A stretch of 64,000 nucleotides of DNA from positions 868,001 to 932,000 of the forward strand of contig NZ_CP143889.1 of assembly GCF_036417355.1 (NCBI RefSeq), read 5' to 3'. This document shows positions 1-64,000 of this stretch, piece by piece; the first letter of the stretch is position 1, and the number at the start of each line of letters is the position of its first letter. Under the pieces are notes generated by a model. It did no database searches, was not told the DNA's origin, and saw only the letters and a program-made list of their open reading frames with translations. This stretch comes from Akkermansia sp. RCC_12PD (lineage in GTDB: Bacteria > Verrucomicrobiota > Verrucomicrobiia > Verrucomicrobiales > Akkermansiaceae). Position numbers and translations under genes: made by a program.

Positions 1-438
1 CGTCCCCGGGAGGAAGCTCCGGCATCTGCCGCCGATGAACCGTCCGGCAGCGAACAAATTTCCGCTGCTGCTGAAGAAGAAGCGCTTGACGAAGAAGCAC
101 AGGAAGAAAAAGCCACCGCCGGCGTGCTCCGTGCCGCCAATGCACTGGGCGGCGACTCCGTCGTGGCATTCTCTTTCCTGCTCTTCAATCTGCTGTGCGC
201 CCCATGCTTTGCGGCCATGGGCGCTATGCGCCGGGAAATGAACAGCGCCAAATGGACATGGTTCGCCATTCTCTGGCTCTGCGGCTGGGCCTATTACGTG
301 GCCTTCCTGGTGTACCAGCTGGGCATCCTTGTCCGGGACGGCACGTTCGGCGCGGGACAGGTCGTCGCGCTGATCGGCCTGGCGGGAGGCATCTACCTGA
401 TCTTCCGCAAGGCCGCTCCCAAGAAATCAACCCATTAA
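1..438 (+). CDS. feoB: FeoB ferrous iron transporter, C-terminal part
   Basis: This is the last ~145 residues of a ferrous iron (Fe2+) inner-membrane transporter; the GTPase domain and most of the membrane domain lie before the window. The reading frame is open from base 1. It opens with an acidic, Ala/Glu-rich stretch (about residues 1-38). A membrane part follows with the FeoB C-terminal signature LLFNLLCAPCFAAMGA, in which Cys residues sit in a gate-like helix, then REMNS and two more hydrophobic segments ending in a basic tail. The next gene, 12 bases downstream, encodes a FeoB-associated Cys-rich protein, which supports the call. Family identity is firm from the motif; the 5' end is not visible. 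Confidence 0.9.
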   Translation, partial: RPREEAPASAADEPSGSEQISAAAEEEALDEEAQEEKATAGVLRAANALGGDSVVAFSFLLFNLLCAPCFAAMGAMRREMNSAKWTWFAILWLCGWAYYVAFLVYQLGILVRDGTFGAGQVVALIGLAGGIYLIFRKAAPKKSTH

Positions 439-450
439 TTCCTATTCATC

Positions 451-642
451 ATGGCTACATATATCATTGGAACCCTGATTTTCCTGGCATTCTGCTACGC
501 CATTTACCGCACTTTTTTCTCCAAGGGGAAATCCTGTTGCGGCAACTGCTCCGGCTGCTGCCAGCCAGGCCCCCCCTCCTCTGAAGGGGAAACCGGCAAC
601 AAGCATTCCTGCCATTGCGGCGGTCATCACAACCACCATTAA
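451..642 (+). CDS. FeoB-associated Cys-rich membrane protein
   Basis: A 63-residue protein with one N-terminal membrane helix (about residues 3-20), a short basic stretch, then a Cys cluster CCGNCSGCC and a C-terminal metal-ligand-rich tail with HSCHCGGHHNHH. Small proteins of this layout are commonly encoded next to feoB and are thought to help iron uptake or act as a metal relay; the precise role is not established. It follows feoB by 12 bases and is followed by a strong terminator, so it is the last gene of the feo operon. The His tail is unusually rich in possible metal ligands. Confidence 0.85.
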   Translation: MATYIIGTLIFLAFCYAIYRTFFSKGKSCCGNCSGCCQPGPPSSEGETGNKHSCHCGGHHNHH

Positions 643-686
643 CAGTCTATGAAATCAGGCGCATCCATAGGGATGTGCTTCTCCCG

Positions 687-717
687 AAAGCCTCCGGAAT
701 ACCTTCCGGGGGCTTTT
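687..717 (+). terminator. Terminator of the feo operon
   Basis: A 13-bp stem (AAAGCCTCCGGAA against TTCCGGGGGCTTT, one wobble pair) with a 4-base loop runs into TTTT. It lies 45 bases after the FeoB-associated gene and has the form of a Rho-independent terminator. Confidence 0.85.
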
Positions 718-819
718 GGATTTAAGGCAGGCCCCCGGTGCCAATTCTCCCGGAAGGATGAACAACATTCCCCTGCGGAACAATCCGCAGACAAGCGCCG
801 CAGCCCGTTTCCGGCACTC

Positions 820-1224
820 TCACATCCAGCCGTGCTCGTAGGCCATCACAGCCACAACCACCATCGCAATGAACAGAAACACGAACCACATGATATTGTG
901 GCGATGACGGTATTCCACTGCAACCAAGGGTTCCCATTCCTTTTCCACAAAGGAGAAATCGTCCCCGTTCGCGAAACGGTCGTACAGCGCTTCCAGCTCT
1001 TTTCCCGTAACCCCCTCCGGAGCGGCGAATACGGGCGGACAGCAGCTGTCCGTCTTGAACACGATTTCACAGTGGTAAATACCTTCCATTTCCTTGTAAG
1101 ACTGGAGGCAGGCTCCATCACGGGCGCACACCACATGGCCTGTCGTCCCTTCCTGAAGGCGGCGCAGAGCGGTATCACGGTCGGTCACTTCGTTATTTGA
1201 AATTTCCCATTGCACCTTACTCAT
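820..1224 (-). CDS. Hypothetical protein with C-terminal membrane anchor
   Basis: A 134-residue protein with a soluble, acidic N-terminal part and one hydrophobic helix at the C-terminus (about residues 111-130), so it is probably tail-anchored with the soluble part in the cytoplasm. It has a CC pair near residue 61-62 and single Cys residues near 33, 39 and 52. I recognise no family. It is transcribed away from the 1.35-kb regulatory region. There a TTGACT-like -35 and an ATTAAA-like -10 on this strand overlap two half-conserved copies of the dyad seen at the porin and dtxR promoters, so metal control is possible. Confidence 0.6.
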   Translation of the reverse strand: MSKVQWEISNNEVTDRDTALRRLQEGTTGHVVCARDGACLQSYKEMEGIYHCEIVFKTDSCCPPVFAAPEGVTGKELEALYDRFANGDDFSFVEKEWEPLVAVEYRHRHNIMWFVFLFIAMVVVAVMAYEHGWM

Positions 1225-1351
1225 TCTGTCAGTTTAGAACGCTTTCCGTGCAAGTCAACATGGTTTTGAACGGACCGGGATGCCGGAAACGTCATTAATT
1301 GTCATAAATCCGGTCTTACGCAACGTGCTGATCAGAATGTTCTTCCTCGTG

Positions 1352-1386
1352 TTTAATTCATCTAACTTGTTGTTAGTCAAGTCAAA
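1352..1386 (-). promoter_or_regulatory. Possible double DtxR-type site over a minus-strand promoter
   Basis: Two imperfect 14-base dyads, TTTA-N6-CTAA (1352-1365) and TTAG-N6-CAAA (1373-1386), each have one perfect half of the TTAG-N6-CTAA element found at the porin and regulator promoters. They start 21 bases apart, two helical turns. On the minus strand a -35 TTGACT (complement of 1375-1380) and an ATTAAA -10 (complement of 1352-1357), 17 bases apart, lie inside the element. The match to the metal operator is an inference. Confidence 0.4.
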
Positions 1387-1455
1387 GAACTTTCAACATC
1401 CCGGTTCTGGTGCTAATCTAACCATCAGCGGTCATAACCAGCCGCGAATAATACG

Positions 1456-1665
1456 ATGATGAACAAGTACACATTAATCATAACGGGAGCCGGCTGCCTG
1501 CTGGCAGCCGCCTGCCAGGCTGCTGCCGTCCGTACGGAACCCGTACGGAGCATATCGGCCACAGCCTCCGCACAAGCCAGGCCCTCCGCTGCCCCGGCCG
1601 ACCAGCAGGGCAAGAAGATTCAGGAGCACAGACGTTTCAAGCGTCTTTCGCTTCCTTTGAGATAA
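1456..1665 (+). CDS. Small secreted peptide or lipoprotein, hypothetical
   Basis: A 69-residue reading frame with a signal-like N-terminus: MMNKY, a hydrophobic core, then LLAAAC, which could be a lipobox at about residue 20. The rest is Ala/Arg-rich without a recognisable fold and ends in a basic tail. It is divergent from the 820-1224 gene and shares the putative metal-operator region. No family is recognised. Its small size and low complexity mean it could be a chance frame. Confidence 0.35.
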   Translation: MMNKYTLIITGAGCLLAAACQAAAVRTEPVRSISATASAQARPSAAPADQQGKKIQEHRRFKRLSLPLR

Positions 1666-1833
1666 TATGACAAATAAGCAACGCCGCACCCCCTACCTGA
1701 TTGAGAATGCGACGTTGCCAGGTCATGCAGACCTCTTCAGTGCCGATGCATGCAGGAATCCGCATTCCACATGCAGGACGGCAAGGAAGATGGAAACGTT
1801 ATCGTGGTTTCACAGGCGTGCGGACATGGCAGC

Positions 1834-3153
1834 CTAGAAGGTAATTACACACTGAACGGAAAATATATTGGCGGAATTGACGTCATCCCGCCCGGAGGGA
1901 TTCTTCACGTACTGGTAGGAGGGCTGGATCAGGCAGTACGGTGTGATGGAAAAGCTGTAAGTGCATTCCAGAATCATTTCCCGGTCGTGCCCCGGACGCG
2001 TTTCCGCAAGCGTATCGGAATCCGGCTTGCTTACGGAAAAACCGATTCCGAAGAAGTTGCCGTCCGCCTCTTTCATGCCGGTCATGACTTCAAGAGGCTT
2101 CTTGAACACTACCCCGGCGGAAGCCTGGGCTTCCGCCCCGCAGATGTTGCCTGATTCCGCACTGCTCCACCCGGCTCGGGCAAACAGGGCGAACGGGCTG
2201 CTGCCCAGGTCCTGTTCCAGGTTGAACGCCACGCCACCGTGATTCTTGCCATTCGCGTGGAACATGAAGGGCTGCAAACGATAAGTGCCGGTGCCGATGC
2301 CGAAGGCCTTTTCATGCGTCCAGCCGATTTCACCAAGCAGGTTGAAGGATTTCCCCGTCGTGTTGTGGAAGGGGTTACGCCGCGGCTCATTGTCCATCAT
2401 GTTGCCGCCTATCTGGACAAACCAGTTGTCATTGAACTGGTACTGGCCCACAAAACCGAAGTTGGAGTCGCCCAGCGGAAGCACCTGGTTGTTGACGAAG
2501 GGAGCCCCGCCGAACTGGCCAAACGTGGTATTGGCATATGTATTGGCGTCAAAGTAGTTGGTCTGGTTGATCATGCCGCCCATGATGACGAGCTGGCCGT
2601 CCAGAAAACCCTGGGAAATGAGCAATTCCGGAAGATAGAAATACCCGTCTTCAAAAACGTCGCAATTGGCGGGGCCGCTCGCTCCCCAGGAATCGTCCAG
2701 GGTGGTGCGGTGGGTATGCCTGTTGAGAGCCACGGAACCGGAAAGCTCGCTCTTGATCCAGGTGCCCTGGTGGCGGCCGGACTTGAACAATTGCAGCCCG
2801 GCCTGGGCGTGCAGCTTGTACCAGCTCTGGCTGGAACCGGAAGTCTCGTCATTCGGCGCAGCGTGATGGCCTCTGGTATACAGAAACGCCTGTTCCAGCA
2901 GAAACTGGAACCTGGCTTTCTCATAAGCTCCCTTGTGCAGATCCGTGAGGGCGCGGGTAAGCGCATCGTTCGGAATGGGCGTGCTTTCGTCGCCGTACTC
3001 ATCCCCGAACAGATCGATGTCGTCCAGAATGGCCCCTTTGCCTTCAGCCTCCTCCACAGCCGGAGCAGCGGCGGGAGTGGCTACGGATGCCGTACCGGCC
3101 ATGCACAAGCCGGAGCAGGCAAACAGGGCGGGTATCATGTAGCTTTTCTTCAT
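1834..3153 (-). CDS. OprB-like outer-membrane porin, predicted metal-regulated
   Basis: A 439-residue outer-membrane beta-barrel protein. It has a signal peptide (about residues 1-28), an acidic Ala/Glu-rich spacer, then alternating aromatic and Gly-rich strands such as GFVGQYQFNDNWFVQIGG and FGIGFSVSKPDS. It ends in Phe (CVITF), the usual C-terminal signal for barrel insertion. The pattern resembles the carbohydrate-selective porin OprB family. The nearest promoter in front of it overlaps an exact TTAG-N6-CTAA dyad, shared with the dtxR gene, so I infer it is induced when iron or manganese is scarce and may import a metal complex rather than sugar. It may be co-transcribed with the small Cys-rich gene 42 bases upstream. 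Confidence 0.75.
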   Translation of the reverse strand: MKKSYMIPALFACSGLCMAGTASVATPAAAPAVEEAEGKGAILDDIDLFGDEYGDESTPIPNDALTRALTDLHKGAYEKARFQFLLEQAFLYTRGHHAAPNDETSGSSQSWYKLHAQAGLQLFKSGRHQGTWIKSELSGSVALNRHTHRTTLDDSWGASGPANCDVFEDGYFYLPELLISQGFLDGQLVIMGGMINQTNYFDANTYANTTFGQFGGAPFVNNQVLPLGDSNFGFVGQYQFNDNWFVQIGGNMMDNEPRRNPFHNTTGKSFNLLGEIGWTHEKAFGIGTGTYRLQPFMFHANGKNHGGVAFNLEQDLGSSPFALFARAGWSSAESGNICGAEAQASAGVVFKKPLEVMTGMKEADGNFFGIGFSVSKPDSDTLAETRPGHDREMILECTYSFSITPYCLIQPSYQYVKNPSGRDDVNSANIFSVQCVITF

Positions 3154-3195
3154 AGTAATGCTGTATTTTGAGTCTTCCTCGTCATTGGCGGATGT

Positions 3196-3402
3196 TCAAC
3201 CCTGCGCGGAACCGGATGAACCTTCCTGTTCCCGGCCTGCGGAGGACTGTGTTTCCACGACTTTGCCGCATGCGCCCATGCAGGATACACAATCCCCGCA
3301 GAGCAGGCGGTACCTGGGACGCCGGACCAGAAGGCCGGCAAGCTTCCAGTACCGGCAGGCCCGGTGAAAGAAACGGTGATATCCTGTATGGGTCAAGTTC
3401 AT
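3196..3402 (-). CDS. Small Cys-rich protein ahead of the porin
   Basis: A 68-residue reading frame between a predicted metal-regulated promoter and the porin gene. Its middle carries the motif CGDCVSCMGACGK, four Cys in CxxCxxCxxxC spacing, following a basic and aromatic N-terminus (RFFHRACRYWKLAGLL) and preceding a polar tail. Such a Cys cluster could bind Fe, Zn or a cluster, and recalls the Cys motif of the FeoB partner at 451-642. The start codon lies about 12 bases after the predicted -10, so the mRNA would be almost leaderless. I do not recognise a family; overlapping frames on the same strand are alternatives. The position and motif are the reasons for listing it. Confidence 0.45.
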   Translation of the reverse strand: MNLTHTGYHRFFHRACRYWKLAGLLVRRPRYRLLCGDCVSCMGACGKVVETQSSAGREQEGSSGSAQG

Positions 3403-3413
3403 GCAACGGACGG

Positions 3414-3442
3414 AAGTTAGTTTGATCTAACTTTTAAGTCAA
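3414..3442 (-). promoter_or_regulatory. Promoter with embedded DtxR-type operator (porin unit)
   Basis: On the minus strand TTGACT (complement of 3437-3442) and TAACTT (complement of 3414-3419) are 17 bases apart, a standard sigma-70-like promoter. The dyad GTTAG-N6-CTAAC at 3416-3431 fills the spacer and -10. It is the same dyad as at 6991-7004 and 7088-7103. Repressor bound there would block RNA polymerase. Confidence 0.7.
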
Positions 3443-4296
3443 CTCTTTTTCTCAAAATACTCTTTCCCGGAACGGATAAAATTCTGCGCAAGTAACTACA
3501 AAATATGTTAACTATAAATTGATTGAAGATTTCCTGGAGGGAAATTTCTCTTCTTCAAAAAAATTAGCCTCAACTAATAAAATTGAATTCACGGCAAGCT
3601 TATACGGCGGAATTCCCGCTTCCTCTCCCTCTCCGGCAATCAAATAGCATCAATTGCAAATCATGATGGACAATGCTATCAGCAAAAAAACTGGTTCTTT
3701 ACTGGCAAGTTCCGCCCTATTCCCCCTTGGAGTGCACATCGATATGTATAGCACGGAAGCTGCCTCTCTGCCAGGCAAGACGTTTGTCGACCGGAGGAAA
3801 GATGAACGTCACATGCAAAGCAAATTTTTTGCATATGGACCACTACAGAGCAAAAAACCATATCGTCAATCTTTCAGTTCACACAACGGCTTAACGATAC
3901 AGAGAACCCCGACAGAATAGAATTTTATGTCTTGAATGACTTACCATGTTTTAATTGTTTTTGTAAATCCGGTGAAGACAAACTCCTGAGTCAGCAACTA
4001 TTCTTTCTCCATGGCATAAACTTTTCCGGGAATATGACAGGAGGCAGGAAAAAATGACCTTCTATCAGAAATCTTTTCTAACAAATAGCTCATAGTTTTG
4101 TCCAGAGGAGAAATATCTTGATCATAAAAACTATATACTTCTTTTTATATGAAAAATTCACCATGATTTTATAAGCAAACAAAAATTTTCAAATAAACTT
4201 TATTGACACTGGATCTGAATAATACTACCGGGGAAATGATCATGGAGGACAGCCCTCCTCTCATTTCATCATCAATTCCAACACCTTAATACCTTA
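3443..4296. other. AT-rich gene-poor stretch
   Basis: About 850 bases with no convincing coding sequence. Short frames such as 3654-3920 on the plus strand and 3679-3861 on the minus strand have no signal sequence, no recognisable motif and no clear start. It contains an exact metal-type dyad at 3564-3577. A TTGACA box at 4203-4208 lies upstream of the RHS remnant, but has no good -10 at normal spacing. It may be residue of a lost gene or hold a small RNA. Confidence 0.6.
3564..3577. promoter_or_regulatory. Orphan DtxR-type dyad
   Basis: TTAG-CCTCAA-CTAA matches the dyad at the dtxR promoter (TTAG-ATTCAA-CTAA) in both arms and in the right half of the spacer. On the plus strand it sits between TTCAAA (3554-3559) and TAAAAT (3578-3583), 18 bases apart, so it would overlap a possible promoter reading into the gene-poor stretch. 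No convincing protein gene follows. Confidence 0.55.
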
Positions 4297-5801
4297 TGAA
4301 CACTCCAGCTGCTACTCCTGGCAGCAAGTCTTCTTTCGTTCCTGTTTACCGCAGATGGTACTTTGGCTCTACGGCACCTGCTCGCTCTTCCTGGGGGTGG
4401 ACGACTGGGGAAGCCTGGAGGTGAAGGACTCCGGCGGCAAGGTGGTGGCGCAGGTGGACTTGAAGGAAAACTCGCAGGAAGCGGGAGACCAGGGCGGCCA
4501 TAAATACCACACGGGTACCGGCGGGGCGCAGCTGCCCTCCGGCTCCTGCAGCAGGGAAGTCAACCAGACTAACATCGACTACAAGCCCTCAAGCGCCAAT
4601 GTCTCCATCTGCAACTACAGCATCGACGTGGTTCCGACGGAGCCGGGAGGCAAGAAAGAGCCCGAACCGTGTTCCTGTGAAGGAGACACGTGTGATAACA
4701 GCGGTGGAACGCCGCCTTCCCCGTCGCTGGCCCGCTCGGGCTCTGCGGCGGCGGGTGTGAAAAGCGGCACGGTGGTGGAATGCGGCTACGACGATCAGGG
4801 ACGCCTCTACATGAAGAAAGTAACCGTCAACGGAACGGTCGCCAGCCATGAACGCTACCTGTACCGCGGCTACCTGCAACTAGCGGCTCTGGACATGCTG
4901 GACAGCCGGAACGTGATTCGCACGTTGCTGTGGGATCCCCTGGAACCGGTGGCCACCCGCCCGTTGGCCCTGGTGCAGAATAATGCCCTCTACTGCTATG
5001 GAACGGACTTTAACAAGAACGTGACGGAGGTGTTCAACGCGCAGGGAACGGTCGTGGCAGCTTACGACTACTCTCCCTAGGGGATAGTTGACAGCACAGG
5101 CAACCTCCTCCAGCCGGTGCAGTGGAGCAGTGAGATGAACGATAAGGAGTTGGAGCTGGCTATTATAACTATCGCTATTACAATCCCGCAGACGGCAGGT
5201 GGATTAATAGAGATCCATCGCTGAAGAAGGGGGGGATGGAATCTTTATGGGGCCGTCAATAATGGAATGGTATTATATATTGGTTATCTAGGAAAAGAAA
5301 CTAACGAATTTGGCTAAGCAATGACTATCCCTGCAGGTTTCATGTCCATTCTTATTATTATTGAGGGAAGTATATTAATAGAAAAATTGTGTGCATTGAA
5401 GCAAAATTCCGAACGGATGTTGATACAGGTGCAGGTGCGGGATTTAAAATTAAACAAAAATGGCTGCCTGTCTGCCTGATATTGAATATTTTTTACGAGC
5501 TATGGTTGCCGGATTAAGTAGTGAAAAAACACTTAAAATCGACAATTGTAATGGCAGTACTTCACCATTCTATCGGGAAGAATTTTTAGGGTTGTCTCAT
5601 AGAATTGATGCTGGCATTACATTATCATCTTATATAAAATCATCTTATTCTATTGATCTTAAGAAAAGTTCAAAGTTAACTTTGAATGCAGAACCAATTC
5701 TTTAACTTTAGATGCATACGGTTATGTTAAGATTATAGCTACTTTGAAAATTCCGTTTGTTATAGATCAAACTGAAGAAATTACTAACAAATTTTTAAAT
5801 T
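4297..5801 (+). pseudogene. Decayed RHS-repeat protein with variable C-terminal tail
   Basis: Remnant of an RHS polymorphic-toxin gene. Pieces can be read in order across frames. They are an N-terminal start MNTPAATPGSK at 4297, a Gly/Asp-rich beta domain with FLGVDDWGSLEVKD, RHS repeats (YDDQGRLYMKK, YRGYLQLAALDM), and the canonical RHS core YYNYRYYNPADGRWINRDP at about 5160-5220. It is broken by frameshifts near 4340-4370, at 5160 and in a 7-G run at 5229-5235, by a TAG at 5078-5080 in the usual SPYG position, and by more shifts in the tail (about 5460 and 5700). The protein is also far shorter than normal RHS proteins, with most central repeats missing. The AT-rich tail after the core is where such genes carry the toxin domain; I cannot name that domain. 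Confidence 0.85.
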
Positions 5802-6052
5802 AAAATATAAAATTATGCTCCAAATAATGAATTCAATATTAAAATTAATCGAAATTATCTACTTTAATCTTGTCCCGCTTCAGTTGTTTGATTTGTCTTC
5901 ATCTGGTCATTGAATAAGGGAGCATTATAAGCGTTTCACATTCCAATCTCATCATCTGATGAAGGATCATTGACATAACCAGACTATTCTATATAGTTCC
6001 GGAATTAATTAATAATATTTTCTTGTATTTTTAGAAATTAATCATCTGTATT

Positions 6053-6406
6053 ATGAATTATCCCGAATCTCCTTTAACTGTATATGAATATCTCGAATCA
6101 GGGTGTGGATGTATTTTTGTAATCTTATTCTTAAGAATCCTTGTTTGGATCAAAAAAAATACTCTTAATTTTTCATTTAATAAATTCCTTTTTCCAATTA
6201 TCAAAATTACAATTTATTTATTTCTGATCTCAGGAATAATTGGAGTTTTATCAACAATTTATCATGGCATAAATATATTATGGAAAAATTTTTCGAATGG
6301 ACTTTTAATATCATATATAGCATTGATTTTTGCTTATCTTATTATAGCTGTTGAGTGTTTTAGAATAATAAATGTATTGAAGAAAATAGAAAAAAGAAGA
6401 ATTTGA
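6053..6406 (+). CDS. Small multi-pass membrane protein, candidate immunity protein
   Basis: A 117-residue AT-rich gene encoding three hydrophobic segments (about residues 17-32, 46-70 and 82-104) with a Lys/Arg-rich C-terminal end. No family is recognised. It lies directly after the AT-rich tail of the RHS remnant and shares its low GC content, the usual place for the immunity gene of a polymorphic toxin. The frame is intact although the neighbouring RHS gene is broken, which fits either an orphan immunity gene or a young relic. The function is inferred from position only. Confidence 0.55.
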   Translation: MNYPESPLTVYEYLESGCGCIFVILFLRILVWIKKNTLNFSFNKFLFPIIKITIYLFLISGIIGVLSTIYHGINILWKNFSNGLLISYIALIFAYLIIAVECFRIINVLKKIEKRRI

Positions 6407-6578
6407 TTTCATATTGAAATAATAATGAGATGAAAATATAAACGGAATTATGCAGAATAATCTTGTGGGAATACTGCATGATTGCTGAATATTGAAATTC
6501 AGTCATCAATCCGCAGGAAAGGCAGATAGGGTGAGAGAAGACCAACGTAAATAGTTCCTATTTGGATAAACACTCCTC

Positions 6579-6980
6579 TCAGTACTTCCGGACATGGTCC
6601 GTGAGCAACTGGAATCTGGAAATTTCCTCCAGAGACATGATGTGTTCAATGCCGCAGGCCACTTCATCCGCACGCGGTTCTTTCATATGCAACACCGTCA
6701 TCAGAAATTCCTTGACTATGGTATGGCAGGAGATTACGCGGTCGGCTTCATGGCGGCCGGATTTGGTCAAAACAATGGGAGAATACTGTGTATATTCCAC
6801 CAGTCCACGTTCCTTCAACTGCTTCATGGCCAGAGAGACGGACGGCTTTTTCACGTTCAGGGCCTCCGCAATCTCCCCAACGGTGGCGCATCCTTTTTCC
6901 AGTTCAATGTTGCGCACGGCTTCAATATAGTCTTCCAAGCTGTTGCTCAATTCGGGAAATCCATTTTTTTTATTCATCAT
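6579..6980 (-). CDS. DtxR/MntR-family metal-dependent repressor
   Basis: A regulator of the DtxR family, which binds Fe2+ or Mn2+ and then represses metal-uptake genes. It has an N-terminal winged helix (about residues 10-65, including VGEIAEALNVKKPSVSLAMKQLKERGLV) and a helical metal-binding and dimer domain with the typical HTIVKEFL and CGIEHIMS residues. It lacks the SH3-like third domain, as MntR does. The frame can be extended upstream to 7007, but the first codons would then run through the operator at 6991-7004. I therefore place the start at the double ATG at 6980/6977, giving 133 residues. It is likely autoregulated. Whether it senses iron or manganese cannot be decided here. Confidence 0.88.
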   Translation of the reverse strand: MMNKKNGFPELSNSLEDYIEAVRNIELEKGCATVGEIAEALNVKKPSVSLAMKQLKERGLVEYTQYSPIVLTKSGRHEADRVISCHTIVKEFLMTVLHMKEPRADEVACGIEHIMSLEEISRFQLLTDHVRKY

Positions 6981-6990
6981 CACAGAACTA

Positions 6991-7027
6991 TTAGATTCAA
7001 CTAACACAACAATATATTAAGTGTCAA
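6991..7027 (-). promoter_or_regulatory. dtxR promoter with operator
   Basis: On the minus strand TTGACA (complement of 7022-7027) is followed after 17 bases by TTAGTT. The dyad TTAG-ATTCAA-CTAA at 6991-7004 covers this -10. The layout is the same as at the porin promoter and indicates autoregulation. Confidence 0.65.
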
Positions 7028-7087
7028 TGAAGTCAATTACTTCCTGAATAAATATTAGTAATGGCAAACTTTTTTCTTGCGAGCTCT

Positions 7088-7103
7088 GTTAGCTTGAACT
7101 AAC
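7088..7103. promoter_or_regulatory. Second DtxR-type dyad upstream of dtxR
   Basis: GTTAG-CTTGAA-CTAAC is a 16-base dyad with perfect 5-base arms, 98 bases upstream of the promoter-proximal site. It may allow looping or cooperative repression of dtxR, or control something read to the right. Confidence 0.6.
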
Positions 7104-7410
7104 TTTTGTCCATGGTCAGCCCAATTCCGGAAAAGAACCAGAGGCGGAAAGATTCCGACGGATTTCTCAACAGGACCGGCGGTTTCTTCTCCCGGCTTTT
7201 TTCCTCTTCCCACCCCCGCTGCTGCCGGGAATGCACGTTGAAGTGCAGCGGAAAGGCCTGCACGTCCCGGAAGGAAACATGGGAACGGCCAGCTCCTTTG
7301 GGGAACGCGTCCAAAAACTGTATGGACTAGTCATCCGGTGCTCTAACACATTATCGCCAAACCCGGACGCGTTCCCCGCCCCCTTTTTCCCTTCCACAAG
7401 AAGCAAATTC
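7104..7410. other. Intergenic stretch without a supported gene
   Basis: About 300 bases between the upstream metal-type dyad and the metallophosphoesterase gene. Frames exist on both strands (for example from 7112 on the plus strand, 72 residues with several Cys near its end), but none shows a recognisable domain and they overlap each other. I see no terminator for the convergent genes. Confidence 0.5.
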
Positions 7411-8232
7411 TCAGCGGACAGCCCTTGCCGGGCCTTCATACCCCGCAGGCGTATAGCTGCGGACAGTCACCGCTCCTTCCGCTGTCAGATCAGCCGCGTA
7501 GCACGCGGCGTGATGGAAACAGGCCCCCAGGTTGACATACCGGCGCCCTCCCCGTCCGCCGCTCACCAGGCGGCGGTGCAAATGGCCAAAGAAGACTGTC
7601 TCCGCCTCAGGGAAGAAACGATCCGCAAACCGACGCATGCGGGGCATCATCGTCAACCATGCCAGAAGAATCTGCACAGGGCGCTCCGGCGGCCATGCAG
7701 AATGTGCCAGAAAGCGCACCAGCCTGTTCCTGTAAACCCGGGAACGCGTGTAAATGGGCGGAACCAGAACGCTCATGGCGCGGGCCAGCTCCAGACGGCG
7801 GCACAGATCCGCATCCGCGTCCGGAAAAGCGGCAATCAACTCGCGGGAAATATGCTTGTTTTTCAGGTATTCCCACCCCCATGGCGCCACTTCCTTGAAC
7901 AGGGCATGGCCGTGGAGTGCATAAAAACGGCCGCCCTGCAATTTCAGCAGGCTGAATTCCTCATCTGGGTCATGATTGCCCGCCAGCAGGATGGGCTGCA
8001 CTCCGGCTTGGGTGCACATGCACAGAAAACGGGCGCGTTTTTCCAGTCCTTCCGCCTGATAGGGGCTCTCGCGTGTTTCGCTCAAGTCCCCGCATACGAC
8101 CAGATGGGTACACCCTTCCAGCAGGAATTTCAATTCTTCAGGTTCCCTGACCAGGGCCTTGGCATGGCCGAAGTGAATGTCGGAAACAAGCCGTACGCGT
8201 TCTCCCGGAGAAAGGGAAAGTTCCTTGATCAT
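7411..8232 (-). CDS. Calcineurin-like metallophosphoesterase
   Basis: A 273-residue protein of the calcineurin-like phosphoesterase superfamily, which hydrolyses phosphoesters with two metal ions. The motif series is present in order: DIHFGH (residues 18-23), GDLSE (about 48), GNHD (about 85), a later single-His region, and GHLH near residue 217. Between them lies a helical, basic insertion (about residues 120-195) with RSRVYRNRLVRF, which could contact membrane or nucleic acid. The layout resembles UDP-2,3-diacylglucosamine hydrolase-type enzymes, but the substrate cannot be assigned. It is 27 bases upstream of the rRNA-methylase gene on the same strand direction, so the two may form an operon with the methylase first. 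Confidence 0.85.
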   Translation of the reverse strand: MIKELSLSPGERVRLVSDIHFGHAKALVREPEELKFLLEGCTHLVVCGDLSETRESPYQAEGLEKRARFLCMCTQAGVQPILLAGNHDPDEEFSLLKLQGGRFYALHGHALFKEVAPWGWEYLKNKHISRELIAAFPDADADLCRRLELARAMSVLVPPIYTRSRVYRNRLVRFLAHSAWPPERPVQILLAWLTMMPRMRRFADRFFPEAETVFFGHLHRRLVSGGRGGRRYVNLGACFHHAACYAADLTAEGAVTVRSYTPAGYEGPARAVR

Positions 8233-8259
8233 GAGCGCAGAATGGCGGAGTAAAAAGAA

Positions 8260-8847
8260 TCAGGAAAGGGACCGCTGGCGCAGGATTTCATACAGGCACA
8301 CGCCCGTAGCCACGGATACGTTCAGGCAGGGCACGGAACCTTTCATGGGAATCCGCAGGAGGAAGTCGCAATTCTCTTCCGTCAGCCGTCTCATGCCTTC
8401 CCCTTCCGCTCCCATCACCAGGGCGGCGGGGCCGGTGAAATCCGTTCCGTACAAATCCCGGTCCCCCTTGTCCGACGTGCCGAATATCCAGATGCCGCGG
8501 CTCTGGAGCTGCTTCATGGTCCGCGCCAGGTTGGTGACCTGGATGAAGGGGACCTTTTCCGCCGCCCCCACGGAGATGCGCAGAACGGTTTCCGTGATGC
8601 CCACGGACTTGTCCCTGGGGGCAATCACCGCATCCACTCCCGCGCCGTCGGCAGTTCGCAGGATGGCGCCCAGGTTGTGCGGATCCTGCACGCAGTCAAG
8701 GATCAGCAAAAGGGGATTGGACGCGCCGTCAAGGATTTCATCCAATGCATCCTCGCCCAGCGCCCTGACGGCGATTTTTGCCGGAGCGCTGCGGACATGC
8801 TTGTTCCGGCGCGCTTCCTGTTCATTCCCTTGGGGTCTCATGCGCAT
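8260..8847 (-). CDS. rlmB: SpoU-family (RlmB-like) rRNA 2'-O-methyltransferase, short form
   Basis: A SAM-dependent SPOUT methyltransferase that places a 2'-O-methyl group on rRNA or tRNA; RlmB acts on 23S G2251. The knot motifs are clear: motif 1 [19 protein letters not shown] (about residue 50), motif 2 VMGAEGEGM (about 144) and motif 3 [14 protein letters not shown] (about 175). The protein is 195 residues, while RlmB is usually about 240-250. The N-terminal L30e-like substrate domain is replaced by a short basic tail with [10 protein letters not shown]. Target specificity is therefore uncertain, and the symbol is by closest family. Confidence 0.8.
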
Positions 8848-8954
8848 GAATTAGCGTGTTTCCTGCCTTTTTTCCAGACAAATATGCCCCCTGCCCCCAT
8901 CATTGGGCGTGACTTGCCGCCCCCCCCGTATGTTACAGTTTCGTACCATTCAAG

Positions 8955-10559
8955 ATGAAGACGAGCGACTTTTTAGTCATTGGGGCAGGTGTTGCCGGAT
9001 TAAGTTTCGCCTTGAGAGCTGCGGAACACGGCAGGGTTGCGGTCATAACCAAGGGAAAATTTCTGGATTGCAGTTCCGCGAAGGCGCAGGGCGGGATAGC
9101 CGCCGTGTGGGACCATGACGACTCTTTCGAGGACCATGTCGCGGACACGCTGGACGCCGGAGCCGGACTGTGCAATGAACAAGTCGTCCGCACGATCGTG
9201 GAGGAAGGCCCCGGAGCCATCCGGGAACTGCTGGAACGGGGAGTCAACTTCGACCAGGCGACGCAGGGGGAGGATTACGAGCTGGCCCGCGAGGGAGGCC
9301 ACACGAAACGGCGCATCCTGCATGCCAAGGACGCCACCGGCCTGGAAATAACCTCCAAGCTGCTGGAAGCGGCCAAGCTGCACCCCAACATCGAACTGAT
9401 GGAAGACCGGTTCGCCATCGACCTGATCACGACGACCAAGCTGGGACTGGTCACGGAAGACAGGGTCCTGGGCGCCTATGTGCTGGACCGCAATTCCGGG
9501 GAAGTGGAGATTTTCCGTTCGGACCGCGTTCTGCTGGCCACGGGCGGCTGCGGCCGCGTGTACCTGTACACCACCAACAACGATTCCGCCACGGGCGACG
9601 GCGTAGCCATGGCGTGGCGCGCGGGGGCCACGATTGCCAACATGGAGTTCGTCCAGTTCCATCCCACCTGCTTTTTCAACACGCGGGCGGAAGGCGCGGA
9701 AGCCCGGTCCTTCCTCATTTCCGAGGCTGTCCGCGGCGAAGGCGGCGTACTGACCGGTGCGGACGGCAGGGAATTCATGCACAAGTATGATCCCCGCAAA
9801 TCCCTGGCCCCGCGGGACATCACCGCCCGGGCCGTGGACTCCGAGATGAAAAGGACGGGCAGCATGTGCGTTTACCTGGACATTTCCCACAAGCCGGACG
9901 GTTTTGTCCAGGAACGCTTCCCCCTGATTTACGAAACCTGCAACCGTTACGGAATCAACCCCGCCAAAGAACCCATTCCGGTGGTTCCCGCCGCCCATTT
10001 CCAATGCGGCGGAGTGCTGACGGACGTCAACGGCCAAACCACGCTGGACGGCCTTTACGCCGCTGGGGAAACCGGATGCACCGGGCTGCACGGAGCCAAC
10101 AGGCTGGCCTCCAATTCCCTGCTGGAATGCGTGGTGGTGGCCAAGCGCGCCCTGAACGCCATGCTGGCCCAGCAGCCCCTGCGGAAAGACGCCCCCACCG
10201 ACTACAGCATTCCCGCGTGGCACCACGGAGATACGGCCCTGCCGGATGAACTTTCCGTCATTTACCACAATTGGGATGAAATCCGCCGCCTGATGTGGGA
10301 TTATGTCTCCATCGTACGGACCAACAAGAGGCTGGACCGCGCCGCAACGCGCCTGCGCATGCTGCACCGGGAGGTGAAGGATTTCTACTGGGGGTACCGC
10401 ATTACGCCGGATATTCTGGAACTGCGCAACCTGGTAGCCGTGGCCTCCCTGATCGTGGATTGCGCCATGCGCCGCAACGAAAGCCGCGGCCTGAATTTCA
10501 ATACGGATTATCCCGGCAAGCTGGATCACCGTTTCGTCACTCAACTGCACCGATGGTAA
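8955..10559 (+). CDS. nadB: L-aspartate oxidase
   Basis: A 534-residue FAD enzyme that oxidises L-aspartate to iminoaspartate, the first step of NAD synthesis from aspartate. The N-terminal FAD motif VIGAGVAGLS is at residues 8-17, then the family signature SSAKAQGGIAA, the active-site region with HTKRRILHA, and the fold-specific GLYAAGETGCTGLHGANRLASNSLLEC near residue 370. The C-terminal helical domain with RNLVAVASLIVDCAMRRNESRG is complete. The length matches the family. NadA and NadC are not in the window. The stop codon overlaps the start of the next gene (ATGGTAA), so the two are probably translationally coupled. Confidence 0.96.
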   Translation: MKTSDFLVIGAGVAGLSFALRAAEHGRVAVITKGKFLDCSSAKAQGGIAAVWDHDDSFEDHVADTLDAGAGLCNEQVVRTIVEEGPGAIRELLERGVNFDQATQGEDYELAREGGHTKRRILHAKDATGLEITSKLLEAAKLHPNIELMEDRFAIDLITTTKLGLVTEDRVLGAYVLDRNSGEVEIFRSDRVLLATGGCGRVYLYTTNNDSATGDGVAMAWRAGATIANMEFVQFHPTCFFNTRAEGAEARSFLISEAVRGEGGVLTGADGREFMHKYDPRKSLAPRDITARAVDSEMKRTGSMCVYLDISHKPDGFVQERFPLIYETCNRYGINPAKEPIPVVPAAHFQCGGVLTDVNGQTTLDGLYAAGETGCTGLHGANRLASNSLLECVVVAKRALNAMLAQQPLRKDAPTDYSIPAWHHGDTALPDELSVIYHNWDEIRRLMWDYVSIVRTNKRLDRAATRLRMLHREVKDFYWGYRITPDILELRNLVAVASLIVDCAMRRNESRGLNFNTDYPGKLDHRFVTQLHRW

Positions 10560-11581
10560 ATCACAGGCAGCGTCAACAGGCATCATGGAAGGGTTCCTGC
10601 TGGAAACCCTCTCTTGCCGCATGCCTGCTGCCGCTGCTCGTCGCCGTACTGGCGGGGAATGCCCGCGCCGACATCCAGTCCGGACGGACTGCCGCCCGCG
10701 CCCTGTCCAGCACGAAACGGCCCAAAGGCCCCGTCGTCATCACCCCAACGCGCCGGGACCCGCTGCCCGGCGTCGTCGTCAAATCTCCTACGGCGTCCGG
10801 AGCGGGCAAGCGCCCGGCGCCCCAGCCGCGCATTCTCCCCCGGACGGCTCCGCAAAGCCCCGGAACCTATCCGTGGCGGCTCAACATCACCGCCACCGTG
10901 TTCTGGGTGGGAGAAGACGCCACGGAGCGCAATCCGGTAGCCAACCACAAAAGTTCCTGGGATTCCGCGTGGAAGGAAAGCTTCGGCGGGTTCGACAATC
11001 CGGACCCCCTGCACCGCACGATGGATTTCCGGCCCAAGACGTTCATCCCCAGGCAGAATCCCTTTTATGTGGCTCTTCCCTACAACGACGTCTGCAAGGG
11101 GGAGCACAAGCCGGAAGCCTCCCGCGTCATTCCCTGGTTCCACCGGGAATTCTCCGGAAAAGGACAATCCGTTTGCAAGGGAAGGTGGGTGCAAATCATT
11201 TACAACAAGCGGAGCTGCTTTGCCCAATGGGAGGACTGCGGCCCGTTCACCACGGAGGACTGGCCCTATGTTTTTGGCGACAAGCCCCCCGTCAACACCC
11301 ACAACAAGGGGGCCGGCATCGACATTTCCCCTGCCGTTCGCGATTATCTGGGCATTCCCGGTGGAACGGCCATCGTCCACTGGCGCTTTGTGGAATTCTA
11401 CCGCATTCCCCGCGGCCCCTGGTCCAAGTGGGGAGACAACAACCCCTTTGTCAATCCCAGTCTGGGGCCAGGCAAGAGAGCACTCCAGACCCGGGAAGAC
11501 CGCCTGCGCCAGCAGCAGGAAGCCATTCAGCGGGAACTGTTGAAGGATCCACAGAAACTCAGGAGGGAACTTCAGGGATAA
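10553..11581 (+). CDS. Secreted protein with double-psi beta-barrel-like domain
   Basis: A 342-residue exported protein. I chose the ATG at 10553, which overlaps the nadB stop; it is followed by a basic stretch and a hydrophobic core (LAACLLPLLVAVLAGNARA), a good signal peptide. Next come a Pro/Arg-rich linker and a domain of about 190 residues with GRWVQIIYNKRSCFAQWEDCGPF and NTHNKGAGIDISPAVRDYLGI. This resembles double-psi barrels of the RlpA/expansin type, in which an Asp near a GxDIS motif is key. It ends in a charged helix. The function may be in cell-wall or polysaccharide binding; this is inference. Confidence 0.7.
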   Translation: MVNHRQRQQASWKGSCWKPSLAACLLPLLVAVLAGNARADIQSGRTAARALSSTKRPKGPVVITPTRRDPLPGVVVKSPTASGAGKRPAPQPRILPRTAPQSPGTYPWRLNITATVFWVGEDATERNPVANHKSSWDSAWKESFGGFDNPDPLHRTMDFRPKTFIPRQNPFYVALPYNDVCKGEHKPEASRVIPWFHREFSGKGQSVCKGRWVQIIYNKRSCFAQWEDCGPFTTEDWPYVFGDKPPVNTHNKGAGIDISPAVRDYLGIPGGTAIVHWRFVEFYRIPRGPWSKWGDNNPFVNPSLGPGKRALQTREDRLRQQQEAIQRELLKDPQKLRRELQG

Positions 11582-11599
11582 CCCCATTCCGCCGCGGTC

Positions 11600-12808
11600 A
11601 TGCAACATCCACGCATTCTACACATTTTTAGCCGCTACGGCGGGGTGGGGGGAGAAGAAGTCTGCTTCCACGCCATTACGGAAGCGCTGGGCGCCGTGGC
11701 GGACGTTACCCCCTTTGTCTATTCCACCGCGGAACTGTTCCAAAGCTCCCACGGCGCGCTGACGAAAATGCGCTACATGCTCCACAATAGAGACGTGGAG
11801 GAAAAGCTGCGCGAATGCCTGCGCCGCGGCCGCTATGACGCGTGGATCATCCACAACACGTTTCCGGCCATGTCTCCCTGCGTCTATGAGCTGGCCCTGC
11901 AACAATCCGTTCCGGTCATCCACTATGTGCACAACTACCGCTCCGGCTGCCTCAATGGCGTATTCTACCGGGACGGCGCGCCCTGCTTCTCCTGTAAAAA
12001 CGGCAATTACCTTCCCGGCGTCATGCACGCCTGCTGGCGCGGCAACGCGGCCTATTCCGCCCTGGCGGCGGCCGTGCTCTCTAAAACACGCCGCATGGGC
12101 GCCTGGACCCGCCTTTCCTCCTACATCGCCGTCAGCCGCCGCCAGAGGGAACTTCTCATCCAGTCCGGAATACCTGAAGAAAAAATCAGGGTTATTCCCC
12201 ATTTCATCCGGCAAAAACCCGTCCCCATACCGGACGCCCCGCGCCGGGACGTTCTGTACGCCGGACGCCTCGCCCCGGAAAAGGGCGTCTTCCAGCTTAT
12301 CCGTGCATGGGAGCTTCTTTCCCCGCCCGGACGCACTCTTTACCTGATGGGAGACGGCCCCCTGCGCGGGGAACTGGAGCACTACGTGTCTTCCCGCCGC
12401 CTTGAATCCATCCGCCTGACGGGATTCATTCCCCATGAGGAACAGGGGACCGTACGCGCCTCCTGCGGCGTAGCCGTCGCACCCTCCCTCTGGGAGGAAA
12501 CCTTCGGCATGGTCGTTCTGGAATCATGGCTGCACGGCACGCCTGTCATCGTCACGCCGTGCGGCGGCCTGCCGGAACTCATCACCCACGACCAGAACGG
12601 ATGGATTGCCCGGGAACCCTCCACGGACGCGCTGGCGGAAATGCTGCACACTGCCCTGAAGGAAGAAGAACGTTGGCCATCAATGGGCGCACACGGGCAA
12701 GAGCTTCTGTCCTCCACGCACTCCCCCGCCGCATGGCTCCAGGCCATGGGTTGCCTTCTTGAAGAACTCCACATCTTACGTCAACCCTCAACCACCTCGG
12801 CATCATGA
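11600..12808 (+). CDS. Glycosyltransferase family 4
   Basis: A 402-residue glycosyltransferase with the GT-B fold that transfers sugar from a nucleotide sugar and retains the anomeric configuration. The N-terminal acceptor domain has a Gly-rich loop (RYGGVGGEEV, about residues 13-22). The C-terminal donor domain has VLYAGRLAPEKGV, and an EX7E-type catalytic motif in EETFGMVVLE (about residue 298). A Cys motif (CFSCKNGNYLPGVMHAC) in the N-terminal half is a feature of some capsule-type transferases. It overlaps the next transferase by 4 bases (ATGA), so the pair is co-translated. The cluster is small, and its product (exopolysaccharide, glycolipid or protein glycan) is unknown. Confidence 0.88.
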   Translation: MQHPRILHIFSRYGGVGGEEVCFHAITEALGAVADVTPFVYSTAELFQSSHGALTKMRYMLHNRDVEEKLRECLRRGRYDAWIIHNTFPAMSPCVYELALQQSVPVIHYVHNYRSGCLNGVFYRDGAPCFSCKNGNYLPGVMHACWRGNAAYSALAAAVLSKTRRMGAWTRLSSYIAVSRRQRELLIQSGIPEEKIRVIPHFIRQKPVPIPDAPRRDVLYAGRLAPEKGVFQLIRAWELLSPPGRTLYLMGDGPLRGELEHYVSSRRLESIRLTGFIPHEEQGTVRASCGVAVAPSLWEETFGMVVLESWLHGTPVIVTPCGGLPELITHDQNGWIAREPSTDALAEMLHTALKEEERWPSMGAHGQELLSSTHSPAAWLQAMGCLLEELHILRQPSTTSAS

Positions 12809-13998
12809 AATGGTACACCTGCACGCCCGTTCCCTTCAAGGGAGACCACACTTTCTTTTCCCGTGATTCCGGCGCTTTCTGCAAGGCCTTCCAGCGAATC
12901 GGCGTGGAAAGCAGGGCTATCATGCCCACGCCCGCCCAGGAAGGGGACGACCCCGACCTCATCCGCACGGAATACTCCAACCTGGAAGATTCCGGCTGGT
13001 GGAAATCCCTGGGTATTGACGGACTGGTTCTGTATGCTTGGGGAATGGGAAAGTACACTCCCGTAGCCCGCGCTGTGCATGAGGCAGGCATTTACCTGGT
13101 GGTATATATGGACACTTCCGGGCTGTTTTATCCCTGGCGCTATTGGAAAACGCTCACCCGCCATATTTGGAACATGGAGAAAAATAAAAGAGGAAGTTTA
13201 AAGGGCCCCCTTTTTGCCTGTCTCCGTATCATCAAATACCATACTGCCGGAGCTTTGGACTGGGGGAGGAGAAAACACTTGAAGATGGCGGATCTCATTT
13301 CCTTTCCGTCTCCGCCGGCCCTGCTCTCCATCCTAGACCTCCAATGGCTTTACGGAAAACAGATCTGTGAAAAACTTGCACTCATTCCCAACCCAATCCC
13401 TTCTCAGCATATTTATGAACCCGAATCACCCAAGCGCAATCTGATCATTGCCGTGGGCCGCTGGGATGATTTTTTTCAAAAAAACACGAAACTTCTGATG
13501 CGTGCACTGGAAATATTCGTGAGCAGGCATACCCCATGGGTCGTTGAGATTTACGGGAACATTCCCCTCTCCCTGCACGACTGGCACCAATCATTATCTC
13601 CGGAACATCAAAGTCATATCCATTTGAACGGTGTGGTGCCCAATCAGGAACTCATCAAGATTTATGTAAAATCTAAAATTTGCCTTTGCTCTTCCCGCTA
13701 TGAAGGTTCTCACATCGCCTCCGCGGAAGCGCTCTGCGCCGGAGCCTCCGTCGTAGGGCCGCGTCTCACCCCCCTGCTGAACTGCCTGCAATGGTATGTT
13801 TCCCATGATTCCGGCACGCTCAGCCCAAAGGATTCTCCGGAAAGCCTTGCCGAAGCGCTGCTGGAAGAAATCCGCGCCTGGGACGAAGGGAAACGCAACC
13901 CGGAGGAAATCTCCCGCTACTGGTGCTCCCTGCTGCATGCGGAAAACTCCTGCAGGCGCATCATTGCCGCCTATGAAGCCGCCAAAAGCGGGAACTGA
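12805..13998 (+). CDS. Glycosyltransferase, GT4-like
   Basis: A 397-residue protein whose C-terminal half has a GT-B nucleotide-sugar domain: LIIAVGRWDDFFQKNTKLLMRAL (about residue 213), NGVVPNQELIKIYVKSKICLCSSRYEGSHIASAEALCAGASVV (about 275-315). The catalytic EX7E motif is less canonical, with E302 and E310 in YEGSHIASAEAL. The N-terminal half is divergent and binds an unknown acceptor. The start overlaps the previous gene by 4 bases. No polymerase or flippase gene is nearby, so the pathway cannot be named. Confidence 0.8.
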   Translation: MKWYTCTPVPFKGDHTFFSRDSGAFCKAFQRIGVESRAIMPTPAQEGDDPDLIRTEYSNLEDSGWWKSLGIDGLVLYAWGMGKYTPVARAVHEAGIYLVVYMDTSGLFYPWRYWKTLTRHIWNMEKNKRGSLKGPLFACLRIIKYHTAGALDWGRRKHLKMADLISFPSPPALLSILDLQWLYGKQICEKLALIPNPIPSQHIYEPESPKRNLIIAVGRWDDFFQKNTKLLMRALEIFVSRHTPWVVEIYGNIPLSLHDWHQSLSPEHQSHIHLNGVVPNQELIKIYVKSKICLCSSRYEGSHIASAEALCAGASVVGPRLTPLLNCLQWYVSHDSGTLSPKDSPESLAEALLEEIRAWDEGKRNPEEISRYWCSLLHAENSCRRIIAAYEAAKSGN

Positions 13999-14001
13999 CC
14001 C

Positions 14002-15900
14002 CTAATTTCCCAAGAGGGCGCGGGCTTCAATCCAGACGTCCGCCCAGTTCCTGTCCGCCAGCGCTCCGTAAAGAGGATGGCCCCACAACCGCGCGCGCAT
14101 GGCCGCCGGAGAGGCCAGCCCAAGCAGAAAACGCGTCAACTGGGAAGGGCGAGACAGCGCGGGCTTTCTCTGCGCCGCCAGTTCCATGACGGCGGAACGC
14201 AGTTCTTCCGGAACCGGGCCGGGCTCCTCCTCTTCCATCTCCGCGGGAACCGCACCGCAGCATGCTGGACAGTGGCCGCAGGGACCGGACGGTTCCCGGA
14301 AGCCGAAGTAGGCGTCCAGGCTCCTGTTAAGACAGGCGGCGGCCGTCAGCGTGGAAACGCACGTTTTCCAGCGTTCCAGCCCGTTCAGCCGCGACCGGGA
14401 AAAATACCGCGCGAATTCCTCCGCGGTTTCCGCCGCATCAAAACCTTCGGAATGCAGATGAAGCGTTATCTGGCGCAGCTCCACCTTCCATTCCCCGGAA
14501 AGGGCCAGTTCGTCAAGCCAGGCGGCGGCCTCTTCCCATGAAATCCCCCACTCCACGGCCAGGGCCTCCACTTCCCCCTCCCGGCAGCCGTCTATCCATT
14601 GCAGGCGGGTGCTTTCTTCGCCATCACGGCCGCACAGGATTTCCTCCATCCGGAACAGGGGGCGCACCTTGTAATATTTGCATCCCCTGCCCTGCTCCCG
14701 CACAGAGCCGGAACGCTTCAGGTCAAACAGCATCCGGTCCACCGCCACATCCGGCAAATCATGAATGGCGGAGGCTTCATACAGGGAAACAACGTGCTCC
14801 CCCCTCTGGGACAGCAGGGACGCCAGCCCCTTCACGCCGTGGCGGTCCGGTTCCACCGCATGCAGGCGGTTGACCACGGCCACGCCGTCGCGGGCGGACA
14901 GCATCACCAGGCTGAAGGAGGGCAGCCCGTCGCGCCCCCCACGGCCGGATTCCTGCACATACGCCTCCAGACTGGCAGGCGGGTGGTAATGCACCACGGA
15001 GCGCACGTCCGGCTTGTCTATTCCCATGCCGAAGGCAATCGTCGCCACCAGTACGTCCGCCGTCCCCTTCAAAAAATCGTCCTGAACCCCGGCGCGCGTT
15101 TCCGGAGGCATGCCCGCATGGTAGGATTTGGCGGCAAACCCGGCACGGCCCAGCTCATAGGACAGGCTTTCCGCATCCTTCCGGGTGCGCGCGTACACCA
15201 CGGCGGGACGGTGGCCGTCCTCCTTCAAAAACTCAACCAGCCGAGCGGTTTTATCCTCCTCCTTCAGCGTTTCCACCTGGCGGACGATATTCGCGCGGTA
15301 CGGCGGGGTGCGGAAAATGCACTCCTCCTTCACGCTGAAAAGGGAGGCCAGGTCGCGACAGACCCGTTCTGTAGCCGTAGCCGTAAGAGCCATGACGCTC
15401 CGGAAGCCGTATTTTCTGAAAAAATCCGGCAATCCCAGATAATCGGGTCGGAAGCTATGTCCCCATTCCGAGAGGCAATGAGCCTCATCCACCACAAACA
15501 GACCTGGGGAAACGAACTCCATGGCCTGCTGCATCCATGGGGATTCCAGGGATTCCGGAGCGGCGAACAACAGACGGACAACGCCGGATTTCAGGGAGCC
15601 CATCAAGGCCTCCTTTTCTTCATCACTCAGGGAAGAATCATACCTGGCCGCAGCCACGCCCAGTTTTTCCAGTCCGGCCACCTGGTCACGCATCAGCGCA
15701 ATGAGAGGAGAAACCACTACAGTCACTCCGTCCATCAGAACTGCCGGAATCTGGTAGCAAAGGCTTTTGCCGGCCCCCGTCGGGAGAATGCCAATGCAGG
15801 AAAGGCCGCGCAGGGAGCATTCCATCAGTTCCCGCTGCATGGGGCGGAATTCCCGTTTGCCGAACTGGCGCAACGCATCTTCCAGAGAGGAGGAATACAT
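14002..15900 (-). CDS. recQ: RecQ-family ATP-dependent DNA helicase
   Basis: A 3'-5' DNA helicase of superfamily 2, used in recombination and fork repair. Motifs: Walker [15 protein letters not shown] (about residue 36), DEAH box VVDEAHC, motif III ALTATAT, motif [24 protein letters not shown] and motif [13 protein letters not shown] Cys cluster CGHCPAC with a Cys further on forms the likely Zn-binding site, and a helical C-terminal region follows. A start at 15924 is also possible; I prefer 15900, since [14 protein letters not shown] matches how RecQ proteins begin. It is convergent with the glycosyltransferase gene with 3 bases between the stops and no visible terminator. Confidence 0.9.
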
Positions 15901-15951
15901 GAGAGTTACTGTACCATAACGCAAAATTACGGCAAAAGGAATCCTATGACA

Positions 15952-15979
15952 TTGACATGGTGTGTGCGTTCTATATTCT
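15952..15979 (+). promoter_or_regulatory. Promoter of the sulfatase gene
   Basis: TTGACA (15952-15957) and TATTCT (15974-15979) are 16 bases apart. The predicted start of transcription lies at about 15986, practically at the ATG at 15988, so the message would have almost no leader. This also argues against the upstream in-frame ATG at 15946. Confidence 0.65.
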
Positions 15980-15987
15980 GCACCACT

Positions 15988-17649
15988 ATGAGCTCTCTAA
16001 AAACCATCCTCGCCGGAACACTGGCGCTGCTGGCGGCTTCTCCCCTGATGGCGCAGACTGCGTCCGGAAAGGATAAAAAACCGAACATCCTGTTCATCAT
16101 TACGGATGACCATGCCTACCAGACGCTGGGCACCAGCAAGCATGATTCTCCCGTTGCCCTACCCAATTTCAACAAGCTGGCCAAACAGGGCATGGTCTTT
16201 GACCGCAGCTATTGCGCCAATTCCCTGTGCGGCCCGTCACGCGCCTGCATCCTGACCGGGCGGCATTCCCATATGAACGGCTTCGTCTTTAACGGCCAAA
16301 GGCCGCTTGACGGCTCCCAGCCCACCTACCCGAAGATGCTGCAAAAAGCCGGCTACCAGACGGCTCTATTCGGGAAATGGCATTTGGAATCCAACCCCAC
16401 CGGATTTGATACCTGGGAAATTTTCCCCGGCCAGGGCAGTTATTACAATCCGGACTTCATCATCCCCAAGCCGAACGGCAAGGGACGCCAGACGAAGCGC
16501 TTCCCCGGCTATGCCACGGACGTGGTCACGGACAAATCCATCCAGTGGCTGGAAAACCGGGACAAGGACAAGCCCTTCCTGCTCGTGGTGGGCCACAAGG
16601 CACCCCACCGCGCCTGGTGTCCCGCCCTGCGCCACCTGGGCAAGGTGAATACCTCCAGGCTGTCGCCGCCCGCCAACTTCCACGACGATTACGCCAACCG
16701 TCCGGAGTTCCTGAAGAAAAACCAGCAGACCGTCGCCAGACACATGGCGATCTATTCCGACCTCAAGGTTCTCAAGGATCAGGTACCGGAAGAGATGCGC
16801 AAGAGCATCGTCTCCCCGGGCTACGGCTGGGATCTGGGGGAACTGAACCGCATGACTCCGGAAGAAAAGAAAACCTGGACGGATTATTACGCCAAGCGTA
16901 CCAAATCCCTGGTGGACGGCATGAAATCCGGAAAGCTGAAAGATCCGAAAGCCTTTGCGGAATGGAAATGGCACGCGTATATGGAAGACTACCTGGGCTG
17001 CCTGCTCTCCGTGGACGACAGCATCGGGCGCCTCATGAAATATCTGGACAAGGAAGGCATTTCCAAAGACACGCTGGTCATCTATTGCGGGGACCAGGGC
17101 TTTTACATGGGTGAACACGGCATGTACGACAAGCGCTGGATTTTTGAAGAATCACTCCGCATGCCGCTCATCATGAAATGGCCCGGAAAGATTCCCGCAG
17201 GCACGCGCAACAACACGATGGTGCAGAACATCGACTATGCCCCCACCATCGTCTCCGCGGCCGGGGCCGACACGCCGGAAAACATGAACACGTTCCAGGG
17301 CGTCTCCCTGCTCCCGACGGCTTTCACCAACAAGAAGCCGGACCAATGGAGGGATGCCATCTACTACTGCTTCTACGAGAATCCCGGCGAACACAACGCT
17401 CCGCGCCACGACGGCATCCGGACAGACCGCTATACACTTTCCTACATTTGGACAAGCGACGAATGGATGCTTTTCGACATGCAGAAGGACCCCATGCAGA
17501 TGAAGAACGTCATTAACGATCCGGCCTACAAAACCACGGCGGAACAGCTCAAGAAGCGCTACCAGGAACTCCGGAAGACCTACAAAGTCCCGGAAAACTG
17601 TCCCGGAGGAAAGGGTACGCCCATTCCCAAATTTGACGCCACCTGGTAA
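15988..17649 (+). CDS. Secreted type I sulfatase
   Basis: A 553-residue exported sulfatase that removes sulfate esters, probably from host mucin or glycosaminoglycan sugars. The signal peptide is at residues 1-23 (MSSLKT start, MAQ cleavage). Metal ligands DD at residues 40-41 and the catalytic motif CGPSR (Cys81) followed by ACILTGR are present; this Cys is turned into formylglycine by a modifying enzyme that is not in the window. Later motifs include [16 protein letters not shown] and [17 protein letters not shown], then a C-terminal subdomain. In a gut mucin degrader the role would be to expose glycans for hydrolysis; the exact substrate cannot be told from sequence alone. Confidence 0.92.
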
Positions 17650-17678
17650 CAGGGCGGTCTGTCAATCCTCTCTTTCCA

Positions 17679-17706
17679 AGCGCCGGAAAATTCCGGCGCT
17701 TTTTTA
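17679..17706 (+). terminator. Terminator of the sulfatase gene
   Basis: A 10-bp perfect stem (AGCGCCGGAA against TTCCGGCGCT) with a 2-base centre, followed by a run of T, starting 30 bases after the stop. A typical Rho-independent terminator. Confidence 0.9.
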
Positions 17707-17761
17707 TTTCAAATACGTTATATTCTTGATTCATTATCGGCATTTTTCCTAACATGGAAGA

Positions 17762-20700
17762 ATGCCATTCACTCTCCTGAATCCGGTTTTACGGTCCTGC
17801 CTGTTCCTTCTGCTTTTTTCCGCCGTGGGGAATGCCGCTCTTTCCGCCATGCCAGGGGAAAATCTCTCCCCTTCCTCTCCGGAAATCTGCCGGCACACTG
17901 CCAGCCAAATGTCCAACATGGTGCTCCAATGCATTCGCCAAAAGAACCTGAATCAAGCCGTAAAGCAGTTACGTCAAAACATGGAAGAGCTTCCTCCTGA
18001 CATCAGGAAAGAGGAGGAAGGAGCTCAATTACTGGGTCATTTGCAAAACCTGCTGGATTCTATCACTCAGCCCAGAGGAGGATTTTTATATTCCTTTCTT
18101 TATACGCCCGTTTCAGAAGGCGTCGAATTCCCGTTTTTTTCCCGGAATGCCGACCAGGCAACTCTGCGGCTGGAACAGTTGAATTTGGTTCAGGCTATCC
18201 GTCAAAAAATACAGGAATGGAAGGAAACGCCTCCCACACAGGAGGAACTTCAGGCATTTTTTGACGTATTCGATAACTCGGAAAAATTTTTGCGCGCCAT
18301 CGGCCTTCGTCCCTCCCTTGCGGAAAACAGACAGCCAGCCATTTCCTTTCTGCCCTTTTTGGAAACCCAGGGAGAGCCGTTGATGCGGAAACTCAATAAA
18401 CCAGAGGATCACAGCGACCTTGCCACCACACTTTTCATACCTGTAGCCCAGCCAGGTTCCTACATCCTCAGGGCTTCCGTCCATCCTTCCAGCGAATCCC
18501 GCCTTCTGATCCATCTCAACCGCATACGCATTCAAAGCATTACCCTGAAAACAGGAATCCTGTGGTATATTTCCGACAGCCGGACAGGTAATCCCATTCC
18601 CTCAGCCAACATCCATCTGGCCATTTGCAAACAGGGAGCTTCCCCTCTTCTCCTGACAAAGACAACCAATGCAAAAGGCTATTGCTTCCAGCAGCCCCTT
18701 CTGCCCGATACATGCATGATCATGGGATGGGTTGACACTAATCGGGAAGGGACATTCCCGATTCTTCCATTTCATACGCAGTCTCCCAGCTCCGACAACG
18801 ATCCGTTCCATTTCCTCTCCGAAGAGACTCCTCCCGAAGAAACGCTTCCCAAAAACCATGGGGCAAAAACATTTTGCATCACCAGCCAGCCGGCCTATTT
18901 CCCTGAACAGACTGTACATGTCAAAGGAATCCATTGGAGAGCCGGCAATCACGAATCCAGCGCATCCACGACAGCCGGCCTTTCCCTGCGCGTCCGCATT
19001 GCAACCGGCACACAGGAACAACATACTCTTCTGGAAAAAAACGTCACAACGGATGAAGCCGGCGAGTTCGATCTGGACTTTCGCCTCCCTCTCACTGTTC
19101 CGGCCGGAGCCTGCCATATCCTGGTCTCCCTGGAGCCCCCTCCCAGAAAAACTCCCCCGGAATGGTTTGAGAATGAGGACGACAGGTTTTCATGGGAAAC
19201 CGCCGCGGAATTTCAGATAGTGGAACCGAAGTCTGTACCGCCACCCATGGTGACTGTGCAGGCGGACCCGGCAGAAATGATGTCTCCCCTTCATGTTCAG
19301 GTGAACGTTCCTTCCTCGAATTCCCGGATAAAAGTCGCCGTCCGGGAGTTCACCATCCCCAGGGAACGGGAGTGGAAACCGCTTCCCGCCGCTTTGGAAA
19401 ATCTGTTCAGCAACCCTTATGAATACGTCCCAGCTCCATTGAACAATGATCCTGTCTTTCAGGATACGCTGCTACCGGATGCAGAGGGACGTGCGGAGTT
19501 CACTTTCCATCCGAACCCGGATGCAGAGGGAAGGCCGGACGGAGATCTTTGCTATCAAATAACCGCATCCATGGAAACGGAGGGAAACGCCCTCCCGTCT
19601 TCTACAACCAAATTCATTGTCAAGTCCTCCCGGCCTTTCCGCATTTTCTTCACGGGAGAACGGCTGTTTGCCGAATCCGGGCGTGTTTTCAAAGGAACCG
19701 TCGTTGCTGCCGATGCTTACGGAAACAGAGTACCCGGAGCGCAGGGGCATTTGAAAATCATTCATCAGCAGATGGGCATGAAGGAGAACCGCCCTGTTCC
19801 CACAGCAAAGAAAACCATTGAGGATTTTCCCGTTGCGACGGATGAACGGGGACAGGCGGTTTTTTCGTTCATTCCGCCCAGCCCGGGCCAGTATATCCTG
19901 CAGGCCGTACTGAAAGACAAAGAGGAGCGCACAATGGAGAAAAATACTTATTTGTCATGCTCCGGGCCTGGAAAACATGAGCTTTTGGATTATGAAGACA
20001 TCAGGCTGATTCCCGACAAGGCATTCTACCGTCCGGGAGACACGGCGCGCCTGCTGATTACAACACGGAAACCGGATACCCGGGTGTGCCTTGTACTGAG
20101 AGGCGGATGGGAAACAGAAAGCTATGAGATATTGCATGTGAAAGGACAGCAAAAAGTCGTCAAGGTCCCCGTCACAACGGGGGACATGCCCAATCTGGGA
20201 ATTCAGGCTTTCACTCTGGAAGGGAAATTTTCCGCCGAACACGCGGTTGAGCTATCGGTGCCCCACACCGGAAAAGAATTGAATGTGGCACTTTCCATGG
20301 AGTTCCCAGACAAGGCAAACAGTCGAAACGCTGCAGCCCTTGTGACCGTACGCGACAAATGCGGAAATCCCGTCAAAAACAGCCGGGTGACCCTGAGTGC
20401 CTATGACAATTCCCTGCATCTCCATTCCCCTCTTCACAATTCCATGTTCACACAGTTCATCTGGCGAAAACCGAATACCATTCTGAAAGCATGCAGCAAT
20501 GATTTTTTACTGCCATCCATGAACGACCATAAACATGTTGACCACAGCCTGTCAGATCCGGATCAACATCCTTACCTGATCAAACACGAATATCATTTTC
20601 TCACTCCGGATACGCCCGCCATCCCCGGTCCCTACTTCGAGCATTCATGGGGCTCAGCCCATAACCTGGAGCAGTTTGACGCATATGCGGCATCGTTTTC

Positions 20701-20956
20701 AAAAATCTCCGAGGCATGGCGGCATGCCGTTTCCAACAAAGCTTTTCTTCAAACCGGGCTGCCGTTCCACGGCACGCTCCGGTCTCCCGGGTGTGTCAAA
20801 TGGTGCAGCACACTTTATACGGATGAGAAGGGAACAGTACGGGTTCCCATCAACTTCGATCCTCATTCAAATGCCTGGCGCATTTGTGCATGGGCACGCA
20901 CGCAGGACTTGAAAACCGGACAGGCTTCCATCAAGGTCCGTCTGGACAGGCACTAA
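17762..20956 (+). CDS. Alpha-2-macroglobulin-like protein, shortened form
   Basis: A 1064-residue exported protein. It has an N-terminal signal (about residues 1-28), then a helical region (30-180) and a row of beta-sandwich macroglobulin-type domains with typical pieces such as TKTTNAKGYC, KNVTTDEAGEFDLDF and IRLIPDKAFYRPGDTARLLI. A bait-like central region follows, then a last domain with YTDEKGTVRVPINFDPHSNAWRI. Bacterial alpha-2-macroglobulins usually run to about 1500-1900 residues and carry a CxEQ thioester followed by a helical barrel. Here the protein ends before any such region and no CxEQ is visible. It may be a thioester-free trap or structural protein of the periplasm. Confidence 0.7.
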   Translation: MPFTLLNPVLRSCLFLLLFSAVGNAALSAMPGENLSPSSPEICRHTASQMSNMVLQCIRQKNLNQAVKQLRQNMEELPPDIRKEEEGAQLLGHLQNLLDSITQPRGGFLYSFLYTPVSEGVEFPFFSRNADQATLRLEQLNLVQAIRQKIQEWKETPPTQEELQAFFDVFDNSEKFLRAIGLRPSLAENRQPAISFLPFLETQGEPLMRKLNKPEDHSDLATTLFIPVAQPGSYILRASVHPSSESRLLIHLNRIRIQSITLKTGILWYISDSRTGNPIPSANIHLAICKQGASPLLLTKTTNAKGYCFQQPLLPDTCMIMGWVDTNREGTFPILPFHTQSPSSDNDPFHFLSEETPPEETLPKNHGAKTFCITSQPAYFPEQTVHVKGIHWRAGNHESSASTTAGLSLRVRIATGTQEQHTLLEKNVTTDEAGEFDLDFRLPLTVPAGACHILVSLEPPPRKTPPEWFENEDDRFSWETAAEFQIVEPKSVPPPMVTVQADPAEMMSPLHVQVNVPSSNSRIKVAVREFTIPREREWKPLPAALENLFSNPYEYVPAPLNNDPVFQDTLLPDAEGRAEFTFHPNPDAEGRPDGDLCYQITASMETEGNALPSSTTKFIVKSSRPFRIFFTGERLFAESGRVFKGTVVAADAYGNRVPGAQGHLKIIHQQMGMKENRPVPTAKKTIEDFPVATDERGQAVFSFIPPSPGQYILQAVLKDKEERTMEKNTYLSCSGPGKHELLDYEDIRLIPDKAFYRPGDTARLLITTRKPDTRVCLVLRGGWETESYEILHVKGQQKVVKVPVTTGDMPNLGIQAFTLEGKFSAEHAVELSVPHTGKELNVALSMEFPDKANSRNAAALVTVRDKCGNPVKNSRVTLSAYDNSLHLHSPLHNSMFTQFIWRKPNTILKACSNDFLLPSMNDHKHVDHSLSDPDQHPYLIKHEYHFLTPDTPAIPGPYFEHSWGSAHNLEQFDAYAASFSKISEAWRHAVSNKAFLQTGLPFHGTLRSPGCVKWCSTLYTDEKGTVRVPINFDPHSNAWRICAWARTQDLKTGQASIKVRLDRH

Positions 20957-21130
20957 ATGAGGCGCATCATTGTTACGGTAACAAATTTTATCAGAATCAT
21001 GCCGAAAACGGTGCACCCCTTCCCATAATACCCGGGATATGGAGACGCGGCGGGAGATTTTTTATCCCCCACCACACGGGAAGGCAAAAGCAGTGGCGGA
21101 AAAGGATTCCCCTCTTGCGGCATTACTGAA

Positions 21131-21168
21131 AATAAAACTGCCGCAGCCGCCAACAAGGGGCTGCGGCC
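21131..21168 (-). terminator. Terminator of ahcY
   Basis: A 9-bp stem (GCCGCAGCC against GGCTGCGGC) with a 10-base loop, followed on the minus strand by AGTTTTATTTT. It lies 42 bases after the ahcY stop and fits a Rho-independent terminator. Confidence 0.85.
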
Positions 21169-21209
21169 ATGAAAGGAGAAATACGGACGGCCGTTTTCCC
21201 CGTCCTGTT

Positions 21210-22625
21210 CTAATATCGGTAGAAGTCCGGCTTGTAGGGGCCTTCCACCGGAACGCCGATGTAGTCCGCCTGTTCCGGACTAAGGACGGTGAGCTTGCAA
21301 CCGATCTTGCCCAGGTGCAGGCGGGCGACTTCCTCGTCCAGTACCTTGGGCAGCACTTCGACGCCCACCGAACGATTTTCACGGGTGTTCCACAGTTCAA
21401 GCTGGGCCAGCACCTGGTTGGCGAAGCTGTTGGACATCACGAAGCTGGGATGGCCCGTAGCGCAGCCCAGGTTGACCAGGCGCCCTTCCGCCAGCAGGTA
21501 CAGGCTGTTGCCGGACGGGAACGTGTAACGGTCCACCTGCGGCTTGATGTTGAGGTGCCTGATGCCGGGGTAGGTCTGGAGCTTGTGCACCTGGATTTCA
21601 TTGTCGAAGTGGCCTATGTTGCACACAATGGCCTGGTCCTTCATTTTTTCCATGTGTTCAATGCGGATGATGTTGCAGTTGCCCGTGGTGGTCACGTAAA
21701 TGTCCGCCCAGCCCAGCGTGTCCTCCACCGTCAGCACGCGGTAGCCCTCCATGGCGGCCTGAAGGGCGCAGATGGGATCGACTTCCGTCACTACCACCTG
21801 GGCGCCCATGCCGCGCAGGGATTGCGCGCAGCCCTTCCCCACGTCTCCGTAGCCGCAGACCACGGCCACCTTGCCCGCAATCATTACGTCCGTGGCGCGC
21901 TTGATACCGTCCACCAGGGATTCGCGGCAGCCGTACAGGTTGTCGAATTTGGATTTGGTGACGGAGTCGTTCACGTTGATGGCGGGAATCAGAAGCCTGC
22001 CGGCAGCCTGCATCTGGTACAGGCGGTGCACGCCTGTGGTCGTTTCCTCGGAAACGCCCTTGAGTTCCGGCAGCCAGCGGTGGAAGATGCCCGGCGTTTC
22101 CGCGGAGATTTTTTTCAGCAGGTCCTTGATGACCTGTTCTTCCTCGGATTCGGACGGGGTGTTTACCCAGTCACTGCCGTTTTCCATTTCATAACCGCGG
22201 TGAATGAGCAGCGTGGCGTCCCCACCGTCGTCCACAATCAACTGCGGTCCCAGGGCGCCGGGAAAGTTCATGGCCTTCCAGGTACAGTCCCAGTATTCCT
22301 TGAGGGTCTCCCCTTTCCAGGCAAAAACGGGCGTGCCGGATTCGGCGATGGCGGCGGCGGCATGGTCCTGGGTGGAGAAGATGTTGCAGCTTGCCCACCG
22401 GACGGAAGCGCCCAGGGCCGTCAGCGTTTCAATGAGTACGGCGGTCTGCACGGTCATGTGCAGGGAGCCCATGATGCGCACTCCGTCCAGAGGCCGGGAA
22501 GCGGCGTATTTTTCACGCACGGCCATCAGGCCGGGCATTTCATGTTCGGCAATGTCCAGTTCCTTGCGTCCGAAGTCGGCAAGGCTGATGTCGCGCACCT
22601 TGTAGTGTTCCGTTTCTGAAAACAT
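21210..22625 (-). CDS. ahcY: Adenosylhomocysteinase
   Basis: A 471-residue enzyme that splits S-adenosylhomocysteine into homocysteine and adenosine, relieving product inhibition of methyltransferases. It has the substrate motif [16 protein letters not shown], the NAD motif [11 protein letters not shown], and the closing C-terminal end [10 protein letters not shown] typical of the family. The DVGKGCAQ loop binds NAD. The length matches the family's larger form with an inserted segment (about residues 150-170, NTPSESEEE). It follows metK by 20 bases and both are transcribed from one divergent region with the ArsR-methyltransferase regulator. Confidence 0.97.
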
Positions 22626-22645
22626 GTGGTCAGTGTGGTGATGGT

Positions 22646-23830
22646 TTAATGGAGGAGGTTTTTCAGGGACGCAAGACGCGCTTCGTCCAGCGTCTCCCAG
22701 GGGAGGTCCGGCTTGGTGAAGTGCCCGTAATGGGTCGTCTGGCGGTAGATGGGCCGCAGCAGGTCCAGCTGGGTGACCATGTCCGCGGGTTTGAAGGAGA
22801 AGATGCCTTCCAGCGCGTCTTCAATAACGTTTTCCTCCACTTTTCCGGTGCCGAAGGTGTCCACGCGGATGGATACCGGTGTGGGGTAGCCGATGGCGTA
22901 AGCCACCTGAAGCTCGCATTTGTCCGCCAGTCCGGCGGCCACGATGTGCTTGGCCACCCAGCGGCACATGTACGCGGCGGAGCGGTCCACCTTGGACGGG
23001 TCCTTGCCGGAGAAGGCGCCGCCGCCGTGACGCCCCATTCCCCCGTACGTGTCCACAATGATCTTGCGCCCTGTCAGGCCGGAATCCCCATGGGGGCCGC
23101 CTACCACGAATTTGCCGGTGGGGTTGATGAAGTATTCCGTCTTTTCATCCAGCAGTTCTTCAGGCAGGACGCTTTTGACCAGCTTTTTGCAGTAGTCGGA
23201 GATCGTTTCATGGCTTACGTCCTCCGTATGCTGGGTGGAAATGACCACGTTTTCAATATGGGCCGGGCGCCCGTCCTCGCCGTAGGCCACGGCCACCTGG
23301 GACTTGCAGTCCGGACGCAGCCAGTCCACATGGCCCCGCTTGCGGCGTTTGGCCAGTTCAATAAGAATTCTGTGGGCGAACACGATCGGGGCCGGAAGAA
23401 GTTCCGGAGTTTCGTTCGTGGCAAAGCCAAACATGATGCCCTGGTCCCCCGCGCCCTGTTCCGCATGGCCCTTGCCCTCCGCCTCGCGGGCGTCCACGCC
23501 CTGTGCAATGTCCGGGGACTGTTCCGTAAGAAGGTTCGTGAAAAAGACGGTGTCCGCATGGAACACGTCGTCATCCTGCCCGTTGCAGTAGCCGATCTCC
23601 CGGATGGCTTGGCGGGCGATTTTTTCCGGATTGATGACCGCCTTGGTCGTCAGTTCCCCGGCAATGATGACCATGTTGCTTTTCACCAGGGTTTCGCACG
23701 CAACGCGGCTAGTTTTGTCTTGAGCCAGGCAGGCGTCTAAAATAGAGTCGGAAATGTAGTCGGCCACTTTGTCCGGGTGGCCTTCTCCTACGGATTCCGA
23801 GGTGAAGATGTGAGGGTTGTTTTTACTCAT
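22646..23830 (-). CDS. metK: S-adenosylmethionine synthetase
   Basis: A 394-residue enzyme that makes SAM from methionine and ATP. The signatures are clear: [20 protein letters not shown] at residues 9-28, [16 protein letters not shown] near 130 and [20 protein letters not shown] near 270. The start ATG at 23830 is well supported by the N-terminus. It is the first gene of metK-ahcY and sits 37 bases from the start codon of a divergent ArsR-type regulator, so the two promoters must overlap. No SAM riboswitch leader is possible in that space. Confidence 0.97.
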
Positions 23831-23856
23831 ATCGATAAATCGTGATGCGTTGATAT
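23829..23856. promoter_or_regulatory. Dyad between metK and the ArsR-methyltransferase gene
   Basis: ATATCGA (23829-23835) and TTGATAT (23850-23856) form an imperfect inverted repeat 14 bases apart, with CGAT-AA-ATCG nested inside. TATATT at 23854-23859 could be the -10 of the plus-strand gene. I infer this is the operator of the neighbouring regulator. Confidence 0.5.
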
Positions 23857-23867
23857 ATTATTCTGCC

Positions 23868-24785
23868 ATGAAGTCAATCCTAAAAACGCTAAAACTCCTG
23901 ACGGACCCCACCCGTCTGCGCATCATCAACGTTCTGGATGAAGAATCCCTGAGCGTTGCGGAACTTCAGGAAATTCTCGGCATGGGGCAGAGCCGCATTT
24001 CCACCCAGCTCGCCCAGTTGCGGCAGGAAGAGCTGGTGGAAGACACGCGCTCCGGCAAGAACGTTTTTTACACGCTCTCCCTGGCCGACGACCTGCACAA
24101 CGTAGCAATGAAGGCCTGTGAGGAACTGCCGGAGGCGGAGGCGGACAAAAAGGCTCTCCAGGTTATTCTGGACAAGCGCAGAAACCGTACGCAGGCCTAT
24201 TTTGACGAAGTGGTGTGCCGCCTGGGAAAGAATTACGCCCCAGGCCGTTCATGGAAGGCGCTGGCCGGAGCGCTGCTCCGCATCCTGAATTACGACGTAG
24301 TAGCCGATCTGGGGGCTGGAGAAGGCTTCGTCTCCCAGCTCATTTCCCCCAGCGCCAAAAGGGTCATTGCGGTGGACAATTCCCCGAGCATGGTGGAACT
24401 GGGGCAGGAACTGGCCCGCAAACACGGCCTGGACAATCTGGAATACCGCCTGGGAGACATTGAATCTCCCCCCATTGAACCCGGAACGGTGGATCTGGCC
24501 CTGCTCAGCCAGGCCCTGCACCATGCGCAAAAACCCGCCAAAGCGCTGGAAGCCGCCTGGAACATCCTGAAACCGGGCGGGTGCCTGGTCGTTCTTGACC
24601 TGCTCCAGCACGGCCAGGAGGAGGCACGGGAACTGTATGCGGACCGCTGGCTGGGCTTCACCCCCGCCGCCCTGGAGAGCATGCTGAAGGAAGCGGGATT
24701 CGGGAACATCCACACGGACATCGTGGACAGGGAGCCGGAACCGCCCCATTTCCAAACCCTGATGGCCGCTGCCTGGAAACGATAA
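23868..24785 (+). CDS. ArsR-family regulator fused to a SAM-dependent methyltransferase domain (SahR-like)
   Basis: A 305-residue fusion. The ArsR winged helix is at residues 1-80 (DPTRLRIINVL, SVAELQEILGMGQSRISTQLAQLRQEELV). A class I methyltransferase fold follows at about 145-300 with motif I VADLGAGEGFVSQL and post-motif AVDNSPSMVELG. Proteins of this layout include SahR, which senses S-adenosylhomocysteine and represses SAM-cycle genes. The divergent metK-ahcY neighbours fit that role exactly. The methyltransferase part is probably a ligand sensor rather than an enzyme. I chose the ATG at 23868 because the protein starts like other ArsR members there. Confidence 0.88.
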   Translation: MKSILKTLKLLTDPTRLRIINVLDEESLSVAELQEILGMGQSRISTQLAQLRQEELVEDTRSGKNVFYTLSLADDLHNVAMKACEELPEAEADKKALQVILDKRRNRTQAYFDEVVCRLGKNYAPGRSWKALAGALLRILNYDVVADLGAGEGFVSQLISPSAKRVIAVDNSPSMVELGQELARKHGLDNLEYRLGDIESPPIEPGTVDLALLSQALHHAQKPAKALEAAWNILKPGGCLVVLDLLQHGQEEARELYADRWLGFTPAALESMLKEAGFGNIHTDIVDREPEPPHFQTLMAAAWKR

Positions 24786-24791
24786 AATAAA

Positions 24792-24819
24792 TTGACCTTC
24801 CATTATTTTTAGTTAATCT
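24792..24819 (+). promoter_or_regulatory. Promoter of the SEL1-like pair
   Basis: TTGACC (24792-24797) and TAATCT (24814-24819) are 16 bases apart, 31 bases before the first SEL1-like gene. It directly follows the stop of the ArsR-type gene. Confidence 0.55.
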
Positions 24820-24850
24820 CTAACATATAGAGACATCCAACTTCATCCTC

Positions 24851-25681
24851 ATGAGCTTTATTAAATACGTTTGTGCCTTCACTGCCGCATTTATTCTTTC
24901 CTTCATTCTTGCAGCTGTTGCCGTCTTTTGCTTTATTCATCCGTCGTGCAGTTTCTCCCGTGATAAAGCGGACAAGCAGCCTGTAGAGCATTCCACTGAA
25001 GAACTGTATGCCCAGTACATGGAGCTCTCCCCTGCGGAAAGAACCGGAAAGCGGCAAACGCTACTGGCCAAGGCAGCCCACGGAGGCTATCTTCCCGCAG
25101 TTCGCCAAATAGCCGCAGAAGCGCGTGAAGGAGGAACTCCCAAAGGCACGATAGGAAATGAATATGATTTCTGGATAAGGAAGGCAGCGAACATGGGAGA
25201 CCCGGAAGCGCAATATGAAGCCTTCCGCGAATGCGACATGAGCGACTTAGAAGGCCTTGCCTACCTGTCCAGGGCAGCTGAACAAAATCATGGCCCGGCT
25301 CTCCTGGCCCTCGGTCTCCTCTACGCCGAGGGAAGTCCAAGACATTATATTGCCAGAAATGAGAGAAAAGCGATCGAATGTTATCGGCGCGCCGCCGAAG
25401 CCAAAGAACCGGATGCCCGTTGCCTGATGTATCTCCTGGCCCGGCTCCAGATTCTTCCGGAAGCGGAAATTGCTCAAATAACCCAACGCTATCAGAAAGA
25501 CGTAAAACAGGCGGAGCATCAAATTTCCCCATCGCTTGACTATCCGGAAGACGTGACAGAAAGCTCTCAGGCGTATGATCTCCTAAGGACCTACCTCCCG
25601 GCTAACGAAAAAGTCAAAGCTCTCCCGGAACCGGATTTCCTGCTGCCTGAGGAGGACCCATTTGGAGAAAATAACAGCTGA
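24851..25681 (+). CDS. SEL1-like repeat protein with N-terminal membrane anchor
   Basis: A 276-residue protein. An N-terminal hydrophobic helix (about residues 8-29) anchors it or exports it; a linker and then SEL1/TPR-like helical repeats follow (ALLALGLLYAEGS with ERKAIECYRRAAEAKEPDARCLMYLLARL). Such repeats mediate protein-protein contacts. The end is acidic (LLPEEDPFGENNS). It is paralogous to the gene 48 bases downstream: both share a motif like ELYxQYMELSP followed by KAAxGG. The role is unknown. Confidence 0.75.
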   Translation: MSFIKYVCAFTAAFILSFILAAVAVFCFIHPSCSFSRDKADKQPVEHSTEELYAQYMELSPAERTGKRQTLLAKAAHGGYLPAVRQIAAEAREGGTPKGTIGNEYDFWIRKAANMGDPEAQYEAFRECDMSDLEGLAYLSRAAEQNHGPALLALGLLYAEGSPRHYIARNERKAIECYRRAAEAKEPDARCLMYLLARLQILPEAEIAQITQRYQKDVKQAEHQISPSLDYPEDVTESSQAYDLLRTYLPANEKVKALPEPDFLLPEEDPFGENNS

Positions 25682-25728
25682 TTCGTCTGACTGAAGACAA
25701 AATCCCGGAGGATAAACGCTCATCAACC

Positions 25729-26508
25729 ATGAAAGTCAAATCCGCGCTAATCATTTCCGGCTGTGTTCTCGCAGCCTCGCTGGGTGTTTACTGGATAGCC
25801 TCCCCGAGGGAACCCTCCCCTGAGGAACTGTACCGGCAATACATGGAGTTATCTCCATCCCTGCGGTTTGGTCAGAGAGAGAATCTTCTGCAGAAAGCGG
25901 CGCAGGGAGGGCATGTGCCGGCCATGGTCCAGATGGCGAAGGATATCTTCATGGACAAAGAGAGCCTCCTCTCTGAAGATTATGAGTTCTGGCTGAAAAA
26001 AGCGGCCGACACGGGAGGGAACCCGGCAGTTCAAATGGACGTGTATTATAATGTTGATCTTTCGGAGGAGGAGCTTTTCAGCTATTTGACTAAAGCCGCC
26101 GGGCAGTCTTACGGACCCGCTCTTTGGGAATTGGGCTGCATTTATTCATCATTCAACAATTACAACATTGTACCAGACGAGCAAAGAGCCCTCGCCCTCT
26201 TCCGGCAGGCGGCGGATGCCAATAATTCCGATGCCCTTTATCTCCTCTACGCTGTGGACCGGTTGAATATCTTTCCTTTAACAGAAGCAGAAAAGAAAAC
26301 TGACTTTTACCGACGCTACCGGACGGCGCTCGGCAGCCATGATACACCGCTGCCCTCTCTTACAAACATTCATGAGCTGGATTCATTTGAATATGAATTT
26401 GTTCTCAAGTTTCTTCTGAAATCCATGGGCGCCAATGAAAAAGTAAAATCAACCTTGAAAAATATTAATGAAGAGGCGTTTGACAATGCTTGCAAAGATG
26501 TTTTCTGA
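25729..26508 (+). CDS. SEL1-like repeat protein, paralogue of its neighbour
   Basis: A 259-residue protein with an N-terminal membrane helix (about residues 5-24), the shared ELYRQYMELSPS and KAAQGGHVPAMVQMAK segments, and SEL1-like repeats (ALWELGCIYSS, QRALALFRQAADANNSDALYLLY). It matches the preceding gene along its length but diverges in sequence, so the duplication is old. Both genes probably form one operon. The function is unrecognised; the anchored repeat form suggests an envelope scaffold or a partner of a complex. Confidence 0.75.
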   Translation: MKVKSALIISGCVLAASLGVYWIASPREPSPEELYRQYMELSPSLRFGQRENLLQKAAQGGHVPAMVQMAKDIFMDKESLLSEDYEFWLKKAADTGGNPAVQMDVYYNVDLSEEELFSYLTKAAGQSYGPALWELGCIYSSFNNYNIVPDEQRALALFRQAADANNSDALYLLYAVDRLNIFPLTEAEKKTDFYRRYRTALGSHDTPLPSLTNIHELDSFEYEFVLKFLLKSMGANEKVKSTLKNINEEAFDNACKDVF

Positions 26509-26538
26509 AGCCTAGAAGGCTGACTGAACCAGAGACAC

Positions 26539-27183
26539 TTAATTCTCCGGCACCAGCTCATCGGCGGAGCGTTCTTCCGGAAACGGGCGCTTTCCGGCCT
26601 GCAGGGATTCCCTCAATTCCTGAACGATGGCCGTCATCCGCTCCACGGACAGGTCTTCCTTCCCTTCAATTTCCTCATCTACCAGGGCTTTCATTTCCTC
26701 CAGAAGGAGGTTCGGTTCCAGACGGTAGTTGAGCAATACGCGGAACAGTTCTCTGCCGGCCTCCTGCACGGTAACGGCCGGAAAGTCCTTGACACTCTTC
26801 AGGCTCTTTTCCTCAAAGGAGTTCAGAAGACCTGCATAACGGCGGAAAGCGCGCTGGAATTCCTCCGGGCACGTAGCTACATCCACGGAGGAAAGATAAC
26901 GCCGGAAGGCTATTTCCGCAGCCAGGTGGGCGGAGGGATCTTCCGCGGATTCCGCCAGCCATGCTTCCTTCTGCTTCAGGTACACGAGCAAAAGAACCTT
27001 CCGGATGGCTTCCCTCTGCCTGCCCTTGGGCCCCTTTTTCAATTTGACCAGATCCAGGTCCAGTTCTGCGGCATCCGGACTGGCCACATCCTGGGCCGGG
27101 CACACCTCCAGCGCCGCCGCCATCACAACGAAGGGCAGCCATTTCCCCATACATTCCCGGAGGTATGCCATTGCGGTCAGCAA
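26539..27183 (-). CDS. Exported helical protein, hypothetical
   Basis: A 214-residue protein with a signal-like N-terminus. The best signal peptide begins at the third Met (residue 12, MGKWLPFVVMAAALEVCPAQ), so 27150 is an alternative start. The mature part is acidic and largely helical with long Glu/Lys stretches (KLKKGPKGRQREAIRKV, EEMKALVDEEIEGKEDLS) and no Cys motif. No family is recognised. It is convergent with the SEL1-like pair and divergent from the YugP-like gene. Confidence 0.6.
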   Translation of the reverse strand: MLTAMAYLRECMGKWLPFVVMAAALEVCPAQDVASPDAAELDLDLVKLKKGPKGRQREAIRKVLLLVYLKQKEAWLAESAEDPSAHLAAEIAFRRYLSSVDVATCPEEFQRAFRRYAGLLNSFEEKSLKSVKDFPAVTVQEAGRELFRVLLNYRLEPNLLLEEMKALVDEEIEGKEDLSVERMTAIVQELRESLQAGKRPFPEERSADELVPEN

Positions 27184-27291
27184 TTACACGAAAAGTTCCG
27201 CAAAAGCAATCCAAATCCAGCCTGTACCGGGCATGACCGATGCCGTGAGCGGAGATTGACGGGAAAAGCGGGATATGAGAAAGATCACCCT

Positions 27292-27936
27292 ATGCTTTTC
27301 GCAGTAGTGATTTTCCTTTCCCTGGTGGTGCTTGGCGTCATTGCAGCGCTGCGCTTCACCAAGGGCGTCATTCCGCTGCGTACCTATGAATCCCGAGAAC
27401 TGCCGGGATTTCCCGGTCCCGCGGGACTGATCCGCCGTTTGGACGGCGCCGAAAAACGCCGGAGGAAACTGGCGGAAGCCCGCACACCCGGCGTGGATGA
27501 AAACGGTCTGATCAGCCTGCCCCCCGCCTGGGAGGGCAAGGTGACCGCGGGCCGGATGGCCTGTGTAGCCCACACCTGGGCTCTAAGCCGCCTGGTCAAG
27601 GAAAACGCGGAAGCGGCAAAAGCCCGCAAAACGGCAATCGCACGCGCCACGATGATTCCCTTTTTCACCGGCCTGGTCCTGCTGGGCATGATAGCGGCAG
27701 GCCTGCTGAAATTCCAGATTGCCCTGGCCATAGGCCTGGCGTGCTGGGCTTTCTTCACCTTTTCCGCCATTCCCACCCAGTTCCGTGAATGGAAAGCTGC
27801 GGAAATAGCCAAATCCGGGCTCAAGGAAGCCGGACTCTGGCCCCAGCTCCCTTCGGACGCCATGGCCATTGAACAGTGCCTGAAGGCGCTCACCTGGTGC
27901 CATGTGGCCGGGTTCCGGCGCATCCTGCCCAGGTAG
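27292..27936 (+). CDS. YugP-like membrane protein lacking the HExxH zinc motif
   Basis: A 214-residue protein with three membrane helices (about residues 2-22, 120-140 and 147-165). The order matches the YugP-type neutral zinc metallopeptidase family: an N-terminal helix, a GPAGLIRRL segment, then LISLPPAWEGKVTAGRMACVAHTWAL, then two helices. In active members the equivalent of VAHTWALSRL reads AAHEVGHAIQ; here the Glu and second His of HExxH are replaced by T-W-A-L. It is probably a non-catalytic relative. I set the start at 27292 because an N-terminal helix begins directly after it. The assignment is by pattern, not by a search. Confidence 0.6.
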   Translation: MLFAVVIFLSLVVLGVIAALRFTKGVIPLRTYESRELPGFPGPAGLIRRLDGAEKRRRKLAEARTPGVDENGLISLPPAWEGKVTAGRMACVAHTWALSRLVKENAEAAKARKTAIARATMIPFFTGLVLLGMIAAGLLKFQIALAIGLACWAFFTFSAIPTQFREWKAAEIAKSGLKEAGLWPQLPSDAMAIEQCLKALTWCHVAGFRRILPR

Positions 27937-28068
27937 GCGGCAGGGGGCGGCGTTATTCTGCATTTTACCGGATAATCCGGCTTTTGGGAGAAAAAAATCT
28001 TGAATCGGCAGGGCGTGTAACCCACTCTTTCACCGTCGTTAAATTTCACTTTTCCTCCCTATTTCCGC

Positions 28069-29550
28069 ATGAATGAATCCGCCAACCCCATCGTTAAATA
28101 TTTTTCCGAGTTCAAGATACTAAAAACCGTTTCCAAAGATTTCTGGCTCACGAACGTCGTCCAGTTTTTTGACGGCATGGCCTATTTCTCCATGATCACG
28201 GTGTTCGTCCTTTACTTGACGGATTATTGCAGCTTCAACGATGCGGATGCGGCCCTGTGGGTGGGACTGTACACCCTGTTCATTTCCGCATTCGTGTTTG
28301 CAGTGGGTTCCATCTGTGACATCATCGGCATCCGGCGCGCCTACCTGATCGGCTTCATCATCCTCATCACCGGACGCCTCATCATGGGGCTGGGCCCGGA
28401 TATCTGCCCCACGGTGGAGAGCGGACGCCTGGCCGTCATGACGGGCATCCTGATCATGTCGTTCGGCACGGCGTTCATGTCTCCCGTCATTCAGACTTCC
28501 ATCCGGCGCTTTTCCCCGCTGAATGCGCGTTCCACGGGGTTCAATATCTATTATCTGCTGATGAACATTTCCGCCGTCGTCGCGAATGTCTTCCTGATCG
28601 AATTTTTCCGGAAACACTTCGGGGCCGTGGACAGCGGCTTCTGGATCATTAACTTCGGCACGCTGATGGTGCTGCTGGGCTGCATCACCACCCGTTTCAT
28701 TGATGAAAACAATTTCGCGGAGCCAAGCGAAAAGGAGGCAAACCTCAACGCCCCGCAGCGCCGCCCCCTTCAGCTTTTCAGGGAGGTCTGGAAGGAATCC
28801 GCCTTCCGCAAGCTGATCCTGTTCCTCGTCCTCACCATGGGCGTGCGCATCGTCTTCACGCTGCAATTCCTGGTCATGCCCAAGTATTATGTGCGCACGC
28901 TTTACGATGATTTCGCCATCGGCACTATCAATGCCATCAACCCGGCCATCATCGTTTCAGGCCTCATTCTTCTCATTCCCCTGCTGGGACGCTTCTCCAC
29001 CGTCAGCCTGATGATCGTGGGCATGTCCATCTCCGCGTTTTCCCTTGTTTTCATGGCTATTCCCATTGAATGGTACTATGTGGTTCCCGGAATTGAAACA
29101 CGCTCCCAGGCGTATCTGGTGGCCATCGTGGCCCAGATCCTGGTCTTTGCATTCGGCGAATTGCTGTTCTCCCCCCGTTTTTCCGAATATGTGGCACGCG
29201 TAGCTCCCAAGGACAAGGTAGCCTCCTATATGTCCCTGGCCGCCCTGCCCATGTTCATCGCCAAGCCCATCAACGGGATCATCGGCGGCCTGCTCGTAGC
29301 CTACCTCTGCTATGACGGCATCTGCGCCAAGATGGACACCGGGCACATCGGCTTCTGGTCCTCCCCCGAATTCATGTGGACCATTTACCTCGCCCTGGCC
29401 GTCATTAGTCCCATTGCCATCATTATGACCCGCAAGACCATCACTTCCGACCACCCGGAAGAAGACGCGGACTCTCCACCCATTGAAGCCATTACGGCAG
29501 AAACGGACCCGGCCGTGACAGCGGAAGAACTTACGGAAGCCAACTCCTGA
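28069..29550 (+). CDS. POT/MFS-family transporter
   Basis: A 493-residue inner-membrane transporter with about 12 hydrophobic segments spread over residues 30-455. The sequence begins with FWLTNVVQFFDGMAYFSM, which recalls the start of proton-coupled oligopeptide (POT) transporters (ERFxYYGM), then GRLIMGLGP and a basic cytoplasmic loop (about residues 220-245). The tail is acidic and Pro-rich (EEDADSPPIEAITAETDP). It probably couples substrate import to protons; peptides are the likely substrate class by family. It lies 12 bases ahead of the ankyrin gene, so both may be translated from one mRNA. Confidence 0.75.
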   Translation: MNESANPIVKYFSEFKILKTVSKDFWLTNVVQFFDGMAYFSMITVFVLYLTDYCSFNDADAALWVGLYTLFISAFVFAVGSICDIIGIRRAYLIGFIILITGRLIMGLGPDICPTVESGRLAVMTGILIMSFGTAFMSPVIQTSIRRFSPLNARSTGFNIYYLLMNISAVVANVFLIEFFRKHFGAVDSGFWIINFGTLMVLLGCITTRFIDENNFAEPSEKEANLNAPQRRPLQLFREVWKESAFRKLILFLVLTMGVRIVFTLQFLVMPKYYVRTLYDDFAIGTINAINPAIIVSGLILLIPLLGRFSTVSLMIVGMSISAFSLVFMAIPIEWYYVVPGIETRSQAYLVAIVAQILVFAFGELLFSPRFSEYVARVAPKDKVASYMSLAALPMFIAKPINGIIGGLLVAYLCYDGICAKMDTGHIGFWSSPEFMWTIYLALAVISPIAIIMTRKTITSDHPEEDADSPPIEAITAETDPAVTAEELTEANS

Positions 29551-29562
29551 CAGAACGAGACG

Positions 29563-30588
29563 ATGACCCAACACACGCGCAACATCATTTTGGACACCCT
29601 CGTCCTGGTGGCCTTCAGTTCCGTCCTCGGCGGCCTCAGCCTGCTGATTTCCAAATCCTTTTCAGGGGAAGACAATCCGGCCCTGGACCTCATCACCGTC
29701 ATGAAAAAGGCAGAGGCCAAGGAAGTGAATGCCTCCACGGAAAAGGAGGAGCGGGAAGCCCGGGAAAAGGGCATGCAGGAATTTGAACAGAATCTGGAAA
29801 AAGGGGAAAAGCTGGCTGAAAAACAGGGGAAAGCCTTTGTCAACATGACGGACCCGCATGGCAGAACACCCGTCATGTGGGTGTGCTACGCCAATTACAA
29901 TAATATTGAAACAACGCTCAAGCTGGAAGCCAAGCGGGCCCCTTATCTGGGAAGGCTTTTGCAGGATCCCCGCCTGAAGATCGACCAGAAGGACAAGGAT
30001 GGATGGACCGCACTGCACTGGGCCTCCTGGAGCGGGCTGGACCGACTGTCCGAAATGCTGATTGAGAAAAAGGCGGACATCAACAACAAGGAGGACAACG
30101 GCTTCACGCCCCTGATGCTGGCGGCCATGCGGGGCAATATCCAGGTAGCGGCCCTTCTGCTGGAAAAAGGAGCGGACATGAACGCCGTCAACAAATTCGG
30201 AAAAACCGCTCTTCAACTTGCAGAAGAAGGGGCAGCAGCCTACCAGGGCAGCTTTAAACTGACCAAAACGAAAGTTTCCAAAGCTCCACTTGATACTTTT
30301 ACGGAAGCCTATGAAAAGGTGGTCTCCACCACCTCCCCCGAACACGCTTCCGAATTCATGGAGGCCATGAAAACCGCAGTCGGCCGTCAGGCTTTTGTGG
30401 AAACAGACTATGTCCTCCAAGTCATTACGCGCAACCTGATTTCCAAAGAATTGCTCACGGAGAAGAGCGCCGGAAAGTTCAAGGAAGAAATTATGGGAGC
30501 CGTAGCGAAGCATTCTCAGATCATCGACGTCCGCGGCATGGCTTTTGAGCGCACCGTGGACCTGCTCCGCAAGGCGGCGGTGAAATAA
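29563..30588 (+). CDS. Membrane-anchored ankyrin-repeat protein
   Basis: A 341-residue protein with an N-terminal membrane helix (about residues 9-29), a Lys/Glu-rich coiled-coil-like segment (about 48-90), then three ankyrin repeats (about 97-200): DPHGRTPVMWVCYANYNN, DKDGWTALHWASWSG, EDNGFTPLMLAAMRGN and a partial fourth, NKFGKTALQLA. A helical C-terminal part follows. Ankyrin repeats bind partner proteins. It follows the transporter by 12 bases and may act with it, for example as a periplasmic or cytoplasmic cap, but this is not shown. Confidence 0.8.
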   Translation: MTQHTRNIILDTLVLVAFSSVLGGLSLLISKSFSGEDNPALDLITVMKKAEAKEVNASTEKEEREAREKGMQEFEQNLEKGEKLAEKQGKAFVNMTDPHGRTPVMWVCYANYNNIETTLKLEAKRAPYLGRLLQDPRLKIDQKDKDGWTALHWASWSGLDRLSEMLIEKKADINNKEDNGFTPLMLAAMRGNIQVAALLLEKGADMNAVNKFGKTALQLAEEGAAAYQGSFKLTKTKVSKAPLDTFTEAYEKVVSTTSPEHASEFMEAMKTAVGRQAFVETDYVLQVITRNLISKELLTEKSAGKFKEEIMGAVAKHSQIIDVRGMAFERTVDLLRKAAVK

Positions 30589-30884
30589 CCAGTGTAGAAA
30601 GGAATTTCCTACCCGCACACCCGGCCGGCGGCAGCCATGCCTTCCCGACTGTACGGTTTCTACGCCATTTCAGGCTCAGGCAATAAATCCAAGACTGGAC
30701 AGGATGTGTGAAAATGGGGCGGATTGGGAAAGAAAACTGTTCCCAGAGCTTGTTTTAATGACAAAACTCACTTCCTGCTCCCCCCTAAAAAGATGGCATA
30801 ACTACGATCAACAGGACGGGGAAAAATAAAAAGATCACTGCTGAGAATTCCGGCCAAATGATAGCCCCTTCTTAAAACAGATAT
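30589..30884. other. Intergenic stretch with no supported feature
   Basis: Nearly 300 bases between convergent genes. I found no good reading frame and no strong terminator or RNA signature. Confidence 0.6.
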
Positions 30885-32078
30885 TCATGGCTCTTTTGAA
30901 TGCTCCATGAGGGATTCAATCATCGCATATACTTTTTCTGCCTGCGGAATGTTTAGCAATCCGTTCATTTTCCCCGTTTCATCCGTCTCATAGGCATTGA
31001 CCTTTCCTTTGCCAAACAATTTATCCAGACAGGCATTAATACGGGTTCTGCGTGAAATATAGACGCTTCCCAGCAATTCATGGTGCATCTGCAAGGAAAC
31101 ATACGGTTCATCTTTCCAGAAAAACTGGCGTAAATCATTTCCCTCCGCCAGAAAAACACGTCTGGAAGTGATAAAATAATCAGTCCGGGAAAGCCTCTTT
31201 TTCCACCGGGCCGGAGAAAAGACCAACAAACACCCTACCGAGAAAAAGACAAGAAGCATCACGAAGAGCGCCCAGAAAATGAGCGAGACACCAGACTGGG
31301 AAACGACCTTGAAAAGCATGGATGCCACCCATGCAGATGCAAAAATAAACGGCACGCCTATTATGAATTCCATACGGGTCTGCCTGTTAAAAGCGTAGGG
31401 AACAGGTGCGGCCATGGCCAGAAGTTCCTCACCGGCCTCCATCTCCTTCATTATCTTTCCGTAATGGACGTCAAAGAGGATGGAACGACCTCCGTGTTCT
31501 TCAGCCCGTACATTCAGCGGCACAGTGTACGAAGAAGTTCTTGAATCATCCTTTTCCTCAGCCACTTTCTCCTTACCCAGATTCGGTTCAAACCATTCCA
31601 TCATGAAATGGCTGATGGAATACGGCTGAATGGGAAAGATAAAAACCAGAATGAAAAAGACAATGCATGAGAGGTAGGACGGAAGGAAAAGAGACGCATC
31701 CAGGTTCACCCCTCCCCATCGTTGCAAGGCATGCTGCGACAGGAGATTGACCAGCCACAACGTGCCATAAATAACATGCGGCACCAAGAGAATAATGATG
31801 CTTGTCATTCTGACGAGCCTGTTCAACCCTCTCACATATTTTTCCCGGTTTTGCTCCGGAACCCTTTTATTTTTTATCTGCTGAAAAAGGGACAGAAAGA
31901 TGCCCGGCCACGTGCACAGCCAATACCAAACTTCATTAATAATGAAAAATACAAGAAGCTGAAAAAACAGAACCGCTCTCCAGTTTTCCAAAAGGGTGTT
32001 GGCTTGCCCAAACGCACAGGCAAACACAGCTAAAGACACGATATAAATAATGGCTGTACGAACCACTTTTTTAATCAT
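30885..32078 (-). CDS. Multi-pass membrane protein with PH-like C-terminal domain
   Basis: A 397-residue protein. Four N-terminal membrane helices (about residues 5-25, 35-55, 90-112, 130-152), a soluble acidic part (160-215), two more helices (about 233-255 and 262-285), and a C-terminal domain with TDYFITSRRVFLAEG and YVSLQMHHELLGSVYISRRTR. The latter resembles bacterial PH domains of the YdbS/YdbT kind, but the match is approximate. No operon partner is clear: the downstream plus-strand gene ends at 30588. The upstream paralogue pair at 32142-33327 runs in the same direction. Confidence 0.65.
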   Translation of the reverse strand: MIKKVVRTAIIYIVSLAVFACAFGQANTLLENWRAVLFFQLLVFFIINEVWYWLCTWPGIFLSLFQQIKNKRVPEQNREKYVRGLNRLVRMTSIIILLVPHVIYGTLWLVNLLSQHALQRWGGVNLDASLFLPSYLSCIVFFILVFIFPIQPYSISHFMMEWFEPNLGKEKVAEEKDDSRTSSYTVPLNVRAEEHGGRSILFDVHYGKIMKEMEAGEELLAMAAPVPYAFNRQTRMEFIIGVPFIFASAWVASMLFKVVSQSGVSLIFWALFVMLLVFFSVGCLLVFSPARWKKRLSRTDYFITSRRVFLAEGNDLRQFFWKDEPYVSLQMHHELLGSVYISRRTRINACLDKLFGKGKVNAYETDETGKMNGLLNIPQAEKVYAMIESLMEHSKEP

Positions 32079-32141
32079 AAATGATCTGCATTAAAATAGC
32101 TGAGGAATATTTCATTAAGCAACGGAGTCTCTCCCGTTTAT

Positions 32142-32684
32142 TCATTGCATTTCTTCATAATCAGTTAAATTTTTTATCCATTCCAGAAAATCATCCATCC
32201 CATCCGAAAGCACCTTCAGCGCCACCACTTCCTTTGGTCCCGTATATGAATTATTGCGTCCTGTAAACGGAATGGAATCTCCCTGGTCTTCACTGAGAAA
32301 TATTTCTGTCAGATCATTCAACCTGATTCTCATATCCGCACAAAAACCTACCTTTTTAAAAAATATAAGATTTATATCAAAAATAACGGATAGCTCCTCT
32401 CGAGACAATTTGTGGTAATAAAGACAGAAACTCTTCACCCGTTTTTCATAGAAATTCCTGAGCTGCTCCAACGATATTTTCTTTTCTTCGTAAGCGGAAA
32501 CGAATCTTTTGAGCTCCTGCTGAAGTTGCGAAACCTCACTCCTTAATCTTACAGCCTTTTTAAAAGGTCCTTCCTGCATGCTCCTTATTTCAGGCTGTTT
32601 TCCCATATCTTCTACCTCAGCCGCTGCGCAAATGCTCCATGCCAGCAAAGGACACAGGCTGATGATGATTACTTTTGTTTTCAT
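32142..32684 (-). CDS. Small exported helical protein, tandem paralogue 1
   Basis: A 180-residue protein with signal peptide MKTKVIIISLCPLLAWSICAA and a mature helical part with SEVSQLQQELKRFVSAYEEKK and LRNFYEKRVKSFCLYYHKL. The frame can be extended to 32759, but the signal peptide begins at 32684 and matches its paralogue exactly. The family is unrecognised. The last part, GPKEVVALKVLSDGMDDFLEW, is shared with the paralogue. It follows the other copy by about 107 bases. Confidence 0.7.
   Translation of the reverse strand: MKTKVIIISLCPLLAWSICAAAEVEDMGKQPEIRSMQEGPFKKAVRLRSEVSQLQQELKRFVSAYEEKKISLEQLRNFYEKRVKSFCLYYHKLSREELSVIFDINLIFFKKVGFCADMRIRLNDLTEIFLSEDQGDSIPFTGRNNSYTGPKEVVALKVLSDGMDDFLEWIKNLTDYEEMQ
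32413..32522. repeat. 110-bp identical repeat, copy 1
   Basis: Identical base for base to 33056-33165, inside the first paralogue and covering its central helix. Confidence 0.9.
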
Positions 32685-32790
32685 ACCGTTTATTTTCTCA
32701 AGAGGCAGGCCCAAGCCCGAAGACCTTATCCATAAATCCGAAGATCTTGCAACTTTCATTTAATCCAAGAGGTAAGTGGAACTGTCCCAA

Positions 32791-33327
32791 TTATGCGCCA
32801 TCCATGCTGTCTTTGAATATTTCCATCCATTCCAGGAAATTATCCATCCCGTCGGAAAACACTTTTAACGCCACCACCTCTTTCGGCCCCGTGTAGGATT
32901 TATTGCCCCAAACATATCCGTCGCCCTGGTCTTCATCTATGAATATTTGTGTCAAATCATTCAACCCGACTCTCATATCCCATAAGAAACCTGTATTCAT
33001 AGAAAATCTAGAAGGTATATCGAGAAGAACGGCCAGTTCCTCCCTGGATAACTTATGGTAATAAAGACAGAAACTCTTCACCCGTTTTTCATAGAAATTC
33101 CTGAGCTGCTCCAACGATATTTTCTTTTCTTCGTAAGCGGAAACGAATCTTTTGAGCTCCTGCTGCAGTTGCGAAACCTCATTCCTTACTTTTACAGCCT
33201 TTTTAACAGGTCCTTCCTGCATGCTCCTTCTTTCAGGCTGTTTACTTATATCTTTTACATCCTCCGCCGCGCAAATGCTCCATGCCAGAAGAGAACACAG
33301 GCTGATGATGATTACTTTTGTTTTCAT
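32791..33327 (-). CDS. Small exported helical protein, tandem paralogue 2
   Basis: A 178-residue protein with the same layout and start as its neighbour (MKTKVIIISLCSLLAWSICAA) and an almost identical central helix; they diverge mainly at about residues 95-130 and at the C-terminus. A 110-base stretch is identical between the two genes, pointing to recent duplication or gene conversion. The conserved Cys in SFCLYYHKLSREEL and the YTGPKEVVALK block are likely structural. No function is recognised. Confidence 0.7.
   Translation of the reverse strand: MKTKVIIISLCSLLAWSICAAEDVKDISKQPERRSMQEGPVKKAVKVRNEVSQLQQELKRFVSAYEEKKISLEQLRNFYEKRVKSFCLYYHKLSREELAVLLDIPSRFSMNTGFLWDMRVGLNDLTQIFIDEDQGDGYVWGNKSYTGPKEVVALKVFSDGMDNFLEWMEIFKDSMDGA
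33056..33165. repeat. 110-bp identical repeat, copy 2
   Basis: The second copy, in the second paralogue. Flanking sequence is similar but not identical. Confidence 0.9.
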
Positions 33328-33600
33328 ATCATTTATTTTCTTAATTGGTAAACTTTCTGAATTTTCATATACTTTTCCTGTTCCCGCTTTTTCTTTTTTA
33401 CGGTCTCAGACAATTCCTTATTGATTGCACTCTTACCATTTTCAAATGTATTAAATGCACAGATGTTTGATCATCAATATATTTATATGAGCAAAATCAA
33501 TTCAGAAAGGAATTCAGATTATTCCATAGAAGAGAATCCGGCCAAGGATAACGGATACTTGGCCTTTGTGGCCTCTCCATACAGAAAATCAACATTCCTT
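33328..33600. other. AT-rich intergenic region
   Basis: A divergent region between the paralogue pair and the metal-efflux locus. It contains a small inverted repeat GGCCAAG/CTTGGCC (33540-33564) and no supported gene. Confidence 0.5.
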
Positions 33601-33629
33601 TTTACTGTTATTTTAATACAATGTATAAT
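33601..33629 (+). promoter_or_regulatory. Candidate promoter P1 of the efflux locus
   Basis: TTTACT (33601-33606) and a perfect TATAAT (33624-33629) are 17 bases apart. It would give a leader of about 130 bases to the first gene. Confidence 0.6.
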
Positions 33630-33726
33630 TTTTCATTACAAGTTCAATCAGAGAACGATTGCTCTTTTTCTACAGAATCACTGCTATCTCTTGCCGCCCG
33701 TGATTCCGCCATCCGTCACTTTGCTC

Positions 33727-33755
33727 TTGACGCTTCCACGGCACCTTTCTACGAT
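33727..33755 (+). promoter_or_regulatory. Candidate promoter P2 of the efflux locus
   Basis: TTGACG (33727-33732) and TACGAT (33750-33755) are 17 bases apart, with the ATG 12 bases after the -10. A near-leaderless message would result. Confidence 0.5.
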
Positions 33756-33767
33756 TCGCCACGTACA

Positions 33768-34193
33768 ATGGTTAGAGCATTGCGCAACGGCATCATGCTG
33801 ATTTCCCTTCTGCTGGTTATTATCGGCGGAGCGGGCATCGTTTCCGTGTGCTCGTGCCATGCGGAGATTTTCCTGTTCTCCTGTTCCTGCCATGAAAAGG
33901 CAGTTGATTGCGGCTGTGGCCGCCATGATTCCAGCTCCACGGATTCCATTCCCGCGGCAGACCATCGGTGCGAACACGGTCAACTGGAGATTGACGATCC
34001 AGTCGTTCCGGCCGTTTCTTCCCCGGTTTCCCTTCCCTGCATCGTCTGGCAAGTATTGCCGGATTTCCATCAGCTGGCCCACGTTCTTCTTTTGACAAGT
34101 CAGACGGCAAAGCCCCCTGCGCCAGTCCCTCCCGACCCGCTGGCGGACGACGGTATGGGACATGCGGGTTTTCAACGCCCCCTTCTGATTTAG
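33768..34193 (+). CDS. Cys/His-rich membrane-anchored protein of the efflux locus
   Basis: A 141-residue protein with an N-terminal membrane helix (about residues 8-27). It continues with a cluster of Cys and His: CSCHAEIFLFSCSCHEKAVDCGCGRHD (read here in two parts, residues about 28-52) and further His at about 68 and 72, then a Pro/Ala-rich tail. It precedes the TolC-like gene and shares the metal-ligand theme of the adaptor protein, so it may bind or sense the metal in the periplasm. It could be extended upstream to 33621, but the signal-like helix fits the ATG at 33768. The family is unrecognised. Confidence 0.6.
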   Translation: MVRALRNGIMLISLLLVIIGGAGIVSVCSCHAEIFLFSCSCHEKAVDCGCGRHDSSSTDSIPAADHRCEHGQLEIDDPVVPAVSSPVSLPCIVWQVLPDFHQLAHVLLLTSQTAKPPAPVPPDPLADDGMGHAGFQRPLLI

Positions 34194-34342
34194 AGAGGAT
34201 TTTTTCCAGGAACACCTTTTTTGACGGTGTTTCCGTTTTGCGTCTGTTTTTTGAATCCGGACGTTCCCTTTTTTCCGCGGAATCGTCTCCCGCATTGTCC
34301 AACTCAAATTGGACTCCCTTGTTTACCCATCTCTTTCACAAC

Positions 34343-35635
34343 ATGAAATCCATACCATTTTATTCCGGGCTGGGCCTGCTGGCTCTCCTGGCCTCATGCA
34401 GCGTCTATAAGAACGCCCCCATTGACCTGAACGCGGAGGAAGCCGCGTGGAGGCAGGAGTCCGGGGCCATTGACCGCAATACTACCGTCACCCAGATCCA
34501 GGCGCGCCAGATAGGCCTAGTCCTGAATCCGGACCTGAACAAGGCCCGCCTGAAGCTTGCTTCCAGCAAGGAAGCAGCCAGGCAATCGGGCTGGTGGAAT
34601 GATCCATCCTTTTCCTGGGACATTGAACAAGTCCTGCAGGAGAATACGCTCAACATGTCAGGCAGTCTGGGTTTCACGATTCCGGTCACCGGCCTTCCCG
34701 CCCTGGAGAAGAAGGTGGCGGAACAGTACAAGGAAGCGGATTTCTGGCTGCTGCGCCAGGCGGAACTGGATTTCCTCAGTTCCCTGGACCAGGCATGGAA
34801 CAGGCTGGCTGTTACGCAACGCCGCAAGTCCGTGATTCAGGACCGCCTGGCCGTGCTGAAAAAGGAGAACGGCATGATCGAAAAGCTGATTGGGGCGGGA
34901 GAAGTTGAGTTTTCTTCACGCCAGGTGGCCTCCCAGCGCATGAACGACGCCATCCGGGAATTCCAGAATGTCACGGAGACGGAACTGGAGCAGCAGATGG
35001 AGCTGGTCAAATTGATGGGCATGCACCCTTCCAGCGTTCCAAGGCTCCGTTTCCTCACCGGACAAGGGTTCAGCCTCCCCGCCGCCGTAACCGCGCCGTC
35101 TCCCGCCGCGCTGATGGAGTCCCCCAAGATAAAAGCTCAAATGGCTACTTATGCCACCACGGAAACCCTGCTCAAGACGGAAATCCGCAGGCAGTATCCG
35201 GAACTGGAACTGGGGCCCTCCTTCACTCGCGACGACGGGGAGAAGGAAGTAGGGGGGGAAATAGGGTTCAACATTCCTCTGTGGAACCGCAACCGCAAGG
35301 CCATTGCGGAGGCGCACGGCGCACGGAATACGGCCCGGATGGAAACCGTCCAGCTTTGGAAGACGGAGTTGTTTAATACCCGCCAGCTTGAGGCTTCCCA
35401 GCAGATGATGATCCGCCACTGCCGGACGGAGCTTCAGCGCATGGAGTCCTTTTCCTCCTCCGTTCAGACCATGGAGAAATTGCACGACATCGGTGAAGCC
35501 TCCCTGCTGGAACTGGCGGAAAACCGCCACCAGCTGTACGAAAGCCGCCTGGCATTTCTGGATAATCTGGACAAGCTGCTGGGCATTCAGGCACAGCTGC
35601 GCTACCTCACCCACGCCAATCTCCAATCAAAATAA
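34343..35635 (+). CDS. TolC-family outer-membrane lipoprotein (CzcC-like)
   Basis: A 430-residue outer-membrane channel of a tripartite efflux pump. The start at 34343 gives a lipoprotein signal ending in LLASCSVY, with Cys about residue 19. The mature protein has long alternating helical stretches with TolC-type motifs such as LNPDLNKARLKLASSKEAARQSGW and LPALEKKVAEQYKEADFWL, and GGEIGFNIPLWNRNRKAIAEA in the second repeat. The next two genes encode the adaptor and the RND pump, giving the usual C-B-A order of metal efflux systems. Confidence 0.85.
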   Translation: MKSIPFYSGLGLLALLASCSVYKNAPIDLNAEEAAWRQESGAIDRNTTVTQIQARQIGLVLNPDLNKARLKLASSKEAARQSGWWNDPSFSWDIEQVLQENTLNMSGSLGFTIPVTGLPALEKKVAEQYKEADFWLLRQAELDFLSSLDQAWNRLAVTQRRKSVIQDRLAVLKKENGMIEKLIGAGEVEFSSRQVASQRMNDAIREFQNVTETELEQQMELVKLMGMHPSSVPRLRFLTGQGFSLPAAVTAPSPAALMESPKIKAQMATYATTETLLKTEIRRQYPELELGPSFTRDDGEKEVGGEIGFNIPLWNRNRKAIAEAHGARNTARMETVQLWKTELFNTRQLEASQQMMIRHCRTELQRMESFSSSVQTMEKLHDIGEASLLELAENRHQLYESRLAFLDNLDKLLGIQAQLRYLTHANLQSK

Positions 35636-35667
35636 TTCATTCACTTCCATCAACCATTTTCACAAAT

Positions 35668-37086
35668 ATGAAACGTCTCTATTTTTCCATCATTCTGGGA
35701 ATTGCCCCCGTCTTCGGACTCAGCCCCGTTCTCGGCGCCCAGGAGACTTCCGCGGAACACAACCACGCCGACGGCACTCCCTGCACGGCAGACCACGGCC
35801 ATGACGAACACCAGCACAAGGAGGGGGAAACCTGCACGGAAGGGCACGACCACAAGGAGCATACTCATCCGGACGGCACGGTCTGCACCGGCGACCACGA
35901 CCATGAAGGCCACCAGCATGCGGAAGGGAAGGCCTGCACGGACGACCATGACCACGACAAGCCCTCAGCAGGAGGGGCCGGCGCCCTGGAGGACATGATT
36001 CCCCTGCACGTGGATGAAAAAGCCCGCCATTCTCTGGACATGCGCTTCGAGAAGGTGACCGCCGTGCCCCACGGGGCGGAAAGGACCCTGCACGGCCAGA
36101 TGGTCATTCCCCCGCACGCCGTGAATACGTATGCTCTTCCCGCAGCGGGCCGGGTCACATTCCATGTAAAATCCGCCCAGCAGGTGCGCAAAGGCCAGCT
36201 CCTGTACACGCTGGCCTCTCCGGACATTGTGGAGATGGAGGGAGCAGCCGCCCAGGCCAAAGCGGAACTGAACCGCTGCATCGCAGACCTAGCCGCCCTC
36301 AAGGAACGGCGGCAGACGCTGGAAAAGATAGGAACCAAGAACAGCGAGCTGAATACCACCATTCGGTTCAAGGAGACGGAGGAAGAGAGCCTGAAAGCCG
36401 CCCTGAACGCCAGTGAAAATAAATTGAAACTGGCAACCGCCTCCGGAGAGCTGAAAGACAACCTGCTTTACGTGTACGCCGCCGCGGACGGCTCCGTGCA
36501 GTCCGTGGATATGACCCAGGGGGCCTGGGGGGAACAGGGCGCACCCGCGCTCGTGATGACCAACAAGGGGGATCTGGAATTTGCCACCACCATTTACGGG
36601 ACGGACCCCGTCCATTACGCCAAGGCCCAGCTTGCGCTGACCCGGGGCAAGAATACGGAGCTGCTGGACGGCTCTCTGAGAGTGGCGGACCAGGTGGACC
36701 CAGCTACACAGTCACGCGCCCTGTATTTTACGCCGGACCGCCTGCCGGAAGGCACGCATGCCGGACAACTTGCACGGCTGGACCTGTATTCCCGCGATTC
36801 CGCTACGGATGGCTTCATTCCCGTACCTAACAGTGCCGTAGTGAAAGTGGGCGTGAATGACGTGGTGTTTATCAAGACGGGAGAGGACGCGTTTGTCATG
36901 AAAAAGGTGCAGACGCTGCCCGCACGCCAGGGAAAGACGCCCGTGAAGGGCCTGATTCCCGGCCAGACCATCGTTACGAAGGGAGGATATGAGCTAAAGT
37001 ATATCCTGCCCGCAGAAGGTTCAGGCAGCAAGAAAGCAGCCGGGCATTTCCATGCGGACGGACAGTTCCACGAAGGAGAGCACTAA
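35668..37086 (+). CDS. RND efflux periplasmic adaptor with His/Cys repeat array (CzcB-like)
   Basis: A 472-residue membrane-fusion protein. The signal peptide is at residues 1-24. A metal-binding array of four tandem 17-residue repeats spans residues 31-98, with pattern HxHxxGxxCTxxHxHxx. The adaptor core follows (about 115-430): a barrel part (HGQMVIPPHAVNTYALPAAG), a lipoyl part and a long helical hairpin (ADLAALKERRQTLEKIGTKN). The C-terminal end is again His-rich (HFHADGQFHEGEH). Four Cys and many His make it a likely collector of metal for the pump; Cu, Zn, Ni and Co are all possible. Confidence 0.85.
   Translation: MKRLYFSIILGIAPVFGLSPVLGAQETSAEHNHADGTPCTADHGHDEHQHKEGETCTEGHDHKEHTHPDGTVCTGDHDHEGHQHAEGKACTDDHDHDKPSAGGAGALEDMIPLHVDEKARHSLDMRFEKVTAVPHGAERTLHGQMVIPPHAVNTYALPAAGRVTFHVKSAQQVRKGQLLYTLASPDIVEMEGAAAQAKAELNRCIADLAALKERRQTLEKIGTKNSELNTTIRFKETEEESLKAALNASENKLKLATASGELKDNLLYVYAAADGSVQSVDMTQGAWGEQGAPALVMTNKGDLEFATTIYGTDPVHYAKAQLALTRGKNTELLDGSLRVADQVDPATQSRALYFTPDRLPEGTHAGQLARLDLYSRDSATDGFIPVPNSAVVKVGVNDVVFIKTGEDAFVMKKVQTLPARQGKTPVKGLIPGQTIVTKGGYELKYILPAEGSGSKKAAGHFHADGQFHEGEH
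35758..35961 (+). repeat. Four tandem 51-bp repeats coding for metal-ligand units
   Basis: Each unit encodes 17 residues. Aligned unit starts are HNHADGTPC, HQHKEGETC, HTHPDGTVC and HQHAEGKAC. The DNA has diverged, so it is an old or selected array. Confidence 0.85.
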
Positions 37087-37192
37087 TCCGCAATGACCAA
37101 AAGCAAAAGATTAAGAAGAGAATGAATCAGTGCACGGTTTCTGAAATATTCCCACCGATCTTTAATTATCAGCATTCAATAACTAAAAGTTT

Positions 37193-40100
37193 ATGAATTT
37201 TCTCATTTCATTCTGCCTGAATAACAGAATCACCGTGATTCTGCTGACGCTCGCCCTGGCGGTGATCAGCATTTTCGTGGTGAAGAATATTCCGGTGGAC
37301 GTGTTCCCGGAGTTGAAGGTGCCGCGCGTCACCATCCAGACGGAAGCCCCCGGCCTGACGGCGGAGGAAGTGGAGCAGTACATCACCATTCCCATTGAGT
37401 CTGCCATGAACGGCACGGCCGGGGTGAAGGGGGTGCGCTCTTCATCCGGCAGCGGCCTTTCCTTCGTGTGGGTGGATTTCGACTGGGACAAGGATATTTA
37501 CCAGGCGCGCCAGATCGTGGCGGAACGTCTGGCTGCCGTCCGGGATACCCTGCCGGAGAATACATCCCCGGAACTGGCCCCCATCGTTTCCGTGACGGGG
37601 GAGATTATGCTGATTGCCCTGACGGGGGACAAGGATACTTCCACGCTGGATATGCGGCAGCTTGCGGAATACAAGTTGCGCACGCGCCTGCTGGCCATTC
37701 CCGGTGTGGGCCAGGTGACGGTGCTGGGCGGCCGCCTGCCGGAATACCAGGTGGTTTACGACCCCAACAGGCTGAAGCTGGCCGGGGTTGATCTTTCCAG
37801 CCTGAAAACGGCCATTGAAGAGTCCCAGTCTTCCGTGCCCGCCGGGTATCTGGAAGACGTGGCCGGGCAGGAGCTTCCCATTCAGCAGGATACCCGCACA
37901 GCCAATATCGAACAGCTTAACCGCGCCCTGGTTCCTGGGCATCCTTCCGGCATTCTGCGACTTCAGGACGTGGCAGAGGTCAAGATCGACGGAGCTCCGC
38001 GACGCGGCGACGCCGGATTCATGGGAGAGGACGCCGTTGTGCTTTCCGTACAGAAGGTTCCCGGAGCCAATACACTGGCGCTGACGCAAGCCGTGGATGC
38101 GGCCATGAAGGAGTTCAGCCAGAGCCAGCTTCCTAAGGGAATGAAGCTGCACACCAGCGCGTACCGCCAGGCGGATTTCATTGAGATGTCCCTGAAGAAT
38201 GGCACGGAGACCCTGCTGATTGCGGGAGCGGTGGTCATGATCGTGATTTTCCTTACCCTGCTGAACCTGCGGACAGCTATTATTACGCTGATTTCCATGC
38301 CCCTGTCCGTCCTGTTCGGGATGATGATGTTTCCGGTCTTCGGCCTGGCGATCAATATCATGACGCTGGGCGGCCTGGCCGTGGCCGTGGGGGATGTGGT
38401 GGACAACGCCATCATTTTCGTGGAGATAGCTTGGCGGCATTTAAACCGGAATGCCGCCCTGCCGGAAGAGCAGCGAAAGAGCAAGTATGAAGTGCTGATG
38501 GAGGCCAAGGGAGAGATCGTAGGGTCCATTTCCTTCTCCTCCGTAATCATCCTGCTGGTGTTTACCCCTGTTCTTTTCCTGTCCGGGCTGGAAGGCCAGT
38601 TTTTCCGTCCGCTGGGTATTTCCTACATGCTGGCATTGCTCTCCTCCCTTATCGTAGCCGTTACCATCACGCCGGTGCTGTGCTATATGTGGTTCAAGAA
38701 GAGCAAGAACGCCGCCACGCTGGAGAGCGGGGATTCCTTCAGCTCCCGCCTCATCAAGCGCATTTACGCGCCCGTACTGGAATTCTGCCTGCGTTTTTCC
38801 AAGACGGTCTGCGCCATCATGGCGGCTGTCACCCTGCTGGCCCTGTGGCTGGGCTCCACTTTCGGCACCAGCTTCCTGCCTCCGTTCAATGAAGATTGCT
38901 ACACGGTGTTCGTCAGCACGGTACCGGGAACGTCCCTGGACGAAACGGAGCGCATTTCCCGCAAGGTGATGAAAGATATAGAGCACATCCCCGGCGTGCT
39001 CAGCGTTACCCAGCGCACGGGGCGGGCGGAGAACGACGAGCACGCGGAGCCCGTCAGCGCTTCCGAATTGCTCGTCCGGGTGGACTTGAACAAGGACCAG
39101 AAGGAACTGCGCGCCGCCATCAAGGAGTGCATCGACGACATTCCCGGTACCAGTTCCATGATCGGCTACCCGCTGGCCCACCGCATCAGTTCCGCCTTGT
39201 CCGGTTCCAATTCGGAAATTGCGATTAACATTTACGGAACAGAGCTGCCCCAGCTCCGGCTGGCAGCACAGAAGGCCAAGGAGATTCTGGCCTCCCTGCC
39301 GGAAGTGGCCGACGCACGCGCCAACCGGGAGATTATGGTGGATACCATTCGCGTACAGTACAACCAGGAGGCCCTGGCCTCCTACGGCCTGACCATGGCC
39401 AATGCCGCTGAACAGGTTTCCACGGCCATGAACGGCCAGAAGCTGGGAGAGGTGATCAAGAACCAGGACCACTGGAATATCGTGCTCCGCATCGACCCCA
39501 AGCTGAAGACGTCCATTGAAGACGTCAAGAGTCTGGAGCTTATTTCCCCGGACAGGAAGACCGTGCGCCTGGACGACGTGGCCCAGGTGTACCGTGAGGA
39601 GGTTTCCAACCTGATCCTGAGAGACAATACCATGCGGAAAGCCATGATTTCCTGCAATCCCTCCCCCAATTCCAACCTGGGGGACCTGGCGAAGGCCTGC
39701 CGGGAGAAGCTGGACCCCGTCATGAATGCCATGGGCTGTACTGTTGATTATGACGGCACCATCAAGGCGAGAGAGTCAGCCTCCGAACGGCTTTACGTGC
39801 TGGGAGCCATCGTGATGGTGTTGATCGTGCTGCTCCTGTCCTCCGCCCTGGGAAGCGTGCGCCGCGCCATGCTGACGCTGGTGAATATTCCGCTGTGCCT
39901 GGTGGGCGGCATTGTGGCCGTTTTCCTGGCGTCTCCGGGCACCCTGTCCTCCCTGTTCGGCGCCACGTACATTCCGCCTATTCTCTCCGTAGCTTCCATC
40001 GTCGGGTTTGTAACCGTCATCGGCTTTGCCATCCGCAGCGGCCTGATCCTGCTCAACAGGTACCGGGCCCTGGAACACAGGGGAATGACCCCTGTGAAAG

Positions 40101-40351
40101 CTATCCGGGAAGGTTCACGTGAGCGCGTGGTTCCCATTATCATGACGTCCCTGACCACGGTTCTGGGACTGCTGCCGCTGATCTGGGCCATTGACAAGCC
40201 CGGCGGCGAACTGCTTGGCCCCCTGGCCATCGTTCAGTTCGGCGGACTGGTTTCAGCAACGATCCTGAACCTGCTCATTATTCCGGCTACGGCCAAATTG
40301 TTCTCCCGCTGGATTTCGGCCCGAAGGAAAGAGCTGGAATCCAAGTCCTGA
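37193..40351 (+). CDS. RND efflux pump, heavy-metal type (CzcA-like)
   Basis: A 1052-residue inner-membrane proton antiporter that exports its substrate through the adaptor and the outer-membrane channel. It has 12 membrane segments in the RND order, with large periplasmic loops between helix 1 and 2 and between 7 and 8. Helix 4 carries GGLAVAVGDVVDNAIIFVE, close to the GDVVDxAIxxVE helix of heavy-metal (HME) pumps, with proton-relay Asp residues. The N-terminal NIPVDVFPELKVPRV and AEEVEQYITIPIE are also typical. The substrate metal cannot be assigned. The gap of 106 bases from the adaptor gene has no terminator, so it belongs to the same operon. Confidence 0.9.
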   Translation: MNFLISFCLNNRITVILLTLALAVISIFVVKNIPVDVFPELKVPRVTIQTEAPGLTAEEVEQYITIPIESAMNGTAGVKGVRSSSGSGLSFVWVDFDWDKDIYQARQIVAERLAAVRDTLPENTSPELAPIVSVTGEIMLIALTGDKDTSTLDMRQLAEYKLRTRLLAIPGVGQVTVLGGRLPEYQVVYDPNRLKLAGVDLSSLKTAIEESQSSVPAGYLEDVAGQELPIQQDTRTANIEQLNRALVPGHPSGILRLQDVAEVKIDGAPRRGDAGFMGEDAVVLSVQKVPGANTLALTQAVDAAMKEFSQSQLPKGMKLHTSAYRQADFIEMSLKNGTETLLIAGAVVMIVIFLTLLNLRTAIITLISMPLSVLFGMMMFPVFGLAINIMTLGGLAVAVGDVVDNAIIFVEIAWRHLNRNAALPEEQRKSKYEVLMEAKGEIVGSISFSSVIILLVFTPVLFLSGLEGQFFRPLGISYMLALLSSLIVAVTITPVLCYMWFKKSKNAATLESGDSFSSRLIKRIYAPVLEFCLRFSKTVCAIMAAVTLLALWLGSTFGTSFLPPFNEDCYTVFVSTVPGTSLDETERISRKVMKDIEHIPGVLSVTQRTGRAENDEHAEPVSASELLVRVDLNKDQKELRAAIKECIDDIPGTSSMIGYPLAHRISSALSGSNSEIAINIYGTELPQLRLAAQKAKEILASLPEVADARANREIMVDTIRVQYNQEALASYGLTMANAAEQVSTAMNGQKLGEVIKNQDHWNIVLRIDPKLKTSIEDVKSLELISPDRKTVRLDDVAQVYREEVSNLILRDNTMRKAMISCNPSPNSNLGDLAKACREKLDPVMNAMGCTVDYDGTIKARESASERLYVLGAIVMVLIVLLLSSALGSVRRAMLTLVNIPLCLVGGIVAVFLASPGTLSSLFGATYIPPILSVASIVGFVTVIGFAIRSGLILLNRYRALEHRGMTPVKAIREGSRERVVPIIMTSLTTVLGLLPLIWAIDKPGGELLGPLAIVQFGGLVSATILNLLIIPATAKLFSRWISARRKELESKS

Positions 40352-40369
40352 CCAGACGGGATTCTAGCC

Positions 40370-40410
40370 GGCGGAACCGGGGAATAGACGAGGCCCCGGT
40401 TCCGCCTTTT
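40370..40410 (+). terminator. Terminator of the efflux operon
   Basis: A perfect 13-bp stem (GGCGGAACCGGGG against CCCCGGTTCCGCC) with an 11-base loop, followed by TTTTA. It separates the pump gene from the TetR gene. Confidence 0.92.
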
Positions 40411-40483
40411 ACAATAACAGACGTAACAAGTCCTTGCCTTTCCAAATCATAAGGGGCACACATGGTTTTATCATTCCCTCCAT

Positions 40484-41119
40484 ATGACCAAACGGAGATC
40501 CACCAGAGAGCATTTGCTCAATACGGGAGCCATGATCGCCAGCGAATCCGGACTCCGCGGTCTTACCGTACGCGGCCTGTCCCTGCGCGCAGGAACCAAT
40601 CCGGGGAGTTTCGTCTATCACTTTGGAAACCGCGACGCCTTTTTGAATGAATTGCTGGAACGCTGGTACGAACCCCTGTTTACCGGCGTCAGGACGCATG
40701 CCAATATTCATTTGCCCTCTTTAAAGAAGCTGGAGATTATTCTGGAGGACATTATGGATTTCCTCCTCCTTCACGGAGAGTTTATCGCCCAGCTGGTGCT
40801 GGATGCCCTGGCAGGGGAAAAGGAGGCGATCCGCTTTATTTCCGGGCTGCATACACGGCATCCTTTCGTGCTGCTGGAGACCATTCAGGCGGCCCAGGAG
40901 GAAGGCTCCATCGTGAGCGGGAATCCCATGAACATTCTTATTTATCTGGTTTGCTGCGGCGGCGCTCCTTTTATTCTTTCCGGCCAGCTCCAGGTACACG
41001 ATCCCCAGGCGGCACGTCCCGTTCTGGAGTTACTGGGGTCCATTCTCAGTGACCCGGCCAGCGCCAAGCAACGCATGCACTGGGCTTTGAACGGCATCCG
41101 CCAGGGAGAATGCACTTGA
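40484..41119 (+). CDS. TetR/AcrR-family regulator
   Basis: A 211-residue regulator. The N-terminal helix-turn-helix (about residues 7-52) reads TREHLLNTGAMIASESGLRGLTVRGLSLRAGTNPGSFVYHFGNRDAFL (given in part), typical of TetR. The C-terminal ligand domain is variable and has no recognisable ligand motif. It lies after the terminator of the efflux operon. It may control that operon, although it is transcribed separately and TetR targets are usually divergent; this is inference only. Confidence 0.82.
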   Translation: MTKRRSTREHLLNTGAMIASESGLRGLTVRGLSLRAGTNPGSFVYHFGNRDAFLNELLERWYEPLFTGVRTHANIHLPSLKKLEIILEDIMDFLLLHGEFIAQLVLDALAGEKEAIRFISGLHTRHPFVLLETIQAAQEEGSIVSGNPMNILIYLVCCGGAPFILSGQLQVHDPQAARPVLELLGSILSDPASAKQRMHWALNGIRQGECT

Positions 41120-41249
41120 GCATCCGCGTCAAGACCGTTCCTTTACACCCATAAGGCGGCATCAAAGGGAAGGCCGCCTCCCGGAATTCCGCAATGATGG
41201 GATGTTCTGCTTTCCGGTTTTCATTTTTTCAATTCCCCTCAAAAATAAT

Positions 41250-41284
41250 GCAGCCCGTAAACAAGTCCGTTTACGGGCTGCTTT
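41250..41284 (-). terminator. Hairpin terminator, probably bidirectional
   Basis: GCAGCCCGTAAAC pairs with GTTTACGGGCTGC across a 6-base loop. On the minus strand the downstream bases are ATTATTTTT, and on the plus strand CTTTC. It lies between the TetR gene and the lipoprotein gene, so it can end both. Confidence 0.85.
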
Positions 41285-41307
41285 CAATCATTCCGCAAAA
41301 AAGAGAG

Positions 41308-41580
41308 TTACCTCGGCCGGTGAGGTCGGTGGTAGGGACGAGGAGGAGGGGGCGGCGGGTTATGATGGTTCCAGTCATTACGGTGCCTGTCCTTATCACG
41401 GTCATGCTGGACGGCCGCCCCAATGGCAGCTCCGGCAGCCAGAGCGCCCACGCCAATGGCGGCAGCGCCCCCGGGCGTCACTGCCGTGTTTCCATAGCTG
41501 TCCGTCGTGCATGACGGCAGCAGGGAAAGGGACAGTCCAGACAGCGGGAGAAGCCAGAAAGATTTCATGTACTTGTTCAT
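41308..41580 (-). CDS. Small Gly/Ala-rich lipoprotein
   Basis: A 90-residue lipoprotein. I chose the ATG at 41580 (MNKYMKSFWLLPLSGLSLSLLPSCTT), which gives a lipobox LPSC at about residue 24; 41568 is an alternative. The mature part has a Gly/Ala-rich hydrophobic stretch (about 37-55) like glycine-zipper proteins, then a charged linker and a Pro/His/Arg tail (PPPPPPRPYHRPHRPR). Such proteins may insert into or bridge the cell envelope. No specific family is named. Confidence 0.65.
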   Translation of the reverse strand: MNKYMKSFWLLPLSGLSLSLLPSCTTDSYGNTAVTPGGAAAIGVGALAAGAAIGAAVQHDRDKDRHRNDWNHHNPPPPPPRPYHRPHRPR

Positions 41581-41710
41581 GGTTCGGAAAATGGTTTGAT
41601 GGATCATGGACCATCAGGTCCACATCCGTAAAGCGCGAACAAAGTTCCCTTTTTGTCTAAATATGTCACGCACCTGTCAGCAATGGACCGTCAGCCATGC
41701 ATCCGGACAC

Positions 41711-41746
41711 AAAAAACCGCATGCCCTGCATTACTGCGGCATGCGG
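41711..41746 (-). terminator. Terminator of the TPR gene
   Basis: CCGCATGCC pairs with GGCATGCGG over a 12-base loop. On the minus strand a run of T follows, 31 bases after the stop of the 41777-42520 gene. Confidence 0.85.
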
Positions 41747-41776
41747 TCATAAAACTGTATTCTTAAAAGAGAGGGG

Positions 41777-42520
41777 TTATTTTTTATCCTCAACGGGCTC
41801 AATCCTTACGGGACTCTGGATATCAAAGAGAGCCTTGCGGCGTATATAGCCATTCCGCTGCAAATCAAGAACAAACGCGCTGGAAGGGAATTTTTCCGCC
41901 AGTTCACGATAGAAGGTTCCAGTCGCAGCACTGTCCTTTCCGGCCCTGGCGATATCTCCCAGGCACATGGTGGCAAAAGCGGAAAACGTGGGATCACCGG
42001 AATCAACCACGGAACGGAACAGGCTTGCCGCCTGGTCCGCCTTGCCGCCGTTCATCAGGCGACAGGCCAGCGTAACGGATGCCTGGGCCTTCCATTCTTC
42101 CGTGGGAGCAGAATCAATAAACGCCTTCATTTTGGAGATGCCTTCCTCTTCCTTCCCGGCATTCCACAGGGCTACGGCCTGGAGATAGGAAGCCGTGACG
42201 GCGGCACGCGAGTCATCAAAGTCAGACATGACCTGCTGAAGGCCCTGTTCATTCAGGGAAATCTCTCCGGTGGACGGAGATTCAGGCATGGCGGCCACCA
42301 GAGCGGCTCCGGCTTTTTTCTCCATGGATTCCTGCATGCCGCTGTAAATGATCCAGCCGGCAGCGCCAAGAATGCACAGCAACACGATCAAGGCAACCTT
42401 GCCGTAATGCTCATCCAGAAATTGCTCATGTTTGGCCGGTCCGACGGAAATTTCCGCAAAAGCGCTTCCATCCCCCATGGGCATATTGTCCATGGCCCGC
42501 TTAATATCCTTGATATCCAT
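41777..42520 (-). CDS. Membrane-anchored TPR-like protein (YfgM-like layout)
   Basis: A 247-residue protein with a short cytoplasmic N-terminus, a membrane helix (about residues 42-60), and TPR-like repeats (AAVTASYLQAVALWNAGKEEEGISKMK, ADQAASLFRSVVDSGD) with a helical end. The layout, an N-terminal anchor then repeats outside the cytoplasm, is that of YfgM, which works with the SecYEG/PpiD chaperone group, but the sequence match is not firm. It is followed by its own terminator. Downstream neighbours are small envelope genes. Confidence 0.65.
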   Translation of the reverse strand: MDIKDIKRAMDNMPMGDGSAFAEISVGPAKHEQFLDEHYGKVALIVLLCILGAAGWIIYSGMQESMEKKAGAALVAAMPESPSTGEISLNEQGLQQVMSDFDDSRAAVTASYLQAVALWNAGKEEEGISKMKAFIDSAPTEEWKAQASVTLACRLMNGGKADQAASLFRSVVDSGDPTFSAFATMCLGDIARAGKDSAATGTFYRELAEKFPSSAFVLDLQRNGYIRRKALFDIQSPVRIEPVEDKK

Positions 42521-42572
42521 AGTACGTTGAAGAGGGTTCTACAGTGTTGTGCCGTCCAAATCAATCAGCTTT

Positions 42573-43508
42573 TTACTTATCTTCGCCATGTTCCAGAAGC
42601 TGGAGGGAGTCCCTCAGTCCCAAATTCCGGTAAATCTGGCGGGTTGCGCGGCTCTGGTTGAGCGTGTAAAAGTGGATGCCGTCCACTCCGGCGTCCAGCA
42701 GTTCCGCACATTGGCTGGAAGCGAACTGGATTCCCACTTCCTGAATGGCATCCGGATTGCCCCCGGTGCGTTTCAGGGCCTTGAGCAGTCGGGCGGGGAA
42801 GCAGGTGCCACCAGATAATTCCGCCATGCGGTTCATGCCGGACAGGCTGGTGACGGGCATGATGCCTGCCAGAACAGGTACCTTGATTCCCGCCAGCAGG
42901 CAGCGTTCCCGGTAATCCAGGAAACAGTGGTTGTCAAAAAACAGCTGGGTACAGATATAGTCCGCTCCGGCATCCACCTTGGCTTTAAGAAAGTCCATTT
43001 CCCGCAGACGGTTGGGAGTGGAGGGATGGCCTTCAGGAAAACCCGCCACGCCAATGGCAAAACCGCCCGGGTCCGGATGGTGACCGGATTCATTGTATTC
43101 ACGGATGAATGTCACCAGATCCGCCGCATACTTGAAGGCATCCGCCGAACGGTCGTAATGCCCCACGCCGCGGGGAGGATCACCGCGAAGGGCCAATACC
43201 GCGCGCACTCCCGCCTGGGCATACCGATCCAGAATGTTCCATATTTCCTCCCGGCTGTGCCCTACGCAGGTGAGGTGGGGTACCGTAGGAATCCGGGATT
43301 CATTCTGGATGCGCAAGACGACTTCACGCGTTAGTTCCCTGGTGGAGCCGCCCGCGCCATATGTCACGCTGACAAAGCTGGGCCGGTAGGGTTCCAGTTC
43401 ACGAATGGTCTGGTACAAGGCGGCTGCCGCCTGTTCGTTTTTGGGCGGAAAGAATTCAAAGGACAGGGTGGGACCGGCGCCCGACTGCAGTCTTTCTTTC
43501 AAGTGCAC
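42573..43508 (-). CDS. metF: 5,10-methylenetetrahydrofolate reductase
   Basis: A 311-residue FAD enzyme that reduces methylene-THF to methyl-THF for methionine synthesis. Features: LSFEFFPPKNEQAAAAL at residues 15-31 (the catalytic Glu is in this region), SVTYGAGGSTRE, ALRGDPPRG near 110, and GVAGFPEGHP. It is complete and of usual length. It joins the methyl cycle of metK and ahcY elsewhere in the window. It lies 52 bases upstream (in transcription order, the gene before) of the TPR gene without a terminator between. Confidence 0.95.
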   Translation of the reverse strand: MHLKERLQSGAGPTLSFEFFPPKNEQAAAALYQTIRELEPYRPSFVSVTYGAGGSTRELTREVVLRIQNESRIPTVPHLTCVGHSREEIWNILDRYAQAGVRAVLALRGDPPRGVGHYDRSADAFKYAADLVTFIREYNESGHHPDPGGFAIGVAGFPEGHPSTPNRLREMDFLKAKVDAGADYICTQLFFDNHCFLDYRERCLLAGIKVPVLAGIMPVTSLSGMNRMAELSGGTCFPARLLKALKRTGGNPDAIQEVGIQFASSQCAELLDAGVDGIHFYTLNQSRATRQIYRNLGLRDSLQLLEHGEDK

Positions 43509-43547
43509 GTCTTTTCTTTTTTGCTTGGATGCATCCGGCAGGCCGGA

Positions 43548-44318
43548 TCAGGGTTCCATGGGAACAACAAAAGGCTCGGGAGCCGAAGAGGCAGGCGCGG
43601 CAACGGGAGCGCTGCCGGCGGGGGTCGCGTTGTTTTCGTCCAGTTCAGGCAGGGAGGCATGCCAGCTTGCAGGGGGAATAATTACTTCATCCCCGGGCTT
43701 GAGAGGTTCCTTGTCGTTGCTGTCAAAAAGTTTGTTGCGTTTTACATAGGACTGGTACGTCTTGCCGTCCGGATCAACGCCGTCCACAATCAGCGCGGCG
43801 AAGATGCCTCCGCGGCGGCGGATGCCCAGTTCCTGGCCGACCGTCAATTCCGGCTTGCCGATCGCCTGGAACAAAACGAGGTTGGCTTCACGGATGTATT
43901 CCGTCACCCGGCCCACCTGCTCCGCTTCACTGATGTCGTTGAGCCATTGAAGCTGGGGATCCCCCTTTTCCAAATTCTGCCGTACCAGAAGGGCACGTTC
44001 TTCTTCCGCTACGGCCTGGCGGCGGCGCAGTTCTTCATTTTCCTTCTTCGCCCGTTCCAATTCCGCCGTCTTATGGGCCAGTTCCTCAACCATCACGGGG
44101 TCCGCCACCACTGCCGGCTGCACTGACGCCGGGGCGGCCTGCGAGGGCATGGGCAGATAAGGAGACGGAGCATTCACAGCAGGAGCCGCAGAAGAGACTG
44201 CAAGCTGCTGCTGTTGCTGGAGGACATCCATTCTTCCGGAAAGATTCACGTATATCAGTCCCAGGACAGCCAGGGCCACTACCAGAAGCACCAGAATAAC
44301 GATACGGAAATTGCTCAT
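43548..44318 (-). CDS. Membrane-anchored coiled-coil protein, hypothetical
   Basis: A 256-residue protein with an N-terminal membrane helix (about residues 5-25), a Gln run, an Ala/Pro-rich linker, a coiled coil (about 75-112: LAHKTAELERAKKENEELRRRQ) and a beta-rich domain (about 120-215, with ELTVGQELGIRRRGG and PLKPGDEVIIPP). The end is Ala/Pro-rich. The family is unrecognised. It is 22 bases downstream of bamA, so it may be an envelope partner. Confidence 0.65.
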   Translation of the reverse strand: MSNFRIVILVLLVVALAVLGLIYVNLSGRMDVLQQQQQLAVSSAAPAVNAPSPYLPMPSQAAPASVQPAVVADPVMVEELAHKTAELERAKKENEELRRRQAVAEEERALLVRQNLEKGDPQLQWLNDISEAEQVGRVTEYIREANLVLFQAIGKPELTVGQELGIRRRGGIFAALIVDGVDPDGKTYQSYVKRNKLFDSNDKEPLKPGDEVIIPPASWHASLPELDENNATPAGSAPVAAPASSAPEPFVVPMEP

Positions 44319-44340
44319 AGGTCAGGAGGCAGGAATTAAA

Positions 44341-46764
44341 TTAATAGGAATAGTTAAGATAGAACTGGAATTGGCCGCCGCGGTCAATAGCATTGTTTTT
44401 CTGGACCGGAATTGCATAGTCCACGGCCAGCGGACCGATGGGCAGGTTCAGGCGAAGACCGATGCCATAGTCGGAAACGATCTTGGACGTGCCGAAGTCA
44501 AAGGCGTCCCCATTTACAAAGCCGATGTCGTAGAAGACGGCGACACGGACTTCTTCAATGACCGGAATGGAGTATTCAAACTGGCAGAAGAAGGAGGAAC
44601 GGCCGCCCATGGTTTCGTCACCGCTGAAGGCAGGATTGTAAGGAGCCACATCGCGGAAGCGGAAGCCGCGCATGTTGTACGGACCGCCCAGGTAGAGGCG
44701 TTCAAAAATGGGTACGTCATGGCCGCTATAGGAGTCCACGGTGGCAACTCCGGCATTGATGCTGAAAATGGTGTCTCCCCGCAGGTTCCAGTAATAAGCG
44801 CCATTGATGCCGAAGTTGTAGGTATGTACATCGCCGCCCAGACCGGAATAACCGGCCAGCACCTCAAATTTGCCCCCCTTGCGCGGGAATATCTGGGCGT
44901 CGCGGGTGTCAATGGTGTAGGAGAGTTCCACATGGCTGCGCAGGTAGTCCCCGTCCTGGAGCCAGAAGAAGATGGGGGCGTTCCCCTTGGCGTCAATCCG
45001 GTACTGTTCCAGGCGGTATTCCAGCTTCACATAGTCCAGCTCGCCGATCGGCTTGCGCAGGGAAACGGCGAATCCGTAGTTTTGCTGGTCGTAGTAGTCG
45101 GAGTAGTAGGAGGAGTTGCTGTAGAAGATTTCCGTGCCGAAGGCGAGCTTGCGGTGCAGGAACCAGGGGTCCACCCAGGAAATGCTGGCATCCTGCGTTT
45201 CAAAACCGATGCGCGTGTTGATAGCGAAGCGCTGGCCGCCGCCCACGAAGGAGGACCAGTCGTACATGTCGAAGTTGGACTGCGTAATCCCCGCAAACAG
45301 GTACACGCTTTCAATGGAGGAGAACGCCACGCCGATGTTCAGGGAACCAGTGCGTTTTTCCGCCACTTCAATATTGACGTCACGGTAGCCGGGGCGGGTG
45401 GAACCCACCTGTGCTACGTCCACCAGATCAAAGTAGTTCAAGTTCTGGAGGCGTTTCTGAGCGGTATCCAGGTCCACGGAGTTCATCGGGTCATTGGATT
45501 GGAGGGGGAGTTCCTGGCGGATGACGTAGTCCTTCGTACGGTTGTTGCCGACGACACGGATGTTGCCCACGCGGTAAGGGTTGCCTTCCGACACATGGTA
45601 AACGATGTTGATCTGCCCGTAGCCGGTCTTGGGATCAATGCCCACTTCCTGAATGTCCGGACGAACCGTGGCATCCGCATAACCGCGGGAACCGTAATAG
45701 CGGCGGATCATCGTCACGTCGTCGGCCACTTTCTGGGCGGAATAGGTGTCTCCGTTGTACATGCTCAGGCCAGGCACGAGTTCCTGAGAAGTGAATACTT
45801 TGGTGGGTCCGAACGCTACCTGATTGACCTTGTAGCGGCGGCCTTCGGAGATCGTGATCTTCATGGTGAGCTTCTGCTCGTTGCCCTTGCCGGAATCAAA
45901 GTATTCCACCTTGTCCAGCTTGACGCGCAGATAGCCCTTGTTGCGGTAATAAGTCACCAATTCCGCCCGGTCGTCCTCCAGCTGTTCGCGGTCAATGCGG
46001 CCGGATTTGGTGATCCAGGTCAGCCAGCCCTTTTCCTTGGTCTTCATCACCTGACGCAGGTCCTTGGAGCTGACATGATCGTTGCCCACGAAATCAATGT
46101 TGATAATGTTGGCCTTTTTGCCTTCATTGATGTTAAAGACCACATCCACAAAGCCGGGGCGTTCCGTCTTCTGGTAAAAATAGGAGACCTGCACGTCCGG
46201 ATACCGGGATTCCTGATAATAGGTGCGCAGTTTGGTGATGGCGCTGCTAAGCGCCTTGTCGCTGAGAGCTTCCCCGCCCTTTAATCCGCATTCTTCAGAA
46301 AGATCCTGGCTGTCGAAGGCGGTATTGCCCTGAAAGCCGACGCCGCCCAGCAGATTCTGGGCTGCCATTTCAAATACCACGCTGACGCCCTCGCCGGAGG
46401 GTTCTACGGCAACCGTCGTATTGCCCCCGACCAGACCGCTTTCCAACAGGCGTTCCAGGTCCTTGTTCACCACGTCCGGGGAATATTTGGTGCCCGGCTG
46501 CGTAGCCAGCAGGTTTTTCAGGCGATCTTCCGAGACGGTTTTCCCGCTGCTTCTGTAACGCACGGAAACACTTTTGACGGGCTTGCCTTCATACGCCTGG
46601 TCGCCGGGAAGAATACCTGTTTCCGGCCCCAGTTCGCGAGCTACCTGCTCCGGGGTCATCACGGACCCGTAACCGCCCCTGTTGAGAGTGGTTTTGTCCT
46701 GGGACAAGGCGGACGAACACGCCAGAAGAAGAGGAGAAACAATCAGGAAAACGGGGCGAATCAT
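44341..46764 (-). CDS. bamA: Outer-membrane protein assembly factor BamA
   Basis: A 807-residue outer-membrane insertase. I chose the ATG at 46764, which gives the signal peptide MIRPVFLIVSPLLLACSSA; a longer frame to 47034 has no signal. POTRA-type repeats span about residues 55-430, followed by a 16-strand barrel. The L6 signature GGPYNMRGF is at about 680. The C-terminus is YLNYSY, aromatic as expected. The coiled-coil gene follows directly. It is divergent from tig, with a promoter on each side. Confidence 0.93.
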   Translation of the reverse strand: MIRPVFLIVSPLLLACSSALSQDKTTLNRGGYGSVMTPEQVARELGPETGILPGDQAYEGKPVKSVSVRYRSSGKTVSEDRLKNLLATQPGTKYSPDVVNKDLERLLESGLVGGNTTVAVEPSGEGVSVVFEMAAQNLLGGVGFQGNTAFDSQDLSEECGLKGGEALSDKALSSAITKLRTYYQESRYPDVQVSYFYQKTERPGFVDVVFNINEGKKANIINIDFVGNDHVSSKDLRQVMKTKEKGWLTWITKSGRIDREQLEDDRAELVTYYRNKGYLRVKLDKVEYFDSGKGNEQKLTMKITISEGRRYKVNQVAFGPTKVFTSQELVPGLSMYNGDTYSAQKVADDVTMIRRYYGSRGYADATVRPDIQEVGIDPKTGYGQINIVYHVSEGNPYRVGNIRVVGNNRTKDYVIRQELPLQSNDPMNSVDLDTAQKRLQNLNYFDLVDVAQVGSTRPGYRDVNIEVAEKRTGSLNIGVAFSSIESVYLFAGITQSNFDMYDWSSFVGGGQRFAINTRIGFETQDASISWVDPWFLHRKLAFGTEIFYSNSSYYSDYYDQQNYGFAVSLRKPIGELDYVKLEYRLEQYRIDAKGNAPIFFWLQDGDYLRSHVELSYTIDTRDAQIFPRKGGKFEVLAGYSGLGGDVHTYNFGINGAYYWNLRGDTIFSINAGVATVDSYSGHDVPIFERLYLGGPYNMRGFRFRDVAPYNPAFSGDETMGGRSSFFCQFEYSIPVIEEVRVAVFYDIGFVNGDAFDFGTSKIVSDYGIGLRLNLPIGPLAVDYAIPVQKNNAIDRGGQFQFYLNYSY

Positions 46765-46788
46765 GAGAGCGGAACTTAATACTTGGGA

Positions 46789-46818
46789 TATAAAGGACTT
46801 TTCCCCGTACATAGTCAA
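46789..46818 (-). promoter_or_regulatory. Promoter of bamA
   Basis: On the minus strand TTGACT (complement of 46813-46818) and TTTATA (complement of 46789-46794) are 18 bases apart, 24 bases ahead of the start. Confidence 0.55.
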
Positions 46819-46912
46819 GACGACATTCCGCGTAGAACGCAGTTGCCGCCCATTTTTACTTGTTGCGCGCGCATGCCTCGGAATGGCAATTGTGTCATTC
46901 CTGTGCAATAGC

Positions 46913-46941
46913 TTGCACTTAAGATAGCCTCTCATTACATT
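46913..46941 (+). promoter_or_regulatory. Promoter of tig
   Basis: TTGCAC (46913-46918) and TACATT (46936-46941) are 17 bases apart, with a leader of about 75 bases to the tig start. Confidence 0.55.
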
Positions 46942-47023
46942 TACCGCCGCCCGTGTCCTGACGCCGCCCTTATGCCGGAAGCCGGGATAAACCACTTTCA
47001 TTCTAACACTGACCGTATTATTT

Positions 47024-48334
47024 ATGGAAATCAACGTTGATATTCAACCGGACTGCACAGCCACGCTGAAAGCTTCCATTCCCGCAGAAACCACGGCCGC
47101 GCGCCGCGCCTCCATTGTGGACTCCTACGCCGGCAAGGCCAAGCTGCCCGGCTTCCGCCCAGGCAAGACTCCCAAGTCCATTATTGAAAAGCGCTTCAAG
47201 AAGGAGATTGAGGAAGAGTTGCTGGATACCCTCTTTGAAACTGCCTGCTCCACGGCTCTGGAACAGAATCCCAAGCTGAAAGTTCTCAATTTCGGCAAGC
47301 CGGAACAGTCCATCGACGAACAGGGCAATTATACTGCCACCAGCACGATGACTGTGGTTCCCGAATTTGAACTGCCGGAGTACAAGGGGATCGAAGTAAA
47401 GGTTCCCTCCTCTGAAGTGACGGAAGCGGACATAGAGGAATCCCTCAATTCCCTGGCCGAACAGATTGCGGAATTTGCGCCTGTGGACCGTGCCGCGAAG
47501 AAGGATGATGTAGCGATCATTGATTTCAAAACAACGCTGGAAGGCAAGCCCGTAGCGGAAGCCGTCGGCAAGCCGGTGGGCTTTCTGGAGGGCCGCGAAA
47601 ACCAGTGGATGAAGGTGGAAGACGACCAGTTCCTGCCCGGCTTCGCCTCCGCCCTGGAAGGATTGAAGGCCGGTGACAGCAAGGATATTACCGTAACCAT
47701 TCCGGATACTTTCCCGATCGCGGAATTGCGCGGCAAGGATCTTGTTTTCCACACCACCGTGAAGGAAGTGCGCGAGAAGGAGCTCCCGGCCATTGACGAC
47801 GAATTCGCCGCCAAGGTGCTGCCCGGCAAGACTCTGGAGGAACTCAAGGCCGCCGTGAAGGAAAACATCGCCCAGCGCAAGACTCTTCAGATCGACGAAG
47901 CCAAGGCCGACCAGATCACGGAAAAGCTGGCCGACATGCTTGATTTCAACCTGCCGGAAGCCGTCGTGGAACGGGAAGTATACGGCATCCTCCAGCAGAA
48001 GCTCCAGCAGGCCATGTACAGGGGAAATCCCCCGGCCGATATGGACAAGTTCGTGGAAGACGCCCGTGAGGAAGCCAGAAACGAAGCCCGGCGCAACCTG
48101 AAGGTCTTCTTCATGCTTCAGGAAGTGGCACAGGTGGAAAAGATCTCCGTCACGGAAATGGAACTCTACAACGAAGTGGCACGTCAGGCCCGCCAGCAGA
48201 AAAAGGCACTCAAGGCTTACATCCGGGAAATCCAGCGTGAAGGCCGCGTACACGGCATTAGAATGAGCCTGCTGACAGCCAAGGTTCTGGACTTCCTGAC
48301 GAAAGAAGCCAAAGTAAGCGTAGACGAGCAATAA
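47024..48334 (+). CDS. tig: Trigger factor
   Basis: A 436-residue ribosome-bound chaperone and prolyl isomerase. Domains in order: ribosome-binding part (about residues 1-115, with the signature PGFRPGKTP near 42-50), FKBP-like isomerase (about 150-235, containing FLEGRENQWMKVEDDQFLPGFASALEG), and a helical C-terminal cradle. The size fits the family. It is followed by its own terminator and then clpP-clpX, the common order. Confidence 0.95.
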   Translation: MEINVDIQPDCTATLKASIPAETTAARRASIVDSYAGKAKLPGFRPGKTPKSIIEKRFKKEIEEELLDTLFETACSTALEQNPKLKVLNFGKPEQSIDEQGNYTATSTMTVVPEFELPEYKGIEVKVPSSEVTEADIEESLNSLAEQIAEFAPVDRAAKKDDVAIIDFKTTLEGKPVAEAVGKPVGFLEGRENQWMKVEDDQFLPGFASALEGLKAGDSKDITVTIPDTFPIAELRGKDLVFHTTVKEVREKELPAIDDEFAAKVLPGKTLEELKAAVKENIAQRKTLQIDEAKADQITEKLADMLDFNLPEAVVEREVYGILQQKLQQAMYRGNPPADMDKFVEDAREEARNEARRNLKVFFMLQEVAQVEKISVTEMELYNEVARQARQQKKALKAYIREIQREGRVHGIRMSLLTAKVLDFLTKEAKVSVDEQ

Positions 48335-48361
48335 CCCTCCTCTGCACAAGAAACTTTACCA

Positions 48362-48397
48362 GGGGGAGTTGGCGCGAATGCCCGACTCCCCCGTTTT
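48362..48397 (+). terminator. Terminator of tig
   Basis: GGGGGAGT pairs with ACTCCCCC over a 15-base loop, followed by GTTTTG. It is 28 bases after the stop. Confidence 0.8.
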
Positions 48398-48454
48398 GTA
48401 TCCGCCAGAAGGGGAACTACATCGAATATAAAACATCGAATCTGTAATAATCAT

Positions 48455-49111
48455 ATGTTTCAACCCCACTCTTCCAATCCGGAAACCGTGAAGTCCTATT
48501 ACGTTCCCATGGTGGTGGAACAGGACGGCCGCGGAGAACGCGCCTTTGACATTTATTCCCGCCTTCTCAAGGACCGTGTCATTTTCATCGGCTCCGCCAT
48601 CGACGACGACGTGGCAAATTCCGTAATAGCCCAGCTTCTCTTCCTTCAGATGGCCGATCCCAAGAAGGACATCCACGTATATATCAACTCTCCGGGCGGT
48701 TCCGTCACCGCGGGCCTGGCCATTTACGATACGATGCAGTTCGTTTCCTGCGACGTGAACACGTACTGCCTGGGCATCGCCGCCTCCATGGGCTCCGTCC
48801 TGCTGGCCGCGGGCACGCCCGGCAAGCGGTTCTGCCTGCCGAATTCCCATGTGATGATCCACCAGGTTTCCGGCGGCGCCCAGGGCACCGCCTCCGACGT
48901 GGAACGCACCATCGGATTCATGTTCAACCTGAAAAAACGCCTCAACGGCATCTTGGCCAAGCACACCGGCAAGACGGAAAAACAGATTGAAAAAGATGCC
49001 GACCGCGACAATTACATGACCGCGGAAGAAGCCGCCGCCTACGGACTGGTGGACAAGGTGCTGACTCATCACGAGGACGGACAGGAAAACAAGAAGAAGG
49101 GCAAGGCCTGA
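48455..49111 (+). CDS. clpP: ATP-dependent Clp protease, proteolytic subunit
   Basis: A 218-residue serine protease that forms the double heptamer chamber used by ClpX. The catalytic triad regions are visible: Ser in [16 protein letters not shown] (about residue 113), His in PNSHVMIHQ (about 138) and Asp in a later helix. An oxyanion motif INSPGGSV is present. The C-terminus is Lys-rich (ENKKKGKA). The gene lies 39 bases upstream of clpX, in the same operon. Confidence 0.97.
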
Positions 49112-49149
49112 ATCCTGCCGACCGCCCCTTACTCTCTCAATATCAGATT

Positions 49150-50520
49150 ATGTCCGGTTCCAACCCTAACATTCCAGCCTGTTCCTGCTGCGGCAAGCCG
49201 GGGAACAAGGTGGACAAGCTCATTCAAATCGCGGAAGATTTTTACATCTGCAACAATTGCGTTGAAATTTGCGTCAACATGATTGTGAAGGACAACGGCC
49301 TTCCGCTCGCCACCCGCTTCATCCGCGGCATCCTGAACATGGAGCCTTCTGCCTATGCCATGTGCCAGGCGGAGGCCCGGAAAGCCGCAGCAACGGAAAT
49401 GCTGCGGGAGGCAGGAGCCCCGGCGACCTCCTATGAAGGCCCCCTTCCCACTCCGGAAGAAATGTGCGCCACACTCAACCAGTATGTCATCGGCCAGGAT
49501 CATGCCAAGAAGGTGCTTTCCGTAGCCGTGTACAACCATTACATGCGCCTGCGCCAGAATTCCATAACGCTGGAGGACAAGTCCCTGGACGACGTGGAAA
49601 TCGAGAAGTCCAACATCCTGCTCGCCGGACCCACCGGTTCAGGCAAGACTCTGCTGGCAAAGACTCTGGCGAAGATGCTGAACGTTCCTTTCTGCATTGT
49701 CGACGCCACCACGCTGACGGAAGCCGGCTATGTGGGCGAAGATGTGGAAAATATCATCCTGCGCCTGCTCCAGGCAGCCAATTTTGACGTAGCCAGGGCG
49801 GAACAAGGCATCATTTACGTGGACGAAATCGACAAGATCGGCCGCAAGACCCAGAACGTTTCCGTCACGCGGGACGTTTCCGGGGAAGGCGTACAGCAAG
49901 CCCTGTTGAAAATCATTGAAGGCACCATTTGCAACGTGCCCCCCACCGGAGGACGCAAGCACCCCCAGCAGGAGTATATCCGCGTCAATACGGAAAAAAT
50001 CCTCTTCATCGTGGGGGGAGCCTTCGTCGGTCTGGAGGATATCATCCGCAAACGTCTTGGCGCCAGCCAGATGGGATTCGGGGCCATTACAGAACAGCGC
50101 GGCAGCAAGGAATACTCGGAAGAGGAGATTCTTGCCCAGGCCATGCCGGAAGACCTTTTTTCCTTCGGCATGATTCCGGAACTGGTAGGCCGTCTCCCCA
50201 TCTTCTGCCCGCTTTCCAAGCTGGACGAAGCCCAGCTTGTCCGCCTGCTGACGGAACCGAAAAATGCCCTGGTCAAGCAGTATTCCAAGCTGCTCGCCAT
50301 GTACGGGGCTAAACTGGACGTGCACCCGGACGCCTTGAAAGCCATGGCTGCTGAGGCGATGGAGCGCGGCACCGGAGCACGAGCCCTGCGCGCCATTTTC
50401 GAGAACCTTATGCTGGACATCATGTACAAGGTGCCCAGCATGAAAAACACGGATTCCGTAACCATTACCAGGAAAACAGTCACCGACAAGGAACCGGCTC
50501 AGATCCGGCAGGCGTCCTGA
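49150..50520 (+). CDS. clpX: ATP-dependent Clp protease ATP-binding subunit ClpX
   Basis: A 456-residue AAA+ unfoldase that feeds ClpP. The N-terminal C4 zinc finger has CSCC near residue 11 and CNNC near 34. Then come Walker A GPTGSGKT (about residue 159), Walker [11 protein letters not shown] (about 220), sensor regions and the small C-terminal domain with [20 protein letters not shown]. The gene is 39 bases after clpP. Substrate recognition follows the usual ssrA-type rules; nothing odd is seen. Confidence 0.97.
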
Positions 50521-50542
50521 ACCCCGCTTCCCACACCCAGCC

Positions 50543-51625
50543 ATGCCGGATACTTTCACCGTCCTGGGAATAGAATCCTCCTGTGATGAAACGGCGGTTG
50601 CCGTACTGCGCTCCTCCGGGGAGAAAGAAGCCCCGGAGATACTCTCATCCGTCATTTCCTCCCAGATCGCTATTCACCGCCAGCATGGCGGAGTGGTTCC
50701 GGAACTGGCCTCCCGCAACCATTCCACGGACCTTCCCGGCGTCATCCGCTCTGCGTGCCGGAAAGCCGGCGTCACTCCGGCAGACATTGATGTGTTCGGA
50801 GCCACGGCAGGCCCCGGCCTGGTTGCCGCCCTTCTGGTAGGCAACAGTACGGCCAAGGCCCTGGCCCTGGCAACAGGCAAGCCTTTCGTCTCCGTCAATC
50901 ATTTGGAAGGACATCTTCTCTCCCCCTTTGTCAAGCGTCCGGAAGGCCCCGTACCGCATCTGGGCATGGTCGTTTCCGGCGGCCACACCCTTTTTGTGGA
51001 CGTCCGGGGCGTGGGGGACTACCGCCTGCTGGGCCGTTCCCTGGACGATGCCGCCGGAGAAGCGTTCGACAAGGTAGGCAAAATGCTCGGACTGCCCTAC
51101 CCCGGCGGCCCGGAAATAGACCGCATGGCCGCCCGGGGTAATCCGGAGGCATTTTCCTTCCCGCGCGCCCTGATGAAGGGGGCCTCGGCCAATGTTTCCT
51201 TTTCCGGCCTGAAAACGGCCGTTCTCTATACCCTGCCCAAGCTGACGGAGAGTGGCAATCCCCACAACCTGGCGGAACAAACCCTCTGCGACCTCTGCGC
51301 ATCCTTCCAGCGAGCCGTTACGGACGTGCTGATCCGCAAGGCCCTGCATGCCCTGCGCCTTTCGGACCACCACACCCTTTCCGTTTCCGGAGGCGTTTCC
51401 TGCAACAGGGAGTTGCGCACGCGCCTGCAGGAAACCTGCGCACGCGAAGGAGTGGAACTTATTCTGCCGGATTTTGATCTGACGACGGACAATGCAGCCA
51501 TGATTGCCTACGTAGCCTGCCTCAAGGCGCGCCGGGGGCTTTTCCATTCTCTGGAGGAAGATGTTGACCCCAACCTGAAACTGACGGAAGACCTGAACAG
51601 GTCCAAGCATTCAACGCACTCCTGA
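50543..51625 (+). CDS. tsaD: tRNA N6-adenosine threonylcarbamoyltransferase
   Basis: A 360-residue enzyme that transfers threonylcarbamoyl to A37 of ANN-reading tRNAs. Features: IESSCDETAVAV near residue 10, the metal-binding HLEGH region (His120 and His124), GATAGPGLVAALLVG, VVSGGHT and SGGVSCNRELR. It is 22 bases downstream of clpX and probably co-transcribed. It is followed shortly by the tRNA-Thr/tuf unit, which has its own promoter. The substrate set includes tRNA-Thr. Confidence 0.95.
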   Translation: MPDTFTVLGIESSCDETAVAVLRSSGEKEAPEILSSVISSQIAIHRQHGGVVPELASRNHSTDLPGVIRSACRKAGVTPADIDVFGATAGPGLVAALLVGNSTAKALALATGKPFVSVNHLEGHLLSPFVKRPEGPVPHLGMVVSGGHTLFVDVRGVGDYRLLGRSLDDAAGEAFDKVGKMLGLPYPGGPEIDRMAARGNPEAFSFPRALMKGASANVSFSGLKTAVLYTLPKLTESGNPHNLAEQTLCDLCASFQRAVTDVLIRKALHALRLSDHHTLSVSGGVSCNRELRTRLQETCAREGVELILPDFDLTTDNAAMIAYVACLKARRGLFHSLEEDVDPNLKLTEDLNRSKHSTHS

Positions 51626-51690
51626 TGAGCAGATTGGAAACTCATGCCACATTATTGCGGCATGCAGGCGAAAAAATGTTCACGTTTTCA

Positions 51691-51719
51691 TTGACATCAG
51701 GCATTTAAAAGCGTAATCT
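51691..51719 (+). promoter_or_regulatory. Promoter of the tRNA-Thr/tuf unit
   Basis: TTGACA (51691-51696) and TAATCT (51714-51719) are 17 bases apart. The start would be near 51726, about 105 bases before the tRNA. Confidence 0.75.
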
Positions 51720-51830
51720 AGCGTCCGCTTTTCGTCAGGCAACACGGGAGGATGCTATCTATCCGCTAGAACCGCAGGTTTGGGCGGAGTTACAACTCTC
51801 TTAGAGCGACGAAAGGCGGAAGAAGTCTAT

Positions 51831-51905
<75 letters not shown>

Positions 51906-51949
51906 TCTTCAAGCTAGACCCATAGCAGCCCAAACCTAAACATATCATT

Positions 51950-53134
<1,185 letters not shown>

Positions 53135-53174
53135 GTCCCTTCTGGACTAGTAGAGGAATCTACACATCCGGTTT

Positions 53175-53209
53175 GAATGAGGGGGCCTCCCCGCGGGGTC
53201 CCCTCATTC
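53175..53209 (+). terminator. Hairpin after tuf
   Basis: GAATGAGGGG pairs with CCCCTCATTC over a GC-rich loop. The downstream bases are TCCCACG, not U-rich, so it may be a weak terminator, a processing site or a stability hairpin between tuf and tRNA-Trp. Confidence 0.6.
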
Positions 53210-53232
53210 TCCCACGAAAGAAGAAAACCAAC

Positions 53233-53308
53233 AGGTCAGTAGTTCAATCGGTAGAGCGTCGGTCTCCAAAACCGAAAGTTGGGGGTTCGAGTCCCTCCTG
53301 ACCTGCCA
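53233..53308 (+). tRNA. tRNA-Trp(CCA)
   Basis: The acceptor AGGTCAG pairs with CTGACCT, the anticodon stem TCGGT/ACCGA holds loop CTCCAAA (anticodon CCA), discriminator G, encoded CCA end. A tRNA-Trp directly ahead of secE is a common bacterial arrangement. Confidence 0.97.
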
Positions 53309-53341
53309 CTTCTTTCCAAATACATCACCCCACCTTGAAGC

Positions 53342-53569
53342 ATGTTTCGCAAGATTTCTCAATTCATCGCCGAAGTTAAGGGCGAGCTTAAGAAGACCAC
53401 CTGGCCCTGGGAAAGCGATCCCAAGGTGAAAGGGTTCAAAAAATTCCGCGAACTCTGGGGTTCCACTCTTGTCGTTCTGATTGCCATGGTCTTCCTTGGC
53501 GCGTTTGTCGCATCGTTCGACATCTTCCTCCACAGCGTGGTCAACTACCTCATCAAGTTGGCAGTCTAG
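53342..53569 (+). CDS. secE: Preprotein translocase subunit SecE
   Basis: A 75-residue single-pass subunit of SecYEG. The conserved amphipathic helix (EVKGELKKTTWP, about residues 11-22) and a C-terminal membrane helix (about residues 42-66) are present. It lies 28 bases ahead of nusG, in the usual order. Confidence 0.95.
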   Translation: MFRKISQFIAEVKGELKKTTWPWESDPKVKGFKKFRELWGSTLVVLIAMVFLGAFVASFDIFLHSVVNYLIKLAV

Positions 53570-53597
53570 TTTTATCCCCCACTTTCTTTTTCCGATC

Positions 53598-54167
53598 ATG
53601 CCCAGTACCCCAGAGCCTCACGAACAATGGTACGTGCTTCATGTCCTCTCCGGACAGGAAAACAGCGTTCGTGACCGCATCATCCGCAAGGCCAAGGACG
53701 CCGAACTTTCCGACTTCATCTACCGGGTGGAAGTCCCCACCGAACTTATCTCCGAAGTCCGCAACGGCAAAAAGACGGAACGCCACAGCAAGCTGTTCCC
53801 CGGGTACGTTTACGCCAACATGTATCTGCTGGAAGCCGACGGCTCCCTGAACAAGGACCTCTGGTACTTCATCCAGCAGATTGACGGCGTCATCAGCATT
53901 GCCGGTTCCCGCAACGCCCCCCTCCCCATGCGCAAGCGCGAAGTGGAGGATCTGCTACCCCTGCTGGACGCAGAAGCCGTCGCGGCCCGTCCCAAGGTGG
54001 AATTCGCCGTCGGTGACCCGGTGCGCGTCTGCGAAGGCCCGTTCCAGAGCCAGGAAGGCACCATCGAGGAAATCGATCCGGAAAAAGGCAAACTGCGTGT
54101 CAGCGTTTCCATCTTCGGCCGCGCCACTCCGGTGGACCTGGAATACTGGCAGGTTGAAAAGGCCTGA
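53598..54167 (+). CDS. nusG: Transcription termination/antitermination protein NusG
   Basis: A 189-residue elongation factor that links RNA polymerase with Rho or the ribosome. The N-terminal NGN domain (WYVLHVLSGQENSVRDRI, residues about 11-28, and FPGYVYANM) is followed by a KOW domain with VGDPVRVCEGPFQSQEGTIEEID (about residues 135-157). I chose the ATG at 53598, where the family start and the spacing to secE fit; the frame extends further upstream without support. It has no insertion. Confidence 0.95.
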   Translation: MPSTPEPHEQWYVLHVLSGQENSVRDRIIRKAKDAELSDFIYRVEVPTELISEVRNGKKTERHSKLFPGYVYANMYLLEADGSLNKDLWYFIQQIDGVISIAGSRNAPLPMRKREVEDLLPLLDAEAVAARPKVEFAVGDPVRVCEGPFQSQEGTIEEIDPEKGKLRVSVSIFGRATPVDLEYWQVEKA

Positions 54168-54221
54168 AACTTTTCCCGCAACATTCCCGCCGTTCATTTT
54201 CTCCGCTAACAAAGCAAAACC

Positions 54222-54650
54222 ATGGCAAAAGAAATAACCAAAATCATCAAGCTCCAGATCAACGCCGGAGCCGCTAACCCCTCCCCGCCCGTGGGTCCGG
54301 CACTTGGTCAGGCCGGTGTAAACATCATGGCATTCTGCAAGGAGTTCAACGCCGCCACGCAAAAGCAGGCCGGCGACCTCCTGCCGACCGTCATCACGGT
54401 TTACAAGGACAAGTCATTCTCTTTCATCACCAAGCAGCCCCCGGGCAGCGTGCTTCTCAAGAAAGCCGCCGGCATTGCCTCCGGATCCGGCGAACCGAAC
54501 AAGAAAAAGGTTGCCACCCTTTCCAAGGCCAAGCTGATGGAAGTTGTCAACACCAAACTCCCTGACCTCAACACGAAAGATCCCGAAAGCGCCGCCCGCA
54601 TCCTTGCCGGACAGGCACGCCAGATGGGCATCGAAGTTGAAGGTATGTAA
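54222..54650 (+). CDS. rplK: 50S ribosomal protein L11
   Basis: A 142-residue ribosomal protein of the GTPase-associated centre. The N-terminal domain has [27 protein letters not shown] and the C-terminal part has the rRNA-binding end with [22 protein letters not shown]. The usual length. Confidence 0.97.
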
Positions 54651-54700
54651 CACTCACCGCAGGAGGATTAACCAATCCGAACGCACTGCCAAATACACAC

Positions 54701-55402
54701 ATGTCTACCAAACGCAGCAAGCGATATCAAGAAGCAGCCAAGCTTGTTACTCCTAACAAGAACTACAGCATCTCCGAAGCCGTGGAAACCATGAAGTCCT
54801 TCCCGGCGCCGAAGTTTGACCCGACTGTCACCGTTTCCTTCCACCTGACCGTGGACCCCCGCAAATCCGACCAGATGGTCCGCGGAAGCGTCTCCCTGCC
54901 CAACGGCACGGGCAAGAACGTCCGCGTCCTCGTCTTCGCCCAGGGCGACGCCGCGAAGGCCGCCCAGGAAGCCGGAGCCGAATACGTGGGTTTTGAAGAC
55001 CTCATCAAGAAGGTCCAGGACGGTTTCGTTGACTTTGACACGGCCATTGCCACCCCCGACGCCATGACGGAGGTTCGCAAGGTTGCCCGTGTACTGGGTC
55101 CGCGCGGCTTGATGCCCAACCCGAAAACCGGTACGGTTACGGACGACACGGCCAAGGCCGTGAAGGAAGTGAAGGCAGGCCGCGTCGACTACAAGGTTGA
55201 CAAGAACGCCAACATCTCCGCCGCTGTAGGCAAGCTGTCCTTCTCCAACGAAAGCATCTGCGAAAACATCGCCGCTCTGGTTGATTCCGTCATCAAGGCA
55301 CGCCCGGCTTCCGCCAAGGGCGCCTATGTGGAATCCGTCACCGTTTCATGCGCCATGTGCCCCGGTCTCCCGGTTGACACCGCTTCCATCGCCAAACTGT
55401 AA
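54701..55402 (+). CDS. rplA: 50S ribosomal protein L1
   Basis: A 233-residue ribosomal protein of the L1 stalk. It has KRSKRYQEAAKLV at the start, NLxxGTGK-like LPNGTGKNVRVLVFAQGD, and GPRGLMPNPKTGTVT in the second domain. L1 also often represses its own operon by binding its mRNA; no such site was identified in the 50-base gap to rplK. Confidence 0.97.
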   Translation: MSTKRSKRYQEAAKLVTPNKNYSISEAVETMKSFPAPKFDPTVTVSFHLTVDPRKSDQMVRGSVSLPNGTGKNVRVLVFAQGDAAKAAQEAGAEYVGFEDLIKKVQDGFVDFDTAIATPDAMTEVRKVARVLGPRGLMPNPKTGTVTDDTAKAVKEVKAGRVDYKVDKNANISAAVGKLSFSNESICENIAALVDSVIKARPASAKGAYVESVTVSCAMCPGLPVDTASIAKL

Positions 55403-55423
55403 CCCGAACCGATTTAGCACATC

Positions 55424-55927
55424 ATGAATCCTGACAAGCGTATCATCATTGACGACCTGACCGCCCGCGTCAACGCCTCTCCGTTCCTGATCGTTGTGGA
55501 CTACACCGCGATCACCGTGCCCGAGTTCACCAATCTGCGTTCCGCCCTGGCCGCCTCCGGCGCCCAGTGCCACGTGGCCAAGAACAATTTCATGCGCACG
55601 GCCCTGACGGATGCCGGCCTGCCGGACATCGGCGAACACCTCGTCGGCCAGACCGCCTTCATCACCGGAGCATCCGACGTGGCTGGTGCCGCCAAAGCCA
55701 TCAATACCTTCAACAAGGCTTCCAAGAAGGCCGAATACAAGGTAGCCATTCTGGACGGGGCAGTCCTCACTGCCGACCAGATCCGCGCCATCGGCGACCT
55801 GCCTCCCCGCGACCAGCTGCTGGCCAAGCTCCTTGGCACCATCAATGCTGCCGGTTCCGCTCTTGCCCGAGTCATTCAGGCATATGTGGACAAGGAAAAC
55901 GGCGGCAGCGAAGAACCCGCTGCTTAA
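55424..55927 (+). CDS. rplJ: 50S ribosomal protein L10
   Basis: A 167-residue protein that anchors L7/L12 to the ribosome. The N-terminal globular part (VVDYTAITVPEFTNLRSAL, KNNFMRTAL) is followed by the C-terminal helix that binds L12 dimers. The gap to rplA is only 21 bases, so the usual L10 leader ahead of rplJ is absent; a structured region lies after rplJ instead. Confidence 0.96.
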   Translation: MNPDKRIIIDDLTARVNASPFLIVVDYTAITVPEFTNLRSALAASGAQCHVAKNNFMRTALTDAGLPDIGEHLVGQTAFITGASDVAGAAKAINTFNKASKKAEYKVAILDGAVLTADQIRAIGDLPPRDQLLAKLLGTINAAGSALARVIQAYVDKENGGSEEPAA

Positions 55928-55947
55928 TACTAACCCCTTGACCGGAC

Positions 55948-56055
55948 GGCCCGGTTGCACTTTAGCCAAAATGCGTGAAAACCGGGCCCGACCTCTCCTA
56001 GAGGTTCCTTGTCGGAACTCCGGCCGGAGAACTGAAATGCCAAGTGGCTCTTGGC
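55948..56055 (+). ncRNA. Structured RNA region between rplJ and rplL
   Basis: A run of hairpins in the 158-base gap. A perfect 9-bp stem joins 55948-55956 to 55980-55988, a 6-bp stem 55991-55996 to 56000-56005, a self-complementary CTCCGGCCGGAG at 56018-56029, and a 6-bp stem 56039-56044 to 56050-56055. This looks like a regulatory or processing element. A role as L10/L12 autoregulation site is plausible but unproven. Confidence 0.6.
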
Positions 56056-56085
56056 GCGACTAGAACCAAAAAAGAAAACAATACA

Positions 56086-56460
56086 ATGGCTGATATTAAT
56101 AAAATCGCTGAAGAACTCGGCACCCTGACCATTCTGGAAGCCGCCGACCTCGTCAAGCTCCTGGAAGAAAAGTGGGGCGTTTCCGCCGCTGCTCCCGTAG
56201 CCGCTGCCGGCGCTGCCGCCGCTCCTGCCGAAGCTGAAGAAGAAAAGACCGAATTCGACGTTGTGCTGACGGACGCCGGCGCCAACAAGATCGCCGTGAT
56301 CAAGGCTGTCCGCGAAGTGAAGGCCGGCCTCGGCCTGGTGGACGCCAAGAAACTGGTTGAAGGCACTCCCGCCACCATCCTGGAAGGCGTTTCCAAGGAC
56401 GAAGCCAACGCCGCCAAGGCCAAGCTGGAAGAAGCCGGCGCCAAGATCGACGTCAAGTAA
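56086..56460 (+). CDS. rplL: 50S ribosomal protein L7/L12
   Basis: A 124-residue stalk protein. The N-terminal dimer domain and Ala/Glu-rich hinge are followed by the C-terminal factor-binding domain with [24 protein letters not shown] and [14 protein letters not shown] chose the ATG at 56086; the in-frame ATG at 56044 falls in the structured RNA region. Confidence 0.97.
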
Positions 56461-56474
56461 GCTTTTTACTTCCC

Positions 56475-56512
56475 GCGCAACAGGAGAAATCCCGTTTTTT
56501 CTCCTGTTGCGC
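56475..56512 (+). terminator. Strong hairpin between rplL and rpoB (attenuator-like)
   Basis: A perfect 15-bp stem (GCGCAACAGGAGAAA against TTTCTCCTGTTGCGC) with an 8-base loop, followed by TTCCTCG rather than a T run. It fits partial termination or RNase processing, which would set the ratio of ribosomal protein to polymerase subunit. Confidence 0.7.
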
Positions 56513-56663
56513 TTCCTCGTCTTCACATCCCGCGTGACCGACTAGAGGCTTTTTGCACATCAAATCGCTTCCAGTCGGTTCCGTCTCCCCAAGGAAGGAA
56601 CCGTTCTGCCCCGCATCCGGGCAGCAAGGATGCACATTCATAACATCTCCGCCACAGCAGCCC

Positions 56664-59600
56664 ATGTCAAAGCGACTCTACTTCGGGAATATCAAGGAAG
56701 TCATCGAACCTCCCAACCTTATTGAGATTCAACTGCAATCATACTTCGATTTTCTACAACAGGACACGCCGGCCGCGGCCAGGAAAAACATCGGCTTGCA
56801 GGGTGTTCTGAAGGAAATCTTTCCTATCAAGAGCTATGACGAAAACATTGAGCTCGATTTTCTTTCTTATGAAATAGAACAGCCCAAGATGAGCGACTAC
56901 GAGGCTATCCGCGCCGGGGAAACCTACAGCGCCGCCCTCCAGGTCACCTTCAAGCTCAAATCCGACAACGAATCCAAGGAAGAAACTGTTTACATGGGTG
57001 AAATGCCCATGATGACCAACCGCGGCACCTTTGTGATCAATGGCGCCGAGCGCGTCATTGTGTCCCAGCTTCACCGTTCTCCGGGCATCTGCTTTGAAAG
57101 CGCCCAGCACCTGAACGGCAAGCTCCTGCATTCCTTCCGCATCATTCCGGACCGCGGTTCCTGGCTGGAAGTCCAGTTTGACACCAACGACCTGCTCTAC
57201 GTCTATCTTGACCGCCGCCGCCGCCGCCGCAAGTTCCTTGCGACCACGTTCATGCGCTATCTGGGCTTCAAGACCGACCGCGACATCGTCAGCCAGTTTT
57301 ACGATATCCGCACTCTTCCCCTGAGCGAAGATATGACGGAAGAAGACCTGCACAACCTCGTCGCCGTCGATACGATCAAGGACAAGGATCTGGTTCTTGC
57401 CAAAGCCTTCGAACAGCTCAATATGGGCGTGGTACGCCAGTTGCTCCAGTTCGGCATCAAGGAAATCGACGTCATCAACCAGAACGAGGACGACGTGCTG
57501 ATCAAGACCCTGAAGAAGGATCCCGCCCACGACGAGGAATCCGCCCTCAAGGAAATTTACAAGCGCCTGCGTCCCGGCGACCCCGCTACGGCCGCACAGG
57601 CCCGCACGCTTCTGAAGAGACTCTTCGACGATCCCAAGAAGTACGACCTCACCCGCGTGGGCCGTTACAAGATCAATCAGAAACTGGGTCTGGACACCAG
57701 CCTGGACCAACGCCTGATGACTGCGGAAGATTTCCTGGCCGCCCTCAAGTATCTCCTGCGCCTCAAGAAGGGCGAAGGGATGGTGGACGACATCGACCAC
57801 CTGGGCAGCCGCCGCGTGCGCGCCGTGGGCGAACTCATGGCCAACCAGTGCCGCGTGGGCCTCGCCCGGACGGAACGCCTGGTGAAGGAACGCATGACCC
57901 TCATCGACCAGAATATTGAAGGCGTCACGCCCAGCAAGCTGATCAACCCGAAGGCGCTGAGCGCCGTCGTACGCGACTTCTTCGGCCGTTCCCAGCTGTC
58001 CCAGTTCATGGACCAGATCAACCCCCTCGCGGAACTGACGCACAAGCGCCGCCTTTCCGCCCTGGGACCCGGAGGCCTGAACCGCGACCGCGCCGGCTTT
58101 GAAGTGCGAGACGTGCATCCTTCACACTATGGCCGCATCTGCCCGATTGAAACGCCGGAAGGCCCCAATATCGGTCTGATCAACTCCATGTGCACCTACG
58201 CCCGCATCAATGAATTCGGATTCATTGAAACGCCCTACCGCAAGGTGGAAAACGGACGGGTCACCAATACCATCGAATACGTCACCGCCGACCAGGAGGA
58301 AGGCTACCTCATCGCCCAGGCCAACAACCCGCTGGACGAACAGGGCAACTTCACCACTTCCCGCGTGACCGCCCGTGAAAAGGGCGAGTTCATCGAAGTG
58401 GACCCGGCCGACGTGCATTACATGGACGTGTCTCCCAAGCAGCTCGTCTCCATCGCCGCAGGCCTCATTCCCTTCCTGGAACACGACGACGCCAACCGCG
58501 CCCTGATGGGCTCCAACATGCAGCGCCAGGGCGTGCCTCTGATGGTGGCGGAATCCCCGTACGTGGGCACCGGCATCGAAGGCAAGTGCGCCCGGGACTC
58601 CCGTTCCGTCGTGCTGGCGGAAGCGGACGGCATCGTTGCCTCCGCCTCTGCGGAAGTTATCATCACCACGAAGGACGGCGAATTGCCCGTACGCCCGGAA
58701 GTGTACCTGTCCGATCCGGACAGCGTCCGCACCGACCGCGACAACGGCATTTACGTCTATCCCCTGCGCAAGTTCATGCGTTCCAATGCCGGCACCTGCA
58801 TCAACCAGAGGCCGATCGTGCGCCGCGGGGACAAGATCAAGGCCGGCGACGTGCTGGCGGACGGCCCGAACACGGACCAGGGCGAACTGGCTCTCGGCCG
58901 CAACGTACTGGTGGCATATATGCCGTGGAACGGGTACAACTTCGAAGATGCCATCGTCATCTCCGAAAAGACGGTCAAGGAAGATACCTTCACCTCCATC
59001 CACATTTCCGAGTTTGAAGTGCAGGCCCGCGACACCAAGCTGGGCCCGGAAGAAATCACCCGCGACATTCCGAACGCCGGGGACGAAGCCCTGAAGAACC
59101 TGGACCATGACGGCGTCATCCGCATCGGTGCGGAAGTGAAGCCCGGCGACATCCTCGTCGGCAAGATCACTCCCAAGTCTGAAACGGAACTGGCTCCGGA
59201 AGAACGCCTGCTGCGCGCCATCTTCGGTGAAAAGGCGGCGGAAGTGAAGGATACTTCCCTTCGCGTTCCCTCCGGCTGCACCGGCATCGTGATGGACGTA
59301 CGCATTTCTTCCACAGGTTCCGGCCATCACCGCGGCGACCTTGTGGTGGACAGCGCGGAGAAGAAGAAGCAGTTCAAGAAGATCAACGACGAGCACAAGA
59401 AGAAGAAGGAACAGCTTATTGACCAGCTGACCAAGAAGCTGTCCGACATTCTTCTGGGTGAAAAGATCCCGCTTGATGTCGTCAACGAACAGACCGGCGA
59501 AATCATCATTCCGGCCAACCGCAAGATCACCAAGACCCTGCTGCGCAAGCTGGCGCTGGTTCACGACCACATCGAAATCGAGCCCAGCCCGATCCGCAAC

Positions 59601-60602
59601 AAGATTCTGGAAATCATCACCTCCTTCGAAGGCCGCTTCACCGAGCTGGACGACGAACGCGAACACAGACTGGACCAGATGGAATCCGGGGACGAATCCG
59701 AACCCGGCGGCCTGAAGGAAGTCAAGGTGTACATCGCCGCCAAGCGCAAGCTCGGCGTGGGTGACAAGATGGCCGGCCGCCACGGCAACAAGGGCGTGGT
59801 AGCCAAGATCGTTCCCGAACAGGACATGCCCTTCCTCGCGGACGGCACTCCGGTGGACATCGTGCTGAACCCCCTGGGCGTACCTTCCCGAATGAATGTG
59901 GGACAGGTGCTTGAAGCCCACCTCGGCATCGCGGCCAGGGCCCTCGGCTTCAAGGTGGCCACTCCGGTGTTCGACGGCATCAGTGAAGAAACCATCTGGA
60001 ACTATATGTCCGAAGCCAAGAAGGTGGACGGCTTTACCTGGATCGGCGACGGCAAGGACGGCACCGTGGGAGGCAAGAGCATCCTGTACGACGGCCTTAC
60101 CGGCGAACCCTTCCACAACCCCGTTGTGGTAGGCCAGACCTACATGCTCAAGCTGAACCACCTGGTGGCGGACAAGATCCACGCCCGCGCCGTGGGTCCG
60201 TACAGCCTGGTCACGCAGCAGCCCCTGGGCGGCAAGGCCCAGTACGGCGGCCAGCGTTTCGGGGAAATGGAAGTGTGGGCGCTGGAAGCCTATGGCGCCG
60301 CCTACACCCTCCAGGAACTCCTCACCGTGAAGTCCGACGACGTGCAGGGCCGCACCCGCATTTACGAATCCATCGTGAAGGGGGACAACACCCTGGAAGC
60401 CGGCACTCCGGAATCCTTCAACGTTCTGATGAAGGAAATGCAGTCCCTGGGCCTGAACGTACGCCCCGGCAGCAAGGATGAACAACCTTCCCTGCAGCTC
60501 GGCGGTACGGACCTTGCCCCGGTGGACGGCATGACGGAAGGCTTTGACAGCGACGACATGGCCGGACTGGCGGATGTCGATTTCTCCGACCTTAAATTCT
60601 AA
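56664..60602 (+). CDS. rpoB: RNA polymerase beta subunit
   Basis: A 1312-residue catalytic subunit. I chose the ATG at 56664 ([12 protein letters not shown]), 38 codons inside the longest frame. Typical elements are the protrusion, the lobe, the rifampicin pocket with [29 protein letters not shown] (given in part) and the C-terminal switch with [24 protein letters not shown]. The rif cluster keeps the wild-type-like residues in view (Q, D, H, R and S positions). It is close to the size in E. coli. Confidence 0.98.
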
Positions 60603-60674
60603 CATCCATCGCATTCCCCTTCCGCCCTGCACGGTGCGGGAGGGGGCATCAACCCTTCTTAAGATTTTTAACAT

Positions 60675-64000
<3,326 letters not shown>

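Follow-up and report, generated by a model that had tools for sequence, protein, structure and literature searches.

TTAG-N6-CTAA as a likely operator of DtxR/MntR-family metalloregulators in Akkermansia

The 14-base dyad TTAG-N6-CTAA is likely to be the operator of DtxR/MntR-family metalloregulators in Akkermansia, the metal sensed being most likely Fe(II). We infer from computed features that a DtxR-family protein binds it, which metal this protein senses, and in which direction transcription is controlled; these features are the sites and their conservation across the genus, the genes downstream, the placement relative to predicted promoters, and the protein family with its aligned metal ligands. 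The first-pass annotation had proposed that dtxR, a porin gene, and a Cys-rich ORF belong to one metal regulon. A single metal-type regulon is supported by the enrichment of the sites at promoters, the iron-type genes behind them, the conserved arms, and the recurrence of the dyad at feoA loci.

Occurrence and genomic placement of the dyad

Four exact copies of TTAG-N6-CTAA were present in the window (the whole stretch of 64,000 nucleotides that was analysed), at positions 3417–3430, 3564–3577, 6991–7004, and 7089–7102, just where the first-pass annotation had placed them. Only 0.21 copies were expected by chance, and none of 100 shuffles reached four. When one mismatch was allowed, eight copies including the four exact ones were obtained, which is at chance level (8.76 expected). 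The whole genome contained 16 sites. Control dyads made of the same letters occurred 2 (CTAA-N6-TTAG), 43 (AATC-N6-GATT), and 49 (GATT-N6-AATC) times; since two of them outnumber the motif, the number of copies does not by itself settle the matter and was rejected as a criterion. The genome counts of TTAG-Nk-CTAA for k = 1 to 12 were 3, 1, 4, 0, 1, 16, 11, 1, 4, 2, 4, and 0, and the Poisson values for spacing assume even counts across k, which k = 7 contradicts. The high count at k = 7 has no explanation, and three of these 11 copies are one identical sequence.

Placement was more informative. Fourteen of the 16 genome sites lay no more than 450 bp upstream of a called gene, compared with 1 of 17 control sites sampled from 49 (Fisher p = 2e-6), where genes were called with our own codon-usage script and the "intergenic" control sites include unrecognised coding DNA. 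The first-pass annotation had called for a genome-wide scan, with hits no more frequent at promoters than by chance as the outcome that would speak against it; instead, the sites were strongly enriched at promoters, ahead of iron-type genes. The genes behind the dyads include feoA-feoA-feoB, a flavodoxin gene, both dtxR paralogues, and the OprB porin gene, and dyads also precede nuoD, two heavy-metal ATPase genes, and the enolase gene. The Feo system is represented by feoA (PF04023), a FeoB match, and a FeoB_associated protein, with an operator-type dyad upstream of the cluster at genome position 864658, outside the window. On the other hand, eno, an amidase gene, and a DUF3472 gene are not classical iron genes and count against an iron reading.

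Several sites are unexplained. The site at 1051969 of genome G000 lies inside an rplO-like gene and is kept in G001, G005, and G006. Like this one, further sites outside the shared set were found at 1143790 in G000; 2349227 and 2897041 in G001; 388196, 588441, and 1216442 in G004; 473343, 1573016, and 1831318 in G005; and 500423 and 1157675 in G006. A common 225-aa gene lies downstream of G004 1216442, G005 473343, and G006 500423.

The oprB and dtxR1 loci and the end of the feo cluster

The OprB-family porin of 439 aa is encoded at 1834–3153 on the minus strand, and its PF04966 domain scored 75.3 bits against a cut-off of 22.9 (7.8e-21). Two candidate operators on the same strand, both exact dyads, belong to oprB: a proximal copy at 3417–3430 and a distal copy at 3564–3577. 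This pair was found in all five genomes compared. The proximal copy fills the spacer of TTGACT-N17-TAACTT, a layout kept in the five genomes shown (N16 in G057). Promoters were called by a generic σ70 score, and in several of those predicted the dyad likewise lies between −35 and −10, where the operator of a repressor would be. The OprB porin is supported as a member of a metal-type regulon, as had been predicted. Regulation does not reveal the substrate, however, so the further claim that it is not a sugar porin does not follow.

The regulator gene dtxR1 (6579–6980, minus strand) encodes a short DtxR/MntR-family protein of 133 aa. The DNA-binding domain PF01325 was detected with 52 bits (cut-off, 26) and the metal-binding and dimerisation domain PF02742 with 46.9 bits (cut-off, 27). 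Two candidate operators, both exact dyads on the minus strand, lie upstream: the proximal one at 6991–7004, 10 bp from the start (ATG at 6980), and the distal one at 7089–7102, 98 bp from the proximal copy. The dyad at 6991 either immediately follows a predicted TTGACT-N16-TATTGT or, if an alternative promoter is taken, covers its weak −10. The dyads at 3417 and 6991 had been described as overlapping promoters in the same position; the overlap holds in the spacer at 3417, whereas the agreement in position at 6991 is only approximate.

In the favoured reading, a metal-loaded dimer of DtxR1 and/or its paralogue DtxR2, most likely carrying Fe(II), would occupy one 14-bp dyad. At the promoters of oprB, the flavodoxin gene, and feo of other species, a dimer on a dyad placed between the −35 and −10 elements would block transcription, and metal shortage would release feoAB, the OprB porin gene, the flavodoxin gene, and the regulator genes themselves. 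An imelysin/EfeO-like gene and a heavy-metal ATPase gene have the dyad immediately 5' of the −35 element, a place from which the bound dimer could activate instead.

A pair of degenerate copies is located at 1352–1386, comprising one with two mismatches (1352–1365) and one with a single mismatch (1373–1386); by count alone they are at chance level. The pair was nevertheless kept with identical arm mismatches in five of eight related loci and, in degenerate form, at one more locus, L079. These copies probably go with a small lipoprotein-like ORF of 69 aa (1456–1665, plus strand), which carries a lipobox-like LAAAC and a C-terminus identical at seven of seven residues, occurs where this OprB type occurs, and matched no family in Pfam or NCBIfam. 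A 134-aa Cys-rich ORF (823–1224) was rejected as their owner, as it is kept in three related loci that have no copies. The other Cys-rich ORF encodes the FeoB-associated membrane protein of 63 aa (451–642, ORF 451–639, plus strand; PF12669 over the cut-off). It lies downstream of feoB, has no dyad of its own, and ends the feo cluster. The proposed link of a Cys-rich ORF to the regulon is not supported. The 3' part of feoB is found at 124–438 on the plus strand (NCBIfam FeoB PRK09554 match, C-terminal end); it starts outside the window, and its reading frame seems to be split into two parts.

Conservation in the genus and identity of the regulator and its metal

Across 56 orthologous comparisons with four relatives, 48 retained both arms of the dyad (approximately 3.4 expected), whereas the middle was only 58% identical; flank identity was measured at retained sites only. 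At feoA loci of other species of the genus, sampled without motif selection, the dyad was present in 30 of 30, twice in 19 of them, whereas five control dyads were found in 0 to 1 of the 30. Outside the genus, 18 feoA loci were examined, and none had the dyad within 180 bp. Twenty loci of distant species picked by a stricter motif comprised feoA (10), EFR1-like ferredoxin (5), eno (3), imelysin (1), and flavodoxin (1) genes. In the close clade, the dyad was present at 13 of 13 dtxR1 loci, each with two exact upstream sites, and at 7 of 7 dtxR2 loci. On the other hand, no exact dyad was found at 19 DtxR loci of distant members of the genus (18 genomes), which indicates that self-control is not general. 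Overall, the dyads very probably form a genus-wide operator set in Akkermansia, present before iron-uptake genes in every sampled relative of the genus.

The metal ligands of DtxR1 were assigned by alignment to D17, E20, H86, C109, E112, and H113, and this set recurs without exception in the 13 dtxR1 loci and the 26 other loci of the genus. The protein stops after the dimerisation domain, with no SH3 or FeoA domain and no further Pfam family. The dyads at both dtxR genes of the close clade favour the DtxR-family protein that had been named as the obvious binder. A real iron operator bound by some other protein, such as a Fur-family member, is very unlikely: a Fur-family gene was present in all eight genomes checked, and two of the 30 feoA genomes (G021 and G039) carry the feo motif without a DtxR match, but both are only 84% complete, and the dyad is the DtxR-family core and unlike the Fur box. 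The likelihood that an AT-rich palindrome arose by chance in intergenic DNA is negligible. The more frequent reversed dyads and the chance-level number of one-mismatch copies would fit such an origin, but it is contradicted by position, spacing, arm conservation, and recurrence before feoA, and was rejected.

The nearest named models and PDB relatives of DtxR1 are MntR, although its scores (76.1 of 138 and 75.4 of 153 bits) are below the NCBIfam MntR equivalog cut-offs. The same operator and regulator might sense Mn(II), with Feo importing manganese. Nramp was not found in any of eight genomes of the genus, so that another manganese importer would be needed, and PgMntR, which has the same ligand set, responds to manganese and controls a manganese-carrying FeoB (PMC4805248, part consulted). 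This reading is nonetheless unlikely, because flavodoxin, EFR1-like ferredoxin, EfeO-like imelysin, and nuoD genes behind the dyad constitute an iron-type set, and because the Cys at the Glu99 position is an iron-sensor ligand (Cys102 of DtxR, in the portion of the source consulted). Returning to Fe(II), it is conceivable, if doubtful, that the iron economy of Akkermansia is run by an MntR-built sensor with Cys in the manganese site, a natural manganese-to-iron change. The Glu99 position was Cys in 39 of 39 rows of the genus and Glu in each of 21 homologues taken from the family outside this genus; Nramp was over the cut-off in 15 of 21 other genomes; and feo operators were seen in the genus only. 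However, the two groups of sensors are separated by very long branches in the tree and show no shared synteny, which weakens the case for a plain Glu-to-Cys replacement in an MntR orthologue; the genus may instead have acquired a sensor of a different subfamily.

Akkermansia is prominent among bacteria of the mucus layer, and no account of how it regulates iron was found in the parts consulted of the literature searched, including PMC12574912, PMC8262928, and PMC11533511. If the proposed operator is correct, a single 14-bp sequence would point directly to iron-responsive genes across the genus and tie an OprB-type porin to metal starvation. It would also provide numerous naturally occurring cases of the one-dimer operator suggested for IdeR, and a natural hybrid Mn/Fe site for testing what decides metal choice in the family. 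With a manganese-to-iron change, the one-dimer operator would also govern complex I and enolase.

Comparison with known regulators

For IdeR/DtxR, a 19-bp box TTAGGTTAGSCTAACCTAA has been published and a 14-bp single-dimer form TTAGGNNNNCCTAA proposed, with a nuo site included (PMC8464063, part consulted). The resemblance to this box noted at first pass was borne out, TTAG-N6-CTAA corresponding to the first 14 of its 19 bp. As far as that part of the source describes them, both systems have TTAG-N6-CTAA as the core, occurring as single 14-bp dyads, with operators that overlap promoters, iron-type genes behind them, and one site at the nuo genes. However, the Akkermansia sites fit neither the 19-bp box nor TTAGGNNNNCCTAA beyond the arms: positions 5 and 10 are free, mostly T and A, with G at position 5 in 5 and C at position 10 in 13 of 72 compiled sites; as these were chosen by their exact arms, they are informative for the middle and flanks only. 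In addition, DtxR1 differs from IdeR/DtxR in that the C-terminal SH3-like domain is missing and Asp replaces Met at the metal site. By our alignment of the IdeR residue order, the counterpart of IdeR Gln43 would be Leu, Ser, Ala, or Val.

With respect to the porin, Slr1908 of Synechocystis, cited as an iron-transporting porin in the consulted part of PMC9705863, is a possible precedent; it is discussed there beside OprB-domain porins and serves inorganic iron uptake.

The MntR of B. subtilis (PDB 1on1 and others) is likewise a short two-domain protein, and its Asp, Glu, His, Glu, and His ligands align with those of DtxR1, but Akkermansia has Cys instead of Glu99 and iron-type targets. Repression by MntR involves a single dimer at the promoter, and exporter genes are activated from upstream sites (PMC11275975, part consulted). 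PgMntR of Porphyromonas gingivalis has two C-terminal FeoA domains, whereas DtxR1 and DtxR2 have none. Both systems nevertheless have an Asp/Cys/Glu/His hybrid metal site and a feoB gene under control, predicted in the case of Akkermansia, and the PgMntR site binds Mn(II) and Fe(II), activation being reported with manganese (PMC4805248, part consulted).

Spacing, placement and conservation of the dyad

The four exact copies of the dyad TTAG-N6-CTAA reported for the window by the first-pass annotation were all exact, and their number was far above chance. The genome (G000; a single contig of 3,168,262 bases) contained 16 exact dyads. Because control dyads of the same letters gave 2, 43 and 49 sites, the dyad count alone is not decisive; its spacing and placement are. 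In a scan of spacers of 1 to 12 bases, counted by hand, 16 of the 47 sites had a spacer of 6, and the runner-up, TTAG-N7-CTAA, was likewise raised with 11 sites, three of which were one identical sequence. Fourteen of the 16 dyads had a called gene starting no more than 450 bp downstream; among 17 control sites drawn from the 49, this held for 1 (Fisher p = 2e-6).

Two dyads each preceded the porin gene oprB (1834-3153, minus strand) and the regulator gene dtxR1 (6579-6980, minus strand). Single dyads preceded the feoA-feoA-feoB-FeoB_associated cluster, dtxR2 (a paralogue, 52% identical), nuoD, the genes of a flavodoxin, enolase, Cd/Zn-type and copper-type P1B ATPases, a DUF3472 protein and an Amidase_2 protein, and a FeoB-like gene without the GTPase part. 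Of the remaining two, one was located within an rplO-like gene and the other had no gene start close by. The FeoB-like gene (G000:C1:2211242-2212492, locus L010; 416 aa), which retains the Gate and FeoB_C domains, has its dyad 16 bp upstream and is common to G000 and a second genome (G001) only. feoB (window 3-438; L001 10342-13438) appears as two overlapping frames (L001 10342-12795 and 12656-13438), and its 817-aa frame therefore ends early.

Both arms were intact at 48 of the 56 orthologous places in four other genomes (13/14 in G001 and G004, 12/14 in G005 and 10/14 in G006), compared with about 3.4 predicted for neutral drift at the local identity; identity was 58% for the six middle bases and 67% for the flanks. 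The missing dyads were those of flavodoxin (G001, G006), eno (G006), the amidase (G005, G006) and the FeoB-like gene (G004, G005, G006). The window's dtxR1 matched loci in records of Akkermansia and Akkermansiaceae at 82-97% identity, which places the genome in Akkermansia. Two exact dyads were found upstream of dtxR1 in 13 of 13 loci, and one upstream of dtxR2 in all seven loci examined. At 20 loci of distant species selected by the stricter pattern TTAGNNTNAACTAA, the genes were feoA-feoB (10), EFR1-like ferredoxin (5; one protein scored, at 65.4 of 75 bits, the rest assigned by likeness), enolase (3; in two, the chosen site lies downstream of eno, with further sites upstream), imelysin (1) and flavodoxin (1).

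feoA was also sampled without motif selection. Among the 30 best-scoring loci from matches in 70 of 76 genomes, none of them a dtxR1 genome, at least one exact dyad occurred within 180 bp upstream in 30/30, and in 19 a second copy lay at a distance of 28-35 bp from the first. For five control dyads at the same loci, the counts were 0, 0, 0, 0 and 1 of 30. A DtxR match was absent in two of the sampled genomes, G021 and G039 (84% complete). Outside the genus, no dyad was present within 180 bp upstream of feoA (0/18) or at Nramp-family loci (0/25); two overlapping feoA loci of one genome had a common dyad 492-744 bp upstream, and 3 of 21 dtxR-like loci had one about 76-108 bp upstream. The motif is thus borne out and marks a predicted genus-wide regulon, of which no earlier account was found in the literature searched. 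By its predicted regulation, the OprB porin would be a member.

Promoter architecture and an apparent porin exchange

Promoters were predicted with a generic promoter score. The proximal oprB dyad occupies the spacer of a predicted TTGACT-N17-TAACTT promoter in G000, G001, G004 and G005, and an N16 version of it in another genome (G057). Four distant feo promoters have TTGAC(A/T)-N17-TAAACT surrounding the dyad, and those of flavodoxin, EFR1-like ferredoxin and dtxR2 have a similar layout with weaker boxes. The feo promoter of the G000 clade carries a degenerate TTTG-N6-CTAA in its spacer (5/5), with an exact dyad 87-90 bp farther upstream (87 in G000). At all these genes a regulator bound within the spacer would be expected to repress. 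Upstream of imelysin (2/2) and the P1B ATPase (4/4 shown), the dyad ends 7-8 bp ahead of the -35 box, where binding might activate, by analogy with MntR as described in PMC11275975.

Two degenerate copies (1352-1386) lie between a Cys-rich 134-aa ORF (823-1224, minus strand), possibly the one meant in the first-pass annotation, and a 69-aa lipoprotein-like ORF (1456-1665, plus strand) with a lipobox-like Cys and no family match. In three related loci (L072, L111 and L015) the Cys-rich ORF is retained, but neither the copies nor the small ORF nor the window-type OprB is present. A link of the copies to the Cys-rich ORF is therefore not supported, and the small ORF is the likelier gene under their control. 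The small ORF and window-type OprB occur together in six other related loci (L096, L012, L013, L014, L104 and L079), and its C-terminus, EHRRFKRLSLPLR, is invariant in all seven. At the place of oprB, L072, L111 and L015 have a different OprB (27-29% identical), preceded by the operator pair in L072 and L111 and by two exact dyads at the matching place in L015. By comparison of these three loci with L104, the porin was apparently exchanged under retained regulation. The promoter and operator pair ahead of the distant OprB are closely similar to those of the window-type porin (G004 against G005). Between dtxR1 and oprB, the DNA at about 3600-6500 was not seen in relatives, and ORFs 4355-5080 (RHS-like by eye) and 6053-6406 had no match in nine related loci.

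The candidate regulator, its probable metal and the operator

DtxR1 contains both DtxR-family domains, with no third domain detected, and its closest solved relatives are MntR proteins. Alignment predicts D17, E20, H86, C109, E112 and H113 as metal ligands. C109 aligns with Glu99 of MntR, the position of Cys102 in DtxR; Cys occurs there in 13/13 dtxR1 loci and 26 other loci of the genus (one genome counted twice), and Glu in 21/21 outside homologues. A switch within one orthologous line is not established, because in the tree very long branches part the genus from outside sequences and no neighbours are shared. An extra DtxR-family gene (G004:C2:654479-655123; likewise in G008, G011 and G044) encodes a 229-aa frame including a FeoA domain and is followed by another feoA, an arrangement reminiscent of PgMntR. 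A Fur-family gene (L088 1429-2656; G000:C1 about 702.3 kb) adjoins an ORF that is sufC-like by eye.

Sensing of Mn(II), or of both metals, is a real alternative, to which the MntR kinship, the absence of Nramp from 8/8 genomes and the precedent of PgMntR point; PgMntR is reported to bind both Mn and Fe and has the same Asp/Cys/Glu/His ligand set as DtxR1 (PMC4805248). Fe(II) is nevertheless favoured as the metal probably sensed, because feoAB, flavodoxin, EFR1-like ferredoxin, EfeO-like imelysin and nuoD stand behind the dyad and the Cys ligand counts for iron.

The first 14 bp of the IdeR box, given as TTAGGTTAGSCTAACCTAA in PMC8464063, match the Akkermansia TTAG-N6-CTAA. The same source reports a one-dimer IdeR complex at the nuo promoter and proposes a 14-bp consensus, TTAGGNNNNCCTAA. 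The inner G and C are mostly missing from the Akkermansia sites. PMC8464063 describes IdeR Gln43 as reading the first cytosine. By alignment, the counterpart of Gln43 in the genus is Leu, Ser, Ala or Val, a replacement that would fit the loss of the inner G and C but does not prove it.
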